NCBI RefSeq assembly: GCF_003217095.1
Contig: NZ_QJSR01000001.1
Coordinates: 1,588,009-1,652,008 of the forward strand
Direction: 5' to 3'
Source: Rhizobium sp. PP-CC-3A-592
GTDB taxonomy: Bacteria > Pseudomonadota > Alphaproteobacteria > Rhizobiales > Rhizobiaceae
DNA length: 64,000 bases
In this document: positions 1 through 64,000 of the stretch, one piece after another
Layout of the letters: every line of letters starts with the position of its first letter
Numbering within the stretch: position 1 is the first letter of the stretch
Made by a program: the position numbers and the translations under genes
The notes under the pieces: generated by a model
Databases searched by the model: none
Told to the model about the DNA's origin: nothing
Seen by the model: only the letters and a program-made list of their open reading frames with translations

Positions 1-410
1 CCGGCCGCATCATAACGCGTTTCGAGAAGCCGGTTTGCCGGAACGCCGGTCTGGACCAGGATCGCGCGAATATCGCGGCGCACGGCCTCGACCGCGGCGC
101 CATTGCGGGAGCCGCTCGGCAGCATGATCTGGACGACGCCGTTGGCCGAGCCGCGATAGGTCTGGGCAAAGCCCTTGATGACCTCGCGCGTGCCGACGGG
201 AAGCCGGCGGTCGCTGGAGGCGATGGGGATGTCGATCGCCCGCTCGCTTTCGCCGACGATGATCGGATGCCGGGTGCGATAATCGTCGGGAATGCCCCCC
301 GTCGACAGGTCGTCACGCTTGGCGCAGGCCGCAAGGCTCGCCGCGATGCCGAGGCTGAGGAGAGCGATACGGGCAATGCGGGATGGGCCGATACGGGATG
401 GAAACGGCAT
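1..410 (-). CDS. cpaD: Flp pilus assembly lipoprotein CpaD (partial)
   Basis: The gene is cut by the left edge, leaving 136 codons of the N-terminal part. The product begins with a lipoprotein signal ending in the lipobox LAAC (Cys29), followed by a DDYRTRHPI segment typical of CpaD pilus proteins. CpaD family members sit at the outer membrane and support the Flp pilus secretin. The start at 410 was chosen because the signal peptide begins there and an AAAGG stretch lies upstream. It is the last visible gene of the leftward pilA-cpaA-cpaB-cpaC-cpaD series, 57 bases after cpaC. The family call rests on the N-terminus and the context. Confidence 0.85.
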   Translation of the reverse strand, partial: MPFPSRIGPSRIARIALLSLGIAASLAACAKRDDLSTGGIPDDYRTRHPIIVGESERAIDIPIASSDRRLPVGTREVIKGFAQTYRGSANGVVQIMLPSGSRNGAAVEAVRRDIRAILVQTGVPANRLLETRYDAA

Positions 411-467
411 GGCCGATCGCCTTTCGGGCTGGGGGAGCGCACTCACTGATGTCATGTTCGTCCCCGC

Positions 468-2003
468 CTATTTGTAAATGAAGCCGACATTGCCGTGATA
501 CTGCCCGACCGGCTGGGCGCCACGGTTGCCGTAGATGCGATTGACTTCGCCGAGGAAGAAGCCGGGAAGATCGGCGGATGGGTTGAAATTGTCGTCCGGC
601 CGGGAGATCTGGTTGCGGGCGACGGGACGCACGAGATAGGGCGTCGCGATGATGACCAGTTCCGTTTCGTTGCGCAGGAAATCGCGCGAGCGGAACAGCG
701 TGCCGAAGATCGGGATCTTGGCAAGACCCGGCACGCCCGAGATCGCCTGGCGGACATTGTCCTGCACGAGCCCGCCGATCACGATCGAACCGCCGGAGGG
801 CAGTTCGACGCTGGTGGACGCCTCGCGCTTGCGGATCGACATATAGGTCTGACCCGGCACGCTTCCGCCGTTCGCATTAACGACGCTTCCCTCGAACGTC
901 GGTTCGGACACGTTGGTCTCGATATCCAGCGCGATCCGGCCCGGCCCCAAGACGACAGGCTTGAAGTTGAGTTCGACACCGTACTCTACGGTCTCGCTTT
1001 TCTGCGTTAGGGTCGGCTTGCCGTTCACCTCGCTGGAGGATTGCTCCGAGGGCAGACGGTAGGCGCCTCCGACGAAGAATTTTGCGCTCTTGCCCGAAAT
1101 CGCGGTGAGGCTCGGCTCAGCGAGCGTCCGCATGACGCCGGCCTGTTCCATGGCGTTGATGGAGCTGGCGAAGGACACGGTGCCACTGCCGATCTGCCCG
1201 GTTGCCAATGACGAAACGGTATTGATGGCGTTGCCGAGGTTGGCCGGATTGTTGAAGCTGATGCCGTCTCCGCTCGATTCGCTCCTAACCGAACCCGAGA
1301 AGCCAAGCTGCTTCAGGATCTGGCGCGAAACTTCGGCAACCGTGACCTTCAACATCACCTGGTCTTCGCCATCGATGGTCAGGAGGTTGACGATCTTGGA
1401 TTTCTGGCGGTCTTCGGCATAGATGTCGGCATCGCCGTTGGTGCCCTGCGCGGTGATGTTGCGGGTCGTCGCCTCGCCGCCCTGGAGGAAGGCCTGCGCC
1501 AGTTCCACGACGCGCGTGGAGTCGAGCGGCGTGCGGACCGAGCCGGTGAGCACGATGTTGTCTGAGACGATCTCGACGTTGATATCGGAGTCCGGCAGGT
1601 AGCGGCGAAGATTGGACTGGAGCGTGGAGACGTCGCGCTCGATTTCGAGATCGAGGCTGACGATTTCCTCGCCACCGGCGCCGAAGATGAAGATGTTGGT
1701 CTGGCCGACGGACTTGCCGAAGAGATAGATGCGACGGGACGTGCGCGTGACGGCATCGGCGAGCGAGGGATCGGCGACGAGGATGTCATGGGCGTCCGTC
1801 GGCAGGTCGATGACCACAGCCTTGTTGAGGCCGAGCTTGATGGTCTTCTTGACGCCGGGACCGCTGTCGACGATGCGCACGAGTGCGCTGTCGGCGGCCT
1901 GTGCGGCACCCGTGAAGCCCGGCAGGACCGGAACGGCCGTCACGGCCATCGCGACGGCAAGAGCGCCGGCCAGCGGCGCGCGTAGCTTTTTGCCCAACGT
2001 CAT
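468..2003 (-). CDS. cpaC: Flp pilus outer-membrane secretin CpaC
   Basis: A 511-residue secretin (RcpA/CpaC family) that forms the outer-membrane channel of the Flp pilus. A signal peptide ending near AAQAA is followed by the pilus secretin N-domain (a KSVGQTNIFIFG segment), a BON-like region (about residues 100-170) and the C-terminal secretin domain with VPGLAKIPIFGTLF and a final TELVIIATPYLVRP. Two starts are possible: ATG at 2003 has GAGGAAAG about 6 bases ahead and is preferred; ATG at 2030 overlaps the cpaB stop as ATGA with GGGAG ahead and would add nine residues. The gene lies directly behind cpaB and is probably translated from the same mRNA. Confidence 0.93.
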   Translation of the reverse strand: MTLGKKLRAPLAGALAVAMAVTAVPVLPGFTGAAQAADSALVRIVDSGPGVKKTIKLGLNKAVVIDLPTDAHDILVADPSLADAVTRTSRRIYLFGKSVGQTNIFIFGAGGEEIVSLDLEIERDVSTLQSNLRRYLPDSDINVEIVSDNIVLTGSVRTPLDSTRVVELAQAFLQGGEATTRNITAQGTNGDADIYAEDRQKSKIVNLLTIDGEDQVMLKVTVAEVSRQILKQLGFSGSVRSESSGDGISFNNPANLGNAINTVSSLATGQIGSGTVSFASSINAMEQAGVMRTLAEPSLTAISGKSAKFFVGGAYRLPSEQSSSEVNGKPTLTQKSETVEYGVELNFKPVVLGPGRIALDIETNVSEPTFEGSVVNANGGSVPGQTYMSIRKREASTSVELPSGGSIVIGGLVQDNVRQAISGVPGLAKIPIFGTLFRSRDFLRNETELVIIATPYLVRPVARNQISRPDDNFNPSADLPGFFLGEVNRIYGNRGAQPVGQYHGNVGFIYK

Positions 2004-2026
2004 GGGGATCTTTCCTCGGCTCGCGA

Positions 2027-2839
2027 TCATTGCATCGCTCCCGTCTTGGTCTCGCCGTCGGAGGAGACGATGGAGCCGGATTTGATCAGCTGGACGGCCG
2101 GACGGCTGCCGCCGGAGAGCAGGTAGTCGGCAGCGATCGTGTCGGGTTCCTGCGCGTCGGCAATCGAGCGCAGGGCGAGAGACAGGCGATCGGCCATTTG
2201 TTGGGCGACGGCCAGGACCTTGGCCTGGTCAGGCGTCAGTTCCAGCGTCGCGGTGGTCGCAAGAACGGTCTTTGAGCCATCGTCCTTTTCCTCGATCTGC
2301 TGATCGACCGCGAGGATACGGACATTGCTGAGCACGGTTTCCGTGTTGAACGTCTTGCCCTCGCCCTTGCGGACCATGATCACATCGACGCGGTCGTTCG
2401 GCAGGATGAAGCCGCCGGCGCCGGTGGCAACGGTGATTTCGGTCGAAACCGCGCGTTTGCCGGCCGGCAGAATGGAGGAGAGGATCTGCCCGGAGGCATC
2501 GGCGATCTTTTCGGCACGAACCGGCTCGCCATTGAGAAGCGGCAGGCGGACCACGGAGCCCTGCAGCTGCGTGGCCGCATCCGGGCGGGCCTCGTCCGTG
2601 ATAAAGCCATCGACGATCCCGGCCTTCGGCCAGGCCATCCACCGGATGGCGTCGGCACTGAGGCGCGCACCGACCGGCAGGCTCTTGGCCATGACGAGGA
2701 CGTTGACGGTCGGCTCGCGCTCGATGACCGGCTCTGCCGTCTCGATGACGGTCGGGCCGGTGATGCTCATCGCCAGCAGGCCGGCAAGGCCGGCCGAGAC
2801 GACCGCAACCGCCAAAATAAAAACGCGCGCCGGCTTCAT
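2027..2839 (-). CDS. cpaB: Flp pilus assembly protein CpaB
   Basis: A 270-residue CpaB/RcpC-type protein. One N-terminal membrane/signal segment (about residues 6-26) is followed by a SAF domain (about residues 45-110, 'MAKSLPVGARLSADAIRW') and the RcpC C-terminal domain containing FILPNDRVDVIMVRK. CpaB works in the periplasm with the secretin CpaC. Its stop is within a few bases of the cpaC start, so the two are co-translated. A full CtrA-type site lies about 100 bases upstream, in the gap to cpaA, so cpaB-cpaC-cpaD may have their own promoter besides the pilA one. Confidence 0.92.
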   Translation of the reverse strand: MKPARVFILAVAVVSAGLAGLLAMSITGPTVIETAEPVIEREPTVNVLVMAKSLPVGARLSADAIRWMAWPKAGIVDGFITDEARPDAATQLQGSVVRLPLLNGEPVRAEKIADASGQILSSILPAGKRAVSTEITVATGAGGFILPNDRVDVIMVRKGEGKTFNTETVLSNVRILAVDQQIEEKDDGSKTVLATTATLELTPDQAKVLAVAQQMADRLSLALRSIADAQEPDTIAADYLLSGGSRPAVQLIKSGSIVSSDGETKTGAMQ

Positions 2840-2903
2840 CTGATGGACCGAACCCTTCCTTGATCACGCTTGGATCACATGGGAAAAGGCTACGGCGTAA
2901 AGG

Positions 2904-2953
2904 TATAATTAAGGTTAACGAAAACGAACCGACTATGCTTAACAGACGGTTAA
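2904..2953 (-). promoter_or_regulatory. CtrA-type binding sites and -10-like box ahead of cpaB
   Basis: On the minus strand TTAACCGTCTGTTAA (2939-2953) matches the full CtrA recognition pattern TTAA-N7-TTAA. A second cluster, TTAACCTTAA, follows at 2909-2918 and overlaps a TATACC/TTATAC -10-like hexamer. The arrangement of a CtrA half-site just ahead of a -10 box, about 70 bases from the cpaB start, fits a CtrA-activated promoter. CtrA control of pilus genes is established in Caulobacter; its use here is inferred. Confidence 0.5.
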
Positions 2954-2973
2954 GCCAGGGCCCCGATTGCGCT

Positions 2974-3486
2974 TCAGTGCATATGCGCCAGAGCGAGCTG
3001 CATCAGGGGCGATTCCGGGAACGTCAGGAAGGCTCCGCATCCGATGGCGACACCGTAGGGCACTTTCGAGCCATGGAAAAGCTGAGCTGGAACCGGAATG
3101 CGGTAGGCGAGAATGAGGTTCTCCTCCTTGCGGAGCATCAGAATGGCCAAGACGAGCACGCCGCCGAGAAAGGAGACGGCCACGAGGAAGGTGAGAAGAC
3201 TCATGTTCCAGCCGAACCAGACGGCGCTCGCCGTCAGCAATTTCGCATCCCCGCCACCCATGACGTTGAGAGCGAAGAGAGCAAAGCAAACGGAAAAGAC
3301 TGCGAGGCCCGCAGCGAGATGGAGGCCGATCTGGGTCATATCGAGGCCGGCGAGCGGCGCGATCACGACGAAGGCGCAGAGCAAGATAGCCGATACCCGG
3401 TTGGGAATCGTCATCGATAGAAAGTCTGAACAGGCGGCAAAGGCAAGGCACAGAGGGAAAATAACGAAAATCGCAGCCTGGACCAT
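2974..3486 (-). CDS. cpaA: Prepilin peptidase CpaA (A24 family)
   Basis: A 170-residue polytopic inner-membrane aspartic peptidase that removes the leader of the Flp prepilin. The two catalytic aspartates of the A24 family are visible: Asp21 in a CSDFLSMTIPN segment and Asp80 in the MGGGDAKLL motif. Five to six hydrophobic segments span the length, and there is no N-methylation domain, as expected for the short TadV/CpaA class. The start at 3486 is preferred over an upstream in-frame start at 3606 because GAGGG precedes it and because the longer version would run into the pilA terminator. It lies between pilA and cpaB. Confidence 0.9.
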   Translation of the reverse strand: MVQAAIFVIFPLCLAFAACSDFLSMTIPNRVSAILLCAFVVIAPLAGLDMTQIGLHLAAGLAVFSVCFALFALNVMGGGDAKLLTASAVWFGWNMSLLTFLVAVSFLGGVLVLAILMLRKEENLILAYRIPVPAQLFHGSKVPYGVAIGCGAFLTFPESPLMQLALAHMH

Positions 3487-3572
3487 GGCAAACCCTCTGT
3501 AGACGAAACCTGATTCTACCACTGCGCGCCTTAAGGAATTGCAAAACGCGCGTCCGCAATACGGAGCCTGAG

Positions 3573-3604
3573 AAAAAAACGGCTGCCCTCCGGAGGGGGC
3601 AGCC
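3573..3604 (-). terminator. Rho-independent terminator behind pilA
   Basis: Read on the minus strand, a GC-rich stem (GGCTGCC on the left arm, GGGCAGCC on the right, around a CTCCGGAG core) is followed by a run of seven T. It starts 26 bases after the pilA stop. It would allow high-level pilA transcript with reduced read-through into cpaA. Confidence 0.78.
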
Positions 3605-3630
3605 ATCTGATGCAGCGTGGCGAATTATAA

Positions 3631-3819
3631 TCAGGCAGCCGGAGCCGGCACTGCCGTCGACAGTCTCGTCTTGATCGTGGTGAAGGTCGTGTTGATCTGG
3701 GTACCCAGAGCGGTGGCACCGAGGATCATCGCCAGAGCGATCAGCGATGCGATCAGGCCGTATTCGATGGCGGTAGCGCCGGACTCGTCCTTGAGAAAAC
3801 GCGCGAAAACTGCGGTCAT
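3631..3819 (-). CDS. pilA: Flp pilin subunit
   Basis: A 62-residue class IVb Flp prepilin, the major pilus subunit. The short leader ends at Gly14, and the mature protein starts ATAIEYGLIASLIALAMILG, with the conserved Glu5-Tyr6 pair and the hydrophobic assembly helix. The leader would be cut by the adjacent CpaA. GCAGGAG lies ahead of the ATG, and a strong terminator follows the stop, so this is probably the most highly expressed gene of the cluster. The 247-base gap to the divergent gene at 4067 must hold its promoter, but I see no convincing CtrA pair there. Confidence 0.95.
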   Translation of the reverse strand: MTAVFARFLKDESGATAIEYGLIASLIALAMILGATALGTQINTTFTTIKTRLSTAVPAPAA

Positions 3820-4066
3820 GTCATTTCTCCTGCTTCAATGTTTCGTGTTCAGCACTGCCTCCGACATGTCTCTGCCGGCCGGTTGCAATCAACTTACAGA
3901 GCGCGCATTTCGATCAGCTTAAAGAAAAGCGTTACCGGAGAGTGAATGAATTGGGGCGATTTGAAGAGATGCCGCCAATCCCGGCACTTCTCTCCCGATT
4001 CCTTAATGCTTCATTCACCAAAACCACGGATGCTGCCTCATCGGCATCACCGGATCCTGCAACGTC

Positions 4067-4495
4067 ATGGCCTTTCCCTCGCTCTCCCGCGTCTCTTCCT
4101 TTGCACATACGCGCGTCAGAACGATGCTCGGCGCGACCCTGTGCCTTGCTGCTGGTACCATGATGCCAGGTTTTGCGATCGCGCAGGATGCCGCGCCGAT
4201 GAACGTCTATCTCAACCATGCCCGGGTTCTCAAACTCGACCGCAGCGTCAGCCGGGTGATCATCGGCAGCGCCGAGATCGCCGATGCCACCGTTGCCGAC
4301 GCGCAGACCATCGTTCTCACCGGCAAGGCCGTGGGCACGACCAACATCGTCATTCTCGACGAGAACGACAATCCGATCGTCGATCAGCGCATCCTCGTCT
4401 CGACGGACGAAGGCAATACCCTGCGGGTCTACCGCTCGACGGCCCGCGCGATCCTCACCTGCACGCCAAGCTGCGAAGAACATACGAAGAAGTAG
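4067..4495 (+). CDS. Stand-alone pilus secretin N-terminal domain protein
   Basis: A 142-residue exported protein. A signal peptide (about residues 18-39, ending FAIAQ) is followed by one domain that matches the N-domain of CpaC in the same window: VIIGSAEIADATV and GKAVGTTNIVILDENDNPIVD correspond to ILVADPSLADAV and GKSVGQTNIFIFG in CpaC. There is no secretin barrel. Two cysteines near the C-terminus (CTPSCEE) could form a disulphide. It leads the rightward group with two TadE-like genes and diverges from pilA, so a periplasmic role in pilus assembly is likely; the exact job is unknown. Confidence 0.8.
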   Translation: MAFPSLSRVSSFAHTRVRTMLGATLCLAAGTMMPGFAIAQDAAPMNVYLNHARVLKLDRSVSRVIIGSAEIADATVADAQTIVLTGKAVGTTNIVILDENDNPIVDQRILVSTDEGNTLRVYRSTARAILTCTPSCEEHTKK

Positions 4496-4570
4496 ACGCC
4501 GGTCGCTCTTTGCCATCGCGACGTTACGAAGTCGAAACGCTTTCTCGGTAAGCTGCCATTCACGCGGAAC

Positions 4571-5185
4571 ATGGCAGGTACGATGGCGCTCACGAGACGA
4601 GACGACGGACAGGATTGCGTGAAGGCATCGGCACGCCCAACGGTTGCCGGCCGCTTTGCGCGCGATCGCAAGGGCGCTGCCGCGATCGAATTCGCCATTC
4701 TCGTCATCCCCTTCCTCATGGTCATCTTCGCGTCGATCGAGACCTTCGTCGCGTTTACCGGCGAACAGATCCTCGCCAATGCCACCCAGACCATGGCCCG
4801 CAAGATCCGCACCGGCCTGCTGCCGGCGACGATGAACCAGAGCGAGTTCCGGACAGCCTTCTGCAACGAGCTCACGGCCATGCTGAGCTGCTCTGCCAGC
4901 GAAGTGGGAACGCCTGCCAAGCTGCTGATCGACGTTCGCAGCTATGCAAGCTTTAGCGATATTCCGATCGCCATTCCGCGCAAGGGCACCGATCTCGACG
5001 TCACCGGCTTCAAATATGCGCCCGGAGGTCCCGGATCGATCAACCTGATCCGCGCCTATTATCGCTGGACCGTCGTGACGGATCTCGTGCGCCCCTACAT
5101 CACCAATCTGCGCCCGGCCGGCAGTTCCATGCCGAACGATTATCTCATGGCGACGACGGCCGCCTTCATGAACGAGAAATTCTGA
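4571..5185 (+). CDS. TadE/TadG-family pseudopilin
   Basis: A 204-residue protein with the TadE signature about 35 residues in: a short basic leader, then GAAAIEFAILVIPFLMVIFA, a hydrophobic helix with a Glu at position 5 of the mature form. Such proteins are processed by the prepilin peptidase and act as minor pilins or assembly factors of the Flp pilus. Two cysteines (CNELTAMLSC) follow in the periplasmic part. ATG 4583 is an alternative start. The stop overlaps the start of the next TadE-like gene (TGATG), so the two are translationally coupled. Confidence 0.85.
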   Translation: MAGTMALTRRDDGQDCVKASARPTVAGRFARDRKGAAAIEFAILVIPFLMVIFASIETFVAFTGEQILANATQTMARKIRTGLLPATMNQSEFRTAFCNELTAMLSCSASEVGTPAKLLIDVRSYASFSDIPIAIPRKGTDLDVTGFKYAPGGPGSINLIRAYYRWTVVTDLVRPYITNLRPAGSSMPNDYLMATTAAFMNEKF

Positions 5186-5781
5186 TGACCGGTGCCAATC
5201 GCAACACCAGCCCGCGTTCACCTCTCGTTTTGCTGTTTCGCCACGTGGCGCGCGATCGGCGGGGAACGAGCGGCATCGAGTTCGCCCTCATCGCACCGAT
5301 CCTCCTGATGATCTATCTCGGCGCGTTCGAGCTGTCCGTCGGCTTCAACATGTCGCAAAAAGTCTCGCAGGCAACCGGCACCGTGGCCGACATCCTCAGT
5401 CAGAAGACGGAGGTCACGCCCACGGAACTCGACGGCATGAAGAACGTGGCGCTGAGCATCATGGCGCCGTTCTCCATCAGCAAATACACGCTGAAGGTTT
5501 CTGGCATTCGCGTCACCGCGCCGGGAGTCGGGGTCGTCGCATGGTCGCGCGACGAAAAGGGCGGCACGCCCTATGCCGTCAACGCAACCGTTTCCGTTCC
5601 CTCGGACCTCACCGTCCTCAACACCTTCGTCGTCCGCTCGGAATTCACCGTTCCCTATGAACTCATGCTGTTCACGCCGCCGGGTATGAAGGACAGTTCG
5701 CTGTCGATCATGAACCTTTCGGAAAACTACTATTATCGCCAGCGCGTCGGCCTCGGGATCAGCTGCTCGCTCTGCAGGTAA
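5185..5781 (+). CDS. TadE-family pseudopilin
   Basis: A 198-residue TadE-like protein. A basic leader (RDRRGTSGIEFALIAPILLM) leads into a single hydrophobic helix near residue 40, with the pseudopilin Gly-x-x-x-x-Glu arrangement; the rest is predicted periplasmic. It starts inside the stop of the preceding TadE gene and probably forms a heteromeric pair with it, as TadE and TadF do. A Cys pair ends the protein (SCSLC). No terminator is evident in the 114 bases before deoB. Confidence 0.85.
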   Translation: MTGANRNTSPRSPLVLLFRHVARDRRGTSGIEFALIAPILLMIYLGAFELSVGFNMSQKVSQATGTVADILSQKTEVTPTELDGMKNVALSIMAPFSISKYTLKVSGIRVTAPGVGVVAWSRDEKGGTPYAVNATVSVPSDLTVLNTFVVRSEFTVPYELMLFTPPGMKDSSLSIMNLSENYYYRQRVGLGISCSLCR

Positions 5782-5895
5782 GCGCCGCCGCCCCGTATGC
5801 TGCGCGCCCGGTTTGCAAAAACGGGAGGCGAAGCGTATCTCTTGCCGCAAACGATCGGACCCGGTTCGGGGATATCTGTCAGGAGATTGCGGAAC

Positions 5896-7113
5896 GTGCG
5901 GGCTTTTCTCTTCGTTCTGGACTCCCTCGGTATCGGCGGTGCGCCGGATGCCGCCGCCTTCGGCGACGAGGGTGCCGACACGCTCGGCCACATCGCCGAG
6001 TTCTGTGCAGCCGGTGCGGCCGACCGGGCCGGGCTTCGCGCCGGGCCGCTGGCGCTTCCCAACATGGCTGCGCGCGGGCTCTTCCACGCTGCCCGGCTTT
6101 CGAGCGGCAGCCTGCCTGCCGGCGTCACCCTTCCCGAAACCATCGACGGCGTCTATGGCGCGGCCGAAGAGGTGTCGCGCGGCAAGGATACGCCGTCCGG
6201 TCACTGGGAGATCGCGGGAACGCCGGTGCGCTTCGACTGGGGGTACTTTCCCGATACCGGCGACGCCTTTCCGGAGGCGCTGGTCGCCCGGATCTGCGAA
6301 GAGGGCGGGGTTCCCGGTATCCTCGGCAATTGCCATGCCTCCGGCACCGACATCATCGCGCGGCTCGGCGAGGAGCATTTGGCGACGGGAAAGCCGATCT
6401 GTTACACCTCCTCGGATTCCGTCTTCCAGATCGCCGCGCATGAGGAGCGTTTTGGCCTCGAGCGCCTGCTGGACCTCTGCCAGACCGTCCGCCGGCTGCT
6501 CGACGATTACAATATCGGGCGGGTGATCGCCCGTCCCTTCATCGGGCGGACGGCGCAGGACTTCGTGCGGACCGGAAACCGGCGCGACTATTCGGTGCTG
6601 CCGCCGGAGCCGACGCTGCTCGACCGGTTGACCGAGGCGGGCCGCACCGTGCACGCCATCGGCAAGATTGCCGATATCTTCGCCCATCAGGGCATCGGCC
6701 GCACCATCAAGGCGAATGGCAACGAGGCGCTCTTCGATGCCAGCCTGAAGGCCTTCGCCGAGGCAGAAGATGGCGACCTCGTGTTCACCAATTTCGTCGA
6801 TTTCGACATGCTCTACGGCCATCGCCGGGATGTGGCGGGCTATGCAGCGGCGCTGGAAGCCTTCGACCGGAGGCTGCCCGAACTCGACGCCGTGTTGCAG
6901 CCGGGCGATATCGTCATCCTGACCGGCGACCATGGCTGCGACCCGACCTGGCGGGGCACCGACCATACGCGCGAGCGGGTGCCTGTGCTGCTCTTTGGCC
7001 CCGGCATTGCCAGCCGGCCGATCGGAATCATCCCCGGTTTTGCCGGGATCGGCGCGACGGTGGCACAGCATCTCGGTATCGCGCCCGGCCCCCATGGAAG
7101 GAGCTTCCTGTGA
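5896..7113 (+). CDS. deoB: Phosphopentomutase
   Basis: A 405-residue enzyme of the alkaline-phosphatase superfamily that interconverts (deoxy)ribose 1-phosphate and 5-phosphate. The N-terminus [20 protein letters not shown] carries the first metal-binding Asp, SGHWEI lies near residue 100, and [18 protein letters not shown] near residue 340 holds the second metal set. The start is the GTG at 5896, with AGGAG ten bases upstream and the family's usual N-terminus; a longer in-frame start has no family support. The stop overlaps the GTG start of add, showing one operon. Confidence 0.95.
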
Positions 7114-8078
7114 CGCTGCACCTCAAGAAAGCGGAACTGCACTGCCATATCGAAGGTGCCGCGCCACCGGCGCTCGCCCTTGCGCAAGCGGAAAAGTACG
7201 GCGTCGACGTCTCCGGCCTCATCGAGGACGGGTCCTATGTCTGGAGCGACTTCAGCGAATTCATCGTCTGTTACGACCGCGTCGCGTCGCTGTTTCGCAC
7301 GGAAGAGGACTATGCCGCACTCGCGGAAACCTATCTGACGGAGCTGAGCGCCGCCGGCACGATCTATAGCGAGATCATCGTATCACCGGACCATGGCAAC
7401 ACGATCGGCATCGGCGCCGATGCCTATCTCCGCGGTCTTACCGCCGGCATCGAGGCGGCAAAGGCAAAAACCGGCATCGAAGGCCGGATGATCATCACCA
7501 TCATCCGGCATCTTGGGCGTGAGGCCGCCGAGCGCACGGCGCTCTATGCCGCCCGGCGGGATCATCCGCTCGTGACCGGCTTCAATCTTGCCGGCGAGGA
7601 ACGCATGTACCGGGTCGCGGATTTCGCGCGCGCCTACGATATCGCCCGCGATGCGGGGCTCGGCCTGACCATCCATGCCGGGGAGATGGCGGGTGCCGAC
7701 AGCGTGCGGGATGCGCTCGATATCGTCAGGCCGTCGCGCATCAGCCATGGTGTGCGCGCCATCGAGGATGCCGATCTCGTTCGGCGGATCGCGGCGGAAG
7801 GTGTGGTGCTGGAGACCTGCCCCGGCTCCAACATCGCGCTCGGCGTCTTCACCGGCTTCCACGCCCATCCCCTGCGGGCGCTGCGCGATGCCGGATGCCG
7901 CGTCACGCTGAATGCGGACGATCCGCCGTTCTTCCACACATCGCTCGCTCAGGAATACGATATCGCCTCCGAGGTCATGGAGTTCGCTGATGCCGAGATC
8001 AATGCCATGACCCGCACCGCCATCGAGGCCGCCTTCGTGGACGAGGATACGCGCGCAACGCTGCTCTCGCGCCTCTGA
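7110..8078 (+). CDS. add: Adenosine deaminase
   Basis: A 322-residue enzyme that deaminates adenosine to inosine and deoxyadenosine to deoxyinosine. Zinc ligands are visible: HCHIEG near residue 10, IHAGE near residue 190 and LNADDP near residue 270, with SHGVRAIED between. The family more often has NTDDP, so the Ala is a small variation. It starts with GTG overlapping the deoB stop, and GGAAGGAG lies ahead. With deoB before it and upp after it, it belongs to a nucleoside salvage operon. Confidence 0.93.
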
Positions 8079-8193
8079 CCTGCTGCGCGACATCGTGTGA
8101 TGGGTTGGGGACGGCGCGGCGGCGGACTTGCGGCGGCGGGTCTTTCCGTGGAAAAGGGATGGGTTCCATCCGTTGCGGCAAGAGGCTTACAGC

Positions 8194-8823
8194 ATGACCA
8201 GCGTTACCGTCATCGACCACCCGCTCGTCCAGCACAAGCTGACGATCATGCGCAAGAAGGAAACCTCGACCGCAGGCTTCCGGCGTCTGCTGCGCGAGAT
8301 TTCGACGCTGCTCTGCTACGAGGTGACACGCGACCTCGAGCTGACGATGGAAACCATCGAGACGCCCATGCAGCAGATCCAGGCGCCGGTGCTCGAAGGC
8401 AAGAAGCTGGTGTTCGCCTCGATCCTGCGGGCCGGCAACGGTCTTCTCGAAGGCATGCTGGAACTGGTGCCCTCCGCGCGCGTCTCGCATGTCGGCGTCT
8501 ATCGCGACCATGAAACGCTGGAAGCCGTCGAATATTACTTCAAGGCGCCCGAGAACATGGCGGAGCGGCTGGTGATCGTCGTCGATCCGATGCTCGCGAC
8601 CGGCAATTCCTCGATCGCCGCCATCGACAAGCTGAAGGAGCGCGGCGCCGTGAACCTGCGGTTCCTCTGCCTTCTCGCCGCCCCCGAGGGCATCGCCAAT
8701 TTCCACGCCGTGCACCCCGACGTGCCGATCTTCACCGCCTCGATCGACAGCCACCTCAACGAGAAGGGCTATATCATGCCCGGTCTCGGCGATGCCGGCG
8801 ACCGGATGTACGGGACGAAGTAA
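8194..8823 (+). CDS. upp: Uracil phosphoribosyltransferase
   Basis: A 209-residue cytosolic enzyme that makes UMP from uracil and PRPP; length and sequence fit the family throughout. The PRPP-binding loop is [13 protein letters not shown] near residue 130, preceded by [12 protein letters not shown]. The C-terminus [14 protein letters not shown] is typical of Upp. The start at 8194 has AGAGG nine bases ahead; a longer in-frame start lacks support. It follows add after 115 bases and uses the uracil released by nucleoside breakdown. Confidence 0.96.
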
Positions 8824-8937
8824 GGTTCGTTAACCCTCAGGCGCAAGGGACGGGGCAGGCCGCGCCGTGTTTGCGTCTTCTTAAAGACCCTGCACGATAG
8901 AAAGGGACGAACGTCCTTTCGCTGCGGAGTTGCGGGC

Positions 8938-9468
8938 ATGATGAGCCGCGTGCTGATGATCGCGGGCCTTGCCGGGCTCTGCGCCTACACATTGCCAAAC
9001 CTGACCGGCCGGTATCTCGACCGAACGCCCACGCCCGAGGCAACCTTGCCGGCCAAGCCCTCCGCCACCGCCCCGGCGGTGCCGGCTGCCGCCGGCGCGC
9101 GCGAGGTGGTGCTGCCGGCCGGACCGGGTGGGCATTTCAGCGCCAACCTCGAAGTGAACGGCCGCAGCGTTCGTGGCTTGATCGATACGGGCGCGACCGT
9201 GGTCGCGCTCAACGAGAGCACCGCACGACGGATCGGCCTTTCGCTCTCAACGCTCGACTATTCCATCTCCGTTTCCACCGCGAACGGCCTGGCGAAGGCG
9301 GCATCGGTGACCTTGAAACGGATCAAGGTCGGCAGCATCGCCGTCGACAATGTCCAGGCCATGGTGCTGCCGGATGTGGCCCTGTCGGAAACGCTGGTCG
9401 GCATGAGCTTCCTCAACCGGCTCTCGTCCTTTGCCGTCGAGGACGGGGCCTTGAGGCTGAAGCGCTAA
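8938..9468 (+). CDS. Retropepsin-like clan AA aspartic protease
   Basis: A 176-residue protein with one N-terminal membrane segment (about residues 3-20), a Pro/Ala-rich linker and a single aspartic-protease domain carrying the catalytic motif LIDTGATVVALNE near residue 80. The layout is that of the TIGR02281 family of bacterial membrane-anchored retropepsin-like proteases. The domain faces the periplasm. Its substrate is not known. It is separated from upp by 114 bases and converges on deoA, whose stop is only three bases away. Confidence 0.82.
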   Translation: MMSRVLMIAGLAGLCAYTLPNLTGRYLDRTPTPEATLPAKPSATAPAVPAAAGAREVVLPAGPGGHFSANLEVNGRSVRGLIDTGATVVALNESTARRIGLSLSTLDYSISVSTANGLAKAASVTLKRIKVGSIAVDNVQAMVLPDVALSETLVGMSFLNRLSSFAVEDGALRLKR

Positions 9469-9470
9469 GC

Positions 9471-10784
9471 TCAGGCGGTCAGGCGGGACAGGATGATCGG
9501 ACGGGACGCGGGCGCGCCGTCCTCGATGGAATAGGCTGCCATGAACGCCGACGCGGCGTCTTCGGCGGCCGCATCATCGGCAGCGTGAACGCGGGCAAGT
9601 GCCTGTCCGGCCTCCACACGGGTGCCGAGCGGCAGGATGTCGGAGAAGCCGACGCTGTGATCGATCGACTGGTCGGCGCGGGTGCGTCCGCCCCCAAGCG
9701 CGATAACCGCCAGCCCGATGGCGCGGGCATTGCAGGTGCTCAGAACGCCCGCGCGGTCGGCGGTGACCGGCCTGATGACCGGCGCCGCTATCAGATAGGC
9801 TTCCGGGCGCTCCACGAAATCCACAGGTCCGCCCAGCGCCGAGACCATGCGGCCGAAGATGTCGAGGGCCGCCCCGCTTTCCAGTGCCCGTCGCGCCGCA
9901 TCCTGGCTTTCGACCGGGCCCGAGGTGACGCCGGCAACCAGCAGCATTTCGGACGCAAGCGCCATGACGACCTGCTCTAGACGCGTGCCCTGCTTCTCGC
10001 CGCGCAGGAAGGCGAGGCAATTGAGGATTTCCAGCGCGTTGCCCACGGCATCGGCCAGCGGTTCGCTCATGTCGGTGATGAGAGCCGTGGTGCGCAGCCC
10101 TGCCCCGTTGGCGACGTCCACCAGCGAACGCGCGAGGATCTCGGCTTCCGACAGGGAGGCCATGAAGGCGCCGCTGCCGACCTTGACGTCGAGCACGAGG
10201 GAGCCGAGGCCCGCCGCAAGCTTCTTCGACAGGATGGAGGCCGTGATCAGCGGTACGGAATCCACGGTCGCTGTGATGTCGCGGATTGCGTAGAGCCGGC
10301 GGTCGGCAGGTGCGAGATCCGCCGTCTGCCCGATGATGGCGCAACCGACGCTTTCCACGACACGGCCCAGGGTCTCCGCGGATGGCGCGATATGATAGCC
10401 GGGAATGGATTCGAGCTTGTCGAGCGTGCCGCCGGTATGCCCAAGGCCGCGGCCGGAGATCATGGGAACGACGAGGCCGCAGGCGGCCAGGATCGGCGCG
10501 AGCATGAGGGAGACGTTATCACCCACACCGCCGGTCGAGTGCTTGTCGGCCACCGGACGGCCGAGCGCGTGATAGTCGAGCACCGTGCCGCTGTCGCGCA
10601 TGGCGACGGTCAGCGCCACCGTCTCGGCGCTGGTCATGCCGGAAAACCATGTCGCCATGGCGAAGGCCGCCACCTGGGCGTCTGCGATCGAGCCGTCAGC
10701 CATGCCGGCGACGAAGTCGGCGATCTCGCTCGGCTCAAGGGCGACGCGATCACGCTTGCGGCGGATGATTTCCTGCGGGATCAT
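9471..10784 (-). CDS. deoA: Thymidine phosphorylase
   Basis: A 437-residue enzyme that splits thymidine and deoxyuridine with phosphate to give base and deoxyribose 1-phosphate. The N-terminus MIPQEIIRRKRDR matches DeoA, and the family signatures DKHSTGGVGDNVSLMLAP and SGRGLGHTGGTLDKLE lie near residues 85 and 110. The start at 10784 is chosen for that N-terminus; it sits four bases after the deoC stop, with TGAGG close ahead. The deoxyribose 1-phosphate would go on through DeoB and DeoC. Confidence 0.95.
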   Translation of the reverse strand: MIPQEIIRRKRDRVALEPSEIADFVAGMADGSIADAQVAAFAMATWFSGMTSAETVALTVAMRDSGTVLDYHALGRPVADKHSTGGVGDNVSLMLAPILAACGLVVPMISGRGLGHTGGTLDKLESIPGYHIAPSAETLGRVVESVGCAIIGQTADLAPADRRLYAIRDITATVDSVPLITASILSKKLAAGLGSLVLDVKVGSGAFMASLSEAEILARSLVDVANGAGLRTTALITDMSEPLADAVGNALEILNCLAFLRGEKQGTRLEQVVMALASEMLLVAGVTSGPVESQDAARRALESGAALDIFGRMVSALGGPVDFVERPEAYLIAAPVIRPVTADRAGVLSTCNARAIGLAVIALGGGRTRADQSIDHSVGFSDILPLGTRVEAGQALARVHAADDAAAEDAASAFMAAYSIEDGAPASRPIILSRLTA

Positions 10785-10788
10785 CGCC

Positions 10789-11565
10789 TCAATACGCCGC
10801 TGGTGCGGCAAGGGACTCGCGCCCCTCGATGACCGAGAGGATATCGCCGAGCAGGCCGGACGCGCCGAAGCGGAAGGTCGAGGGCATCAGCCAGTCGGGA
10901 CCGTGAATGGTGGCGGCGAGCGTGAGGTAGAGCCGCGCGTCCGCCACGGTCCTGACGCCACCGGCCGGCTTGAAGCCGACGCGACGGCCGCTCTCGCGGA
11001 TGGCGGTCAGCATGATGTCGGCCGCTTCCAGCGTCGCGTTGACGGCGACCTTGCCGGTGGAGGTCTTGATGAAGTCGGCGCCTTCCTGGATGGCGAGGTG
11101 GGAGGCGTTGCGGATCAGCCCGCGCTCCTTCAGCTCGCCGGTTTCCAGAATGGTCTTGAGAACAACGGTTTCCCCGCAGGCCGTGCGCACGGCGCGGATC
11201 ATGTCGCGCACCGCCTGCTCGTCGCCGGCCATCAAAGCGCGATAGGGAATGACGAGGTCGATCTCGTCGGCGCCATCGGCAATCGCGCTCATGGTTTCGG
11301 CGACGACGTCATCCACCGTCAGGTCGCCCGAGGGGAAATTGACGACGGTTGCGATGCGCACCGGGCTGGAGGCTCCGAGAATGCTGCGCGCCTGCCCCAC
11401 GAAGCGCGGCCAGATGCAGATGGCGGCAACGGGCCCATGCGGCGTGCGCGCCCGTGCGCAAAGCGCCTTGATGGCGTCTAGCGTGCAGTCGTCGCTCAGA
11501 TCGGTCAGGTCGAGCAGGGACAGCGCGAGAGAGGCGAGCTGCCGGTTGCTGGCTTCCAGTGTCAT
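10789..11565 (-). CDS. deoC: Deoxyribose-phosphate aldolase
   Basis: A 258-residue class I aldolase that splits deoxyribose 5-phosphate into glyceraldehyde 3-phosphate and acetaldehyde. The Schiff-base lysine lies in FIKTSTGK near residue 165, and FKPAGGVRT near residue 195 carries the second active-site lysine. The start at 11565 is supported by GGGAGG nine bases ahead; a longer reading frame upstream overlaps cdd and is not used. It is part of the leftward deo transcript with cdd before and deoA after it. Confidence 0.95.
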   Translation of the reverse strand: MTLEASNRQLASLALSLLDLTDLSDDCTLDAIKALCARARTPHGPVAAICIWPRFVGQARSILGASSPVRIATVVNFPSGDLTVDDVVAETMSAIADGADEIDLVIPYRALMAGDEQAVRDMIRAVRTACGETVVLKTILETGELKERGLIRNASHLAIQEGADFIKTSTGKVAVNATLEAADIMLTAIRESGRRVGFKPAGGVRTVADARLYLTLAATIHGPDWLMPSTFRFGASGLLGDILSVIEGRESLAAPAAY

Positions 11566-11672
11566 AGGTGCCTCCCTTGGGCGGGTTCGGTCCTGATGCG
11601 GTAGAGGTTTTGGCGCCGTTTGGCAAAGCCAATCGCGGCCCTTTGCGGCCTTGAGAGCCTTGGGGCCCGCGA

Positions 11673-12065
11673 TCAGCCGATCGTGTCGGTGGCGAAGGAA
11701 TGCGGCAGGAGGTCCGACAGGGTCACCGTCTTCTTCACCCCGGTCTCGTCGCAGAGATAGATCGGCGTGCCGGCTTCGGCAAACTCTGACAGGCGCTGGC
11801 GGCAGCCGCCGCAGGGCGGGCAGAGCGGCAGCTTTTCGGCGATGACGGCGACTTCGAGGATCTTCCGAGCGCCGCCCATGATCATATGGCTGATCGCCGT
11901 GGTTTCGGCACACCAGCCCTCGGGAAAGGAGAGGTTCTCGATATTGGCGCCGGCATAGATCGTGCCGTCCTCGGCGCGGATGGCCGCGCCGACGGGGAAC
12001 TTGGAATAGGGCGCATGCGCGAGCGCCATGGCCTTGCGGGCGGCTTCGAAGAGATCGGTCGCCAT
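11673..12065 (-). CDS. cdd: Cytidine deaminase
   Basis: A 130-residue zinc deaminase that turns cytidine and deoxycytidine into uridine and deoxyuridine. The zinc-site motifs are WCAETTAI (first Cys, catalytic Glu) near residue 50 and PPCGGCRQ (two more Cys) near residue 85, typical of the homotetrameric short class. The start at 12065 has GGAG ten bases ahead and gives the usual N-terminus; an in-frame ATG at 12086 would overlap the upstream permease. It feeds uridine to the pyrimidine salvage genes in this region. Confidence 0.95.
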   Translation of the reverse strand: MATDLFEAARKAMALAHAPYSKFPVGAAIRAEDGTIYAGANIENLSFPEGWCAETTAISHMIMGGARKILEVAVIAEKLPLCPPCGGCRQRLSEFAEAGTPIYLCDETGVKKTVTLSDLLPHSFATDTIG

Positions 12066-12069
12066 GGGA

Positions 12070-13041
12070 TCAGCGCTCCTTGACATAGGGCACCCCGCCG
12101 GCCTTGGGCGGCACGGCCTTGCCGATGAAACCGGCGAGAAGGATGACGGTGAGAATATAGGGCAGCGCCTGCATGAGCTGCACCGGGATCTGCCCGATCA
12201 GCGGCAGCGGATTGCCCTGCAGGCGAATGGCCAGCGCATCGAGGAAGCCGAAGAGCAGGCAGGCGAGCATGACGTTGAGCGGCTTCCATTTGGCGAAGAT
12301 CAGCGCTGCGAGCGCGATATAGCCCTTGCCGGCCGTCATGCCCTTGACGAAGCCGGCGGTCATGGCGAGCGACAGGTAGGCTCCGCCGAGACCGGCGAGA
12401 ATGCCGCAGCAGATGACGGCGCGATAGCGCATCCAGACGACCGAAATGCCGGCCGTATCCACCGCGCCCGGATTTTCGCCGACGGCCCGCAGGCGCAGGC
12501 CGAAGCGGGTGCGGTAGAGGATCCACCAGGTGATCGGCACCATGGCGAAGGCGAGGTAGGTGAGGAAGAAGTGGCCGGAGATGAGATCCGCATAGATCGG
12601 CCCGATGACGGGAACCGGGCGGATCTCCTCGGCGAAGGGGAAGGTGATGGTCGAGAACCGGGCATCTCCGGCAAGCGCCGGCGTGCGGCCGCCCTGGCGG
12701 AACCAGGCTTCGCCCAGAATGACGGTGGAGCCGAAGACGATGAAGTTGATCGCCACGCCCGAGACGATCTGGCTGCCGCGCTGGGTGATGGAGGCATAGC
12801 CGTGCACCAGCGACAGAAGGACCGAGATGAGGATGGCGGCGAGGAGACCGGCCCAGACATTGCCGGTCACCGCGGCGACCGCACCGGCGGCAAAGGCGGC
12901 ACCCAGCATCTTGCCCTCGAGCCCGATGTCGAAGACGCCGGCGCGTTCGGTGAAGAGACCGCCGAGGGCCGCGAAGATCAGCGGCACGGAAACGCGGATG
13001 GTCGATTCCAGCACCGTTACCAGCATGTGAAAGACATCCAT
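12070..13041 (-). CDS. Nucleoside ABC transporter permease (second)
   Basis: A 323-residue polytopic inner-membrane permease of the BPD_transp_2 superfamily, close to the BMP-associated nucleoside importer subunit (NupQ/YufQ type). The stretch GLFTERAGVFDIGLEGKMLG near residue 28 is characteristic of this class. About eight to nine hydrophobic segments follow. It starts four bases after the partner permease and ends five bases before cdd, so transporter and salvage enzymes share a transcript. Confidence 0.9.
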   Translation of the reverse strand: MDVFHMLVTVLESTIRVSVPLIFAALGGLFTERAGVFDIGLEGKMLGAAFAAGAVAAVTGNVWAGLLAAILISVLLSLVHGYASITQRGSQIVSGVAINFIVFGSTVILGEAWFRQGGRTPALAGDARFSTITFPFAEEIRPVPVIGPIYADLISGHFFLTYLAFAMVPITWWILYRTRFGLRLRAVGENPGAVDTAGISVVWMRYRAVICCGILAGLGGAYLSLAMTAGFVKGMTAGKGYIALAALIFAKWKPLNVMLACLLFGFLDALAIRLQGNPLPLIGQIPVQLMQALPYILTVILLAGFIGKAVPPKAGGVPYVKER

Positions 13042-13044
13042 GGA

Positions 13045-14178
13045 TCAGGCTCCCTTGGCGGCTGACGATGCCGATCTGCTGCTTGCGACAGAGGCGAAGA
13101 TGCGCCCGATCGCCGGGCGGAACATGTTTTCGAGCGCGCCGGCAAACAGGATGACGAGGCCTTGGATGATGACGATCATGTCGCGCGAGATGGTGGGCAT
13201 CTCGAAGGCGATCTCGGCGCCGCCCTGATAGAGCATGCCGAAGAGGATGGCGGCGGGAATGATGCCGGCCGGGTGCGAGCGGCCCATGAGGGCGACCGCG
13301 ATACCGACGAAGCCGGCTCCTTGCACGAAATCGAGCTGCATGCGGAATTGCTCGCCCATGATCGGGTTCAGCGCCATCATGCCGCAGAGACCGCCCGAGA
13401 TCATCATGGCGATGACGGTGATGCGCGCATCCTTGATGCCGGCATAGCGGGCGGCCGACGGGCTGTGGCCCATGACGCGCATTTCGTAGCCGAGCCGCGT
13501 GCGCCAGATCAGAAGCCAGCAGCCGAAGGCCGCGAGCAGCGCCAGCAGGAAGGAAATGTTGAACGGCGCGTTGCCGATGTCGAGCCCAAAGATGCCGAGC
13601 AGCCAGTCGAGCTTCGGCAGCTGCCCGCCGGCCTCGAAGGTGCGCGTCTGCGGCGCCATGGAGCCGAGCGGCTTCAAGACGCGCGTCAGCAGGTAGACCA
13701 TCAGGCTCGATGCGATGAAGTTGAACATGATGGTGGTGATGACGATGTGGCTGCCGCGCTTGGCCTGCAGCCAGCCGGGTAGAAACGCCCACAGCGCGCC
13801 GAAGGCGGCCGAGCCGAGGATCGCGAGCGGGAAGACGACGTACCAGGGCATTATGCGATCGAGCCAGAGGCAGACGAGCGCGACGCCGATGCCGCCGACA
13901 TAGGCCTGCCCCTCGCCGCCGATGTTGAAGAGGCCGGCATGCGAGGCGACCGCGACCGCAAGGCCGGTGAAGATGAAGGTCGTGGCGTAATAGAGCGTGA
14001 AGCCGATATATTCGCCGCGACCGAAGGCGCCGTTGATCAGGTGGTAGGCGGCCTCCAGCGGGCTCTCGCCGACGAGCAGCACCACGAGACCGGCCACGAG
14101 GAAGGCGACGACGAGATTGACGAGCGGGATGAGACCGTATTCGGCCCAGCCGGGCAATTTGGCGTAAGGATTGCTCAC
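13045..14178 (-). CDS. Nucleoside ABC transporter permease (first)
   Basis: A 377-residue inner-membrane permease of the NupP/YufP type, the larger of the two channel subunits of the BMP-class nucleoside importer. Features include HAGLFNIGGEGQAYVGG near residue 83 and about ten hydrophobic segments. The start is a GTG at 14178 that overlaps the ATPase stop by four bases, and the ATPase tail supplies the ribosome-binding context. It forms a heterodimer with the following permease. Confidence 0.9.
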   Translation of the reverse strand: MSNPYAKLPGWAEYGLIPLVNLVVAFLVAGLVVLLVGESPLEAAYHLINGAFGRGEYIGFTLYYATTFIFTGLAVAVASHAGLFNIGGEGQAYVGGIGVALVCLWLDRIMPWYVVFPLAILGSAAFGALWAFLPGWLQAKRGSHIVITTIMFNFIASSLMVYLLTRVLKPLGSMAPQTRTFEAGGQLPKLDWLLGIFGLDIGNAPFNISFLLALLAAFGCWLLIWRTRLGYEMRVMGHSPSAARYAGIKDARITVIAMMISGGLCGMMALNPIMGEQFRMQLDFVQGAGFVGIAVALMGRSHPAGIIPAAILFGMLYQGGAEIAFEMPTISRDMIVIIQGLVILFAGALENMFRPAIGRIFASVASSRSASSAAKGA

Positions 14179-15710
14179 TGAGCGGCCTCCATGCGGTTTT
14201 CGACACCGGCCATCAACAGACCGAGATCGCCCTCGTCGGCGTCGGAGGTCCGCTCGCCGACGACGCGCCCCGCGAACATCACGAGGATCCGGTCCGACAA
14301 AGCGCGGATCTCGTCGAGTTCGACCGAGACGAGAAGGACGGCCTTGCCCTGATCGCGCATCTCGATGATCCGCTTGTGAATGAATTCGATGGCGCCGACA
14401 TCGACGCCGCGGGTGGGCTGGCCGATGATCAGCACGTCGGGATTGCGCTCCATCTCGCGCGCCAACACGATCTTCTGCTGGTTGCCGCCGGAAAAATTCG
14501 CCGTCTTCAGGCGCGGGTTCGGCGGGCGAATGTCGTATCTGGCGATCTTCTCCTCCGCATCCGCCCGCATGGCGGCGATATCGAGCAAGGCCCCCTTCTT
14601 GTAGGCGGGATCGCGGTGATAGCCGAGAATGGCATTTTCGCTTTCCTCGAACTTCAGCACGAGACCGACATGATGACGGTCTTCCGGAACGTGGGCGAGG
14701 CCGCGCGTGCGCAGCTCTGCCGGGTCGGCAAGGCCGGTGACATCGACCGTGGAGCCGTTGAGTTCGACCGTGCCGCCGGTGGCGCGGCGGATGCCGGCGA
14801 TGGCTTCGAGAAGCTCGGACTGGCCATTGCCCGCGACGCCGGCAATGCCGACGATCTCGCCGGCCCGGATGTCGAAGGAAACGTCGTCGACCATGGTGAC
14901 GCCGCGGCCGTCGCGAACCGTGAGGTTGCGCACCGAAAGCTTGACGTCGCCGGGGCGGGCCTCGCCCTTCTCGACGCGGAGAAGCACGCGCCGGCCGACC
15001 ATGAGCTCGGCCAGTTCCTCGACCGAGGTCTTGTCCGTCGCGCGCGTGGCGACCATCTCGCCGCGGCGCATGACGGAGACCTCGTCTGTGACCGCCATGA
15101 TCTCGCGCAGCTTGTGGGTGATCAGGATGATCGTCTTGCCCTCGTTCTTCAGCTGCTCGAGAATGCGGAACAGGTGATCGGCTTCCGGCGGCGTCAGAAC
15201 GCCCGTGGGCTCGTCGAGAATGAGGATATCGGCCTTGCGGTAGAGGGCTTTGAGAATTTCCACGCGCTGCTGCAGGCCGACCGGCAGCTCCTCGATGATG
15301 GCATCGGGATTGACTTCCAGCGCATATTCCTTCTCCAACCGCTTCAGCTCGATGCGGGCCTTGGAGATCGATGCGTTCAGCACCGGACTGTCTTCGGCAC
15401 CGAGCATGACGTTTTCGAGCACGGTGAAGTTCTCGACCAGCATGAAATGCTGGTGCACCATTCCGATGCCGCTTGCGATGGCCGCATTCGGGTCCTTGAT
15501 CGTCAACACCTTGCCATCGACGAGGATATCGCCGCGATCGGCCTGGTAGAAGCCATAGAGGATCGACATCAGGGTCGATTTCCCGGCACCGTTTTCGCCG
15601 ATGATCCCGTGGATCGTTCCCTTTTTGACGACGAGGTTGATATTTTTGTTGGCGTGGACAGGGCCGAAGCTCTTGTCGATGCCCCGAAGCTCAATCGCGA
15701 TATCGCTCAT
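14175..15710 (-). CDS. Nucleoside ABC transporter ATP-binding protein
   Basis: A 511-residue ABC ATPase with two fused nucleotide-binding domains, as in sugar and nucleoside importers. The first has Walker A GENGAGKSTLM near residue 37 and Walker B ILILDEPTGVL; the second has a degenerate Walker A (GVAGNGQSELLEA) and signature FSGGNQQKIVLAREM, typical of this two-domain family. The start at 15710 gives the expected N-terminus; a longer frame adds a non-conserved extension. It energises the two downstream permeases and probably pairs with the BMP binding protein encoded at 16231-17223. Confidence 0.92.
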   Translation of the reverse strand: MSDIAIELRGIDKSFGPVHANKNINLVVKKGTIHGIIGENGAGKSTLMSILYGFYQADRGDILVDGKVLTIKDPNAAIASGIGMVHQHFMLVENFTVLENVMLGAEDSPVLNASISKARIELKRLEKEYALEVNPDAIIEELPVGLQQRVEILKALYRKADILILDEPTGVLTPPEADHLFRILEQLKNEGKTIILITHKLREIMAVTDEVSVMRRGEMVATRATDKTSVEELAELMVGRRVLLRVEKGEARPGDVKLSVRNLTVRDGRGVTMVDDVSFDIRAGEIVGIAGVAGNGQSELLEAIAGIRRATGGTVELNGSTVDVTGLADPAELRTRGLAHVPEDRHHVGLVLKFEESENAILGYHRDPAYKKGALLDIAAMRADAEEKIARYDIRPPNPRLKTANFSGGNQQKIVLAREMERNPDVLIIGQPTRGVDVGAIEFIHKRIIEMRDQGKAVLLVSVELDEIRALSDRILVMFAGRVVGERTSDADEGDLGLLMAGVENRMEAAQ

Positions 15711-15934
15711 GGCAGCCGCATCCCGTTCCCGGCACCCGTTGTCGGCAGGCCGTGCCGCCGGGTGCTTGCTTGATTGTCCGACCGCCCGCTTCGAGGAAAG
15801 CGGGAAGCCTAAGGCTAACATCGATCACGGCGATCGGAAGCGCTAAATCAGCGGATCGGCTGTTTCGCGTTTGACCTTCCGCCGGGCGAACCCTCTATAG
15901 CGAGAGCAGACGATCCGCCAGCGACAAAGAGAGA

Positions 15935-16162
15935 ATGACGATCATGACGATCATGACGAGCGACGAGACACGGATGACGGCCATCGAGGAAACGATCGCG
16001 CATCAGGCCCGCGTGATCGAGGACCTGTCGCAGCAGCTTGCCGAACAGTGGAAGATCGTGGACCAGGTTCGCACGAAACTGGACCGGCTGACCGAACGGT
16101 TCCTGACGCTGGAGGAGACCTCGCTGGAGGCTCCTGCCAATACGCGGCCGCCGCATTACTGA
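15935..16162 (+). CDS. slyX: SlyX family protein
   Basis: A small SlyX-family protein (up to 75 residues), mostly one coiled coil (IEETIAHQARVIEDLSQQLA and onwards), with the family's closing PPHY. Its function is unknown in general. The start is uncertain: ATGACGATC is repeated twice and followed by ATGACGAGC, giving in-frame ATGs at 15935, 15944 and 15953, with AGAGAGA just ahead of the first. The gene lies on the opposite strand between the nucleoside-binding protein and the rest of its transporter. Confidence 0.85.
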   Translation: MTIMTIMTSDETRMTAIEETIAHQARVIEDLSQQLAEQWKIVDQVRTKLDRLTERFLTLEETSLEAPANTRPPHY

Positions 16163-16180
16163 CACGCCGCCAAGGGGCAT

Positions 16181-16212
16181 GCGTCGCCGGCCAAACGGGC
16201 CGACGACGCTTT
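16181..16212 (+). terminator. Strong hairpin between slyX and the nucleoside-binding protein
   Basis: GCGTCGCCGGCC (16181-16192) pairs with GGCCGACGACGC (16198-16209) around a five-base loop, with one G-U pair, and is followed on the plus strand by TTT. It starts 18 bases after the slyX stop. On the other strand it also lies just behind the binding-protein stop, so it may serve both convergent genes, although the T tract there is poor. Confidence 0.55.
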
Positions 16213-16230
16213 CCCGTATCGCGGATCGCC

Positions 16231-17223
16231 TCAGTAGGCGCAGGTTTCGTCCGTCATGTAGTCGTGGACCTGAAGCGTGCCGGCGATGATGTCGGCCTTC
16301 GCCTTGTCGACGGCAGCCTGCATCTCGGGCGTGATCAGCGCCTTGTTGTTGTCGTCGACGGCATAGCCGACGCCGTCTTCCTTCAGGCCGAGATTGGAGA
16401 TGCCGGCCTTGAACGTGTCGTTCTTGGCGCTCATGAAGCTGTCATAGACGGCGACGTCCACGCGCTTGAGCATGGAGGTCAGCACCTTGCCCGGCTGCAT
16501 GGCGTTCTGGTTCGAGTCGACGCCGATTCCGAGCTTGCCGGCGTCGGCTGCCGCCTGGAGAACACCGACACCGGTGCCGCCGGCAGCGTGGTAGACGACG
16601 TCGGAGCCCTGGTCGAACTGCGACTTGGCGATTTCACCGCCCTTGACCGGGTCGTTCCAGGCTTCCGGCGTCGTGCCGGTATAGGCTTCGAGAACCTTGA
16701 CGTCAGCGCCGGTGGACTTGGCACCGCCGATATAGCCGCAGGCGAACTTGTGGATCAGCGGGATATCCATGCCGCCGACGAAGGAGACGGTCTTCGACTT
16801 GGAGGCGAGGGCGGCGAGAACGCCGACGAGGTAGGACCCTTCCTGCTCCTTGAAGACGACCGACTTCACGTTCGGCTTTTCCACGACCATGTCGATGATG
16901 GCGAACTTGGTATCGGGATATTCGGCGGAGACCTTCTCAAGCGCGGCAGCCCAGGAGAAGCCGGCCATGACGATCGGGTTGTTGCCGTCGCCAGCGAAGC
17001 GGCGGAGCGCCTGTTCGCGCTGCGCGTCATTGGCGATTTCGAACTCGCGATAAGCGATGCCGGTTTCGGTCTTGAACTTTTCGGCGCCGTTGAAGGCGGA
17101 TTCGTTGAAGGATTTGTCGAATTTACCGCCGAGGTCGTAAATGACCGCGGGCTTGATGTCGGCGGCCAGCGCCGTGGCCGACATCATCGAGAAGGCAAGG
17201 AGACCGAGGAGGGTTTTCTTCAT
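16231..17223 (-). CDS. BMP-family nucleoside-binding protein
   Basis: A 330-residue periplasmic binding protein of the BMP/PnrA family. A Sec signal peptide (MKKTLLGLLAFSMMSATALA) is followed by the mature start ADIKPAVIYDLGGKFDKSFN, and the nucleoside-site region 'EQEGSYLVGVLAAL' lies near residue 125. No lipobox is present, unlike many Gram-positive members. The start at 17223 is the one that begins with the signal peptide. It very likely delivers nucleosides to the ABC transporter at 12070-15710, from which it is separated by the inverted slyX. A separate promoter must lie in the 17224-17416 gap. Confidence 0.9.
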   Translation of the reverse strand: MKKTLLGLLAFSMMSATALAADIKPAVIYDLGGKFDKSFNESAFNGAEKFKTETGIAYREFEIANDAQREQALRRFAGDGNNPIVMAGFSWAAALEKVSAEYPDTKFAIIDMVVEKPNVKSVVFKEQEGSYLVGVLAALASKSKTVSFVGGMDIPLIHKFACGYIGGAKSTGADVKVLEAYTGTTPEAWNDPVKGGEIAKSQFDQGSDVVYHAAGGTGVGVLQAAADAGKLGIGVDSNQNAMQPGKVLTSMLKRVDVAVYDSFMSAKNDTFKAGISNLGLKEDGVGYAVDDNNKALITPEMQAAVDKAKADIIAGTLQVHDYMTDETCAY

Positions 17224-17416
17224 TGTGCAGCCCTGTTTGTTACCATGTGTTTTCTGGGTCCTCCCGCACGCTTCTCTTGTGCTGGAAGCATGTCTGCGGA
17301 ACCGGCCGCGCTTTGTCGCGGGCCTGATTGAGGTGTATCCTTGCACGGGCTTTGGGAAAATACACCCGAAATTTTTCAACTGGTAAAACTTTCATCCTTC
17401 GATCCGCAAACGACAA

Positions 17417-17453
17417 GAACCGCGGCGATCCCTGTCTGGATCCGCCACGGTTC
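17417..17453 (-). terminator. Hairpin behind the TonB-dependent receptor gene
   Basis: On the minus strand GAACCGTGGCGGATCC and GGGATCGCCGCGGTTC pair with one G-U pair and a one-base bulge around a short loop, followed by TTGTCGTTT. It begins 39 bases after the receptor stop and could end its transcript before the nucleoside-binding protein gene. The T tract is interrupted. Confidence 0.5.
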
Positions 17454-17492
17454 GCCATGTTCACGGGTGATGCGGGCCTTCGCAGGCGGGGA

Positions 17493-19706
17493 TCAGAACG
17501 ACTTGCTGAGCTTCAGCGTGATCGTGCGGCCTGCCCCATAGCCGCAGGTGGAAACACCCTGGCAGCTCTTTACGTAGTCCTTGTCGAAGAGGTTGGCGAC
17601 GTTGAGGGCAGCACCCCAGCCTTCCTTCTCATAGCGAATGGCGGCGTCGGCCAGCAGCGCATCCGGCACTTCGCGGGTGTTCTCGTTGTCCGCAAACGAC
17701 GTGCCCTGATAGCGCAGGCCTCCGCCGATGCTCATGCCTTCCAGCGCGCCCTCGGTCAGCGCGTAATCGACCCAGACGGCCGCCTGGCTCTTCGGCACGA
17801 GGTATGGACGGTTGCCGACGAGGGCCGGATTGAGATCCTCGGTGATCTCAAGATCCGTATAGGAATAGGAGCCGAGCAGCGACCAGTGCGCGTCGAGATT
17901 GACCTTGGCTTCCAGCTCGATGCCGGTGGAGGTCACCTCGCCCAGCTGCTCCTGCAGAAAGTCCGGCCGGGTCAGCGCCACGTTCTCCTTGACGATCTGG
18001 AACACCGACATCGTGAAGAGGCCGTCGATGGCGGTGGGCACGTATTTCAGTCCGGCTTCGAACTGGTGACCTTCCTCCGGCTTGAGAGCGCCGCCGAGAT
18101 AGGAGGTGCCGATCAGCGGGTTGAAGAAGGTGGCAGCGCTGACATAGGGCGTCATGCCGTTGTCGAATTCGTAGGCGAGGCCGGCGCGGCCGCTGAGCGC
18201 GCTGTCATTGTTGCGGTAGCTCGTGCCGATCCGCGCGTCGGACCGCGTATCCACATAGTCGTAGCGGCCGTTGAGCGTGACGAGGAAGCCATCGCCGAAG
18301 CGCATCTGGTCCTGCGCATAGAGGCCGACCTGCTGCAGGGTCAGAACTTGATCGAGATAGACGCCGCTGAGGCCCGGCTGCGGCAGGCCGTAGATCGGAT
18401 CCACCGGATCGATCGGCGTGGCCGCCGCCGGCCATGCCGGGACGGCCTGGACCTGATCGAGACGGTAGTGCTTGTAATCGATGCCGGCGAGCAGGTTGTG
18501 CTCGACCGGGCCGGTGTCGAGCTTGATCTCGGCGCGGTTGTCGACGGCAAAGCTGTCCACCTTGGTCGTGTGCTCGAAGCCGACGCGGTAGAGATCGTAA
18601 TAGTTCGGCGCCGCCGGGTCCGTCGTGTTGACGTAGCCGAACGGGTAGAACAGCACTTCGTGCTTGTCGAGGTGGCTGTAGCGCAGGTTCTGCGAGAGCT
18701 TCAGCCCGTTGTCGAACGTGTGCTCGGCCTCGTAGCCAATCATCTGCTGGTCGTAGCGGCCGGTGTCGAGATCCGGCTCCGAGAAGAACGCGTCGCGGTC
18801 GATCTTGCCGAAAGGCGCGTTCACCACGGTGCCCTCGTAGGGCAGGAAGCCATTGCCGGTGTGGCGCTGGTCGAGACCGGAGAGCGTCGCATAGACGGTC
18901 AGGCTGGTCGCATCGTCCGGCTGGTAGCGGATCTGCGGCATGAGGAAGCCGCGCAGATCGTTGGCGTAGTCGCTCTCCTGCTCGCCGCCGGCCACCTTGC
19001 CGGTGACCCGGTAGGTCACGGCGTCGCTGACCTTCTGGTTGACGTCGAAGCCGAGGAAGGCATTGCCGAAATTGTTGATGCCGACCTCGACCTCGCGAAC
19101 GGCTTCGTCCTGCGGGCGCTTTCGGATGAGATCGACGATGCCGCCGGGGGTCGCGCCGCCATAGAGCACCGATGCCGGGCCCTTCAGCACATCGACACGC
19201 TCCAGCATGTAGGCATCCGTCTGGAAGCCGCCGAAGCCGAAGGAATAGAGATTGAGACCATCGAGAAAGACGCCGGTCTGCGTCGCGTCGAAGCCGCGGA
19301 TGTAGAACCAGTCCGTATCCGGATCGGAGCCGAAGGGCTCGGTGGTGACGCCGGCGGTGTAGCGCAGCGCTTCGTCGATCTTGGTGACGACGCCGCGGTC
19401 ATCCAGCTCCTTGCGGCCGATGACGGAGACCGACTGCGGAACGGCTGTCACCGGCAGCGCCGATTTCGACCCCGCCGTCGTGTCGCGGGCGACGTAACCC
19501 TCGACCGGGCCGGTTGCCGATCCCTCTGTCGCCTGCCCGCCGCGCACGACGATGGCTTCCAGTTGCGTCGGCTGCTGGCCCTGTACCTGCGGGGTTTGGG
19601 CCTGCGGCTCTTGGGCCCGTGCAGCGGATGTGCCAGCCGCACATGCGATGGCTGCGGCTCCCGCGAGCCAGACCGCCTTGCGGCCTTTGTTGATTGTCCC
19701 CGTCAT
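17493..19706 (-). CDS. TonB-dependent siderophore receptor
   Basis: A 737-residue outer-membrane receptor of the FhuA/FoxA-type siderophore class. A signal peptide ends near SAARAQ; a TonB-box-like region (LEAIVVRG) follows, then the plug domain (VTAVPQSVSVIGRKELDDRG, DVLKGPASVLYGGATPGGIVD) and a 22-strand barrel ending in the required aromatic residue (TLKLSKSF). The FhuA-like 'GATPGGIVDLIRKRP' suggests a hydroxamate-type ligand, which is inference. The start at 19706 has GGGGTGA ahead. An AraC regulator gene lies upstream on the same strand. Iron control is expected. Confidence 0.92.
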   Translation of the reverse strand: MTGTINKGRKAVWLAGAAAIACAAGTSAARAQEPQAQTPQVQGQQPTQLEAIVVRGGQATEGSATGPVEGYVARDTTAGSKSALPVTAVPQSVSVIGRKELDDRGVVTKIDEALRYTAGVTTEPFGSDPDTDWFYIRGFDATQTGVFLDGLNLYSFGFGGFQTDAYMLERVDVLKGPASVLYGGATPGGIVDLIRKRPQDEAVREVEVGINNFGNAFLGFDVNQKVSDAVTYRVTGKVAGGEQESDYANDLRGFLMPQIRYQPDDATSLTVYATLSGLDQRHTGNGFLPYEGTVVNAPFGKIDRDAFFSEPDLDTGRYDQQMIGYEAEHTFDNGLKLSQNLRYSHLDKHEVLFYPFGYVNTTDPAAPNYYDLYRVGFEHTTKVDSFAVDNRAEIKLDTGPVEHNLLAGIDYKHYRLDQVQAVPAWPAAATPIDPVDPIYGLPQPGLSGVYLDQVLTLQQVGLYAQDQMRFGDGFLVTLNGRYDYVDTRSDARIGTSYRNNDSALSGRAGLAYEFDNGMTPYVSAATFFNPLIGTSYLGGALKPEEGHQFEAGLKYVPTAIDGLFTMSVFQIVKENVALTRPDFLQEQLGEVTSTGIELEAKVNLDAHWSLLGSYSYTDLEITEDLNPALVGNRPYLVPKSQAAVWVDYALTEGALEGMSIGGGLRYQGTSFADNENTREVPDALLADAAIRYEKEGWGAALNVANLFDKDYVKSCQGVSTCGYGAGRTITLKLSKSF

Positions 19707-19987
19707 GTCGTCACCCCATCTCGGCCACCCGGCAGAACGGCCCCGACACCTGTTCCTTATCCGGCACTGTCGCCCCATGAAGATGAGACGTTTTGTCATG
19801 TTTCGCATAGCTCAAGGAAGCGGGATCGGATTGATCCGTCCTGCGGATTTTGAACGATTCCGAGGCGATGTTCTCAGGCGCAGCATCTACGGCGAGACTG
19901 CGGCAAATCCGCCACGCCTAGGGCCTCTATCCTTCCGTTCTCCGCATCGTCCGACGTTAGAGCGATCCCGCGTCCGCTGGGACTGCT

Positions 19988-20887
19988 CTATCGGCTGCGC
20001 AGCCACCGGCCGGGCGTGGTGCCCGCCATCTTGCGGAAAGCCCGGGTGAAATGTGCCTGATCGGCAAAACCGGTGACGGCTGCGACCTCGCTGAGGCTCG
20101 CCTTGCCGGCTGCCAGCAGGGATTTCGCATGGTCGATGCGCGTCTTCATCTGCCACTGGTGCGGCGGCATGCCGGTCGAGGCCTTGAAGGCGTGGCTGAA
20201 ATGCGACTGGGAAAGGCCGGTGAGCAGGGCCAGCTCCTCCAGCCGGATACCGCGCAGGCAATGGGCTTCGATGAACTCGGTGGCCCGTCGCAGCTGCCAG
20301 GGCGCCAGCGCGCCGCGCAAACGCCGACTGGGCGGGGGAACGCGCATCAGGGCGATGAACAGGCCAAGCGCAAGGCCATCGCCATAGAGGTCGTGCAGCG
20401 GATCGGGATCGGCGCATTCGGCCGCCAGAAGGTCGGCCACGGCGATGAGGCGCGGATCGGCAAACATCAGCCGCGGCTGTTGGAGAACAAGGGGATCGAG
20501 CTCGCCGCCCACGCGCTGGCCGAGCGCGGCCGCGTCGAAATGCAGATCGAGATGGCGGATCGCGCTGATGCCCTGAAGCTCGGCGCGAAGCTCCATGCCG
20601 GCGGGAATGTAGGACAGGCGCCGGCAGGGCGAACCGGGCAGGCCGTGTTCCCGTGCGGAAGACGTGCCCGTCGATATCGACGCCATGGAAAGGCGCCGCG
20701 CGGGATCTCCGAGCGTTTCGAGCACCACGAAAAGCCGGGGCGCGTCGGCCACATAGACGCCGCCAGCCAACCGGGCGCATTGGACGTCCCAGAGGTCGGC
20801 GACCACGCCGTTATAGACGCGCCGGTTCCAGGTTCCGATGACGTCGAAACCGGAAATCCTGTTGTTCATCCTGGGCTGGAAGGTCAT
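19988..20887 (-). CDS. AraC-family transcriptional regulator
   Basis: A 299-residue regulator with a variable N-terminal sensor part and a C-terminal AraC double helix-turn-helix (about residues 195-295: LRGIRLEELALLTGLSQSHF, then the AAVTGFADQAHFTRAFRKMA signature). It lies 281 bases upstream of the siderophore receptor gene on the same strand, an arrangement common for regulators that activate a receptor when its ferri-siderophore is present; that role is inferred. ATG 20869 is an alternative start, as neither has a good ribosome-binding site. Confidence 0.85.
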   Translation of the reverse strand: MTFQPRMNNRISGFDVIGTWNRRVYNGVVADLWDVQCARLAGGVYVADAPRLFVVLETLGDPARRLSMASISTGTSSAREHGLPGSPCRRLSYIPAGMELRAELQGISAIRHLDLHFDAAALGQRVGGELDPLVLQQPRLMFADPRLIAVADLLAAECADPDPLHDLYGDGLALGLFIALMRVPPPSRRLRGALAPWQLRRATEFIEAHCLRGIRLEELALLTGLSQSHFSHAFKASTGMPPHQWQMKTRIDHAKSLLAAGKASLSEVAAVTGFADQAHFTRAFRKMAGTTPGRWLRSR

Positions 20888-21039
20888 CGGCGCTATCGCG
20901 GCGTTCCGCCGGTTAAAACATGAAAGATAGCGTCATGTATTAATCCGAAACGGCCACGGAAGCAATGGCAGGGGATGGCAGGCATGCGCTGCCATCCCTG
21001 TGCAGCAGGGTCTTGAGACGTGAACCTCAGTCTGCCGGA

Positions 21040-21696
21040 TCAGAGGGCAGGCACCGGGCAGCTGACGCCCGTTCCCCGCAGGCCGCAATAGCCATTGGGG
21101 TTTTTGGCCAGATACTGCTGGTGCTCTGCTTCTGCGAAGTAGAACGTGCCGGCCATCGCGATCTCGGTGGTGATCGGCTCGCGGTGGCCCGCCTTCTTCA
21201 GCTGCGCCTGATAGGCATCGCGCGCGGTCTTCGCTTCGGCAAGCTGCGCCTCGTCTTCGACATAGATGGCGGACCTGTAGGTCGTGCCGACGTCGTTGCC
21301 CTGGCGCATGCCCTGCGTCGGGTCATGCTCCTCGAAGAAGACCTTGAGGATCTCGCCGAACCCGACGACCTTCGGGTCGTAGACCACGAGAACGACCTCC
21401 GTATGGCCGGTCAGTCCCGTCGTCGTTTCCTGATAGGTCGGGTTTTTCGTGTAGCCGCCGGCATAGCCGACCGCCGTGACAGAGACGCCGGGCAGCTGCC
21501 ACATCAGGCGCTCGGCGCCCCAGAAGCAGCCCATGCCAAGCAGCACGGTCTTCATGCCGTCGGGATACGGCCCCTTGAGAGGCTGCCGGTTGACGGCGTG
21601 GTGCGCCGCCGTGGGCAAGGGTGCTTCGCGGCCGGGAAGCGCATTTTGCGGCTCGGGCATGGTGGTCTTCTTGCTGAAAAGCTCGGTCAGAAACAT
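21040..21696 (-). CDS. msrA: Peptide methionine sulfoxide reductase MsrA
   Basis: A 218-residue enzyme that reduces the S form of methionine sulfoxide in proteins. The catalytic motif [13 protein letters not shown] begins near residue 50, after an N-terminal stretch typical of rhizobial MsrA proteins, and [14 protein letters not shown] follows. A Cys near the C-terminus (GVSCPVPAL) may be the resolving residue. The start at 21696 has GGAG nine bases ahead; 21711 is an alternative. It stands alone between regulator and membrane-protein genes and belongs to oxidative-stress repair, like the nearby Mn catalase. Confidence 0.95.
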
Positions 21697-21813
21697 AAGA
21701 TCCGTCTCCATATCAGAATGGGTTGTTCGTATTGTCGAAATTGATGTCGTCGGAGCAAAGACGGCGAGTCTTCACACGGGTCTCGCCCTGCCCTGCCGGC
21801 CTTCAGAACGGCA

Positions 21814-22128
21814 TCACGCCAGCCGACGCCTGCGCGCCGGGCGATACCCGGCCATCCAGAACAACAGCGCCACGATCAGAAAGACCGCGAAGGCCGGCTG
21901 CTGCAGAAACCAGCGGACGACCGGCTGCACCATGGCAAAGCTGCCGCCCGGCCGCTCCAGGGCTTCGATCATCTCAAGCCCGGACGTGCTGATGGACGCC
22001 ACCGCAATCCCGAGCGGCGTCATGACCACGGCCGTTTCGGACACCGAGCGTACGGCATCCACGGTTCCCGCAAAAAGCGCGGCAATGAGGGCGAGAACGC
22101 TCACGAGCCTGAAGAGAACTGCCATCAT
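21814..22128 (-). CDS. Small two-helix membrane protein, function unknown
   Basis: A 104-residue protein with a hydrophobic N-terminal segment (about residues 4-23) that may be a signal anchor, a central amphipathic part, and a second hydrophobic helix (about residues 75-95, AFAVFLIVALLFWMAGY) followed by a basic tail (RPARRRRLA). The start at 22128 has GGGAGACGA directly ahead; the next ATG is the adjacent codon. I do not recognise a named family. No operon partner is evident. Confidence 0.65.
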   Translation of the reverse strand: MMAVLFRLVSVLALIAALFAGTVDAVRSVSETAVVMTPLGIAVASISTSGLEMIEALERPGGSFAMVQPVVRWFLQQPAFAVFLIVALLFWMAGYRPARRRRLA

Positions 22129-22517
22129 TCGTCTCCCGTGACTGCCGCCACCCATGTTGCTCTGCAAATGCCAAGAGCGCTGCAAGCCGGCAACCGTTGC
22201 TGCCGGCAGCCCGACGTTGCTAGGTGGAACCGGTTTCCTCGCCACACTTTGCCTCGTGCTTTCAAGATAAGATAGGTTCTCGCCGCTCAACCGCAATGGC
22301 ATGCTGACCCAAGCACCATCTGCCTGCGCGAAAATGCCTGTCGCCCGTTCGAAAAATCTGTCAGATTTCGGTTGATCGCTTTGAGATCATCGGTATATAT
22401 CGCGCCGTTCGCAGGATTTTCCGCTCATAGGATTTTTGGCGAACCGTTGCACCCGGTCGCGATCCCTCGCCATCCGCGCAACAATCTCACCGCCCAAACC
22501 AGCGGTGACGATATCAA
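22129..22517. other. 389-base intergenic stretch ahead of tRNA-Ser
   Basis: No open frame with coding character is seen. The right half is richer in A and T and contains a promoter-like pair, TTGATC (22372-22377), 16-base spacer, TATATA (22394-22399), pointing toward the tRNA gene about 120 bases on. The rest shows nothing I can name. Confidence 0.5.
22372..22399 (+). promoter_or_regulatory. Possible sigma-70 promoter upstream of tRNA-Ser
   Basis: TTGATC and TATATA with a 16-base spacer lie in the gap ahead of the tRNA gene on the same strand. The leader would be long for a tRNA transcript, so the assignment is tentative. Confidence 0.3.
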
Positions 22518-22607
22518 GGACAGGTGGCCGAGTGGTTTAAGGCGCACGCCTGGAAAGTGTGTGTGCGTGAGAGCGTACCGCGGGTTCGAATCCCGCCCTG
22601 TCCGCCA
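22518..22607 (+). tRNA. tRNA-Ser (anticodon GGA)
   Basis: A 90-base class II tRNA. The acceptor arm pairs GGACAGG (22518-22524) with CCTGTCC (22597-22603), followed by G and an encoded CCA. The anticodon loop CTGGAAA gives anticodon GGA, a long variable arm follows as required for tRNA-Ser, and the T-loop is GGGTTCGAATCCC. It reads UCC and UCU serine codons. Confidence 0.96.
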
Positions 22608-22729
22608 TCCCCTTCATATAATCCTACCTTTGACCCACCGCGCGCATACGGCAAACCGTATTAAGCTCAAACAGGCCGCGACCCCAAGAGGACCGCAGCC
22701 TGCAGCTTTAAACGTAAGGCGATAAGGGC

Positions 22730-23656
22730 CTAACGCGACTTCTTGTAGAGTTTCTGGGCGATTTCGAACATTTCTTCCGGGGCATAGTCCGGGTTGAAGG
22801 CCGAGGGCACGCCGACGAGCTGGTGGATCTTGCCGCCTTCCGGCATGCCGTCGACGACTTCGAGTTCGCCCGGCGGATCGGCCGGAAGGGCCATTTCGCC
22901 ATTGCCCCAGATGCCCGCCATTTCCTTGTAGTCCTTCGGGCTGAACGTGTAGAGACGGCGGTGGGAGCCTTCGTCCAGGTATTTCTGGCATTCCGGGATC
23001 TTGCTGAGCGGAATGTTCGGCGTCGGCAGGAAGTCCTTGATCTTCACGCCGGTGATCTTTTCCAGCGCCAGGGCATAGGCATGCGCGTGGACGGAACCGC
23101 GCACGAGGAGATAGCCGCAGACCTCGCGGCCGGTCGGGTCGGTCAGGGTTTCATAAACGCGCAGCTTGTGGAGACGCGCGCCGCATTCCAGATGGAAATT
23201 GTGGAGGAGATCGACCACGACATTGCCGGTCGTCGTGATGAAGTCGTTGTTCCACGAGGCGCCATTGCTGTTGACCGGCATGGCACCGCCGCCGCCCGAC
23301 AGGAAGGCGGCCGCGAGCCGGATATCCTTCATGTCCTCCCATGGCGCGCCGGAAATATCGCCGCCATCGCCCTTGTCACCATCCTTCTTGTCCGGGCCGT
23401 TGGCCAGCATGGCGACGCCGTTGCTGACGAGCTCGACATGGCCGAGTTCTTCCGCCGTGATGCTGGCGACGAGGCTGTAGAAGGGGCGCAGCTTTTCCTT
23501 GGAGCGGAAGTTGAAGCTCTGGAACATGTAGTTCCCGAGCGTCGACATCTCGCCGTATTTCCCACCCAGCAACTCCTGCAGGGCGGCCGCGGCATTCGGA
23601 TCCGCCCGCTTGGGCGCAGGCAGTTCTGCCTGTAGTTGATCGACGCGCATGAACAT
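22730..23656 (-). CDS. Manganese catalase
   Basis: A 308-residue dimanganese catalase that splits hydrogen peroxide without haem. Candidate metal ligands are visible: Glu in GKYGEMSTLGNY near residue 35, Glu and His in AEELGHVELVSN near residue 68, Glu in HLECGARLHKL and His in GSVHAHAYAL. The start at 23656 (MFMRVDQLQ) has AAAGG eight bases ahead; a GTG three codons upstream is an alternative. It follows the tRNA-Ser gene on the opposite strand and stands near msrA, consistent with an oxidative-stress role. Confidence 0.93.
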   Translation of the reverse strand: MFMRVDQLQAELPAPKRADPNAAAALQELLGGKYGEMSTLGNYMFQSFNFRSKEKLRPFYSLVASITAEELGHVELVSNGVAMLANGPDKKDGDKGDGGDISGAPWEDMKDIRLAAAFLSGGGGAMPVNSNGASWNNDFITTTGNVVVDLLHNFHLECGARLHKLRVYETLTDPTGREVCGYLLVRGSVHAHAYALALEKITGVKIKDFLPTPNIPLSKIPECQKYLDEGSHRRLYTFSPKDYKEMAGIWGNGEMALPADPPGELEVVDGMPEGGKIHQLVGVPSAFNPDYAPEEMFEIAQKLYKKSR

Positions 23657-23851
23657 TTCGGTCACCTTTCATTGGGAATGACACCTCCGCAACTGAACGC
23701 ATGCTTCTCCGTTCCGTCCTGCGTGGGATCTTCTTCCGAATGTCGGTCTTTATGCCTTCCGGGGATCGCGAATTTGCATGCTCAGTCTGCAGTTTGGCGA
23801 TTCTCCAAATCGTGATATCCGACCGGTTTCGTGAAAGAAGGGACAGATACC

Positions 23852-24082
23852 GTGAGCGAACAGACCGTGGCCGAGGTAACCGAAAAGATCTATGCATCGC
23901 TCCAGTCGGACAATGCCGACATCGACGACCATATTGCGAGCCTCAAGGCAGCGCTTGCCCGGGAAGGTGCGGCAGAAGCCGTGTTCGATCCTGCCAAGCT
24001 CGCGCAAAACAACCGCTCGGGCCGCAAGATGATGCAGGCCTACTTCCGGCAGCGCGGCGTGCGGGTCAGCTTCTCGGCCTGA
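23852..24082 (+). CDS. Small conserved-looking protein, function unknown
   Basis: A 76-residue soluble, probably helical protein with no signal peptide or membrane helix. It contains an acidic first half (TVAEVTEKIYASLQSDNADI) and a basic C-terminus (NNRSGRKMMQAYFRQRGVRV). The GTG start at 23852 has AAGGGA nine bases ahead and is preferred over the upstream ATG at 23831. It diverges from the Mn catalase gene. The codon use looks like real coding sequence, but I recognise no family. Confidence 0.6.
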   Translation: MSEQTVAEVTEKIYASLQSDNADIDDHIASLKAALAREGAAEAVFDPAKLAQNNRSGRKMMQAYFRQRGVRVSFSA

Positions 24083-24132
24083 CGGGAGGCTTCCGACGCG
24101 ATCACGATCTGCCCTCTGCCGCGCCTTATCCC

Positions 24133-24885
24133 TCAGAGAGCGCCATCGACGATGACCATGGGGCGGCCGCGGGAGCAGGGCTCTATGCGGGCGTCGATAC
24201 GGTAGATATCGCGCAGCATGGCGGTGGTGATGACGCTGGCAGTGGTGCCGCTTGCGACCATTTCGCCGTTGGCGATGACGATCGTGTTGGTGCAGTAACG
24301 CAGGGCGTGGTTGAGATCGTGGAGCGCGATGAGGACGATCATGCCGGTGCGGGTTACAAGGTTTCCAACGAAGTCGAGAACGTCGATCTGGCGGTGAAGG
24401 TCGAGGGCGGAGGTCGGCTCGTCCATCAGCAGGACGTCGGGCTTGCGCACCAGAGCCTGGCCGAGCGAGACGAGCTGCCGCTGCCCGCCCGAAAGCGCGT
24501 CGAGGCCGCGGAAGGCGAGGTTCTCGATGCGCAGGGAGGCGAGGATCGCGTCGATCTCGAACAGTTCGTCGTCATGCACCCGCCAGCCGCCGCCCTGCTT
24601 GGCGGACAGCAGGAGCGACTCGTAGACCGTGAGAACGGCATTCGAGCCGGTGTCCTGCGGCATGTAGCAGATCGCGCGGTCGCCACGGGTCTTGTCGGAT
24701 AGTTCCACGGTTCCCGGACCGGCGAGCAGGCCGGCGATCCGCTTGAACAGGGTCGATTTTCCCGCCGCATTCGGGCCGATGACGGCCGTGACGGAGCCGG
24801 GGCTGAGAGGATCGATGCCGACCTTGGAGAGGACCGTGGTGCGGCCATAGCTGGCACCGACATCCCTCAGGGAAAGGCTTACCAT
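24133..24885 (-). CDS. Siderophore-type ABC transporter ATP-binding protein
   Basis: A 250-residue FecE/FhuC-type ATPase that drives uptake of a metal chelate. Walker A is GPNAAGKSTLFKR near residue 37 (with Ala-Ala in place of Gly-Ala), the signature LSGGQRQLVSLGQAL near residue 130 and Walker B VLLMDEPTSALDLH near residue 150. It overlaps the permease gene by seven bases and is the last gene of the binding protein-permease-ATPase transcript. Confidence 0.92.
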   Translation of the reverse strand: MVSLSLRDVGASYGRTTVLSKVGIDPLSPGSVTAVIGPNAAGKSTLFKRIAGLLAGPGTVELSDKTRGDRAICYMPQDTGSNAVLTVYESLLLSAKQGGGWRVHDDELFEIDAILASLRIENLAFRGLDALSGGQRQLVSLGQALVRKPDVLLMDEPTSALDLHRQIDVLDFVGNLVTRTGMIVLIALHDLNHALRYCTNTIVIANGEMVASGTTASVITTAMLRDIYRIDARIEPCSRGRPMVIVDGAL

Positions 24886-25985
24886 GCCCGCCTCCTGTTG
24901 GAGAAAATCAGGACGAAGAAGAACGGCACGCCGACCAGCGCGGTGATGACGCCAATGGGCAGGATCGCGCCGGGGATCAGCACCTTGCTGACCACCGAGG
25001 TGGCCGACAGGAGCAGCGCGCCGCAGATGACGGCGCCGGGCAGGAAGAAGCGCTGATCCTCGCCCACCACCATGCGGGCGATGTGCGGGCCGACGAGGCC
25101 GACGAAGCCGATGGTGCCGACGAAGGACACGGGCACGGCCGCCAGCAGGCTGACGATCAGCATGGTGTGAAGCCGCAGGCGGCGCACGTTGATTCCCATG
25201 CTCGCCGCCTTGTCATCGCCGAGCCGCAGGGCGGTCAGCGCCCAGGCCTGGCGCATGAAGAGCGGCAGCGTCACGACGAGGATGGCGGCCGTCACCGCGA
25301 CTTTGTCCCAGGTCGCCTTGGTGAGGCTGCCCATCGTCCAGAACACGACGGCTGCCAGCGCCTGTTCGGAGCCGAGATATTCGAGCAGCGACAGGGCCGC
25401 GTTGAAGGTGAAGACCAGCGCGATGCCGAGCAGCACGATGGTCTCGACCGTCACGCCGCGCATCGTCGAGGCGAAGTGGATGAACAGGGCGGCCACGACC
25501 GCCATGACGAAGGCGTTGATCGGCACCATGTACTGGGTCGCCCCCGGAAAGAGGGCGACGCCGCCGACGAGGCCGAGGGCAGCACCAAAGCTGGCGGCCG
25601 CGGAAATGCCGAGCGTGAAGGGGCTTGCGAGCGGGTTCGACAGGATCGTCTGCATCTGCGCGCCGGCGACGGAGAGCGACGCCCCGACCGTGACCGCCAT
25701 CAGCGCGATCGGCATGCGGATGTCCCAGATGACGACGCGCAGCTGGCTGCTGGCCGTTTCCGGGGAAAACAGGGCCGAGAGGACCTGCGACAGCGTGTAG
25801 TTCGCCGGCCCCAGCGCCATGTCGATGGCCACGCTGGCGGCAAGGGCAATCGTGAGAGCCGCCAGAATGAGGATGCGCCGGAAGGCAAGGGCGCGATATT
25901 GATCACGCCCCGTGCGCTCGGCAACCGGGCCTGCGCGATCTCTCTCGCGCCGCGCTGCCGTGTCCGTGGTTGCCGCAGCGGTCAT
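24879..25985 (-). CDS. FecCD-family siderophore ABC transporter permease
   Basis: A 368-residue inner-membrane permease with about nine to ten hydrophobic segments. A hydrophilic N-terminal tail of some 35 residues precedes the first helix. The FecCD signatures are clear: LASPFTLGISAAASFGAALG near residue 115 and GTIGFVGLVGPHIARMVVG near residue 290. It is the channel, probably as a homodimer, for the binding protein encoded three bases upstream. Confidence 0.92.
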   Translation of the reverse strand: MTAAATTDTAARRERDRAGPVAERTGRDQYRALAFRRILILAALTIALAASVAIDMALGPANYTLSQVLSALFSPETASSQLRVVIWDIRMPIALMAVTVGASLSVAGAQMQTILSNPLASPFTLGISAAASFGAALGLVGGVALFPGATQYMVPINAFVMAVVAALFIHFASTMRGVTVETIVLLGIALVFTFNAALSLLEYLGSEQALAAVVFWTMGSLTKATWDKVAVTAAILVVTLPLFMRQAWALTALRLGDDKAASMGINVRRLRLHTMLIVSLLAAVPVSFVGTIGFVGLVGPHIARMVVGEDQRFFLPGAVICGALLLSATSVVSKVLIPGAILPIGVITALVGVPFFFVLIFSNRRRAW

Positions 25986-25988
25986 CGC

Positions 25989-27113
25989 CTATTCGTCCTT
26001 GAGGGAGACGAAGTATCCCGGCTTGTACGGTAGCGGCAGGAAGCGCTCGTGCAATTCCTTGAAGGTCGCCTCGGGATCGAGATCCTTGAAGAGATCCGGA
26101 TGCAGCCATTTGGCGATCTGCTGGATGGCGACGAACTGGTAGGGATTGTTGTAGAACTGGTGCCAGATCGCGTGGATCTCGCCGTTGTTCACTGCCTTGA
26201 TGCCCGTGAAGGCGGGGCGCTTCGTCAGGTTCTCGAGCTTGCGATGCGCTTCCTTGAGGTCGGCACCGTATCCGACGCCCACCCAGTTGCCGCCGGGCAC
26301 ATAGGCTTCCCACATGCCGCCGGTGATGATCACCTGGTCGGGATTGGAGGCGATGATCTGCTCCGGGTTAACCGTGCCGAAGGTGCCCGGGATGATGTCC
26401 CTCGCCATGTTGGTACCGCCGGCAATCTCGACCATCCGGCCGAAATTCTCATTGCCGAAGGACATGCAGCAATCGTCCGAGTATCCGCCGGCGCGCTCGA
26501 CGAAGACCAGCGGCTTTTTCGGAGCGTTCTTTTCGAGCGTATCGGTCACCTTCCGGATCGCTTCGGCGCGAAACGCGATGAAGTCTTCCGCGACCTTTTC
26601 CTTGCCCATCAGCGTGCCCATGATGCGCATGCTCGGCTCAGTGTTCTCCATCGGCTTTTCGCGGAAATCGACATAGACGAGGGGAATACCGACCTTGGCG
26701 AGCTTTTCGATATAGCCCGCCTCTTCCGTCGCGGTCTTCGCGTCGAGGTTCATGACGATGACGTCGGGCTTGAGCGCCACGGCCTGCTCGATATCGAAGG
26801 TACCGTCCTTCATGCCGCCGAAGGTGGCGAGCTTGGCGATCTCGGGATATTTCTCGAGATAGGCGGCATAGGATTCCGGATCGGCCTTCGGCAGGTCATC
26901 GCGCCAGCCGACGACATGCTGGAACGGGTTTTCCTTGTCGAGCGCGGCGAGGAAATAGATCTGGCGGCCTTCGCCGAGAATGACATGACGCGCGGGCACG
27001 TTGACATCGACCTTGCGGCCCGTCACGTCCGTCACCTCGACGGCAAGGGCGGGAAGGACGGACGACATGAAGAGGCCGAGGGCTGCAATGGCCGACCTGC
27101 CGGAAAGACGCAT
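25989..27113 (-). CDS. Periplasmic siderophore/metal-chelate binding protein
   Basis: A 374-residue protein of the FecB/BtuF class (TroA-like fold). A Sec signal peptide (cleavage after PALA, about residue 24) is followed by EVTDVTGRKVDVNVPARHVI, typical of the N-lobe start. The two lobes are joined by a long helix near residues 190-215. An unusual Cys pair in YSDDCCMSFGNENFG near residue 230 may stabilise the ligand site. It heads the transcript with the FecCD permease and ATPase and diverges from a methyltransferase gene. The ligand is not known; iron chelate is the default guess. Confidence 0.88.
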   Translation of the reverse strand: MRLSGRSAIAALGLFMSSVLPALAVEVTDVTGRKVDVNVPARHVILGEGRQIYFLAALDKENPFQHVVGWRDDLPKADPESYAAYLEKYPEIAKLATFGGMKDGTFDIEQAVALKPDVIVMNLDAKTATEEAGYIEKLAKVGIPLVYVDFREKPMENTEPSMRIMGTLMGKEKVAEDFIAFRAEAIRKVTDTLEKNAPKKPLVFVERAGGYSDDCCMSFGNENFGRMVEIAGGTNMARDIIPGTFGTVNPEQIIASNPDQVIITGGMWEAYVPGGNWVGVGYGADLKEAHRKLENLTKRPAFTGIKAVNNGEIHAIWHQFYNNPYQFVAIQQIAKWLHPDLFKDLDPEATFKELHERFLPLPYKPGYFVSLKDE

Positions 27114-27181
27114 GAGAGGAAACTCCAGTGGAACCTGCCGGGCACATATGATTTGTGGACTTTCTTCGTCAAGTTTTATCT

Positions 27182-27201
27182 TTTAGAAACGTTTTACGTT
27201 T
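27182..27201. promoter_or_regulatory. Inverted repeat between binding-protein and methyltransferase genes
   Basis: AAACGT (27187-27192) and ACGTTT (27196-27201) form a perfect inverted repeat around TTT. The overlapping TTTAGAA (27182-27188) followed by TTTTA resembles one side of the rhizobial Irr/iron-control element TTAGAA-N3-TTCTAA, but the second half fits poorly. It sits about 18 bases from the methyltransferase start and about 70 from the binding-protein start, a place where one regulator could act on both. Confidence 0.4.
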
Positions 27202-27218
27202 GAAGCAGGATGTAAGCT

Positions 27219-28049
27219 ATGGGGAACGATCCGGCGGCGCAGGCCGTGAATTACTCGTTGAGAGATGAAATCCGGGATTACTGGTCCGCCCGCGCCGCGA
27301 CCTTCGACCAGTCGCCGGGGCACGAAATCTTCTCCGAGGACGAGCGGCAGGCGTGGCATGGGCTGATCGAGAAGCATCTCGGGCGTGGGTACGGGCGCGC
27401 AGCCCTCGACCTTGCCAGCGGAACCGGCGTGATCTCGCATCTGATGGACGATCTCGGCTACCGCGTGACCGGCATCGATTGGTCCGACGACATGCTGGCC
27501 CTCGCCCGTGCCAAGGCGACGGCGCGCGGACGCAGCATCCGCTTTCTTCTCGGCGACGCCGAACGGACGCTCGCACCCGACGAAAGTTACGATGTCGTCG
27601 TGACGCGGCATCTCGTCTGGACGCTGGTCGATCCGCAAGCCTGCTTCAGGGAGTGGCACCGGGTCCTGAAACCCGGCGGCCGGCTGCTCGTCATCGACGG
27701 CGATTTCGTCCATACGGGCTTTTGGGAGCGGGTGATCAAGCGCATCGATACGCTCTCGCAGAAGGCCGGCTGGATTTCGCCCCAGCCGGCCCATGCGTCG
27801 GCAGGCCTTGCGGACACGCACCGGAGCATCCTGTCGCGGGTGCACTTTTCGAACGGCGCCCGGGCCGATGCCGTCGGGCACCTTCTGGCGGATTCAGGAT
27901 TTTCGGTGATCTCGATCGACCGCGATCTTCGCCGGATTCACAGGGCGCAGGCCGCGCATCTCGGCCGGCTCAAGGCGCTCGCACGGGGTCTTCAGCACCG
28001 CTATGCGATCGTGGCGGAGAGGCCTGCCAATGCGAACCCGCCGGACTGA
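27219..28049 (+). CDS. Class I SAM-dependent methyltransferase
   Basis: A 276-residue cytosolic methyltransferase. Motif I ALDLASGTGVISHL lies near residue 62, the acidic end of strand 2 (VTGIDWSDDMLALARAKA) near residue 87, and the post-motif region VVVTRHLVWTLVDPQ near residue 125, with the HRVLKPGGRLLVIDG segment following. The acceptor substrate cannot be told. AGGA lies ten bases ahead of the ATG. It diverges from the siderophore-type ABC transporter with a shared gap of 105 bases holding an inverted repeat, which suggests joint control. Confidence 0.85.
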   Translation: MGNDPAAQAVNYSLRDEIRDYWSARAATFDQSPGHEIFSEDERQAWHGLIEKHLGRGYGRAALDLASGTGVISHLMDDLGYRVTGIDWSDDMLALARAKATARGRSIRFLLGDAERTLAPDESYDVVVTRHLVWTLVDPQACFREWHRVLKPGGRLLVIDGDFVHTGFWERVIKRIDTLSQKAGWISPQPAHASAGLADTHRSILSRVHFSNGARADAVGHLLADSGFSVISIDRDLRRIHRAQAAHLGRLKALARGLQHRYAIVAERPANANPPD

Positions 28050-28104
28050 ACCTCGTTCCGAGGTATCTTCACCGGAAACCGCAGCATTGGTCCGGCAATG
28101 GGCG

Positions 28105-29070
28105 TCAGCTGCCGGCCGATCCGCTGGCCCGAGGGCCATCGACATCGATGCCGATCTGGTCGCGGCCGCGCATCTTGGCGGCATAGAGGGCGAGGTCGGC
28201 GCGCCGATAGAGATCGGCCGGGTCGTCGCCCGCCCGGGCGCTGGCAAGACCGGCCGAGAACGTATAGCGGAAGCTCACCTGCTCACGCACCGGGCGGGAC
28301 AGCCGCACCTCTGCCAGCATACGGCCGATGATCGCTTCCGCTTCCCACGTCGTCGTGTTCGGCAAAACGAGAACGAACTCTTCGCCGCCGACACGCCCGA
28401 GAACGTCCGTCTTGCGCACAAGGCGCTGGATCGTCGCGGCGAAATCCATGAGCACGGCATCGCCGACGCTGTGGCCGAACCGGTCATTGATATATTTGAA
28501 ATTGTCGATGTCGAGAACGGCGACGCAACCGACCGCCGCCGTTTGCCCGGCTGACACCGGAGGATCGGAAGGCGCCGTCTTCACGAGCGCCTCGAGCTTC
28601 GACATGACGAAACGCCGGCTGGCGATGCCGGTCAGGTCGTCGGTCTCGGACGCCTTGATCGCCATGTCGCGGGCCTGGCGCAGTTCGCGTTCGTCCGGCC
28701 GCAGCGACGTGATGTCGGATGCCACGCACAGCATCCAGCCATCCGCCTGCATGGTCTCCGTCATCCAGAGCCACCGGCCGTCGTGAAGATCCGTTTCGAA
28801 GGCCCGGAAGCCGGTCTTTCCCCGACGACCGAGCACCGAGCGCAGCCATGTTTCGAAATCGTCGGCCGAGATGACCGTGCCGCGCCGTGCTGCGAAATTC
28901 CGGCGCATCAGGTCGGACCAAAGGGGACGCTCGTCGTCCTCGATATGCCAGGCTGCACGAAAGGCGCCATTGGCAAAGCGCAACCGGTCGTCCTGGTCGT
29001 AGACGGAAACCATGACATCGGTGCCATCCATGAGCTGCGCCAGATGCAGCATTGCTTCTTTATCTGCCAA
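28105..29070 (-). CDS. PAS-GGDEF diguanylate cyclase
   Basis: A 321-residue soluble protein with an N-terminal PAS-like sensor (about residues 10-125; YDQDDRLRFANGAFRAAW is typical) and a C-terminal GGDEF domain with the active-site motif GGEEF near residue 225, following VLDIDNFKYINDRFGHSVGD. It should make cyclic di-GMP. No RxxD inhibitory site is obvious just ahead of GGEEF. The frame starts with TTG at 29070 behind GAGGA; ATG 29052 is an alternative. It lies near an EAL gene. Confidence 0.9.
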   Translation of the reverse strand: MADKEAMLHLAQLMDGTDVMVSVYDQDDRLRFANGAFRAAWHIEDDERPLWSDLMRRNFAARRGTVISADDFETWLRSVLGRRGKTGFRAFETDLHDGRWLWMTETMQADGWMLCVASDITSLRPDERELRQARDMAIKASETDDLTGIASRRFVMSKLEALVKTAPSDPPVSAGQTAAVGCVAVLDIDNFKYINDRFGHSVGDAVLMDFAATIQRLVRKTDVLGRVGGEEFVLVLPNTTTWEAEAIIGRMLAEVRLSRPVREQVSFRYTFSAGLASARAGDDPADLYRRADLALYAAKMRGRDQIGIDVDGPRASGSAGS

Positions 29071-29326
29071 GGCTTCCGATCCTCACCAAAGGGAGACGAT
29101 GGTAAGTACAAGGCGCTCGTGAACAAAAGATCAAGCGCGCGCCGTGATCCTGAGAGAACGTACAGCTATGTCGCGGTAAAGCAGCGACAACGCACAGGGC
29201 GCGGTTGTTTCACCTGAATCGATCGTTTCAGCGGACCGACACCGTTTTCGCCTGGAACTTTCGGCGGCATCCCTGGTTGCGACGTATCGGCGACAGGCCG
29301 ATGAGACGCCGGGAGCCTGCGTTCGC

Positions 29327-29569
29327 ATGACAAGGTATTATTTTCAGATCGTCGAGCGGAATGGGGTTCTGGACGATCTGGAAGGCGCCGAACTCGCGTC
29401 GCTTCAGGATGCAAGGCGGGAAGCCGAGCGGGCGATCCGGGAGATCGCAGCCGAACATCTGCAGATCGAAAGCAGGCTCGAACTCACCTCGATCCAGATC
29501 CGGAACGAGGCCGGGGAGGCTATAGCATCCGTGACCTATGACGAGGCGATGGTGGATATCTTACCATAA
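29327..29569 (+). CDS. DUF6894-type small protein
   Basis: An 80-residue protein with the layout of DUF6894 proteins, abundant in rhizobia and without known function: MTRYYFQIVERNGVLDDLEG at the start, an Asp/Glu-rich turn, a helix 'LQDARREAERAIREIAAEHL' and a C-terminal strand ending near SVTYDEAM. No signal peptide or membrane segment. It stands alone between the GGDEF and EAL genes on the opposite strand. Confidence 0.75.
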   Translation: MTRYYFQIVERNGVLDDLEGAELASLQDARREAERAIREIAAEHLQIESRLELTSIQIRNEAGEAIASVTYDEAMVDILP

Positions 29570-29690
29570 CGCACGGGAACCTGATCCGGCGACGACGATG
29601 AAGTCCGCCGAAACAGCGACAGCCGAGTACAAGCGCGTCATTGGACAACGACGCGCTGGCGTCATCGGTTGACGACATGCCACTCGACAT

Positions 29691-30452
29691 TCAATGGGTG
29701 GCGAACATCTGCTTGAGCGCCGGATGGGCCAGAGACTCGAAGCTCGGGCGCGCGAAGAAATAGCCCTGCATCAGGCGCACGCCGAGATCTTCCAGAGCCC
29801 GCGCCTCGCCTGCGGTCTCGATGCCTTCGCACAGCGGGATGACGCCCAGATCGTGCAGCATGGAGACGGTGTGGCGGACGATCGTTTGGCGAACCTTGTC
29901 CGTATCGATATTGCGGATGAGATCCATGTCGAGCTTGGCGATATCGGGCTGGAACTTCGCCAGCAGCGCAAGTCCCGCATGGCCGGCGCCGAAATCGTCG
30001 ATCGCCGTGCGGAAGCCCATCTCGCGATAGGTCTTGAGAATATTGAGAAGATGCGCCGTGTCGAGGATCTCGCCTTCGGTGAATTCGAAGATGATGTTCT
30101 TCGGCGAGAACTTGGTGCGGGCAGCGGCCGCCAGCGTCAGTCGGATGCAGGCGCGGGGCTCGTAGACGGCATTCGGCAGGAAGTTGATCGACAGGCCGAC
30201 ATCGCTGCGCGCGCCATACAGCCGCGAGGCAAGCTCGATGGCCTTGACCCGGCATTGCTGATCGAAGGCATAGCGGTTCTGCGCATCGACGGCCGAGAGG
30301 ACCGAGCCGGCGCCCTCGCCCGCGATACCGCGGACCAGCGCCTCGTGCGCAAATGTGGTCTTCGAGACGACATCGACGATCGGCTGGAACGCCATGGAAA
30401 ACGGGATGTGGAAGTCGGCACCGTCGCGACATCCCTGGCAGGCTTCTGGCAT
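29691..30452 (-). CDS. EAL-domain cyclic-di-GMP phosphodiesterase
   Basis: A 253-residue single-domain EAL protein. The catalytic and metal residues appear intact: EALVRG (Glu37), SINFLPNA (Asn), FEFTEGE (Glu), IDDFGAGHAG (two Asp), KLDMDL (Lys), LCEGIE (Glu) and the closing LMQGYFF. It should hydrolyse cyclic di-GMP. An N-terminal Cys-x-x-Cys (ACQGCRDG) could be redox- or metal-sensitive, which is inference. The ribosome-binding site lies in a possible hairpin. It is close to the GGDEF gene. Confidence 0.92.
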   Translation of the reverse strand: MPEACQGCRDGADFHIPFSMAFQPIVDVVSKTTFAHEALVRGIAGEGAGSVLSAVDAQNRYAFDQQCRVKAIELASRLYGARSDVGLSINFLPNAVYEPRACIRLTLAAAARTKFSPKNIIFEFTEGEILDTAHLLNILKTYREMGFRTAIDDFGAGHAGLALLAKFQPDIAKLDMDLIRNIDTDKVRQTIVRHTVSMLHDLGVIPLCEGIETAGEARALEDLGVRLMQGYFFARPSFESLAHPALKQMFATH

Positions 30453-30481
30453 TGATCTTCTCCAACTCTATGTAAGTTGGA
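30452..30481 (-). promoter_or_regulatory. Hairpin overlapping the EAL gene ribosome-binding site
   Basis: TCCAACT (30461-30467) and AGTTGGA (30475-30481) form a perfect seven-base inverted repeat around seven bases. On the transcript the 3' arm runs into GGAGAAG, the ribosome-binding site of the EAL gene, whose ATG follows a few bases later. Folding could limit translation. Alternatively it is an operator. Confidence 0.4.
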
Positions 30482-30649
30482 TAAGACGCTACCCGGGTGA
30501 ACGCGACCTTAAGATGTACCCGCAAAGGGCGCATATTCATCGATCGGTCCGTTTACAGATCCAGCTTTGCCGTGGAAACACGCCGCACCCGGGGAACTCC
30601 GTCCGCCCTTCGCGGGTTTGGCCTGCGACACACAGGAGAAGACGAGACC

Positions 30650-30814
30650 ATGGCAGAGCGGCAGGCACCGGCCTTCAAGAGGATGGCCACCTTCGTCATC
30701 ACACTTCTGCTCGCCGGCGCGGTGCTCGCCGGCGTGTATCTGTTCGTGTCCAGCCCGGGCGAAGTGCGCGACCAGCCGCCGGCGGGAACTGGTGCTGAGC
30801 AGCAGACGCCGTGA
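30650..30814 (+). CDS. Small single-helix membrane protein
   Basis: A 54-residue protein with one transmembrane helix (about residues 14-34, TFVITLLLAGAVLAGVYLFV) and a Pro-rich, slightly acidic tail. The ATG at 30650 has CAGGAGAAG ahead, which supports a real gene over the longer in-frame reading from 30497. It is convergent with rhaI. No family is recognised; it may be a lineage-specific accessory protein. Confidence 0.55.
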   Translation: MAERQAPAFKRMATFVITLLLAGAVLAGVYLFVSSPGEVRDQPPAGTGAEQQTP

Positions 30815-30832
30815 CGCGACAATGCTGACCCC

Positions 30833-32125
30833 TCAGACGATGCCGCCACCGCCGGCGCGGGCTGCCGGGCGCTCAGTGCCCACCTTGGTGCGATAGCCGC
30901 TCTTTCGGTAGGCGGCGATCGGATCGATGGCGCCACCCTCGCGACGACGGGCTTCGGCAAGGATCGCCTCGACATCGGTGCGGAACGCGCGCTTCAGCGT
31001 GTCGGACGCCATCAGCGCATCGTTTTCGTCCTGATACCCGTCCAGAGCCTCGCGATCGACGAGCAGCGCCTGCGCGTAGGCGCGGCGGATTTCGTTGGCG
31101 CTGGAGATCAGGCTTTCGATCGGATCGGTGACATTGTGCGACTGGTCGATCATGTGGGCCGGGTCGAAATCCTTGATACCGTGGTGCTCGGCATCCACCA
31201 GTTCGTTGAAGACGAGGAAAAGCCGATAGGGATCGACAGAGCCCGCATCGAGGTCGTCGTCGCCATATTTCGAATCATTGAAGTGGAAGCCGCCGAGCTT
31301 GCCGAACTGGGTGAGCCGGGCAACGATCATCTCGATATTGACGTTGGGCGCGTGGTGGCCGAGATCGACGAGGCACTGGGCCTTTGGGCCGAGCGTCGAG
31401 GCGATGAGGTAGCTCGTGCCCCAGTCCTGCACCACCGTGGAATAGAAGGCCGGCTCGTACATCTTGTGTTCGGAAAACAGCCGCCAGTCATCCGGCAGGG
31501 CTGCGTAGATGTCGCCCATCGAGGCGAGGTAGCGCTCGAAGCTGCGGGTGAAGTGGCTCTGGCCGGGGAAATTCGAGCCGTCGCCGACCCAGACCGTCAG
31601 CGCCTTCGAGCCGATGGCGCGGCCGATCTCGATGCATTCGAGATTGTGCTCCACCGCCTGCGCCCGCGTTCCCGCATCCGCATGGCTAAGAGAACCGAAT
31701 TTATAGGAGAGCGACTGACCCTCCGCATCCGAGAAGGTGTTGGAGTTCATGGCGTCGAAATGCAGGCCGTAGGCTTTCGCTGCCGCCAGCAGTTCGGCCG
31801 GGTCGGCCTTGTCCCAGGGAATGTGCAGGGAAACGCCGGGCGTCGCGCGTGTCAGCTGATTGATGACGGCGCAGTCCGCCAGCTTGTCGAAGATGCCGCG
31901 CGGCTCGCCGATGCTGGGGAACCGGGCAAAGCGCGTGCCGCCGGTGCCGACGCCCCAGGAGGGAACGGCGACGTGAAAGGCCGAGACCTTCCGCGTCACC
32001 GTTTCGATGTCGATGCCCCGGCGCGACAGGTGCTCGCCGAGGGCCTGATAATCCGCCGCCTGCGACGCGGCGCGGCTTTGGTTGTGCGCGGCGACAAGGT
32101 CGGGCGCGATACGATAATCGGTCAT
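30833..32125 (-). CDS. rhaI: L-rhamnose isomerase
   Basis: A 430-residue TIM-barrel isomerase of the rhizobial/Pseudomonas RhaI type that converts L-rhamnose to L-rhamnulose. Metal-binding residues are expected in DLGHHAPNVNIEMI and GGFHFNDSKYGDDDL, near residues 275-315, in the layout of xylose isomerase-like enzymes. The start at 32125 has GGGAGGAGA ahead, while a longer frame is rejected. It follows rhaD after 117 bases on the same strand and catalyses the first step after uptake. Confidence 0.93.
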   Translation of the reverse strand: MTDYRIAPDLVAAHNQSRAASQAADYQALGEHLSRRGIDIETVTRKVSAFHVAVPSWGVGTGGTRFARFPSIGEPRGIFDKLADCAVINQLTRATPGVSLHIPWDKADPAELLAAAKAYGLHFDAMNSNTFSDAEGQSLSYKFGSLSHADAGTRAQAVEHNLECIEIGRAIGSKALTVWVGDGSNFPGQSHFTRSFERYLASMGDIYAALPDDWRLFSEHKMYEPAFYSTVVQDWGTSYLIASTLGPKAQCLVDLGHHAPNVNIEMIVARLTQFGKLGGFHFNDSKYGDDDLDAGSVDPYRLFLVFNELVDAEHHGIKDFDPAHMIDQSHNVTDPIESLISSANEIRRAYAQALLVDREALDGYQDENDALMASDTLKRAFRTDVEAILAEARRREGGAIDPIAAYRKSGYRTKVGTERPAARAGGGGIV

Positions 32126-32242
32126 GATGGTCTCCTCCCTCCTCAAATCTGTCAGGTTCATTCTGAACCTGACAGATTCTATTTTTCTTTGATTTCGTTT
32201 GTCTTTTCGGGATAACCGGTTTCCACTTATCCCTGACAAACT

Positions 32243-34342
32243 TTAGCGCGGAAAGCTCTGCGCGTTGCCGCCATCGACATTGATGATGTTGCCGGTGGAT
32301 TTTGCCGACAGGTCGGAGGCAAGGAAGTAGATGGCTTCGGCCACGTCCTCGGGCAGGATGTTGACCTTCAGCATGGAGCGCTTGCGATAATGTTCCTCCA
32401 GATCGCTGACCTCGATCTTGGAGGACGCCGCGCGCTGCTCGCGCCACTCGCCGTCCCAGATCTTGGAGCCGCGCAGCACCGCATCGGGATTGACCGTGTT
32501 GACGCGGATGCCGCCTTCCGCGCCTTCGAGCGCGAGGCACCGGGCAAGATGGATCTCGGCGGCCTTGGCGGTGCAATAAGCGGATGCGTTCGGGGACGAG
32601 GCAAGACCGTTCTTGGAGGCGACGAAGACGACGTTGCCGCCGAGCTTCTGGCGACGAAACAGGCGGAAGGCCTCGCGCGAGACGAGGAAGTAGCCGGTTG
32701 CGAGGATCTCGATGTTGCGGTTCCACATGGCAAGGTCCGTATCCTCGACCGGTGCGGAGGATGCGATGCCGGCATTGGAGACGAGGATATCGATGCCGCC
32801 GAACTCGACCAGACCCTGCGTGAAGGCCTCGGCCACCTGATTCTCATCGGTGACGTCGAGCCTGACGCTGCGCACCGCATCGGCACCGTAGCGCTTGGCG
32901 AAGTCGGCCTGCGCGCCGTCGAGCGCGGTCTGGTCGATATCGGCGAGCACGACGCAGGCACCCTCCGCGATCAGGCGGGTCGCCGTGGCGCGGCCGATGC
33001 CGCCGGCACCGCCGGTGACGAAGGCGACGCGGCCGGCCAGGCTCTTCGGCTTCGGCATGCGCTGAAGCTTGGCCTCCTCGAGCAGCCAGTATTCGATATC
33101 GAAGGCTTCCTGTTCGGGCAGGCCCTGATAGTCCGACACGGTGGAGGCGCCGCGCATGACGTTGATGGCGTTGACGTAGAACTCACCGGCAATGCGGGCC
33201 GTCGCCTTGTCGCGGGCAAAGGAGAGCATGCCGACGCCGGGAATGAGGAAGATCACCGGATTGGGATCGCGCATGGCGGGCGAATTGTCGTGGCGGCAGG
33301 TCTCGTAGTAGCGGGCGTAATCGGCACGGTAGGCGTCGAGTGCAGCATCGAGACCGGCCACGACCGAATCGATGCTGCCTTCGGCCGTGGGGTCGACATC
33401 GAGGATCAGCGGGCGGATCTTGGTGCGCAGGAAATGATCGGGACAAGAGGTGCCGAGCGCGCCGAGGCGCTTGAGATCCGCGGAATTGACGAATTCCAGC
33501 ACGGCGACTTGATCGTCGAAATGACCGAGCTTCCGTTCCTCCCGGCCGATGCGGCCGCGGATTTCCGGCATCAGCCTTGCGGCGATCGCACGGCGTTGCG
33601 CTTCTTCCAGGCTGGTCGCGACGGCACCGCCGAAGACGGTCTTGCCTTCGGTCTTCGTCGCGAACCAGTCGATGGCGCGGTTGATGATGTCGAGCGTCAG
33701 CTCGTAGCAGGCCTTGGCGTCATCCGCCCATGTGAACAGACCGTGGCTTTCGAGCACGACGCCTTTGGCATTCGGATTGGCGGCGACGAAGGCGCCGAGA
33801 TCAAGACCCAGCTGGAAGCCCGGACGGCGCCAGGGGAGCCAGCCGATCTCATCGCCGAACACCTCTTTCGTCAGTTCGCGGGAGTTCTTCGACGCGGCGA
33901 TGGCGATGATCGCATCGGGATGCATGTGATCGACATGGGTGAACGGCACGAAGCCGTGCAGCGGCGTGTCGATGGACGCGGCGCGCGGGTTGAGCGCGAA
34001 GGTGCAATGCGGCAGGAAGCCGACCATGCGGTCCTCGTCCTCGACACCCTTGTAGAGACCCTTCAGCGCTTCCAGCTTGTCGAGGTAGAGCGTGGCGAAA
34101 CCGTCGAGCTTGATGGTGCCGACATCGCCGCCGGAGCCCTTGACCCAGAGGACGCGCACGGGCGCGCCGGTCAGCGGATCGGTCTCGGTCACCTTGGCAG
34201 ACGTGTTGCCGCCGCCGTAATTGGTGATGCGCTTGTCGGCGCCCAAAAGGTTCGAGCGGTAAAGAAGCTTGCCCGGCTCATCGAGAGCGTTCGCGATCGC
34301 ATCATCCCAACGGCTTTCGAGACGGTGGCTCTGTTCCGACAT
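32243..34342 (-). CDS. rhaD: Rhamnulose-1-phosphate aldolase / lactaldehyde dehydrogenase fusion
   Basis: A 699-residue two-domain enzyme. The N-terminal half is a class II aldolase (about residues 20-380; HVDHMHPDAII carries zinc-binding His residues). The C-terminal half is a short-chain dehydrogenase (about residues 425-699) with TGGAGGIGRATATRL and the catalytic YCTAK. The bifunctional layout matches RhaD of Rhizobium and is known to split rhamnulose 1-phosphate into DHAP and L-lactaldehyde and oxidise or reduce the latter. It is divergent from rhaR, with operator-like repeats in the gap. Confidence 0.95.
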   Translation of the reverse strand: MSEQSHRLESRWDDAIANALDEPGKLLYRSNLLGADKRITNYGGGNTSAKVTETDPLTGAPVRVLWVKGSGGDVGTIKLDGFATLYLDKLEALKGLYKGVEDEDRMVGFLPHCTFALNPRAASIDTPLHGFVPFTHVDHMHPDAIIAIAASKNSRELTKEVFGDEIGWLPWRRPGFQLGLDLGAFVAANPNAKGVVLESHGLFTWADDAKACYELTLDIINRAIDWFATKTEGKTVFGGAVATSLEEAQRRAIAARLMPEIRGRIGREERKLGHFDDQVAVLEFVNSADLKRLGALGTSCPDHFLRTKIRPLILDVDPTAEGSIDSVVAGLDAALDAYRADYARYYETCRHDNSPAMRDPNPVIFLIPGVGMLSFARDKATARIAGEFYVNAINVMRGASTVSDYQGLPEQEAFDIEYWLLEEAKLQRMPKPKSLAGRVAFVTGGAGGIGRATATRLIAEGACVVLADIDQTALDGAQADFAKRYGADAVRSVRLDVTDENQVAEAFTQGLVEFGGIDILVSNAGIASSAPVEDTDLAMWNRNIEILATGYFLVSREAFRLFRRQKLGGNVVFVASKNGLASSPNASAYCTAKAAEIHLARCLALEGAEGGIRVNTVNPDAVLRGSKIWDGEWREQRAASSKIEVSDLEEHYRKRSMLKVNILPEDVAEAIYFLASDLSAKSTGNIINVDGGNAQSFPR

Positions 34343-34421
34343 GTCATCCTCCCATGGTATCGGAACCCTTGCGTCGAACGCAGGTCAGCCCCGTATTGCC
34401 GACGATATCGCGCAGTCCAAC

Positions 34422-34500
34422 CGATCATGTCAATCATATTCGATCATAAATGTTCATGTTGCAGCGCACTATAGAAATTTATGATCGTTATTGATTGACA
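34422..34500. promoter_or_regulatory. Divergent rhaD-rhaR control region with inverted repeats
   Basis: CGATCATAAA (34441-34450) and TTTATGATCG (34478-34487) form a perfect ten-base inverted repeat with a 27-base spacer. A further CGATCAT copy lies at 34422, with TCAATCAT and GATTGA between and beyond. The repeat of GATCAT/ATGATC motifs between two divergent genes, one encoding a DeoR-type repressor, suggests the RhaR operator. Confidence 0.55.
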
Positions 34501-34542
34501 GTCCCTGCTGAATTCGCATAACTCGCTGTCGAGGAGACACCC

Positions 34543-35355
34543 ATGCACGAACGCGAACGCCACCGCATCATCTTGAGCGCCGTCCAGGAAAAGCCTGTGG
34601 TGACGGTGCAGGATATCGCGGAACTGACGGATGCGTCGGAGGCGACGATCCGCCGTGACATCGCCTCGCTGCATGTTCAGGGGAAATTGCGCAGGGTGCG
34701 CGGTGGTGCCGAAGCCGTGCATCCGCCGCAAATCGGTAATCTGGCAGCCCGCCCCTTCCGGGTTTCCGAATCGATCAACTCCGATAAAAAGCGCGCAATC
34801 GCCCGCATGGCCGTCGATCTCTGCGAGGAAGGCGACGCCGTCATCATCAATGGGGGAACGACAACCTTTCAGATGGTGCATTTCATGGCCGCCCGACGGC
34901 TGCAGGTCATGACCAATTCGTTCGCGATCGCCGAGCATCTCGTCAAGCATTCCAAATGCACGGTGACGGTGCCCGGCGGCACGATCTATCGCGACCAGAG
35001 CCTGATCCTGTCGCCGTTCGAAAACGATGCCATCCGCAATTTTTCCGCACGCCGCATGTTCGTCGGCGCGCAAGGGGCCAGCGCGCTCGGCATCATGGAG
35101 TCCGATGCTCTGGTCATCCAGAGCGAGCAGCGCCTGATGCGCCAGGCCGACGAACTCGTCGTCATGATCGATTCGGGCAAGTTCGCCCGGCGCTCCAGCC
35201 TCATTCTCTGCCCGCTCGAAAACGTTTCCACCATCATTACCGACAGCGCCGTGTCTGAGGAGGCCGTGCGCATGGTGGAGGCCGCGGGGGTCAAGCTGGT
35301 CACGGTTCCCGTGTCGGCGTCGGATACGAAGGATCATACCGCATCGGTCGCATGA
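34543..35355 (+). CDS. rhaR: DeoR-family regulator of rhamnose genes
   Basis: A 270-residue DeoR/GlpR-type repressor. The N-terminal winged helix covers about residues 3-58 (LTDASEATIRRDIASLHVQG), and the C-terminal sugar-phosphate-sensing domain has the GGTTTFQMVHFM segment near residue 105. It opens the rightward rha transcript; rhaS starts 38 bases on. GAGGAGA lies ahead of the ATG. The effector is probably a phosphorylated rhamnose intermediate, as for other DeoR members. Confidence 0.92.
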   Translation: MHERERHRIILSAVQEKPVVTVQDIAELTDASEATIRRDIASLHVQGKLRRVRGGAEAVHPPQIGNLAARPFRVSESINSDKKRAIARMAVDLCEEGDAVIINGGTTTFQMVHFMAARRLQVMTNSFAIAEHLVKHSKCTVTVPGGTIYRDQSLILSPFENDAIRNFSARRMFVGAQGASALGIMESDALVIQSEQRLMRQADELVVMIDSGKFARRSSLILCPLENVSTIITDSAVSEEAVRMVEAAGVKLVTVPVSASDTKDHTASVA

Positions 35356-35393
35356 GCGGCCGGGCACTTATCGTCAACTGGGAGGAAGACAGC

Positions 35394-36389
35394 ATGAAAC
35401 TCGCACAAAAGCTTGCCATCGGGGTGGTGTTCGCCATGGCCGCATTCGGCTCGGCCGCACACGCCGCCGAGGTCAAGATCGGCCTCGTCGTGAAATCGCT
35501 CGGCAACGGCTTCTTCGAGGCCGCCAACAAGGGCGCGCAGGAAGCGGCCAAAGAACTCGGCGATGTCGAGATCATCTATACCGGCCCGACCTCGACGACG
35601 GCCGAAGGCCAGATCGAGGTGATCAACGCGCTGATCGCCCAGGGCGTCAACGCTATCGCCATCTCGGCAAACGACCCCGACGCCGTGGTGCCGGCGCTGA
35701 AGAAGGCCGCACAGCGTGGCATCAAGGTCATTTCGTGGGATTCGGGCGTCGCACCCGAAGGCCGCATCCTGCAGCTCAACCCGTCTTCGAACGATCTTAT
35801 CGGCAAGATGTGCCTTCAGCTCGTCAAGGATCACCTCGACGGCGGCAAGGGCGACTTCGCCATCCTCTCGGCCACGACGACATCCACGAACCAGAACATC
35901 TGGATCGAGGAAATGAAGAAGCAGCTGAAGGACTTTCCGGGTCTCAATCTCGTGACGACCGTCTATGGCGACGACCTTTCGGACAAGAGCTACCGCGAGG
36001 CCCAAGGCCTCATGACCTCCAACCCGAACGTCAAGGTCATCGTCGCCCCGACCACGGTCGGCGTGCTCGCGGCGTCGCAGGCCGTCAAGGATGCCGGCAA
36101 GATCGGTCAGGTCTACGTGACCGGTCTCGGCCTTCCCTCCGAAATGGCTGGTGCCATCAAGTCGGGTGCGACGAAGGAATTCGCGATCTGGAACCCGATC
36201 GATCTCGGCTACTCCGCCGCTCAGATCGCCTATCACCTCGTCAAGGGCGACACGGACGGTGCGCCGGGCTCGGAAATCGAAGCCGGCCGTATGGGCAAGA
36301 TCAAGGTCGGGGACAACGGCGAAGCCGCCATGGCCGATCCCTTCGTCTACAATGCCGAAAACATCGACCAGTTCTCCAAGGTCTTCTGA
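35394..36389 (+). CDS. rhaS: L-rhamnose ABC transporter binding protein
   Basis: A 331-residue periplasmic sugar-binding protein of the Peripla_BP_4 class. A signal peptide ends at SAAHA (about residue 25), and the mature protein opens EVKIGLVVKSLGNGFFEAAN. The segment AIAISANDPDAVVPALKKAA near residue 90 is typical of pentose/deoxyhexose binders. The ATG at 35394 has GGGAGGAAG ahead; a start at 35352 is rejected. It delivers rhamnose to RhaT/RhaP/RhaQ. Confidence 0.93.
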   Translation: MKLAQKLAIGVVFAMAAFGSAAHAAEVKIGLVVKSLGNGFFEAANKGAQEAAKELGDVEIIYTGPTSTTAEGQIEVINALIAQGVNAIAISANDPDAVVPALKKAAQRGIKVISWDSGVAPEGRILQLNPSSNDLIGKMCLQLVKDHLDGGKGDFAILSATTTSTNQNIWIEEMKKQLKDFPGLNLVTTVYGDDLSDKSYREAQGLMTSNPNVKVIVAPTTVGVLAASQAVKDAGKIGQVYVTGLGLPSEMAGAIKSGATKEFAIWNPIDLGYSAAQIAYHLVKGDTDGAPGSEIEAGRMGKIKVGDNGEAAMADPFVYNAENIDQFSKVF

Positions 36390-36448
36390 TTTTCCAGACG
36401 ATCCGGCGGCGCCCACCCGCGCCGCCGGTCCTCCCTTTCCGACCGGAC

Positions 36449-37984
36449 ATGGACATGATGGCCCTTCAACACCCCGTCGCCGAGGATCGTACGCCCGCGC
36501 CCGCCATTCTGGAAATGCGCGGCATTTCGCAGATCTTTCCGGGCGTCAAGGCGCTCGACGGCGTCGATATCGCGCTCTATCCGGGGACGGTGACCGCGCT
36601 GATCGGCGAGAACGGTGCCGGCAAATCGACGCTCGTGAAGATCCTCACCGGCATCTACCGCCCGAGCGAGGGCGAGATCCGGATCGACGGTTCACCGATC
36701 GTCTTTGCCGATGCGCAGGCGGCCATCGATGCCGGCGTGACCGCCATCCACCAGGAAACCGTGCTGTTCGACGAACTAACGGTCGCCGAAAACATCTTCC
36801 TCGGCCATGCGCCGCGTACGCGCTATCGCACCATCGACTGGGCGACCATGAACCGGCGCGCCGGCGACCTCTTGCGCTCGCTCGAAAGCACGATCGAGCC
36901 GACCATCCGTCTGAAGGATCTGTCGATCGCGCAGCGCCATCTGGTCGCGATCTCGCGCGCTTTGTCGATCGAAGCGCGCATCGTCATCATGGACGAGCCG
37001 ACGGCGGCGCTCTCCCGCAAGGAGATCGACGACCTCTTCCGCATCGTGCGCGACCTCAAGCGGCAGGGCAAAGCCATTCTCTTCATCAGTCACAAGTTCG
37101 ACGAGGTCTACGAGATCGCCGAGAACTACGTGGTCTTCCGCGACGGCAAGGCCGTCGGGCACGGTGCACTGGCGGCAACCCCGCAGGACGACATCGTTCG
37201 CCTGATGGTCGGTCGCACGGTCGCCGACGCTTTCCCGAAAATCGCGGTGACGCCGGGCGCGCCGGTGCTGGAAGTTTCCGGCTACAGCCACCCGACCGAA
37301 TTCCACGATATCTCCTTCACGCTTCGCCGTGGCGAGATCCTCGGCATCTACGGCCTGATCGGCGCCGGGCGCTCCGAGCTTTGCCAGTCGCTGTTCGGCA
37401 TCACGGCGCCGGCAAGCGGCACCGTCCAGATCGAGGGCCGGCCGGTGACGATCCGCTCGCCGCGTGACGCGATCCGGGCCGGCATCGTCTATGTGCCGGA
37501 AGAGCGCGGCCGTCACGGGCTGGCGCTGCCGATGCCGATCTTCCAGAACATGACACTGCCGTCGCTGGCCCGCACCTCGTGCGCCGGTTTCCTGCGGCTT
37601 GCCGACGAGTTCGCGCTTGCCCGCAAATATGCCGAGCGGCTGGACCTGCGCGCCGCCGCCCTTTCCGTGCCGGTCGGCACGCTGTCGGGCGGCAACCAGC
37701 AGAAGGTGGTGATCGGAAAGTGGCTCGCGACGCAGCCGAAGGTGATCCTTCTCGACGAGCCGACGAAAGGCATCGACATCGGCTCCAAGGCTGCCGTCCA
37801 CGCCTTTATCAGCGAGCTTGCTGCCGAAGGCCTGTCGATCGTGATGATCTCATCGGAACTGCCGGAGATCCTCGGCATGTCGGACCGGGTGATGGTGATG
37901 AAGGAAGGCCTGTCGGCGGGCATCCATCCCCGCGCCGGGCTGACGCCGGAAATGCTGGTGCGCGCCGCCACCGGCAACGCGTGA
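36449..37984 (+). CDS. rhaT: Rhamnose ABC transporter ATP-binding protein
   Basis: A 511-residue two-domain sugar ABC ATPase (RbsA-like). Walker A GENGAGKSTLVKIL lies near residue 55, Walker B ARIVIMDEPTAALS near residue 180; the second domain has the degenerate GLIGAGRSELCQSL and the signature LSGGNQQKVVIGKWL. The start at 36449 is the first plausible ATG after rhaS; ATG 36458 is an alternative and neither has a strong ribosome-binding site. It powers the RhaP/RhaQ channel. In R. leguminosarum RhaK activity is also needed for transport. Confidence 0.93.
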   Translation: MDMMALQHPVAEDRTPAPAILEMRGISQIFPGVKALDGVDIALYPGTVTALIGENGAGKSTLVKILTGIYRPSEGEIRIDGSPIVFADAQAAIDAGVTAIHQETVLFDELTVAENIFLGHAPRTRYRTIDWATMNRRAGDLLRSLESTIEPTIRLKDLSIAQRHLVAISRALSIEARIVIMDEPTAALSRKEIDDLFRIVRDLKRQGKAILFISHKFDEVYEIAENYVVFRDGKAVGHGALAATPQDDIVRLMVGRTVADAFPKIAVTPGAPVLEVSGYSHPTEFHDISFTLRRGEILGIYGLIGAGRSELCQSLFGITAPASGTVQIEGRPVTIRSPRDAIRAGIVYVPEERGRHGLALPMPIFQNMTLPSLARTSCAGFLRLADEFALARKYAERLDLRAAALSVPVGTLSGGNQQKVVIGKWLATQPKVILLDEPTKGIDIGSKAAVHAFISELAAEGLSIVMISSELPEILGMSDRVMVMKEGLSAGIHPRAGLTPEMLVRAATGNA

Positions 37985-37994
37985 GGACCAAACA

Positions 37995-39017
37995 ATGACC
38001 TTCCTGAAAAAGCGCGAAACCCTGCTCTTCCTCATCATCGCCCTGATGGTCGTCGCGTTCTCGACACGGGCGCCCGGCTTCGGGAACCCTCGCAACCTCG
38101 CCGTCATCTTCAACGATACGGCGATCCTGATCATCCTGGCGCTGGCGCAGATGACCGTCATCCTGACGAAGTCGATCGATCTCTCGGTCGCCGCCAACCT
38201 CGCCTTCAGCGGCATGGCGGTGGCGATGCTGAACGCGGCCGTGCCGGGCCTGCCGCTCGTCCTCCTCATCCTGCTTGCCATCGGCATCGGGGCAGCGCTT
38301 GGCGCCATCAATGGGTTTCTCGTCTGGCGGCTGGAAATGCCGCCGATCGTGGTGACGCTGGGCACGCTCACCATCTATCGCGGCATGGCCTTCGTTCTCT
38401 CGGGCGGCGCCTGGGTCAACGCGCACCAGATGACGCCGGAGTTCCTCAACGTGCCCCGGCTTGGCATCGCCGGCCTGCCGGTTCTCTCCTGGGTCGCGGT
38501 GCTCGTCGTCGTGCTCGTGTATCTCATGGCACGCTACACGCCTTTCGGCCGCTCGGCCTATGCGGCAGGCGGCAATCCCGTTGCCGCCGTCTATGCCGGG
38601 ATCGATGTCGGCTACACGCGTTTTCTCGCCTTCACGCTGTCCGGGGCGCTTGCCGGTCTCAGCGGCTATCTCTGGGTGTCGCGCTATGCGGTGGCCTATG
38701 TCGATATCGCCATCGGCTTCGAACTCGACAGCGTCGCGGCCTGCGTCATCGGCGGCATCTCGATTGCCGGCGGGGTCGGCACCGTCATCGGCACCGTGCT
38801 CGGCGCGCTGTTCCTCGGCGTCATCAAGAATGCGCTGCCCGTCATCGGCATTTCGCCCTTCACGCAGATGGCGATCTCCGGCTCGGTGATCATTCTCGCC
38901 GTCGTCTTCAATGCGCGCCGCGAGCGCAATCGGGGCCGGATCATCCTGCGCAACCGGGCGGCCGAAGACGGCCATCACGCGAAGACCGGAACGACCGGCA
39001 AGGAGGCCCTGGCATGA
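37995..39017 (+). CDS. rhaP: Rhamnose ABC transporter permease
   Basis: A 340-residue permease of the BPD_transp_2 class with about nine to ten hydrophobic segments. The helix region GINGF-like 'ALGAINGFLVWRLEMPPIVV' near residue 105 and GGISIAGGVGTVIGTVLGAL near residue 250 are typical of sugar permeases of this family. It overlaps rhaQ by four bases and follows rhaT after ten. It forms the channel with RhaQ. Confidence 0.92.
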   Translation: MTFLKKRETLLFLIIALMVVAFSTRAPGFGNPRNLAVIFNDTAILIILALAQMTVILTKSIDLSVAANLAFSGMAVAMLNAAVPGLPLVLLILLAIGIGAALGAINGFLVWRLEMPPIVVTLGTLTIYRGMAFVLSGGAWVNAHQMTPEFLNVPRLGIAGLPVLSWVAVLVVVLVYLMARYTPFGRSAYAAGGNPVAAVYAGIDVGYTRFLAFTLSGALAGLSGYLWVSRYAVAYVDIAIGFELDSVAACVIGGISIAGGVGTVIGTVLGALFLGVIKNALPVIGISPFTQMAISGSVIILAVVFNARRERNRGRIILRNRAAEDGHHAKTGTTGKEALA

Positions 39018-40042
39018 GCGCGATCCCCTCGACATCTCCCGAGCCCGAACCGTCGCAGCCCAAGCGCCGCGCCATTCCCGACCGGCTCGGCACGCCGCTT
39101 CGCCGGCTGCTCGCCAGCTGGGAGGTACTGCTGCTCGGCGTCGCGGTTGCCATCTTCGTGTTCAATTCGCTGGCCTCGCCCTATTTCCTCGATGCCTGGA
39201 ACCTCTCCGACGCCACCTTCAACTTCACCGAAAAGGCGATGATCGCCTTTGCCATGGCACTGCTGGTGATCGCCGGCGAGATCGACCTGTCGGTCGCCGC
39301 CATCATCGCGCTCGCCTCCACCGCCATGGGTGCTGCGGCCCAGATGGGCGTGGGCGCGGCCGGGCTGGTGGGCATCGGCCTCTGCGTCGGTCTGGCCTGC
39401 GGCACCGTCAATGGCGTGCTCGTCTCGGGCATGAAGCTGCCCTCCATTGTCGTCACCATCGGCACGATGAGCCTGTTTCGCGGCCTCTCCTATATCGTGC
39501 TCGGCGACAAGGCCTATGGCGGCTATCCCGCCGACTTCGCCTTCTTCGGGCAGGGCTATGTGGTCTGGGTGTTCTCGTTCGAATTCGTGCTGTTCCTCGT
39601 TCTGGCCGCGCTTTTCGCACTACTGCTGCATGCGACGAATTTCGGGCGGCAGGTTCAGGTGATCGGCAATAACGAGTTTGCCGCGCGCTTCTCCGGCATC
39701 CCGGTCGAGCGGATCAAGTTCATCCTGTTCCTGCTGACGGGCCTCATGAGCGGCATCGCCGCCGTCTGCCTCACCTCGCGCCTTGGCTCGACGCGGCCCT
39801 CGATCGCGCAAGGGTGGGAGCTGGAGGTCGTGACCATGGTGGTGCTCGGTGGCGTTTCTATTCTTGGCGGCTCCGGCACGATCGGCGGCGTCGTCATCGC
39901 GGCCTTCGTCATGGGCCTCGTCACCTTCGGGCTCGGGCTTCTCAACGTGCCGGGCATCGTCATGTCGATCTTCATCGGCCTGCTCCTCATCATCACCATC
40001 GCGCTGCCGATCCTGGCGCGCCGCATCAAGGCGAGGTCCTGA
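39014..40042 (+). CDS. rhaQ: Rhamnose ABC transporter permease
   Basis: A 342-residue permease similar in fold to RhaP. A hydrophilic Pro/Arg-rich N-terminus of about 30 residues precedes the first helix. The signature [20 protein letters not shown] lies near residue 275. The start overlaps the rhaP stop (ATGA) and the stop overlaps the rhaU start, so these genes are tightly coupled. It is the second channel subunit. Confidence 0.92.
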
Positions 40043-40383
40043 TGACCCCCGACAGGACGCTCGAACGCCACGCCTTCGTGATGAAGCTGCATGCGGGACA
40101 GGAGGCGGAGTATCGCCGTCGTCACGACGAGATCTGGCCGGAGCTCAGCGCGCTGCTCGCCGAGGCCGGCGTCCGCGACTATTCGATCTTCCTCGATCCG
40201 GAGACGCTGACGCTGTTCGGCGTGCTCTCGCGCCCGCGCGACCATGGCATGGCCGCTCTGCCGCAGCATCCTGTGATGAAACGCTGGTGGGCGCATATGG
40301 CCGATATCATGGAGACCCATCCCGACAACGCACCCGTGTCGCGCGATCTCCTCCCCGTGTTCCATCTGCCGGCGCAGCCATGA
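40042..40383 (+). CDS. rhaU: L-rhamnose mutarotase
   Basis: A 113-residue mutarotase (RhaM/RhaU family) that interconverts the anomers of L-rhamnose. The family motif [20 protein letters not shown] lies near residue 14 with the catalytic His, and [12 protein letters not shown] near residue 80 closes the active site. Length matches the family. It overlaps rhaQ and rhaK by one and four bases, so the five transport and kinase genes are co-translated. Confidence 0.95.
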
Positions 40384-41783
40384 CGCAAGGCGCTGGCAAA
40401 GTCGCCGTCTTCGACGTCGGCAAGACCAATGCCAAGCTCGTGGTCTTCGATACCGCCAGCGGCCGGGAACTCGTCTCCCACCGGATGACCAATCGCGTGG
40501 TGAGCGAAGGCCCCTATCCGCATTACGATACGGATGCGCTCTGGGCGTTCCTGATCGCGTCGCTCACGGCCGTGGCGGAAACGCCGGGGTTCGATGCGAT
40601 CTCGGTGACCACCCATGGGGCGGCGGCAGCCCTTCTCGATGGACAAGGGGAACTGGCGCTGCCGGTGCTCGACTACGAGCACGACTATCCGCAGGATATC
40701 CGGGCCGACTATGACCGGATCCGCCCGGACTTCGCCGAGACGTTCTCGCCGCGACTGTCGATGGGGCTCAATCTCGGGGCCCAGCTTCATTATCAGAAGA
40801 CAGCGTTTCCCGACGAATTCGCCCGGGTGCGCACCATCGTTACCTATGCGCAATACTGGTCCGGCCGGCTGACGGCACGCTTTGCGACGGAGGTGACGTC
40901 GCTCGGGTGCCATACGGATCTCTGGAATCCGGCGCTCGGGCGGTTTTCGACACTGGTCGAAGCGCTCGATCTTTCCGGGCTGATGGCGCCGGTGCACGCC
41001 GCCTTCGAGGCGCTGGGGCCACTGCTTGCGCCCCTCGCCAAGGAAATCGGACTGGACGAAGACCAAGAAATCCCGGTCCATTGCGGCATTCACGACAGCA
41101 ACGCCTCGCTGCTGCCGCATCTGATCGGGCGCGAATCTCCGTTTTCGGTCGTCTCCACCGGCACCTGGGTCGTTTCCTTCGGCGTCGGTGGCGATCTCGG
41201 ACGGCTCGATCCCGCGCGGGATACCCTCGCCAATGTCGATGCCTATGGCCGTGCCGTGCCGTCCGCGCGCTTCATGGGCGGGCGGGAATATGAGATGCTG
41301 ACATCCGGTATGAAGCCTGTGCCGGCCGGGGCCAGCGATGCAGCGCTCGTCCAGGCCGTCATCGCGCGCGGCATGATGCTCCTGCCATCGGTCACGCCCG
41401 GCTGCGGGCCCTTCCCAGGGATGACGGCTGCGTGGGTTTCCGCGGACGGCGCTTCGGATGCCGAGCGTCATGTGGCGATCTGCCTCTATCTCGCGCTGAT
41501 GACGCAGGAGAGCCTGCGGCTCCTGAATGCCGGGGGTCCCATATTGGTCGAAGGACCGTTTGCGAAGAACGGGCTTTATCTCTCGGCACTGTCCGCCTTT
41601 TCCGGCCGGAGCGTGCTTGCGCTGGAGGGCTCGACGGGCACGAGCCTCGGTGCCGCGTTGCTCGCCGGCGGTACCGCTCCTTCGACATCCGAAGACACCG
41701 CGGCCGTGACGCCGCTCGGCACGTCGGCCGAGATCGAGACCTATCAGAGGCTCTGGCTGGAACGGATTGCCTCCCGCTGTTAG
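40380..41783 (+). CDS. rhaK: Rhamnulokinase-type FGGY kinase
   Basis: A 467-residue FGGY-family sugar kinase. The N-terminal phosphate loop region [17 protein letters not shown] marks the first domain, and [13 protein letters not shown] near residue 260 the adenosine/phosphate region of the second. RhaK of R. leguminosarum is of this type and phosphorylates rhamnose or rhamnulose; it is also needed for uptake. The start overlaps the rhaU stop. Its stop overlaps the convergent cysK stop by four bases. Confidence 0.93.
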
Positions 41784-42745
41784 CCGAGGCCTTCGAAGAG
41801 CACGGTCGAGAGATACCGCTCGGCAAAGGACGGGATGATAACGACGATGGTCTTGCCGGCATTTTCAGGGCGCTGGCCGACCTGAATGGCGGCTTCGAGG
41901 GCAGCACCCGAGGAGATGCCGACCGGCACGCCCTCGATCCGCGCGACCTCCCGCGAGCGTTCGACCGCCTTGCCTGAGGAGACCGTGACGACCTCGTCAT
42001 AGATGCCGGTATCGAGGATGGCAGGGGCAAAACCCGCGCCGATGCCCTGGATCTTGTGAGAGCCCGGCGCACCGCCCGAGAGCACCGGCGATTCCTCCGG
42101 CTCGACCGCGACGATGCGCAGCGTCGGCTTTCTTTCCTTCAACACCTGGCCCGCACCGGTGATGGTTCCGCCGGTGCCAATGCCGGCAACCAGAATGTCG
42201 ATGGCGCCTTCCGTGTCGTTCCAGATCTCCTCGGCCGTCGTGCGGCGATGAATGTCCGGGTTGGCGGCGTTTTCGAACTGCTGCGGCATGACAGCGCCGG
42301 GGATGGTCTCCAGAAGCTCCCGCGCCCGGGCGATGGCCCCGCGCATGCCTTGGCCGCCCTCGGTCAGCACCAGTTCCGCCCCCAGAAGCGTCAGCATCTT
42401 GCGCCGCTCGACGGACATGGTCTCCGGCATCGTCAGGATCAGCCGATAGCCCTTGGCGGCGGCGACGAAGGCGAGCGCGATGCCGGTATTGCCGGATGTC
42501 GGCTCGATCAGCGTGCTGCGCTCGGGCGAGATCCGGCCCTCCGCCTCCAGCGCCTCGACCATCGCGACGCCGATGCGGTCCTTTACCGAACTGATCGGGT
42601 TGAAGAATTCGAGCTTGGCCAGGAGATGCGCCTCGACGCCATGGGCGGCGGCCAGCCGGTCGAGGCGGACGATGGGTGTGTCGCCGATGGTCTCGGTGAT
42701 CGAACCGTAGATGCGCCCGCGCCCGGGCCTATGCTCACCTGCCAT
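41780..42745 (-). CDS. cysK: Cysteine synthase A
   Basis: A 321-residue PLP enzyme that makes cysteine from O-acetylserine and sulfide. The PLP lysine lies in [16 protein letters not shown] (near residue 50), [15 protein letters not shown] binds the substrate carboxylate, and [12 protein letters not shown] binds the phosphate. The start at 42745 has GGAGACACG ahead and adds a short tail ahead of the conserved [14 protein letters not shown]. No sulfur genes are nearby; it ends head-on with rhaK. Confidence 0.95.
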
Positions 42746-42873
42746 GCGTGTCTCCGCAAATCCTGTTCTGCTCGTTCCTTCGCTGCCGAAGGTCGGCGGA
42801 CTTTACAATGCAGCGGCCGTCCCCACGAGAACCGCCTTTCAGCCGTTCCTGTTCCCGAGAGCAAAGATCTGCG

Positions 42874-42889
42874 CGAAACGCGCGTTTCG
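42874..42889. repeat. 16-base perfect palindrome behind the LysE gene
   Basis: CGAAACGCGCGTTTCG is a perfect palindrome in the gap between cysK and the LysE-type gene. It begins nine bases from the LysE stop. No T run follows on either strand, so a terminator role is doubtful; an operator for cysK is possible. Confidence 0.5.
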
Positions 42890-42897
42890 GAGAAGGA

Positions 42898-43518
42898 TCA
42901 TGCGGTGCGGAGCGCGATATAGGCGGCTGTTGCGCCCAGCATGCTCGCCGCCGCACGGTTGAGGACTCTCAGTGCCTTCGGCCGGCGCAGGAACTGACGC
43001 GCCCGCGAGGCGAGCATGATGTAGGGGATGAGCACCGACAGCAGGACGACGAAGGTGGTCAGCACGAGAAACACGTAATCGCGCGGACCGATGGCGCCGA
43101 GATCGATCAGCGTGGGCACGAGCGCGACGTAGAACAGCATCGTCTTCGGATTGCCGAGCGTGACCAGAAGCCCTGAAAGAAACGCGAGACCCGGCGAGGT
43201 CCGCACCCGGTTCTCCTCCACGTCCTGCGCCATCAGGCCAGATGTCCAGAGCTTCCAGGCGATGAAGCCGAGATAGAGCGCGCCGAGGATCTTGATGACG
43301 AGAAAGGCTGTGGTGAAGGTCTGCGCCACATAGGCCAGACCGAGGACCACACCCGTGAGGTAGACGAGATCTCCAAGCACGAGGCCGAGACCCATCAGGA
43401 ACGTATCGCGAAAACCGGAGCCGAGGGCCCGCGCGACGATGGCGGTCATGCCCGGGCCGGGAATGGCGGCAGCGACGAAAAGGGCGGCGGCATAGGCAAG
43501 GAGACTGGCGAGGGTCAC
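42898..43518 (-). CDS. LysE/RhtB-family amino-acid exporter
   Basis: A 206-residue inner-membrane protein with about six hydrophobic segments. The family signature AIPGPGMTAIVARALGSGF lies near residue 18, and LVTLGNPKTMLFYVALVPTL near residue 115. The start is a GTG at 43518 with AAGG ahead. The family exports amino acids such as lysine, threonine or homoserine lactone; the substrate here is unknown. It reads in the same direction as cysK, possibly for cysteine or a relative, which is only a context guess. Confidence 0.9.
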   Translation of the reverse strand: MTLASLLAYAAALFVAAAIPGPGMTAIVARALGSGFRDTFLMGLGLVLGDLVYLTGVVLGLAYVAQTFTTAFLVIKILGALYLGFIAWKLWTSGLMAQDVEENRVRTSPGLAFLSGLLVTLGNPKTMLFYVALVPTLIDLGAIGPRDYVFLVLTTFVVLLSVLIPYIMLASRARQFLRRPKALRVLNRAAASMLGATAAYIALRTA

Positions 43519-43580
43519 GGGCGGAAGCCTTCAAACTGGCGGATTAAGGACGTCCCGAAGCCTTTCGGGAACCTCCGAAG

Positions 43581-44483
43581 CTAGCCCTTTTCCCGTCCGT
43601 CGCCAAGGGCAAGCGCACGCCGCAGGCTCTGTCCGGCCGCATCCAACCGCTGCTGCGCGACATCGCGGCGGACGCCGGATGCCAGGAGAACGGCGATCTT
43701 GACCGAGCCGCCAGCCGCTTCGAGATGCCGCTCCGCCGTGGCCCGGTCGATCCCGGCGATATCGGCAACCATGCCGGCGGCGCGCTGGCGCAGCTTCCTG
43801 TTGTCGGGCCGCAGATTGACCATGTGCCCGTCATGGACATGGCCGAGCCCGATGCCGACCATGGTGGAGAGCATGTTGAGCGCGATCTTCTGCGCCGTTC
43901 CCGCGCCCATGCGGGTCGATCCGGAGATCACCTCGGGCGGGGTTTCCAGGAGAACGGCGACATCCGCCGCCTCAAACAGCCGCGCGCCGGGATTGTTTGC
44001 GATTGCCACCACGCTGGCCCCGGCGGCCCGCGCCGCAGCCGCGCAGCCGAGCGCATAAGGCGTCGAGCCACTGGCGGAGACGACGACCAGACAATCCCCA
44101 GCTCCGACGCCTGCCTGCTCGACATCGCGCACACCGAGATCGTTATCGTCCTCGTAGCCGCCCGCGAGGTCGGCAAGGCTTGCCGCGCCGCCGGCGAGAA
44201 GAACGACGACCGTATGAGGTGCCAAACCATAGGTGCCGGGCAGTTCGAGCGCATCGACCATGGCCATCAGCCCCGAACTGCCGGCGCCGGCATAGATCAG
44301 CCGGCCACCGGCTTGCAGAGCCTGCGTGGCGAGACCAGCCGCAGCCGCCAGCGGCTCCAGCGCACCATCGACCGCCTGCGCCGCCGCCTGTTGGCTTTCC
44401 GCCAGCAGCTTCAGGACCGAGACCGCATCCTTGACGTCGATGTCCCGTGCCTCTGCATGGCGCTCTTCCGTCATGTCCGCCAC
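43581..44483 (-). CDS. murQ: N-acetylmuramic acid 6-phosphate etherase
   Basis: A 300-residue SIS-domain enzyme that removes lactate from MurNAc 6-phosphate to give GlcNAc 6-phosphate. The characteristic stretch AGAGSSGLMAMVDALELPGT lies near residue 60 with the catalytic Glu, and GSTRMGAGTAQKIALNML near residue 190 is the second conserved site. The start is the GTG at 44483, five bases after GGAGG; ATG 44474 is an alternative. It is divergent from the sugar kinase gene at 44684, with matching TTGGTATT sequences ahead of both. Confidence 0.93.
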   Translation of the reverse strand: MADMTEERHAEARDIDVKDAVSVLKLLAESQQAAAQAVDGALEPLAAAAGLATQALQAGGRLIYAGAGSSGLMAMVDALELPGTYGLAPHTVVVLLAGGAASLADLAGGYEDDNDLGVRDVEQAGVGAGDCLVVVSASGSTPYALGCAAAARAAGASVVAIANNPGARLFEAADVAVLLETPPEVISGSTRMGAGTAQKIALNMLSTMVGIGLGHVHDGHMVNLRPDNRKLRQRAAGMVADIAGIDRATAERHLEAAGGSVKIAVLLASGVRRDVAQQRLDAAGQSLRRALALGDGREKG

Positions 44484-44512
44484 GCGAACCTCCTTGAAAA
44501 CAAGTCCAAATG

Positions 44513-44664
44513 AATACCAATAGAACGGAGAAAAGCAAGACAGTGCCGAGAGGTTCATCACAAATACGGGGTGGCCTAGGCTTACCGTCCTGTAATTTCA
44601 TACTAAAATCAAGTTTCTAAATTTTGTTGATTTTCACCTTGGTAAATGGTCCTTTTTTGGTATT
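44513..44664. promoter_or_regulatory. Divergent murQ / kinase control region with TTGGTATT sites
   Basis: TTGGTATT occurs on the plus strand at 44657-44664, about 20 bases ahead of the kinase ATG, and on the minus strand at 44520-44513, about 30 bases ahead of the murQ GTG. A further TTGGTA lies at 44639-44644. The half-site resembles TGGTAT parts of operators bound by GntR-type amino-sugar regulators (NagR/DasR). The local GntR protein (45580-46344) is the obvious candidate. Confidence 0.45.
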
Positions 44665-44683
44665 ATCACGCCGGAGGTTATCC

Positions 44684-45583
44684 ATGGATCATTTTCGTGT
44701 CGGAATCGATGGTGGGGGTACGCGGTGCCGGGCGGCGGTGGCCGGTGCGGACGGCCGTATTCTCGGCCGTGGCATCAGCGGCGCTGCCAACATCCTGACC
44801 GATCCGGAAACTGCGCTTTCCCATATCCGGCTGGCGACGGAGGCTGCCTTTCAAGAGGCGGGACTTCCCGTGTCCGGGCTCTCCTCCGCTTCTGCCGTTC
44901 TCGGTCTTGCCGGCAACAATGTGGCGGATGCCGTCTCCTTCATTGCCGCACGCCTGCCCTTTGCTAAGGCCGAGATCGTGTCCGACGTGCTGATCGCGCT
45001 TCAGGGCGCGCTGGGCGACCGCGATGGCGCGGTGGCAAGCCTCGGGACGGGCACCGTCTACAGCATTCGGCAACAGGGCACGGTCTCCATGCTCGGCGGT
45101 CACGGCTTCAAGGTGGGTGATCTTGGCAGCGGTGCCAGGCTTGGGCAAGGCCTTCTTCAGGAGGCGCTGCTTGCCTATGACGGCATTCGCTCGTCGTCGC
45201 CCCTGACCGAGACAGTGCTCGCAGAGTTCGGCCACTCGACCGCGGCCATCATCGCCTTTGCCCATACCGCGCATCCCGCCGATTACGGCCGCTATGCGCC
45301 AAGCATCTTTTCGGCCGCCGCCGTCGGCGACCCGGTCGCGGTCAACCTCGTCCGCATGGCCGCACGACACATCGACCAGACGCTCGACGCCATCGTCGCC
45401 CGCGATGTGCGGACCCTCTGCCTCGTCGGTGGCCTCGCACCGCTCTACAGGTCGTGGCTCACTGAGCGGCCGGGCATCGAGATTTTGGAACCGACGGCCG
45501 ATGCGCTCACCGGAGCGGTTGCGCTCGCGGTCCAGCGCTTCGCATCCGATGCGTCTTCGGCACAGGTGGAGGCCGCGCAATGA
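44684..45583 (+). CDS. BadF/BadG-type N-acetylglucosamine kinase
   Basis: A 299-residue ASKHA-fold kinase. The phosphate-binding start VGIDGGGTRCRAAVAG, the ALQGALGDRDGAVASLGTGT segment near residue 112 and LVGGLAPLY near residue 250 are typical of the BadF/BadG/BcrA/BcrD family, which includes eukaryotic GlcNAc kinase. A role as GlcNAc or glucosamine kinase follows from the neighbouring nagA and murQ. The ATG has CCGGAGG ahead; a longer upstream frame is rejected. The stop overlaps the GntR start (ATGA). Confidence 0.87.
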   Translation: MDHFRVGIDGGGTRCRAAVAGADGRILGRGISGAANILTDPETALSHIRLATEAAFQEAGLPVSGLSSASAVLGLAGNNVADAVSFIAARLPFAKAEIVSDVLIALQGALGDRDGAVASLGTGTVYSIRQQGTVSMLGGHGFKVGDLGSGARLGQGLLQEALLAYDGIRSSSPLTETVLAEFGHSTAAIIAFAHTAHPADYGRYAPSIFSAAAVGDPVAVNLVRMAARHIDQTLDAIVARDVRTLCLVGGLAPLYRSWLTERPGIEILEPTADALTGAVALAVQRFASDASSAQVEAAQ

Positions 45584-46344
45584 GCGATCATCTGGCGCAT
45601 CTGCTGCCGCTCGAAGGCCTGCAGGGCGCGGGAGCCGGGCCCTTGTACCTCAAGCTGCGCCAGTCGCTGGAAGAGGCGATCCAATCGGGCCGGCTCAACC
45701 ATGGCGATGCGCTGCCGCCGGAGCGCGACCTTGCCGAATATGCCAATATCAGCCGGGTGACCGTACGAAAGGCAGTGGACGACCTCGTGCGCGACGGGCT
45801 CCTCGTGCGCCGTCACGGCTCGGGCACCTTCGTCGTGAAGCCGCTGGCGCGCGTGCAGCAGTCCCTTTCCCGCCTCACCTCCTTTACCGAGGACATGGCG
45901 CGCCGCGGGCTGACCACGCGGGCCCAGTGGATCGAGCGAGGCCTCTTTGCCGCCTCGCCGGACGAAATGATGACGCTTGGCCTGCCGGCCGACGCGCTCG
46001 TCGCCCGCCTCGGTCGCCTGCGAATCGCCGACGACATGCCGCTTGCCATCGAGCGGGCCAGCATCTCGGCCGAATTTTTGCCGGATCCGATGCGGGTCAC
46101 GACGTCGCTTTACGCAGAACTCGACAAGACGCGTGCGCGCCCTGTGCGCGCGGTGCAGCGGATCTCGGCCTGCGAACTGAAGGATACGGACGCCACCATG
46201 CTGGGCGTCCGCAGTGGAGCGGCGAGCCTGTCGATCGAGCGGATCTCCTATCTCGCATCCGGCCGCGTGGTGGAGTTCACCCGCTCGCTCTATCGCGGCG
46301 ATGCCTATGATTTCGTGGCTGAACTCAGCCTTTCCGACACCTGA
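45580..46344 (+). CDS. GntR/HutC-family regulator of amino-sugar genes
   Basis: A 254-residue HutC-type GntR regulator. The winged helix covers about residues 22-85 (YANISRVTVRKAVDDLVRDG), and the UTRA effector domain about residues 105-245, as in NagR and DasR, which sense GlcN-6-P or GlcNAc-6-P. It overlaps the kinase gene and precedes the SIS isomerase and nagA, so it very likely controls this operon and murQ through the TTGGTATT sites. An 18-base tandem repeat follows its stop. Confidence 0.9.
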   Translation: MSDHLAHLLPLEGLQGAGAGPLYLKLRQSLEEAIQSGRLNHGDALPPERDLAEYANISRVTVRKAVDDLVRDGLLVRRHGSGTFVVKPLARVQQSLSRLTSFTEDMARRGLTTRAQWIERGLFAASPDEMMTLGLPADALVARLGRLRIADDMPLAIERASISAEFLPDPMRVTTSLYAELDKTRARPVRAVQRISACELKDTDATMLGVRSGAASLSIERISYLASGRVVEFTRSLYRGDAYDFVAELSLSDT

Positions 46345-46388
46345 AGACGGCCCGACACGCAAAGACGGCCCGACACCCAAAGATGGCC
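46344..46388 (+). repeat. 18-base tandem repeat between GntR and SIS genes
   Basis: The unit AAGACGGCCCGACACSCA starts at 46344 and 46362, and a third partial copy (AAGATGG) starts at 46380. It covers the GntR stop and the gap to the SIS gene. The third copy holds an ATG at 46383 that is in frame with the SIS gene but lacks a ribosome-binding site. Confidence 0.7.
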
Positions 46389-46406
46389 TTGAAGGACATT
46401 CACGAC

Positions 46407-47438
46407 ATGACGACCGATCAGACTCACATGCGCCGCGAGATCAACGAGATCCCGGAAGCGGCCGCTCGGCTTCTCGAGGGTTCGCGTGCAGCGCTCGATG
46501 CGGCAGGTGCCGCGCTTGCGGCACACGACCCCGCCTTTCTCGTGACCATCGCCCGTGGCTCCTCAGACCACGCGGCTTTGTTCCTCAAATATGCGATCGA
46601 GCTGACCACCGGCCGACCGGTTGCCTCGCTCGGGCCGTCGCTCGCCTCGATCTACGGCGCGAAGATGGCGCTGGCGGGGGCGGGCTCCATCGCCATCTCG
46701 CAGTCCGGCAAGAGCCCGGATATCGTGGCAATGGCGGAAGCCGCAACCAAGGCCGGCGCCGTCACCATCGCGCTGACCAACACGCTGCCATCGCCGATTG
46801 CCGAGGCAAGCACGCATCCGGTGCACATCATGGCCGGCCCGGAAATCGCCGTCGCCGCGACGAAATCCTACGTGAACTCGATCATCGCCGGCCTTGCTGT
46901 TCTCGCGGCCTGGACGCAGGACGCGGCGCTCGAACGCGCGGTGCGCGACCTGCCCATGCATCTCGCCCGCGCCGTGACGCTCGACTGGAGCGCCCTTTTC
47001 GACGGCATCGGAACATCCGACTCGCTCTACGTGCTCGGGCGTGGTCCGGCGCTCGCCATTGCTAGCGAAGCGGCGCTGAAGTTCAAGGAAACATCCGGCC
47101 TGCATGCCGAGGCCTATTCCGCAGCGGAGGTGCTGCATGGGCCCGTAGCGCTTGTCGAAAAGCGTTTTCCCGTTCTCGGCCTTGCTGCGCGTGATGCGGC
47201 CGAAGCGTCCGTCACCGGCATTCTCGACGATCTCGCGGGCAAGGGCGCCCGCGCGTTCCTGACGGCCGACGCCCATGGGCGCGCAGCACCCCTGCCCTTT
47301 GTCGCGACCGGCCATCCGCTGACCGACGCGCTCTGCCTGATCCTGCCCTTCTACGGCTTCGTGGAGGCATGGTCGCGCGCCAAGGGCTTCAACCCGGATC
47401 AGCCGGCAGCGCTGAAGAAAGTGACGGAAACACGATGA
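46407..47438 (+). CDS. SIS-domain glucosamine-6-phosphate deaminase/isomerase
   Basis: A 343-residue protein with two SIS domains, like the isomerase half of GlmS. ARGSSDHAALFLKYAIELTT near residue 45, ISQSGKSPDIVAMAEAA near residue 95 and AATKSYVNSIIAGL near residue 150 mark the first domain. In amino-sugar clusters such proteins (NagB-II/AgaS type) convert GlcN-6-P to fructose 6-phosphate; that role fits the position before nagA. The ATG at 46407 is preferred because GAAGGA lies ahead. The stop overlaps nagA (ATGA). Confidence 0.88.
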   Translation: MTTDQTHMRREINEIPEAAARLLEGSRAALDAAGAALAAHDPAFLVTIARGSSDHAALFLKYAIELTTGRPVASLGPSLASIYGAKMALAGAGSIAISQSGKSPDIVAMAEAATKAGAVTIALTNTLPSPIAEASTHPVHIMAGPEIAVAATKSYVNSIIAGLAVLAAWTQDAALERAVRDLPMHLARAVTLDWSALFDGIGTSDSLYVLGRGPALAIASEAALKFKETSGLHAEAYSAAEVLHGPVALVEKRFPVLGLAARDAAEASVTGILDDLAGKGARAFLTADAHGRAAPLPFVATGHPLTDALCLILPFYGFVEAWSRAKGFNPDQPAALKKVTETR

Positions 47439-48610
47439 ACGCACAGCGCGACGACACGGCTTTCGCCGTCATCGGTGCCCGGATCTTCGACGGGCAGGAC
47501 TGGCACGCCGGACAGGCGCTTCTGGTCGGCAGCGGCGTCGTCACCGGCATCGTCGCGCTGGAGGCACTGCCTGAGGGGATCGAGACGGTGTCTGCCGACG
47601 GACACCTGCTCGTGCCCGGCTTCATCGACCTGCAGGTCAATGGCGGCGGCGGCGCGCTTCTCAACGATGCGCCGAGTGCAGACGCGATCCGCACGATTTG
47701 TGAGGCACATGCGCGCTTCGGCACGACCGCCCTCCTCCCGACGCTGATCACCGACACGCCGGATGTCCGCACCCTTGCGATCACCGCGGCGCGGGAAGCG
47801 CGGGCAGAGGGCGTTCCCGGCTTCATCGGCCTGCATCTGGAAGGCCCGCATCTGTCGGTGGCGCGCAAGGGCGTGCATGATCCCGATCTGATCCGGCCGA
47901 TGGAGGCCGACGATCTCGACGTGATCCTCGCCTGTGCCTCGCTGTTCGATGCGGTGATGGTCACGGTCGCGCCGGAGAATGCGACGCTCGCGCAGGTGGC
48001 CGCCATGAGCAAGGCCGGCATCACCGTCAGCCTCGGCCATACCGCGGCCGACTACGAGACCGTGGCGACCTATGCGCTGGCCGGCGCCCGCACCGTCACC
48101 CATCTTTTCAACGCCATGAGCCCGCTCGGGCATCGCGAGCCCGGATGCGTCGGCGCGGCCCTCGATCTCGGCACGCTGCATGCCGGCATCATCGCCGACG
48201 GGTTTCACGTGGATCCAGTGTCCATGAGCATTGCGCTGCGCGCAAAAGTCGGACCCGGCCGGATCTTCCTCGTCACCGACGCCATGTCGACCATCGGCTC
48301 AGACCAGACGGGATTTCTGCTCAACGGACGCGAGATCTTCCGCCGCGACGGTCGGCTGACGCTCGCCGACGGAACGCTCGCCGGTGCCGATATCGACATG
48401 CTGTCGTCCGTGCGCTTCGTCCACCAAACGCTCGACCTGCCGCTCGGCGAGGCGATCCGGATGGCATCGGCCTATCCGGCCGACGCCATCGGCCTGTCGG
48501 CGACCAAGGGCCGGCTGCTGCCGGGGCTGGATGCGGATTTCGTCCTTCTGACGGAAGATCTCGACATGGTCGCGACCTATATCGGCGGCCATGCCGTGTT
48601 TTCGGCCTGA
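47435..48610 (+). CDS. nagA: N-acetylglucosamine-6-phosphate deacetylase
   Basis: A 391-residue amidohydrolase that gives GlcN-6-P and acetate. Family motifs: VPGFIDLQVNGGGGALLNDA near residue 60, LHLEGPHLSVARKGVHDP near residue 130 (metal Glu), LGHTAADYET and THLFNAMSPLGHREPG (His ligands), and LVTDAMSTIG near residue 280 (catalytic Asp). The start overlaps the SIS gene stop. It is the last gene of the rightward amino-sugar transcript and converges on cutC. Confidence 0.95.
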   Translation: MNAQRDDTAFAVIGARIFDGQDWHAGQALLVGSGVVTGIVALEALPEGIETVSADGHLLVPGFIDLQVNGGGGALLNDAPSADAIRTICEAHARFGTTALLPTLITDTPDVRTLAITAAREARAEGVPGFIGLHLEGPHLSVARKGVHDPDLIRPMEADDLDVILACASLFDAVMVTVAPENATLAQVAAMSKAGITVSLGHTAADYETVATYALAGARTVTHLFNAMSPLGHREPGCVGAALDLGTLHAGIIADGFHVDPVSMSIALRAKVGPGRIFLVTDAMSTIGSDQTGFLLNGREIFRRDGRLTLADGTLAGADIDMLSSVRFVHQTLDLPLGEAIRMASAYPADAIGLSATKGRLLPGLDADFVLLTEDLDMVATYIGGHAVFSA

Positions 48611-48635
48611 AAGCAGGCGTAACCGCCGATCTCGA

Positions 48636-49349
48636 TCAGAGCGCTGCCTTCAGCGCCCTGACGACATCGGCGTCGGTGCGACGCGCCGTCTCCGGCGCAA
48701 AACCCAGCTCCACGAGACGGCTATCGGCGGTGGGAACCGAGGCCGAGCAGGAGGCGTGGAGCTCCGAGACGCCGATGCCGAGCAGCGGCCCTACGGTCGC
48801 CAGCGTGACGCCCGAACCCGGCATGATCGACAGCCGTCCGCGCGCCCGGCGCACGAGATCCGCAATGGCAGCCATACCTTGAGCTGCCGTCTTCTCGCCG
48901 CCCGAGGTCAGGATCCGCTCAAAGCCGAGATCGATGGCGGTTTCGAGCGCTGCCGCCTGCTCCGGCACGAGGTCGAAAGCGCGGTGGAGCGTTCGGCCCA
49001 TATTGACAGCACGACGCGAAAGACGAGCAAGGCAGGCGGCGTCCAGACTGCGGTCGGCAAGGCTTGCGCCGAGCACCACACCGGCGAGACCCGCCTGACG
49101 CGCCGCGTCGATTTCCGTCTCCATCATGGCGATCTCGGTCTCCTCGAAGACGAAATCGCCGGCCCGTGGACGGATCATCGCATAGACCGGTATGGGCATG
49201 CGGCCGGCAAGCTGCATGAGACCCTCGGTCGGCGTTAGACCGCCGAGCGACAGAGCGGAGCAAAGCTCGATCCGGTCGGCGCCGCCCTCCACCGCGGCCA
49301 GGAGGCCGGCTGCATCATCGACGCAGACTTCCAGCAGGACAGGGCTCAT
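48636..49349 (-). CDS. cutC: CutC-family TIM-barrel protein
   Basis: A 237-residue CutC protein. LLEVCVDDAAGLLAAVEGGA opens it, followed by DRIELCSALSLGGLTPTEG, YAMIRPRAGDFVF, TLHRAFDLV and ILTSGGEKTAAQG, all typical of the family. CutC was first linked to copper homeostasis, but the biochemical role is not settled. The start at 49349 has GGGAG ahead and overlaps the ROK kinase stop by four bases. Its place in an amino-sugar cluster suggests a sugar-related task, which is inference. Confidence 0.92.
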   Translation of the reverse strand: MSPVLLEVCVDDAAGLLAAVEGGADRIELCSALSLGGLTPTEGLMQLAGRMPIPVYAMIRPRAGDFVFEETEIAMMETEIDAARQAGLAGVVLGASLADRSLDAACLARLSRRAVNMGRTLHRAFDLVPEQAAALETAIDLGFERILTSGGEKTAAQGMAAIADLVRRARGRLSIMPGSGVTLATVGPLLGIGVSELHASCSASVPTADSRLVELGFAPETARRTDADVVRALKAAL

Positions 49350-50257
49350 TGGCCATCTCCCGTAAGGGCCAGAAGGGCGGCACCGATCAGGCCGGGCTCG
49401 ATGCGGCATTCCCCGGGCACAACCAGCGGCCGATCGAATTTGCGCAGAATGCGGGCGCGGACCGCCTGATCGATGGCCTCGATCAGAGGCGTGACGCCCG
49501 ACAGGCCGCCACCGACGGGTACGATGGTTGCGCCGGTGATGTTGATGGCAAGCGCCAGAGGCGATGATACGAGATCGACCAGAACCTCGATGGTGCGGGC
49601 GGCACCGGCATCGCCCGCCTGCCAGCGCGCTGTGATCTCGTGGCTCGGCAGCGCTTCGCCGTGCAGCAGCTGGTGAAGGCGCTCCATGCCGCGCGCGGCA
49701 CCGATGGTGTCGACGCAGCCACTTTGGCCGCAACCGCAGGGAAAGGCGGGAATGGCGACCGGCGGGTTGCCGGCCGTGGCCGCAACGGCGGGCCCGTGCC
49801 CCCACTCTCCGGCAAAGCCGCCATCGCCGTTGATCAGTCGTCCATTGGCAACAAGACCACCACCCACGCCCGTGCCCAGGATGACGCCGAAGACGATGCG
49901 GTGTCCGCGTCCGGCACCAAGACCCGCTTCCGCAAGCGCGAAGCAGTCCGCATCATTGGCGATCAGCACCGGCATCTGGAGGCGGTCGCCGAGATCGCGG
50001 GCGAGCGGCCGCCGGTGCAGGCAGGGAATGTTGGCGACGGTAATGGCTTGCGTGTCCGGATCGACCACGCCGGCGATCGACAGGGCGATCCGATCGGGCC
50101 GGATGCCGGCCTCCTTAAAGGCGGCCTCCAGCGTTGCAACGAAGGCATCGAAGTCGTTGAGCGGCGTCGGACGGCGTGTCAGCGGACGGATATCCTCAGG
50201 CGAAGTGGCGACGGCACCCTTGATGGTGGAGCCACCGATATCGAAGCAGACGATCAT
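49346..50257 (-). CDS. ROK-family sugar kinase (likely GlcNAc kinase)
   Basis: A 303-residue ROK kinase. The ATP site opens with CFDIGGSTIKGAVAT, the catalytic Asp lies in IANDADCFALAEAG near residue 105, GVILGTGVGGGLVANGRL follows, and the zinc motif CGCGQSGCVDT lies near residue 175. This layout fits NagK/NanK-like kinases that phosphorylate GlcNAc or ManNAc. It overlaps cutC and the amidase gene by four bases on each side, so the three form one transcript. Confidence 0.92.
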   Translation of the reverse strand: MIVCFDIGGSTIKGAVATSPEDIRPLTRRPTPLNDFDAFVATLEAAFKEAGIRPDRIALSIAGVVDPDTQAITVANIPCLHRRPLARDLGDRLQMPVLIANDADCFALAEAGLGAGRGHRIVFGVILGTGVGGGLVANGRLINGDGGFAGEWGHGPAVAATAGNPPVAIPAFPCGCGQSGCVDTIGAARGMERLHQLLHGEALPSHEITARWQAGDAGAARTIEVLVDLVSSPLALAINITGATIVPVGGGLSGVTPLIEAIDQAVRARILRKFDRPLVVPGECRIEPGLIGAALLALTGDGQ

Positions 50258-51618
50258 GCCTCACCCCGGATGATATGTTCGGCGGCCAGCGCGGCCGACA
50301 GGAGCCGGCGATCCTCGCCCTGCGGCGCCGAGAGAAGGAAACCGACCGGCATGCCGGCATCACCCGTGCCGCAGGGAATGGAGATGCCGCAGCCATCGAG
50401 GAAATTGCCGACCAGCGTGTTGCGCAGGGTGCGGAAATTGGTGTCCACGAACAGCGCGTCATCGGTGAGCAGCGGCGCGATCGGTGGCGCGACATGCGGG
50501 AGCGTCGGATGGGCCAGCAGTTCGCGCGGGCCGAGCATGGCGGAAAAGGCGGCAATCATGCCGCGGCGGGCGGCGGCCAGCGCGATATAGTCGGCCATGG
50601 CGATCTTCTCGCCCATCCGCGTGCGGACGACGACGCGCGGGTCCATCCTTTCTGCATCGGGACCAGCAAGCCGCTCGCGATGGAGCGCGAAGGCCTCGGC
50701 GGTCACGAGCGCGCCGTGGCGGGAAAACAGATCGAAGACCTCGGCAAAAAGCGGCACGGCCCGGCGCTCAATGCGGGCACCGGCATCGGCCAGGCGTGAA
50801 AGCGCCGCCTCGAAAGCCGCGACGACGGCAGGTTCTGCCCCATCGAACATCACGGTCTGCGGTACGACGAGCGTCAGCCCGTCGATGTCTCCGCGACCGG
50901 CCTCGGGGATGCCGACCTTTCGCATCGCGGCGTCCACCCAGACGGCATCCTGCACCGTCCGGCAGAGGGGACCGAGCGAATCGAGGCTCGTGGCCAGGGG
51001 AAAGACGCCATCCATGGAATAGCGGCCACGCGTCGCCTTGTAGCCGACGATGCCGTTCAGGGCTGCGGGGATGCGGATGGAGCCGCCCGTGTCGGTGCCG
51101 ATCGCGACCGGCACGAGGCCCGCCGCCACGGCGACGGCCGAGCCGGACGAGGAACCACCGGGAATGCGCGGCACGTCGGTAGAGGCCGCATTGGCCGGCG
51201 TGCCATAGTGCGGATTGATGCCGAGGCCGGAGAAGGCGAACTCGCTCATATTCGTGCGGCCGACCGCCACCATGCCGGCGGCTGCAAGCGCGGCGACGAC
51301 GGTGGCATCTTTTTCCGCCGGGCCCTCATCGAGAACGACCGAGCCTGCCCGGGTCACCGCAGCTCGGCTGTCGAACAGGTCCTTCCAGGCGACGGGAATG
51401 CCATCGAGAAGGCCGAGCGACCGGCCGGCCTTCAGGCGCGCACCGGCAGCTGCCGCTTCCCTCAAGGCACGCTTTTCCAGAACCTCCGTGAAGATTGCCG
51501 GGTCGGCGGCCGTGATTTTGGCAAGCACCGTTTCCGCCAAGGCGACCGGGTCGAGAGCGCCGTTCTGGAGAAGGACGGCAAGGCTGGCGACGGAAAGGTC
51601 CGTCCTGATATCGTTCAT
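50254..51618 (-). CDS. Amidase signature family hydrolase
   Basis: A 454-residue amidase-signature enzyme with a Ser-cisSer-Lys triad: the Lys in IPVAWKDLFDSRAAVT near residue 75, the cis-Ser and nucleophile in the PGGSSSGSAVAVAAGL stretch near residues 150-165 and GTDTGGSIRIPAALNG behind it. The family covers glutamyl-tRNA amidotransferase A, allophanate hydrolase and many amidases; without GatB/GatC neighbours a stand-alone amidase is likely. It starts the leftward amidase-ROK kinase-cutC transcript. The substrate is unknown; an amide of a cell-wall sugar or peptide would fit the context. Confidence 0.9.
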   Translation of the reverse strand: MNDIRTDLSVASLAVLLQNGALDPVALAETVLAKITAADPAIFTEVLEKRALREAAAAGARLKAGRSLGLLDGIPVAWKDLFDSRAAVTRAGSVVLDEGPAEKDATVVAALAAAGMVAVGRTNMSEFAFSGLGINPHYGTPANAASTDVPRIPGGSSSGSAVAVAAGLVPVAIGTDTGGSIRIPAALNGIVGYKATRGRYSMDGVFPLATSLDSLGPLCRTVQDAVWVDAAMRKVGIPEAGRGDIDGLTLVVPQTVMFDGAEPAVVAAFEAALSRLADAGARIERRAVPLFAEVFDLFSRHGALVTAEAFALHRERLAGPDAERMDPRVVVRTRMGEKIAMADYIALAAARRGMIAAFSAMLGPRELLAHPTLPHVAPPIAPLLTDDALFVDTNFRTLRNTLVGNFLDGCGISIPCGTGDAGMPVGFLLSAPQGEDRRLLSAALAAEHIIRGEA

Positions 51619-51805
51619 GATGCGCTCCGGCGAGGTTGCCGTTCTCTCCTACTGCATTCTCGCAAAAACCAAAATCGGCCCCGGCAATTTCTGCACTGCG
51701 GAAACGGGTGATCGCGTCGCTTTGCCAGCACCTTCTTGCGGGGATCGGGCAGGCGCTCTACATGATCTTTCGCACTGCAACACGCACATGCCCTGGAGCC
51801 GCCGG

Positions 51806-52567
51806 ATGATCTTTCATGCTGCCCGCCTGTCGTTTGCCAATCTCTTCGCGCCGGAGACGCGCGCTGCGTTCTGGAAGACGCTCGGCCTGACGATCCTTGC
51901 GCTCGTGCTGCTCTGGCTGGCCTTGCGCGAAAGCTTCGTCTACTTCGTCGCTCCTCTCGTCACCGAGATGCTGCCGGGCACACCGGAATGGGCGGGCTGG
52001 TTCACCTTCATCCTCATCATCCTCGCCAGTATCGGGCTGGCGCTCGGCATTGCCTTGCTGCTCGCGCCCGTCACGGCGCTGATCGCCGGACTTTTCCTCG
52101 ATGACGTCGCCGAGGTCATCGAGAAGCGGGACTATCCGGACGAGCCGGCCGGACGCGCATTGCCTCTGGGCGAGGCAATGCGCGGCACGCTGAAGTTCCT
52201 CGGCATCGTGCTTGTCGGCAACCTGATTGCTCTGTTCCTGCTGCTGGTGCCCGGTATCAATCTCATCGCCTTCTTCCTCGTCAACGGTTACCTGCTCGGC
52301 CGGGAATTCTTCGAATTCGCCGCCATGCGGTTCCGGTCGCCGGAAGAGGCCCGGGCTTTCCGCTCCAAGCATCGCGCGACGATCTTCATGGCCGGCCTGC
52401 TGCTTGCCGCCTTCCTGGCGGTCCCGATCGTCAACCTTTTGACCCCGCTCTTTGCGGCCGGGCTGATGGTGCATCTGCACAAGGCATTGTCGGCGCGCGA
52501 CCCCGAGTTCGGCTACCCCCGCATCCGCCCATCGGTGCGGCCGCCCTTGCAGAACGCGCCTCTCTGA
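51806..52567 (+). CDS. EI24/CysZ-family membrane protein
   Basis: A 253-residue inner-membrane protein with about four to five hydrophobic segments (for instance around residues 28-55, 70-100, 130-160 and 195-225). The layout, including VPGINLIAFFLVNGYLLGRE near residue 150 and its amphipathic surroundings, fits the EI24/CysZ family, whose best-known member imports sulfate; the substrate here is not shown. The ATG at 51806 has GGAG eight bases ahead; ATG 51788 is an alternative. Confidence 0.82.
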   Translation: MIFHAARLSFANLFAPETRAAFWKTLGLTILALVLLWLALRESFVYFVAPLVTEMLPGTPEWAGWFTFILIILASIGLALGIALLLAPVTALIAGLFLDDVAEVIEKRDYPDEPAGRALPLGEAMRGTLKFLGIVLVGNLIALFLLLVPGINLIAFFLVNGYLLGREFFEFAAMRFRSPEEARAFRSKHRATIFMAGLLLAAFLAVPIVNLLTPLFAAGLMVHLHKALSARDPEFGYPRIRPSVRPPLQNAPL

Positions 52568-52973
52568 GTGGCATCGTCGAGCACGTCCCGCGCTCGGCTG
52601 CTTTGCCAAACGTTTTGCAGTGAAGGGCAAACCGGAAATGTCGTCGGCCTAGACCGTCGCGGAAGCTGGTGCCTTCAGGTAAGCCCGGACAATCTCAGGA
52701 CTCTTTCTGTGATCTTCGGCAAGTTAAAGGCTTCTCGCAGATGCAAAACAACCTTCAAGAGTGCTGCTCGCCCTTGCTACTTTCTATGTCGCATTGCCTT
52801 TCTACACTCTCGGAAAAGTAGAACCCCCAGATTTGTCTACCCGGCTTAGTGATGTCTTAAAAACCTGAGACTATAAAGTCATACAGTTCCTCGCTGCTGG
52901 CGGGGTAAGACAAGCGCTCGCTGACATGCGTACGCGTGTCGGGAGAGACGGGGAGGCATCGAGGGGCGACATC
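52568..52973. other. 406-base gap between EI24 and HD-GYP genes
   Basis: The stretch is visibly richer in A and T than its surroundings and contains no convincing gene; an open frame at 52568-52849 has no ribosome-binding site and a non-coding look. The last 100 bases hold the HD-GYP promoter region (TTAAAAACCTGAGACTATAAAG). A relic of a lost gene or an unrecognised regulatory RNA is possible. Confidence 0.4.
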
Positions 52974-53939
52974 ATGGTGAAGCGTATCGAGAGGCACGAG
53001 GCCCGGGTCGGCATGTTCATCGAGTCGCTCGAGGGTGCGTGGCAGGACAACCCCTTCGGCCAGCGCCGTTTTCTGTTGCGTTCGGAGACAGAGGTCGACC
53101 TGATCAAGAACAGCCGGATCACCGGCATCTACATCAACCTTGCCAAAGGCGTCGATGTCGATGGGTCGAGCCGCAGCTCCACCAACAGTTCGCCACCGCG
53201 TAGCCCTCCTCCCCGAAAGGCCTTGCTGGAGGAGCGCCGCGCGACGGTCAAGGTCGTCCAGGCCTCGGTCAAGCGGCTCGAAACCGCGTTCAAAGAGAGC
53301 CGAAGCGGCGAACCGATCAACATCGAGAGCGTGTCCCAGATCGTCGGCGACATCTCGACCCAGATCGGCAACAGCCCGGCCATTCTGCTCGACATCACCC
53401 GGCTGAAATCGAAAGACAAGGTTACCTTCGTCCATTCCGTCGCCGTTTCGGCGCTGCTCGTGCATTTCGCCCGCCATCTCCATTTCGAGGAGCCGCTGGT
53501 GCATGTGCTCGGTTTCGCGGGGCTGGTGCACGACATCGGCAAGCTGGCGATCCCCACCGCAATCCTCAACAAGGCCGGTGTCCTAACCGCGGAGGAACGC
53601 GAGATCGTCATGCAGCATCCGGCCATCGGCCATGATATTCTCAAGCGGCAAGGCAACCTGCCGGGTGTCGTGCTCGACATCTGTCGCTATCACCATGAGC
53701 GCATGAACGGCAAGGGATATCCGGACGGCATTCCCGCCGGCGAATTCTCGATCTATGTACGCATGAGCACGATCTGCGACGTTTACGAGGCGGTGACCTC
53801 GGTGCGCCCCTACAAGAAGCCGTGGTCGTCTGCGACCGCTCTGTCCTGGATGCTGCAGCATAGCGACCATTTCGATACCCAGCTGCTCTGGAAATTCATT
53901 CTCAGCCTGGACTCGGAGCTGACCAGAGGCGTGGCCTGA
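52974..53939 (+). CDS. HD-GYP-domain protein with DUF3391
   Basis: A 321-residue protein. The N-terminal DUF3391-type region (about residues 1-70) is followed by a Ser/Pro-rich linker (GSSRSSTNSSPPRSPPP) and an HD-GYP domain. The metal motifs are visible: LVHDIGKLAIP near residue 185, YHHERMNGKGYPDG near residue 238 and ICDVYEAVTSVRPYK behind it. HD-GYP proteins hydrolyse cyclic di-GMP. The start at 52974 has GAGGGG ahead; a start at 52926 is rejected. Confidence 0.9.
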   Translation: MVKRIERHEARVGMFIESLEGAWQDNPFGQRRFLLRSETEVDLIKNSRITGIYINLAKGVDVDGSSRSSTNSSPPRSPPPRKALLEERRATVKVVQASVKRLETAFKESRSGEPINIESVSQIVGDISTQIGNSPAILLDITRLKSKDKVTFVHSVAVSALLVHFARHLHFEEPLVHVLGFAGLVHDIGKLAIPTAILNKAGVLTAEEREIVMQHPAIGHDILKRQGNLPGVVLDICRYHHERMNGKGYPDGIPAGEFSIYVRMSTICDVYEAVTSVRPYKKPWSSATALSWMLQHSDHFDTQLLWKFILSLDSELTRGVA

Positions 53940-54035
53940 CGGCCAAAGCGCGTTTTCCCGAAGAAAACCCTCTCATTCCCTGCCGGACCGCTTTAAGGTG
54001 TTGCCGTCACAATCAGGACGGATACCAGCGAGCCG

Positions 54036-54857
54036 ATGAAGAATACGCGTCTTTTTTCCAATATGGGCGGCCTGCCGGGCCAGAGCGAACTGCTTTCGAG
54101 CAAAGCGGTGTTCACAACGGCCTATGCGGTTATTCCCGGCAGCGTCATGCGCGACATCGTCACCAGCGTACTGCCGCACTGGACCGGTACACGCGCCTGG
54201 ATCATCTCGCGCCCGCTGACAGGCTTTTCCGAAACCTTCTCGCAATACATCATGGAGGTCGCACCGGGCGGCGGCAGCGACAAGCCGGAACCCGATGCAC
54301 GCGCCTCCGCTGCCATCTTCGTGGTCGATGGCGAAATGGTCATCACCTTCGAGGGGGAGGAGAAGGCTCTGCGGACCGGATCCTTCGCCTATCTGCCCGC
54401 CGGACGGCGCTGGACGCTGAAGAATACGGGTGACGTGCCGGCGAAATTTCACTGGGTGCGCAAGGCCTTCGAGGTGGTCGAAGGGCTTGAGGCCCCGCCC
54501 GCCGTCTTCACCCATGAAGACGATTGCGAGATCAGCGCCATGCCCGACACGGACGGTCGCTGGGCGACGACGCGCTTCCTCGATCCAAACGACGTGCGCT
54601 ACGACATGCACCTCAACATCGTCACCTTCGAGCCGGGCGCCGTCATTCCGTTCCTCGAGACGCATGTGATGGAGCACGGGCTCTACGTGCTCGAAGGCCG
54701 TGCGGTCTACCGGCTGAATGAGGACTGGGTGGAGGTGGAGGCGGGCGACTATATGTGGCTGCGCGCCTTCTGCCCGCAGGCCTGCTATGCCGGCGGCCCC
54801 GGCCGCTTCCGCTACCTGCTCTACAAGGACGTCAACCGTCACACCAAGCTCTGGTAG
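54036..54857 (+). CDS. allE: (S)-ureidoglycine aminohydrolase
   Basis: A 273-residue double-cupin protein of the UglH/YlbA type, which releases ammonia from ureidoglycine in purine breakdown. Metal-binding and substrate residues of the C-terminal cupin lie in ETHVMEHGLYVLEGRAVYRL near residue 210, and PGGGSDKPEPDARASAAIFV marks the first cupin. The start at 54036 gives the expected family length. None of the other purine-degradation genes are visible nearby, so the gene stands alone here. Confidence 0.9.
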   Translation: MKNTRLFSNMGGLPGQSELLSSKAVFTTAYAVIPGSVMRDIVTSVLPHWTGTRAWIISRPLTGFSETFSQYIMEVAPGGGSDKPEPDARASAAIFVVDGEMVITFEGEEKALRTGSFAYLPAGRRWTLKNTGDVPAKFHWVRKAFEVVEGLEAPPAVFTHEDDCEISAMPDTDGRWATTRFLDPNDVRYDMHLNIVTFEPGAVIPFLETHVMEHGLYVLEGRAVYRLNEDWVEVEAGDYMWLRAFCPQACYAGGPGRFRYLLYKDVNRHTKLW

Positions 54858-55065
54858 AGGCCCGAGCATCGGCCTGACTGCCGTTGCCCATTCGAACGCA
54901 TCTTCGCCCTGCACCGTATAAGGTCCGCAGCCAGCACGACGACCCGAAAGTGCTGGCCCTGCGGATCGGCAGCCGGTATAAGACAGTGGGCGTGTGCTGC
55001 GTGCGCCCTCGGCTACCCGAAAACCTACGGAGATTGTGTCCAACCTTTTTCGAGGTGCCGAACGC

Positions 55066-56289
55066 ATGACCGAACGCCCCGCATCGCCCCCCGTTTCCAA
55101 GGGCCGCATCCCATCGACCGTCCGCGCATTTCTGGACAATGAAACATCGAGCGGCCTCCTGCTGATGGGCGTGGCGCTGCTTGCCATTCTCACCGCGAAC
55201 TCGCCTCTGGCGGAGGCCTATTTCGGCGCGCTGCACATCTATATCGGGCCTCTGAGCCTGCAGCACTGGATCAACGATCTGCTGATGGCCGCCTTCTTTC
55301 TGGTCGTGGGGCTCGAAATCAAGCGTGAACTCCTCGACGGGCAGCTCTCCACCTGGAGCCGGCGCATTCTACCGGGCGCGGCAGCAGCCGGCGGCATGGC
55401 CGTTCCGGCGCTGATCTACATCGCCTTCAACTATCGCGATCCGGTCGCGGTGCACGGCTGGGCCGTGCCGTCCGCAACGGACATCGCCTTTGCGCTCGGC
55501 GTCCTCTCGCTGCTCGGGCCGCGCGTGCCGGCCTCGCTGAAGATCTTTCTTGCCGCCCTTGCGATCATCGATGATCTCGGTGCCGTCGTGATCATCGCCG
55601 TTTTCTATACGTCGGACATGAACCTGATGGCACTCGGCGGCGCAGCCTTGGTGATCGGCGCGCTGGTGGCACTCAATCGCACAGGCGTGCAGCGCCTGCT
55701 GCCCTACCTGGCGCTCGGCGCGGTGCTCTGGGTGCTCGTCTTCGCCTCCGGCGTGCATGCCACGCTTGCCGGTGTCATTCTGGCGCTGACCATCCCGATC
55801 CGCCGCACGCCCGGTACACCGGAAGCCACGCCCGATACCTCGCCGCTGCACAGGCTGGAGCATGCGCTCCACAAGCCGGTCGCCTTCGTAATCGTGCCGA
55901 TCTTCGGCTTTGCCAATGCCGGCGTTTCGTTCGCCCATGTCAGCCTGGCCGCGCTCGTAGAGCCGGTGACGCTCGGCGTCGCCGCGGGGCTGGTGCTCGG
56001 CAAGTGCATCGGGGTGTTCGGCACCGTGCTGATCCTCGTCAAGACGGGCCTTGCGGACCTGCCGGCAAGAGCAAGCTGGGGCCAGACCTTCGGCGTTTCG
56101 CTCGTCTGCGGCATCGGCTTCACCATGAGCCTCTTCATCGGGCTCCTCGCCTTTTCCGATCCCGACATGCAGGACCGCGTCAAGGTGGGCATCCTGATCG
56201 GCTCGCTGATTGCGGGCCTGCTCGGCTACATCATTCTGCGCCTCACGAATCGGCGGGAGCCTGTGTCGGCCGGTCATCCGGGCATCTGA
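55066..56289 (+). CDS. nhaA: Na+/H+ antiporter NhaA
   Basis: A 407-residue inner-membrane antiporter with about eleven to twelve helices. Key segments are present: FLVVGLEIKRELLDGQL near residue 80, SATDIAFALGVLSLLG near residue 140 and IIDDLGAVVIIAVFYTSD near residue 170, the last with the two essential aspartates. The start at 55066 has CGAGGTGCC ahead; a longer frame from 54994 is rejected. It helps keep sodium and pH in balance and has no evident partner among its neighbours. Confidence 0.95.
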   Translation: MTERPASPPVSKGRIPSTVRAFLDNETSSGLLLMGVALLAILTANSPLAEAYFGALHIYIGPLSLQHWINDLLMAAFFLVVGLEIKRELLDGQLSTWSRRILPGAAAAGGMAVPALIYIAFNYRDPVAVHGWAVPSATDIAFALGVLSLLGPRVPASLKIFLAALAIIDDLGAVVIIAVFYTSDMNLMALGGAALVIGALVALNRTGVQRLLPYLALGAVLWVLVFASGVHATLAGVILALTIPIRRTPGTPEATPDTSPLHRLEHALHKPVAFVIVPIFGFANAGVSFAHVSLAALVEPVTLGVAAGLVLGKCIGVFGTVLILVKTGLADLPARASWGQTFGVSLVCGIGFTMSLFIGLLAFSDPDMQDRVKVGILIGSLIAGLLGYIILRLTNRREPVSAGHPGI

Positions 56290-56319
56290 CAGGCATCGAC
56301 CGGTTCAGGCGCGATCCGT

Positions 56320-56913
56320 TCAAGGCGCCGCACCTGAACCTTCGAGATCCGGCATTAGCTGCGTCTCGCCGTTCGGCGTCTCCTCGCCTGTCGCCTCTTC
56401 GGACGGCTTGAAGGTGGGGAAGCGCATCGTCTCCCCGTCTTTGTCGAGCACCATCTCCCGACCATCGACCGAGACGACGGACCAGCCTCGAAAGAGGTCT
56501 CCCGTTCGCAACACATGCCGCGTTTCGTCGCTTTCGTCGCGCACGAGCGCGCTCACGCCCTCCGGCGTGCCGATGACGCCGAGGAGCTGCAGAGTGATCG
56601 GTTCCGATGGCTGTTCGGTCGGCGGCTCCGCCACCTCGGGGACTGGTTCGGTCACCGGATCGGGCGGGCGGGTCCGGCTGGGGGAGAACAACGGCCGGTC
56701 GCGGAACCCGGTCAGAGATGCGGGATCGATCGCCGACAGCGGATTCGGATTGGGGTTCGGCGTCTGAGCTGCGTCCCGTGCCGGCACATCCTGCGCTGCG
56801 GCCCCGCCGCCTGCGGCGACGATACCGGTGCAGAGACCTGCCGCCAGAAGCAGCGGGACGCCGTGCAGGCGAAGGCGGCTTTGCCGCGATGGTGCCGGTC
56901 GGAGCTTCCACAT
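56320..56913 (-). CDS. GspC-like homology-region protein of the type II secretion system
   Basis: A 197-residue exported protein. A hydrophobic segment (about residues 20-40) ending AAAQDV looks like a signal peptide or anchor; a Pro/Asn-rich linker leads to a GspC-type homology region (LLGVIGTPEGVSALVRDES, VLRTGDLFRGWSVVSVDGRE), after which a short acidic tail follows. No PDZ domain is present, unlike classical GspC. It starts in the gspM stop (TGATG) and ends the leftward gsp transcript. The GspC-like assignment rests on the domain and context. Confidence 0.65.
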   Translation of the reverse strand: MWKLRPAPSRQSRLRLHGVPLLLAAGLCTGIVAAGGGAAAQDVPARDAAQTPNPNPNPLSAIDPASLTGFRDRPLFSPSRTRPPDPVTEPVPEVAEPPTEQPSEPITLQLLGVIGTPEGVSALVRDESDETRHVLRTGDLFRGWSVVSVDGREMVLDKDGETMRFPTFKPSEEATGEETPNGETQLMPDLEGSGAAP

Positions 56914-57506
56914 CACGAACCGCTCTCCGCACCTGCTTCGGGTCCTGTCTCCGGCGTCCAACGCGCGCCGATCGCCATATCCACCCGCAGCAGGATCTGC
57001 CCGTTATTGCCTGGGCTTGCCCCTTCTGCATCGGGAAGACGGCGGATCGAGAGGCTTTCGACCGTCATCAGAGGCAGACCGCTTTCCAGCTGGTAGAGCA
57101 GGCGGAGAAGGCCGTCATTGTCGATATCGAAGGTCGTGGTGACGGCGATTTCGTCGCTCTCCTCGCCCTCGGCCACGTCGCCTTCGCTCGCTGCCGTCTC
57201 GATGATCCGGCCGGGAGCGGCCGCAATGGCATCGAGGATCGTCTGTTGCAGCCGTGCGATGGCGGCGGTGCGCGACAGGCCTTCGATGGTGAGGCTTGGT
57301 GTCGTGTCTCCGGTCGAAGCCGGGATGCTCGCAAGTCGGCGCTCCAGCTTGGCGGCTTGACGGGTCGCCTCCTCCACCGTGAGGCGATCCTCGGCGATCT
57401 GGAGGTAGTTGAGCACACCCAGCGTCATGAACAGCGCGGGCAAGCCAATGAAGACGAGGATGGCCGAGAGGCGAAGGGCCTGCATGCGTGGCGGCGAGAG
57501 GGTCAT
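56913..57506 (-). CDS. gspM: Type II secretion protein GspM-like
   Basis: A 197-residue inner-membrane protein. A single helix (about residues 12-32, LSAILVFIGLPALFMTLGVL) is followed by a short coiled segment (EDRLTVEEATRQAAKLERRL) and a ferredoxin-like periplasmic domain ending in a Gly/Glu-rich tail. The layout is that of GspM, which pairs with GspL. It overlaps the gspL gene by four bases and the following gene by one. Confidence 0.75.
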   Translation of the reverse strand: MTLSPPRMQALRLSAILVFIGLPALFMTLGVLNYLQIAEDRLTVEEATRQAAKLERRLASIPASTGDTTPSLTIEGLSRTAAIARLQQTILDAIAAAPGRIIETAASEGDVAEGEESDEIAVTTTFDIDNDGLLRLLYQLESGLPLMTVESLSIRRLPDAEGASPGNNGQILLRVDMAIGARWTPETGPEAGAESGS

Positions 57507-58615
57507 GGTGAGGGCGCTCCGTCCTTGCCCGCGCGGATGACGGAGATGTCGAAGCGATCGCGCCCATCCTCCTGCCGCGTCACCGGTGCTGCAAAGCTCG
57601 CCTGCGAGAGGGCGGGTTCCGCCTCGATGATCGCGACGAGGGACGATGCCTCGGTGGACGTGCCGGCGAGCCGCAGGCTCTGCGGCAGGATGTCGAGTTC
57701 GTCGAGAGTGGTCGTGTCGGGAAGAATGGTCGCGAGACGGTCGATCAGCACAAAGCTCGCCTGCTCCGGGGTCTTGCCCTCCAGCATCGCTGCCGCGCGC
57801 TCGCGAATGCCGCCGCTGCCGGAAGCCCCCACCATCTTGCGGCGGGTCGCATCCAGCGCCGCCTGTGCGTCCGCGACTTCGCTCGTGCTCATCGAGAGTG
57901 CTGCGATCGACGCGAGAAAGCCTGCGAGGGTCAGGACGAGGACGGCAAGCGTGCCCGCCGCGATGCGTCTGCGACGGGTCTTGCGCAGCGTATCGTTCTC
58001 ACCGTTGAGAAGATCGATGCGCAGGCGCTCCTCGATCGGCTCACCTGCCGATCCGACGCGCGAGGGCACCAGGCCGAAGGCTGCGAGCCGGGCGATGCCG
58101 GCCGCCACGATCTCGCGCGAGGTCGCGACGACGTCGACGGTGAGCTGACCATCGCCGCCCGGTTTCGAGGCGACATGAAAACCGTGCAGCAGCTTTTCCG
58201 GTCGCCAGGGCGTCAGCCTGTCGAGGCGACTGGCAACGATCTGCGCAGCAAAGCCGGATGCTTCCGCCGGCACCTTCATCTGGGTCGTGACGACGCGATC
58301 GGCCTGCAGGCGCAATTCTGTCTCACCATTCCCCCCGCTGCGGAACGCCCGACGGACGGGTTCGGGAAGGTTGCTGCCATGACCGAGGAAGACCGCGCCG
58401 CGCCGCGAGACCCGGTAAAACGCGAGATCGCCGGACGAGGGCGGCATGCCCGCCGCCTCTGCCGCCATCGGCGGATCGCGACGATCGCCCGAGACCTCCA
58501 CGACGATCCATCGCGCGCCCGGTGCAAGCGCCACGAAGACGGGCTCGACAGCATCCAAAAAGGCGGAGAGCAGCGGCCTTGCCGGCCGGACTAGGCGGGA
58601 AAGGATGCCGCTCAT
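57503..58615 (-). CDS. gspL: Type II secretion protein GspL-like
   Basis: A 370-residue protein. The N-terminal two thirds form an actin-like cytoplasmic part, one helix near residues 225-245 (GTLAVLVLTLAGFLASIAAL) crosses the membrane, and a PilN/GspL-type periplasmic domain follows (DELDILPQSLRLAGTSTEAS). GspL links the ATPase GspE to the membrane platform. The gene lies 37 bases after gspE and four bases overlap gspM, so the three are likely co-transcribed. Confidence 0.8.
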   Translation of the reverse strand: MSGILSRLVRPARPLLSAFLDAVEPVFVALAPGARWIVVEVSGDRRDPPMAAEAAGMPPSSGDLAFYRVSRRGAVFLGHGSNLPEPVRRAFRSGGNGETELRLQADRVVTTQMKVPAEASGFAAQIVASRLDRLTPWRPEKLLHGFHVASKPGGDGQLTVDVVATSREIVAAGIARLAAFGLVPSRVGSAGEPIEERLRIDLLNGENDTLRKTRRRRIAAGTLAVLVLTLAGFLASIAALSMSTSEVADAQAALDATRRKMVGASGSGGIRERAAAMLEGKTPEQASFVLIDRLATILPDTTTLDELDILPQSLRLAGTSTEASSLVAIIEAEPALSQASFAAPVTRQEDGRDRFDISVIRAGKDGAPSP

Positions 58616-58652
58616 GAGCGCGCCGCCTGATGGTGAGACAAGACCCTGCGCC

Positions 58653-60350
58653 TCATCCGGTCGCCCTGATCACTTCGTCGATGGTGGTCATGCCCTCGGC
58701 GCATTTGGCCAGCCCATCCTCCAGCATCGAGGTCATGCCCCGCTCCTCCGCCTGGCGGGCGATCACGGCCGGGTCCGGATCTCTCCGGATGGCCGCCCGG
58801 ATATCGTCATCGACCGGCAGCACTTCGAAGATACCGATCCGGCCGCGATAGCCGCTCTGGCCGCAGGCCTCGCATCCCACCGCCCGGTGAAAGTTCAGCG
58901 TGGCGGGCAAGCGAATGCCGCGCCGGGCGGCGAGCGTGACGGCGCCTTCCCGCGCGCTGTCATCCGGTGCCTTGCAGCGCTCGCAGAGCCGGCGCACGAG
59001 GCGTTGCCCGAGGACGCCGCGCAGGCTCGCGCCCAGCAGATAGGGCTCGACGCCCATGTCGATCAGGCGGACCACGGCGTCGGAGGCGGAATTGGTGTGC
59101 AGCGTCGTCAGCACGAGATGCCCCGTCAGCGCCGCCTGGATGCCGATACCCGCTGTTTCGCGGTCGCGCATCTCGCCGATCATGATGACGTCGGGATCGT
59201 GGCGGAGGAACGAGCGGAGAGCGGAGGCGAAGGTCAGCCCAATGGATGGCTTGATCTGCGTCTGGTGGATGCCGGGGATCTGGTATTCGACGGGATCTTC
59301 CACCGTGACGATCTTGCGCCCGGGATCGTTCAACATGGAGATGGCGGTCGCCAGCGTCGTCGTCTTGCCGCTGCCGGTCGGGCCGGTGACGACGACCACG
59401 CCGTGCGGCTCGGCCAGCAGGGTCTCGAACCTGCGCTGGTCGGACGTGCTCATGCCGATGCGGCCGAGATCGAGCAGCCTGCTGTCGCGCAAGAGAATGC
59501 GCAGCACCGCGGTTTCCCCATGCAGCGTCGGCATGACGGCGACGCGAAGGTCGGCCTCGGCATTGCCGATGCGGATATTGGCGCGTCCGTCCTGCGGCAG
59601 GCGGCGGTCGGCGATATCGAGTCCGGCGAGGATCTTGATGCGCGAGATGACGGCGGGCGCGAGGCCGAGCGGCAGCCGCTGGTCACGGCGCAGGAAGCCA
59701 TCGACGCGAAACCGCACCCGGAGGTGATCGCGCTCGGTTTCCACGTGAATATCCGTCGCACCGGCACCGACGGCGCGCTCCAGAATCTCGTCGATCAACC
59801 GGACGACAGGCGCGCCGCGCGCCAGGTCCTGGATCGCCTGAAGACTGTCGCCGGTCTCCTCCGGCATCTCGATGGCGGCAACGCCGGTGTCCGGGCTTGC
59901 CTCCTCCGACGCCCGCTCGAACAGGAGCGCGATGTCTTCGAACGAGACGACGCGGAGGGCCGGCTGCGCGCCGAGCGCCAGTTGCACGGCGCGCACGGCA
60001 TCGTAGCGGGCAGGGTCGGCCAGCGCCAGCATGGGCGCACCGTCCTCATCGTAGGGAAAAAGATGCGACTCGCGCAGATATCGCCGCGACAGATCGCTCA
60101 TCAGATGCGGCCGAGAGGCAATCGCCTCGAACCGCCCGCGCGGCAAGGCGTGGAATGCGGCGAGCGCATCCGCAATCTCGGTCGCCGTCACAAGGCCGCC
60201 GCGCCACATCTCCTCGGCCGACAGGGGTTTCGACGTTTGCGGGAGAGCAGCCCGGAGCCCGCCTGCGCGCTCCGCCATGAAAGCCTGAAAGTCATTGGCA
60301 GACTGCGAGGCGAGCGCGATCGAGGAAGATACGTCAGTTTGCGGCCGCAT
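58653..60350 (-). CDS. gspE: Type II secretion ATPase GspE
   Basis: A 565-residue hexameric ATPase. The N-terminal GspE domain covers about residues 60-150; Walker A TGPTGSGKTTTLATAI lies near residue 320, the Asp box follows as TVEDPVEYQIPG, and Walker B as DVIMIGEMRDRETAG. The zinc-binding CERC (near residue 457) and CEAC (near 494) complete the four-Cys motif of GspE. The start at 60350 has GGAGGACG ahead; an upstream frame is rejected. It drives the pseudopilus and sits with gspL and gspM. Confidence 0.93.
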   Translation of the reverse strand: MRPQTDVSSSIALASQSANDFQAFMAERAGGLRAALPQTSKPLSAEEMWRGGLVTATEIADALAAFHALPRGRFEAIASRPHLMSDLSRRYLRESHLFPYDEDGAPMLALADPARYDAVRAVQLALGAQPALRVVSFEDIALLFERASEEASPDTGVAAIEMPEETGDSLQAIQDLARGAPVVRLIDEILERAVGAGATDIHVETERDHLRVRFRVDGFLRRDQRLPLGLAPAVISRIKILAGLDIADRRLPQDGRANIRIGNAEADLRVAVMPTLHGETAVLRILLRDSRLLDLGRIGMSTSDQRRFETLLAEPHGVVVVTGPTGSGKTTTLATAISMLNDPGRKIVTVEDPVEYQIPGIHQTQIKPSIGLTFASALRSFLRHDPDVIMIGEMRDRETAGIGIQAALTGHLVLTTLHTNSASDAVVRLIDMGVEPYLLGASLRGVLGQRLVRRLCERCKAPDDSAREGAVTLAARRGIRLPATLNFHRAVGCEACGQSGYRGRIGIFEVLPVDDDIRAAIRRDPDPAVIARQAEERGMTSMLEDGLAKCAEGMTTIDEVIRATG

Positions 60351-60527
60351 GGCACGTCCTCCTCTTAACATCCGCATCCTCGCATCCGGCCACGACGCAT
60401 ATGGTGCCACAACGCATTCGCGCCGGCTCGTCGTTCTTTTGAGCACTGCACAGGGTCCGGTTCAAGAACCGATTGCAGGCTGCAGGGGTCATCCAGAGAA
60501 CAATACCGCCGAATACCTGCATGCCGG

Positions 60528-60556
60528 AAAAGGAACAGCCCGTACGAGGACGGGCT
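60528..60556 (-). terminator. Rho-independent terminator behind the ferritin-like gene
   Basis: On the minus strand AGCCCGT and ACGGGCT pair around a six-base loop, and GTTCCTTTT follows. It starts 31 bases after the ferritin-like gene's stop and separates that gene from gspE. Confidence 0.7.
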
Positions 60557-60586
60557 GTCTGTTTCGTCCCGAAGGATCGCGTTGGA

Positions 60587-61486
60587 TCAGGCGATGTTGC
60601 CGTTGAGCTTACGCGGGAAGAAGCTCGCCTCGCTGGCACCGGAGCCGAGATAGACGATGTTCAGGACCTGTTGCGGTGTGCGGCTGAAGGCCAGGCCATT
60701 GGCGTCGGTCGGCACGATATTGACGCTCTTCTCACTGCCGATGCCCATGTCGAGATCGGTGGTGCCGTCGAGCGAGTCACGCGCGTCGGAGATCGCGTTT
60801 GCCTGCGCAAATAGGCCGCGGGACGCCAGCAGCGTGCGGATCTCGCCGGCGTGATAGGCCTCGACGGCGAGAAGCCCGGCAGCCGCTTCCAGGAAGTCCT
60901 TGTTCTGGATGAAGCGGGCAGCGCCCTTATAGGCGGTTACACCGACATCTTCGAAGATGAAGGCCGCGAGGAGGAAGTTATTCTCGTTTGCAAAAGCATC
61001 GAACGTTTCCTTCGCGCCGACAAGGCCGGCGGCACGCGCCGCCGCCGTGAAGCTGGTGGCAAGGTTGATGCCCGGCCGAGCGACCTTGGCATCGCCGAGC
61101 GCCTTGCGGAGGAAGCGCACATGGGCCTGCTCGTCGCGGGCGATCTCCTCTGCATAGCTGCGGACGAGCGCCGACTTGAACGGGACCTTGCGGCCACCGA
61201 GAACGCCGCCCAGACGCCCGTTTCCGGTCGTATCGCCATCCAGAAGCCGGCGGCCGAAGGCTGCGATGAGGTAAAACTCCGCTTCGAGATATTCGAGGTT
61301 GAGCGCGAAGTTCAGGATGGTCGCGTCATCCAGTTCCTGGGCTTCCGCCTGTTCCGGCAGGCCGGTGAGGCCGATGGTTGCAGCTCCTGCGGCCATGAGG
61401 CCTGCGGAGCGCAGGAAGGCCCTGCGGCCTGCCTGGAGATCGATCGTCCGTGTGGGCACAAGGCCCTCGTCTTGCATCTGTGTCAT
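60587..61486 (-). CDS. Tat-exported ferritin-like domain protein
   Basis: A 299-residue protein. A twin-arginine signal (RRAFLRSAGLMAAGAATIGL, about residues 21-40) is followed by a ferritin-like four-helix bundle (ALNLEYLEAEFYLIAAFGRR; EEIARDEQAHVRFLRKALGD; NNFLLAAFIFEDVGVTAYKG; GLLAVEAYHAGEIRTLL) with Glu and His positions expected for a di-metal site. Such PF13668-type proteins are known in many bacteria, with unsettled functions. The start at 61486 has GGGACGAG ahead; the longer frame is rejected. It lies between gspE and gspD, so it may be a cargo of that system, which is inference. Confidence 0.87.
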   Translation of the reverse strand: MTQMQDEGLVPTRTIDLQAGRRAFLRSAGLMAAGAATIGLTGLPEQAEAQELDDATILNFALNLEYLEAEFYLIAAFGRRLLDGDTTGNGRLGGVLGGRKVPFKSALVRSYAEEIARDEQAHVRFLRKALGDAKVARPGINLATSFTAAARAAGLVGAKETFDAFANENNFLLAAFIFEDVGVTAYKGAARFIQNKDFLEAAAGLLAVEAYHAGEIRTLLASRGLFAQANAISDARDSLDGTTDLDMGIGSEKSVNIVPTDANGLAFSRTPQQVLNIVYLGSGASEASFFPRKLNGNIA

Positions 61487-61598
61487 CTGCTCGTCCCTTC
61501 CCCGTTCGCTTGAAAGCGCGCACCGGCACATGATCACCGGCACACACACGACGAAGCCGGAGCGCAAGAAGTTTCACGGCCAGAATTTGCGTCTTCGA

Positions 61599-61615
61599 GC
61601 CATGCGACGCATGGC
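61599..61615. repeat. 17-base palindrome in the ferritin-gspD gap
   Basis: GCCATGCGACGCATGGC is a perfect palindrome around one central base, in the 283-base gap between the divergent ferritin-like and gspD genes. It has no T run. An operator for one or both promoters is possible. Confidence 0.5.
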
Positions 61616-61769
61616 GCCGATTTGAAACTTAGCGTCCCGATCCTTCGTCTCTTGATCAGGGCAAACGACGAGCCTGCGTAAGACAGGCGGCTCTAACGAA
61701 AGATCTGTGGTGTACCTGCGCCGGGCCGGTTTGGTGCTTGCGCAGGCGGATGTTTTCGTTTGAGGTGAC

Positions 61770-63995
61770 ATGATGGCGAGCGAGGCTCGTTTTTCTCTTG
61801 GGGGTGTTGAGAGCGTGCCGGCATTCATGCAATTTGGCCGCACTGTTCTGTGTTGCGTCCTTGTTGGTCTCGTCGGGGGTTTTCTCACCGGATGCCAGAC
61901 CAGCGACGGCGATGGCGAATCCGCATTTGCGGGCGGCGTCTTCAGCGATCTCCAGGCGCGCAATACGCGCGAGCATCCCGACCCGACCTCGACATCTCCC
62001 GCACGACGCACCGGCAGCACGCAGACCTTCGGTCCGGACAGGGGGCTGACGCCCGTCGGTTCCTCGGATGCGGGCTCTGCCGGACAATATACGTTGAATT
62101 TCGACCGGACCGACATCAAGGACGTGGCCCGCGCGATCCTCAACGACGCGCTGCATCTCAACTATTCGATCAGCGGCGAACTGTCCGGCCCGGTCACACT
62201 GTCGTCCGCCCGGCCCGTCACGCGCGAGCAGCTTCTGGCGACGCTCGAAACGTCGCTCTCCTCCTTCGGCTTCTCGCTCATCCGCTCGGGCAGCGAATAC
62301 CGCATTGCCGCCAGCGGGCTGTCCGGCGGCACGGTTGATTTCGGCAACCGCACGCGGGCCGGTTTCGGCGTCTCGGTCATCCCCCTCAGCTTCGTGTCTG
62401 CCTCCACGATGATGGAGCTTCTCTCGGGCTTCGTCGCCGAGGCCGACGGGTTGCGGGTCAACGCTGCCGGCAACAGCATCATCGTGCGCGGCTCGGGCCC
62501 GCAACGCGCAGAAGTCGCTGAAGCCGTGATCTCGTTCGACTCCGATTTCATGCAGAACCAGTCCGTGTCGATCTTCCGCCTCGCCGAAGCGCGGCCGGAG
62601 CAGATCGTTCCGGAACTGGAGCGCATCTTCAACAGCCAGGGACAGAGCGGCGCCATCCAGTTTCGCGCGGTCAACCGGCTGAAGGGGGTCATGGCGATCT
62701 CGCGCAATGCCGGGCTCCTGAAACGCGCGGAAAGCTGGGTCCGGCGGCTCGACCAGCAGGATGGACAATCCGGCCAGAACGTCGTCGTCTACAAGGCGCG
62801 CTACCGCAAGGCCGCCGAACTTGCGGCCGTCATGAACAATCTCTTCGGCGGATCGAGCGGCGCCGTTTCGTCCCCGACCCAGCAGCCCATGCCGACGCAG
62901 CCGGCGGAAGAGCCCTCGGGGTCCGGCAATCCGGCCATGTCGGAAACCGAGGGATCGGGCTTGGCAACCCAGGCCAATGCCCGCATCGCCTCGGCCTTCG
63001 CCACGACATCGGACGAGAACACCGGCTCGGCGATGAGCGGCGTGCCCAATGTCGTCGATCTCACCTCGGGCGCCCAGGAAACACAGGCGCCGATCCGCAT
63101 CAGTGCCGATCCATCCAACAATTCGGTCGTCATCTATGGCGATTCCGAGCGGGCCGACCAGATCATCCAGACGTTGAAGCGCCTCGACGCAACCCCGGTG
63201 CAGGTCGCCATCAACGTGACGATCGCCGAGGTGCGGCTGACGAAGGAGCTGAAATACGGCGTCCAGTATTTCATCAACAGCAAGAACCTAGGTCTCGGCA
63301 CCAATAACGGCTCCGTCAGCCTCGTCGATCAGGCGAGCGGCGTCCTGAAGCGGCAGATCCCGGGCCTCAATTTCGTGATCGGCGCCAATGCCGATCCCGA
63401 TGTCATCATCTCCGCGCTCGATGTCATCGGCGACGTCGAGGTGCTGTCGTCGCCCTCGCTTGTGGTGCTGGAAAACCAGACGGCGACGCTGCAGGTCGGC
63501 GACGAAGTGCCCATCACGACGCGCCAGTCGCAGAGCCTCGAAAACGCGGTCGCGCCCGTGATCAACCAGGTCGAGTTCAAGAACACCGGCATCATCCTCA
63601 ACGTCACGCCGCGCATCAGCCAGAACGATGCGGTGACAATGCAGATCGAGCAGGAAATCTCAAATGTTTCGAGCGGCGCCAACACACTGACGCCGACGAT
63701 TTCCAAGCGGCGCATCGAGAGCCAGATTTCTGTCAACGACCAGCAGACCGTGCTGCTCGGCGGCCTGATCAGCACCGGCACGAACAACGGCAAGAGCGGC
63801 ATTCCCGGCGCCAACCGTATGCCCGGCATCGGCGGACTTTTCGGCCAGACCCAGAAGAGCGCCAACCGCACCGAACTGATCGTCCTCATCCGCCCCGTCA
63901 TCATCCGCGATGCGCAGGATGCCGCCAATGTGGCGGAAAGCCTGCGCGCGCAGATGTCCGTCATCGGCGGGCGCGGCGGCGGGCGCATGAAATGA
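61770..63995 (+). CDS. gspD: Type II secretion secretin GspD
   Basis: A 741-residue outer-membrane secretin. A signal sequence with lipobox FLTGC (Cys near residue 42) suggests lipid anchoring; N0 (about residues 104-185, YTLNFDRTDIKDVARAILND) and N1-N3 domains (GFGVSVIPLSFVSASTMMEL) follow, a Ser/Pro/Gln-rich insertion near residues 362-410, and the secretin core with LLGGLISTGTNNGKSGIPG and TELIVLIRPVIIRD near the end. ATG 61773 is an alternative start; GAGGTGAC lies ahead of both. It is transcribed away from the ferritin-like gene, and its stop overlaps the next gene's start. Confidence 0.93.
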   Translation: MMASEARFSLGGVESVPAFMQFGRTVLCCVLVGLVGGFLTGCQTSDGDGESAFAGGVFSDLQARNTREHPDPTSTSPARRTGSTQTFGPDRGLTPVGSSDAGSAGQYTLNFDRTDIKDVARAILNDALHLNYSISGELSGPVTLSSARPVTREQLLATLETSLSSFGFSLIRSGSEYRIAASGLSGGTVDFGNRTRAGFGVSVIPLSFVSASTMMELLSGFVAEADGLRVNAAGNSIIVRGSGPQRAEVAEAVISFDSDFMQNQSVSIFRLAEARPEQIVPELERIFNSQGQSGAIQFRAVNRLKGVMAISRNAGLLKRAESWVRRLDQQDGQSGQNVVVYKARYRKAAELAAVMNNLFGGSSGAVSSPTQQPMPTQPAEEPSGSGNPAMSETEGSGLATQANARIASAFATTSDENTGSAMSGVPNVVDLTSGAQETQAPIRISADPSNNSVVIYGDSERADQIIQTLKRLDATPVQVAINVTIAEVRLTKELKYGVQYFINSKNLGLGTNNGSVSLVDQASGVLKRQIPGLNFVIGANADPDVIISALDVIGDVEVLSSPSLVVLENQTATLQVGDEVPITTRQSQSLENAVAPVINQVEFKNTGIILNVTPRISQNDAVTMQIEQEISNVSSGANTLTPTISKRRIESQISVNDQQTVLLGGLISTGTNNGKSGIPGANRMPGIGGLFGQTQKSANRTELIVLIRPVIIRDAQDAANVAESLRAQMSVIGGRGGGRMK

Positions 63996-64000
63996 GCCGC
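63992..64000 (+). CDS. Start of a further gene behind gspD (partial)
   Basis: Three codons are visible (ATG AGC CGC) before the right edge. The ATG overlaps the gspD stop as ATGA, which suggests translational coupling and a further secretion gene. GspF or a pseudopilin gene is likely from context, but the protein cannot be seen. Confidence 0.35.

Follow-up and report, generated by a model that had tools for sequence, protein, structure and literature searches.

The analysed window, a stretch of 64,000 nucleotides from Rhizobium sp. PP-CC-3A-592, ends in a type II secretion system (T2SS) locus that contains a gene for a twin-arginine (Tat) signal protein of family PF13668, called FER here. FER is probably a folded metalloenzyme which is exported by Tat and then by the T2SS, and which acts extracellularly or at the cell surface.

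Organization of the secretion locus

The region and the genes downstream of it form one divergent T2SS locus that includes FER (Table 1). A sequence-only reading of this DNA had placed gspE, gspL and gspM leftward, gspD rightward and a ferritin-like twin-arginine protein between gspE and gspD, all of which was borne out by profile matches, orientation and the Tat motif. The same reading saw a cluster split in two around the ferritin-like gene. It is rather a single locus, because gspO and gspF, G, H, I, J and K continue beyond the window end (the latter at L005 12658-16986). The further gene into which gspD was said to lead exists and is corrected to the prepilin peptidase gspO. The leftward GspC-like gene is also present, but its assignment is weak, with scores below the Pfam and NCBIfam cut-offs; the gene at this position on plasmid pTH2c is annotated as 'type II secretion system protein N'.

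Table 1 Features of the T2SS locus at the end of the window
Feature	Position	Strand	Evidence
gspC/gspN-like, weak member	56320..56961	-	PF11356 16.8 bits (cut-off 27); NF041515 32.6 bits (cut-off 150)
gspM, XpsM type	56913..57506	-	PF10741 (T2SSM_b) 45.9 bits; NF040576 81.1 bits (cut-off 60)
gspL, PilN-like domain	57503..58615	-	PF05137 30.9 bits, over cut-off; operon position
gspE ATPase	58653..60446	-	PF00437 438.9 bits; ATG 60350 is a possible alternative start
Hairpin between FER and gspE	60535..60558		
FER, Tat-signal PF13668 (Ferritin_2) protein, 299 aa, DRB0118-like	60587..61486	-	PF13668 147 bits (cut-off 24.7)
Tat signal peptide region of FER (GRRAFLRSAGL...AEAQ)	61334..61486	-	read from sequence
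FER/gspD divergent intergenic region	61487..61769		
gspD secretin	61770..63995	+	TIGR02517 384 bits, over cut-off 351
gspO start (prepilin peptidase)	63992..64000	+	PF01478, over cut-off

Some members were recognised with lower scores. The NCBIfam profile search gave no match for gspL, and gspE reached 544.6 bits against TIGR02533, below the cut-off of 630. Past the window end, the platform protein GspF (PF00482), the major pseudopilin GspG (PF08334) and GspK (PF21687) scored over their cut-offs. GspI was matched via N_methyl only, GspH fell 0.6 bits below its cut-off, and gspJ, for which the Pfam search gave no match, was called from position alone. The N-terminus of GspD carries a lipobox-like LTGC, read from the sequence.

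FER and gspE share a strand, FER being the upstream gene, with 140 bp between them. Given the hairpin in this gap and the divergent orientation of FER and gspD, a transcript common to FER and gsp genes would be hypothetical, which counts against the T2SS-cargo reading. The terminator that the sequence-only reading assigned to FER is poorly supported: the terminator scan recovered the hairpin on the plus strand only (2 sites, where shuffled sequences would give 1.5), and folding of the minus strand yields a z of -1.6. The FER/gspD intergenic region is 88% identical to that of the sister genome; scanning it for a sigma-70-like site found none, and an Rfam scan of 60300-62000 returned no RNA element at gathering score.

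The FER protein

The FER reading frame starts at ATG 61486, and the N-terminus of its product carries the Tat motif given in Table 1. Of 102 FER proteins, 101 have an RRx[FLISV] motif ahead of helix A; the sole exception is a broken copy (L069). The window genome has one tatC for the Tat translocase. Ligand positions were mapped by alignment to DRB0118 of Deinococcus radiodurans and the ligand list of PMC11616004. The M1 site Glu and Glu-x-x-His are present, together with acidic ligands on other bundle helices, and the positions E65, E68, E119, H122, E179 and E209 are conserved in 100-102 of the 102 proteins. The metal binding suggested in the sequence-only reading is thus backed by predicted, conserved ligands.

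Desiccation-related proteins of the PCC13-62/DRB0118 class occur in plants, tardigrades and bacteria. DRB0118 is the nearest characterised relative of FER (47-49% identity). Both proteins have an N-terminal signal peptide, and they agree in their residues at the ligand positions, a Gly on the third bundle helix among them. They differ in that FER sits in a T2SS locus, and in that DRB0118 has a lipoprotein-like LAGC after RRRFL which FER lacks. DRB0118 is a metabolite phosphatase in vitro, and its knock-out lowers desiccation survival (PMC11616004). The phosphatase activity of DRB0118 and of the tardigrade protein RvFeMP-1 is low, and their physiological metal is unsettled (PMC11616004). RvFeMP-1 dimerises unlike known ferritins and is grouped with PCC13-62 and Rds1 among the Tar-fer-related PF13668 proteins (PMC11616004).

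The structure model of FER is mainly helical. RvFeMP-1 is its best solved fold (Z 18.5), followed by the next other protein at Z 13.2. Ferritins and Dps reach Z values up to 13.2, below RvFeMP-1, and the fold alone is not decisive. A search of the A2 profile against the PDB gave no solved relative, only the Tat-signal part of AioB (E 0.03); the fold comparison gave RvY_06210. An iron-storage ferritin as the default identity was set aside, by ranking rather than by exclusion, because DRB0118 is the nearest characterised relative and RvFeMP-1 tops the fold list. The metal oxidation proposed in the sequence-only reading is likewise less likely than a metal-dependent phosphatase or desiccation protein, given that nearest relative.

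FER is under strong purifying selection. In comparison with the sister genome, its dN/dS of 0.014 (at dS 0.33) is the lowest among 14 genes, followed by gspD (0.044) and gspG (0.060).

Linkage of FER to secretion genes in other genomes

T2SS-linked FER was found at seven loci outside the genus (L064, L065, L086, L107, L118 and the plasmids L168 and L173). These represent about five arrangements, one of them common to L118 and L168. In the linkage calls of L064, L065, L086, L107 and L118, gspJ matches were set aside. The taxa with linked FER are Rhizobium and kin, Methylobacterium, Acetobacteraceae and others. In the window genus, as at L118 and L168, FER is flanked by gspE and gspD; in Acidisoma it follows gspK, in line with T2SS genes. 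On a FER tree of 56 rows (8 T2SS-linked), hand-picked from the 102 FER proteins and built with a quick method, the linked state requires at least 6 changes. L065, L173 and L175 form long branches on this tree; the broken copy L069 (G375) and L081, which shares its contig with G094, were left out. The presence of FER at the locus goes beyond chance: purifying selection on the gene is strong, and further lineages show the linkage too.

The surveys gave a mixed picture. The order survey found gspD in 10 of 13 FER genomes and in 55 of 384 others (Fisher p 1.4e-6, kinship ignored), 6 of the 13 belonging to one genus. Linkage to gsp genes, whose absence in other genomes the sequence-only reading had named as a refutation, exists but is the minority state: the two genes are linked in three of the ten genomes with both, window included, and apart in seven, and these seven weigh against secretion. 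Among the nine non-window genomes with both genes, two are linked, against about 0.06 expected when genome sizes and gene numbers are roughly estimated. Of the 65 surveyed gspD genomes, 11 have a PF13668 gene at E <= 1e-5 and 54 have none, and 62 of the 65 are without linked FER, which counts against the T2SS-cargo reading. The same holds for the class survey, where both non-window FER genomes carry gspD elsewhere, and for the diderm genomes G318 and G340, which have FER and no gspD over the cut-off. Outside the G318/G340 type, gspD is present in all five genera of the order with intact FER, a grouping made post hoc. In the family of G243, FER was found in 2 of 20 genomes, neither additional to the cases already found.

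FER matches also occur in plasmid records, 118 in one search and 121 in another. Of seven hand-picked FER plasmids, one of them covered over nearly its full length, two are T2SS-linked, one is Tad/Tat-linked and four are neither. The copy of Sinorhizobium K101, one of 74 Sinorhizobium records, has no annotated T2SS genes in the surrounding 16.7 kb.

Further neighbours were seen among the best 79 of at least 571 FER relatives, which are the closest ones and no fair sample. By the taxa named in the records, 62 of these loci are actinobacterial and 17 diderm. At 8 of the 62 actinobacterial loci, a tatC is found no more than 3 kb from FER, and the eight genomes, picked for this tatC, have exactly two tatC each. 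In some Actinobacteria FER is adjoined by a second tatC/tatA, and an NRAMP metal transporter gene may or may not accompany them. The latter lies within 1.8 kb of FER at 14 of the 79 loci, and within 3 kb at 14 of the 62 actinobacterial ones. Iron ABC transporter genes are found near DRB0118, and a Methylobacterium plasmid carries FER in three copies together with tatABC and genes for a Tad system. The repeated position of FER beside one export machine or another suggests that it works outside the cell. The earlier interpretation is partly supported: its proposal of a Tat-exported PF13668 protein as T2SS cargo finds support in the recurrent T2SS linkage and in export-gene neighbours elsewhere.

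Comparison with known secretion systems

Pseudomonas aeruginosa PlcH is a Tat-exported T2SS substrate, and the Hxc T2SS is dedicated to the phosphatase LapA. Excerpts of PMC6617341 describe two more Tat-exported T2SS substrates, the Legionella phospholipase PlcA and the putative isomerase LirB, the latter with a twin-lysine signal. FER resembles these proteins in its twin-arginine signal (LirB apart) and in the T2SS of its genome; unlike PlcA and LirB, it is a predicted helical dinuclear-metal protein and a secretion candidate. The excerpts also describe T2SS substrates as often beta-rich, which counts against the mainly helical FER model as a cargo, and HxcQ of the P. aeruginosa Hxc system as a liposecretin (PMC6617341). 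The window T2SS may be compared with Hxc in its lipobox-like secretin N-terminus and the phosphatase-type cargo proposed, although the cargoes are unrelated by name. Among the matches listed in open-licence PMC, no paper joined a PF13668 protein with T2SS, Tad or a second Tat; in the accessible part of an Anabaena exoproteome paper, the 'ferritin-like' proteins are Dps.

Proposed export route and alternatives

On this proposal FER, a folded protein of the DRB0118/PCC13-62/RvFeMP class with a predicted dinuclear metal site, is probably a phosphatase; its likely substrates are sugar phosphates and nucleotides, damaged or free. FER would be loaded with metal in the cytoplasm, pass the inner membrane in folded form via the housekeeping Tat system and be released in the periplasm. 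The neighbouring T2SS would then push it out via the lipobox-bearing GspD, and FER would work extracellularly or at the cell surface during drying or oxidative stress.

Alternatively, FER could be an envelope protein, periplasmic or membrane-held, which owes its position to shared regulation or joint transfer. This is unlikely, though it draws on the genomes where FER and gspD lie apart, on G318 and G340, on the Sinorhizobium copy and on the finding that the FER-T2SS locus can be plasmid-borne. It fits poorly with a linkage recurring in differing gene orders, with the Tat export genes beside FER in some Actinobacteria and with gspD in all five intact-FER genera of the post hoc grouping. A role of FER as an accessory part of the T2SS, e.g., as a periplasmic helper in its assembly or in charging other cargo with metal, is very improbable: its placement between gspE and gspD, or after gspK in Acidisoma, would suit such a part, but most gspD genomes have no PF13668 gene, and most of the closest loci belong to Actinobacteria, to our knowledge a phylum without T2SS.

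Another question is the activity. That FER binds or oxidises iron or manganese and is no phosphatase is doubtful, and it would be compatible with secretion. The conserved carboxylate and histidine ligands, the NRAMP genes among the closest loci and the iron transporter genes close to DRB0118 speak for it; the phosphatase activity of DRB0118 and RvFeMP-1, though low, and the dimer of RvFeMP-1 speak against it (PMC11616004). Export by Tat and then by the T2SS is preferred for FER, with a phosphatase as its probable activity.

Possible wider occurrence of export-linked stress proteins

Tad systems are known for pili. A tentative extension of the Tat-then-T2SS reading is that DRB0118-type stress proteins are a cargo repeatedly and independently joined to export machines: a second TatA/TatC in Actinobacteria, the T2SS in the linked taxa named above and, on the Methylobacterium plasmid, Tad with tatABC, where Tad might serve as the exporter. 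Outside drying cells, such metal-charged enzymes might clear damaged nucleotides and phosphates. If so, a helical, metal-loaded protein would join the known Tat-then-T2SS cargo. If the neighbouring Tat, T2SS or Tad genes do export these proteins, their workplace is outside the cell, which would also bear on the plant and animal relatives of the DRB0118 class.

Gene layout at the FER locus

The window (G000:C1:1588009-1652008) belongs to a genome of 5.1 Mb, and its contig ends at 1657399. FER, which encodes a PF13668 (Ferritin_2) protein with a twin-arginine (Tat) signal, was the only PF13668 gene found in a search of this genome. It stands within a cluster of type II secretion system (T2SS) genes, and the same gene order is seen in the nearest genome, G094. 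The T2SS-FER locus may have integrated at a tRNA-Met gene beyond gspK. The window genome also carries a second PF00437 ATPase gene.

Features of the FER locus and of loci compared with it (L005, locus extended past the window)
Feature	Position	Strand	Remark
gspC-like (weak), gspM, gspL, gspE		minus	profile matches
FER	60587-61486	minus	between gspE and gspD, upstream of gspE (140 bp to its listed start); PF13668, 147 bits
gspD		plus	
gspO, F, G, H, I, J, K	after gspD, past window end		on the plus strand; gspJ placed by position only
tRNA-Met	L005 17294-17370		just past gspK, close to contig end
second PF00437 ATPase gene	G000:C1:1585143-1585964		~2 kb before window start
reprolysin-like metallopeptidase gene	L064 3955-5811		genome G243
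PF13668 copy	L069 6987-7903		genome G375, window's family; spread across two frames

Protein class, fold and selection

FER shares 47% identity, across 294 aligned columns, with DRB0118 of Deinococcus radiodurans, whose sequence was translated from plasmid MP1 and matches the construct printed in PMC11616004. According to passages of that paper, the tardigrade protein RvFeMP-1 has a dinuclear metal site, and both RvFeMP-1 and DRB0118 show phosphatase activity on several nucleotides, damaged ones included. The activities are low, and the physiological metal is not settled (PMC11616004). Inactivation of DRB0118 lowered desiccation survival, as cited there. Six residues (E65, E68, E119, H122, E179 and E209) are conserved in 100-102 of 102 aligned FER proteins. 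The AlphaFold2 model (pLDDT 85.5, pTM 0.82) has bundle helices at 54-77, 106-133, 168-192 and 196-222. Its top match by VIA-align was RvY_06210 (8kce; Z 18.5, rmsd 2.0, 162 aligned), taken to be RvFeMP-1 because a resolution of 1.05 A appears in both title and abstract; the next other protein reached Z 13.2. Foldseek by itself was weak (E ~0.01).

Compared with G094, FER shows the lowest dN/dS among 14 genes (0.014 at dS 0.33), against 0.044 for gspD, 0.060 for gspG, 0.108 for gspF, 0.148 for gspE and 0.22-0.40 for the remaining nine. Recent exchange does not explain this value, since low dN is its source and the dS of FER is similar to that of its neighbours (0.23-0.60).

Linkage of FER and T2SS genes

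In a survey of 397 genomes of the order (E <= 1e-20 for FER, E <= 1e-90 for gspD), FER was detected in 13 and gspD in 65, 60 of the latter above the curated cut-off. Both occur in 10 genomes, three of which (the window genome, G243 and G307) have them no more than 10 kb apart. Without the window, two of nine pairs are linked, against about 0.06 expected. Of the 65 genomes with gspD, 11 had PF13668 at E <= 1e-5, with linkage in the same three only. The class survey gave FER in 3 of 385 genomes, window counted, and the other two carry gspD elsewhere. Among the named loci (best 79 of at least 571 relatives), T2SS genes are near FER in four, namely the sister genome, Aerophototrophica crusticola (L086), Methylobacterium sp. 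Leaf117 (L107) and the MAG Rhizobium sp. LANL01E (L118). Moreover, a T2SS locus encloses FER on a plasmid of Rhizobium sp. TH2 (L168), and another includes it on a plasmid of Acidisoma sp. PAMC 29798 (L173).

The placement of FER varies. It lies between E and D, with the orientation of E in the window genus and that of D in L118 and L168; between D and a C-M-L-E block in L107; tail to tail with K in L064 and L086; after K, on the same strand, in L173; and tail to tail with a C-like gene in L065, where FER is a distant member (31%) with Gln at E68 and H212. On a quick tree of 56 hand-chosen rows, the linked state changes at least six times, and one clade holds the window and two Rhizobium rows. 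The T2SS need not serve FER alone, because in L064 a reprolysin-like metallopeptidase gene sits between gspL and gspE; its product is a possible second T2SS cargo.

FER also occurs in genomes without a detected T2SS. No gspD above the cut-off was found in G318 and G340, whose FER proteins (48-49% identity to that of the window) join DRB0118 and a copy from Sinorhizobium on the quick tree. In G375 no gspD match was found and FER is broken, apparently a pseudogene. Within the order, gspD is present in 5 of 5 genera that carry an intact FER not of the G318/G340 type, a grouping framed after the data were seen, against 36 of 137 other genera (Fisher p 0.0017, or 0.0058 without the window genus, kinship ignored).

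Export signals and export genes beside FER

The N-terminus of FER contains GRRAFLRSAGL, and in 101 of 102 FER proteins an RRx[FLISV] motif stands ahead of helix A. The window genome has one tatC. LTGC is found close to the N-terminus of GspD in the window and in L118. Passages of PMC6617341 describe a lipoprotein signal and a lipobox in the secretins HxcQ and XpsD, which may act as their own pilots.

By their titles, the named loci (best 79 of at least 571 relatives) comprise 17 diderms and 62 Actinobacteria. Of the 62 actinobacterial loci, 8 have tatC and 9 have tatA/B at most 3 kb from FER, and 14 (L083, L091, L098, L100, L101, L109, L113, L128, L131, L135, L143, L145, L152, L159) have a gene for an NRAMP-family divalent metal transporter no more than 1.8 kb away; by a rough estimate, 0.08 cases of tatC and 0.17 of NRAMP would be expected within 3 kb by chance. 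A Methylobacterium plasmid locus in the same scan adds a tenth case of tatA/B. Pfam identity was checked for sampled neighbour genes. In eight actinobacterial loci (L089, L100, L123, L128, L143, L145, L156, L158), the PF13668 gene is within ~1 kb of tatC and tatA/B. The FER-side tatC is an additional copy, as each of the eight genomes with tatC beside FER has exactly two.

This repeated company of export genes favours the view that FER is an exported protein which would end up outside the cell. In monoderms, Tat alone would suffice; in some diderms, Tat plus a secretin machine would be used, and from gene neighbourhood we infer that a T2SS may secrete FER. Tat-exported proteins can serve as T2SS cargo, according to passages of PMC6617341. 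Against this reading speak the linkage in a minority of genomes and the presence of FER in T2SS-free diderms. The predicted, mainly helical fold also argues against it, as T2SS substrates are often beta-rich in the account of PMC6617341. Tat-then-T2SS cargo, PF13668 phosphatases and the T2SS are each already known; no paper joining the three was found among the open-licence PMC matches listed.

Export genes also accompany FER on the 55.8 kb Methylobacterium plasmid NZ_CP099613.1 (L169, L174). It carries three FER genes, tatABC and a Tad cluster within ~24 kb, interspersed with IS66 genes, and the region looks like a mobile export kit. On L084, a contig from an alphaproteobacterial MAG, three FER matches occur together with tadC, tadB and cpaF.
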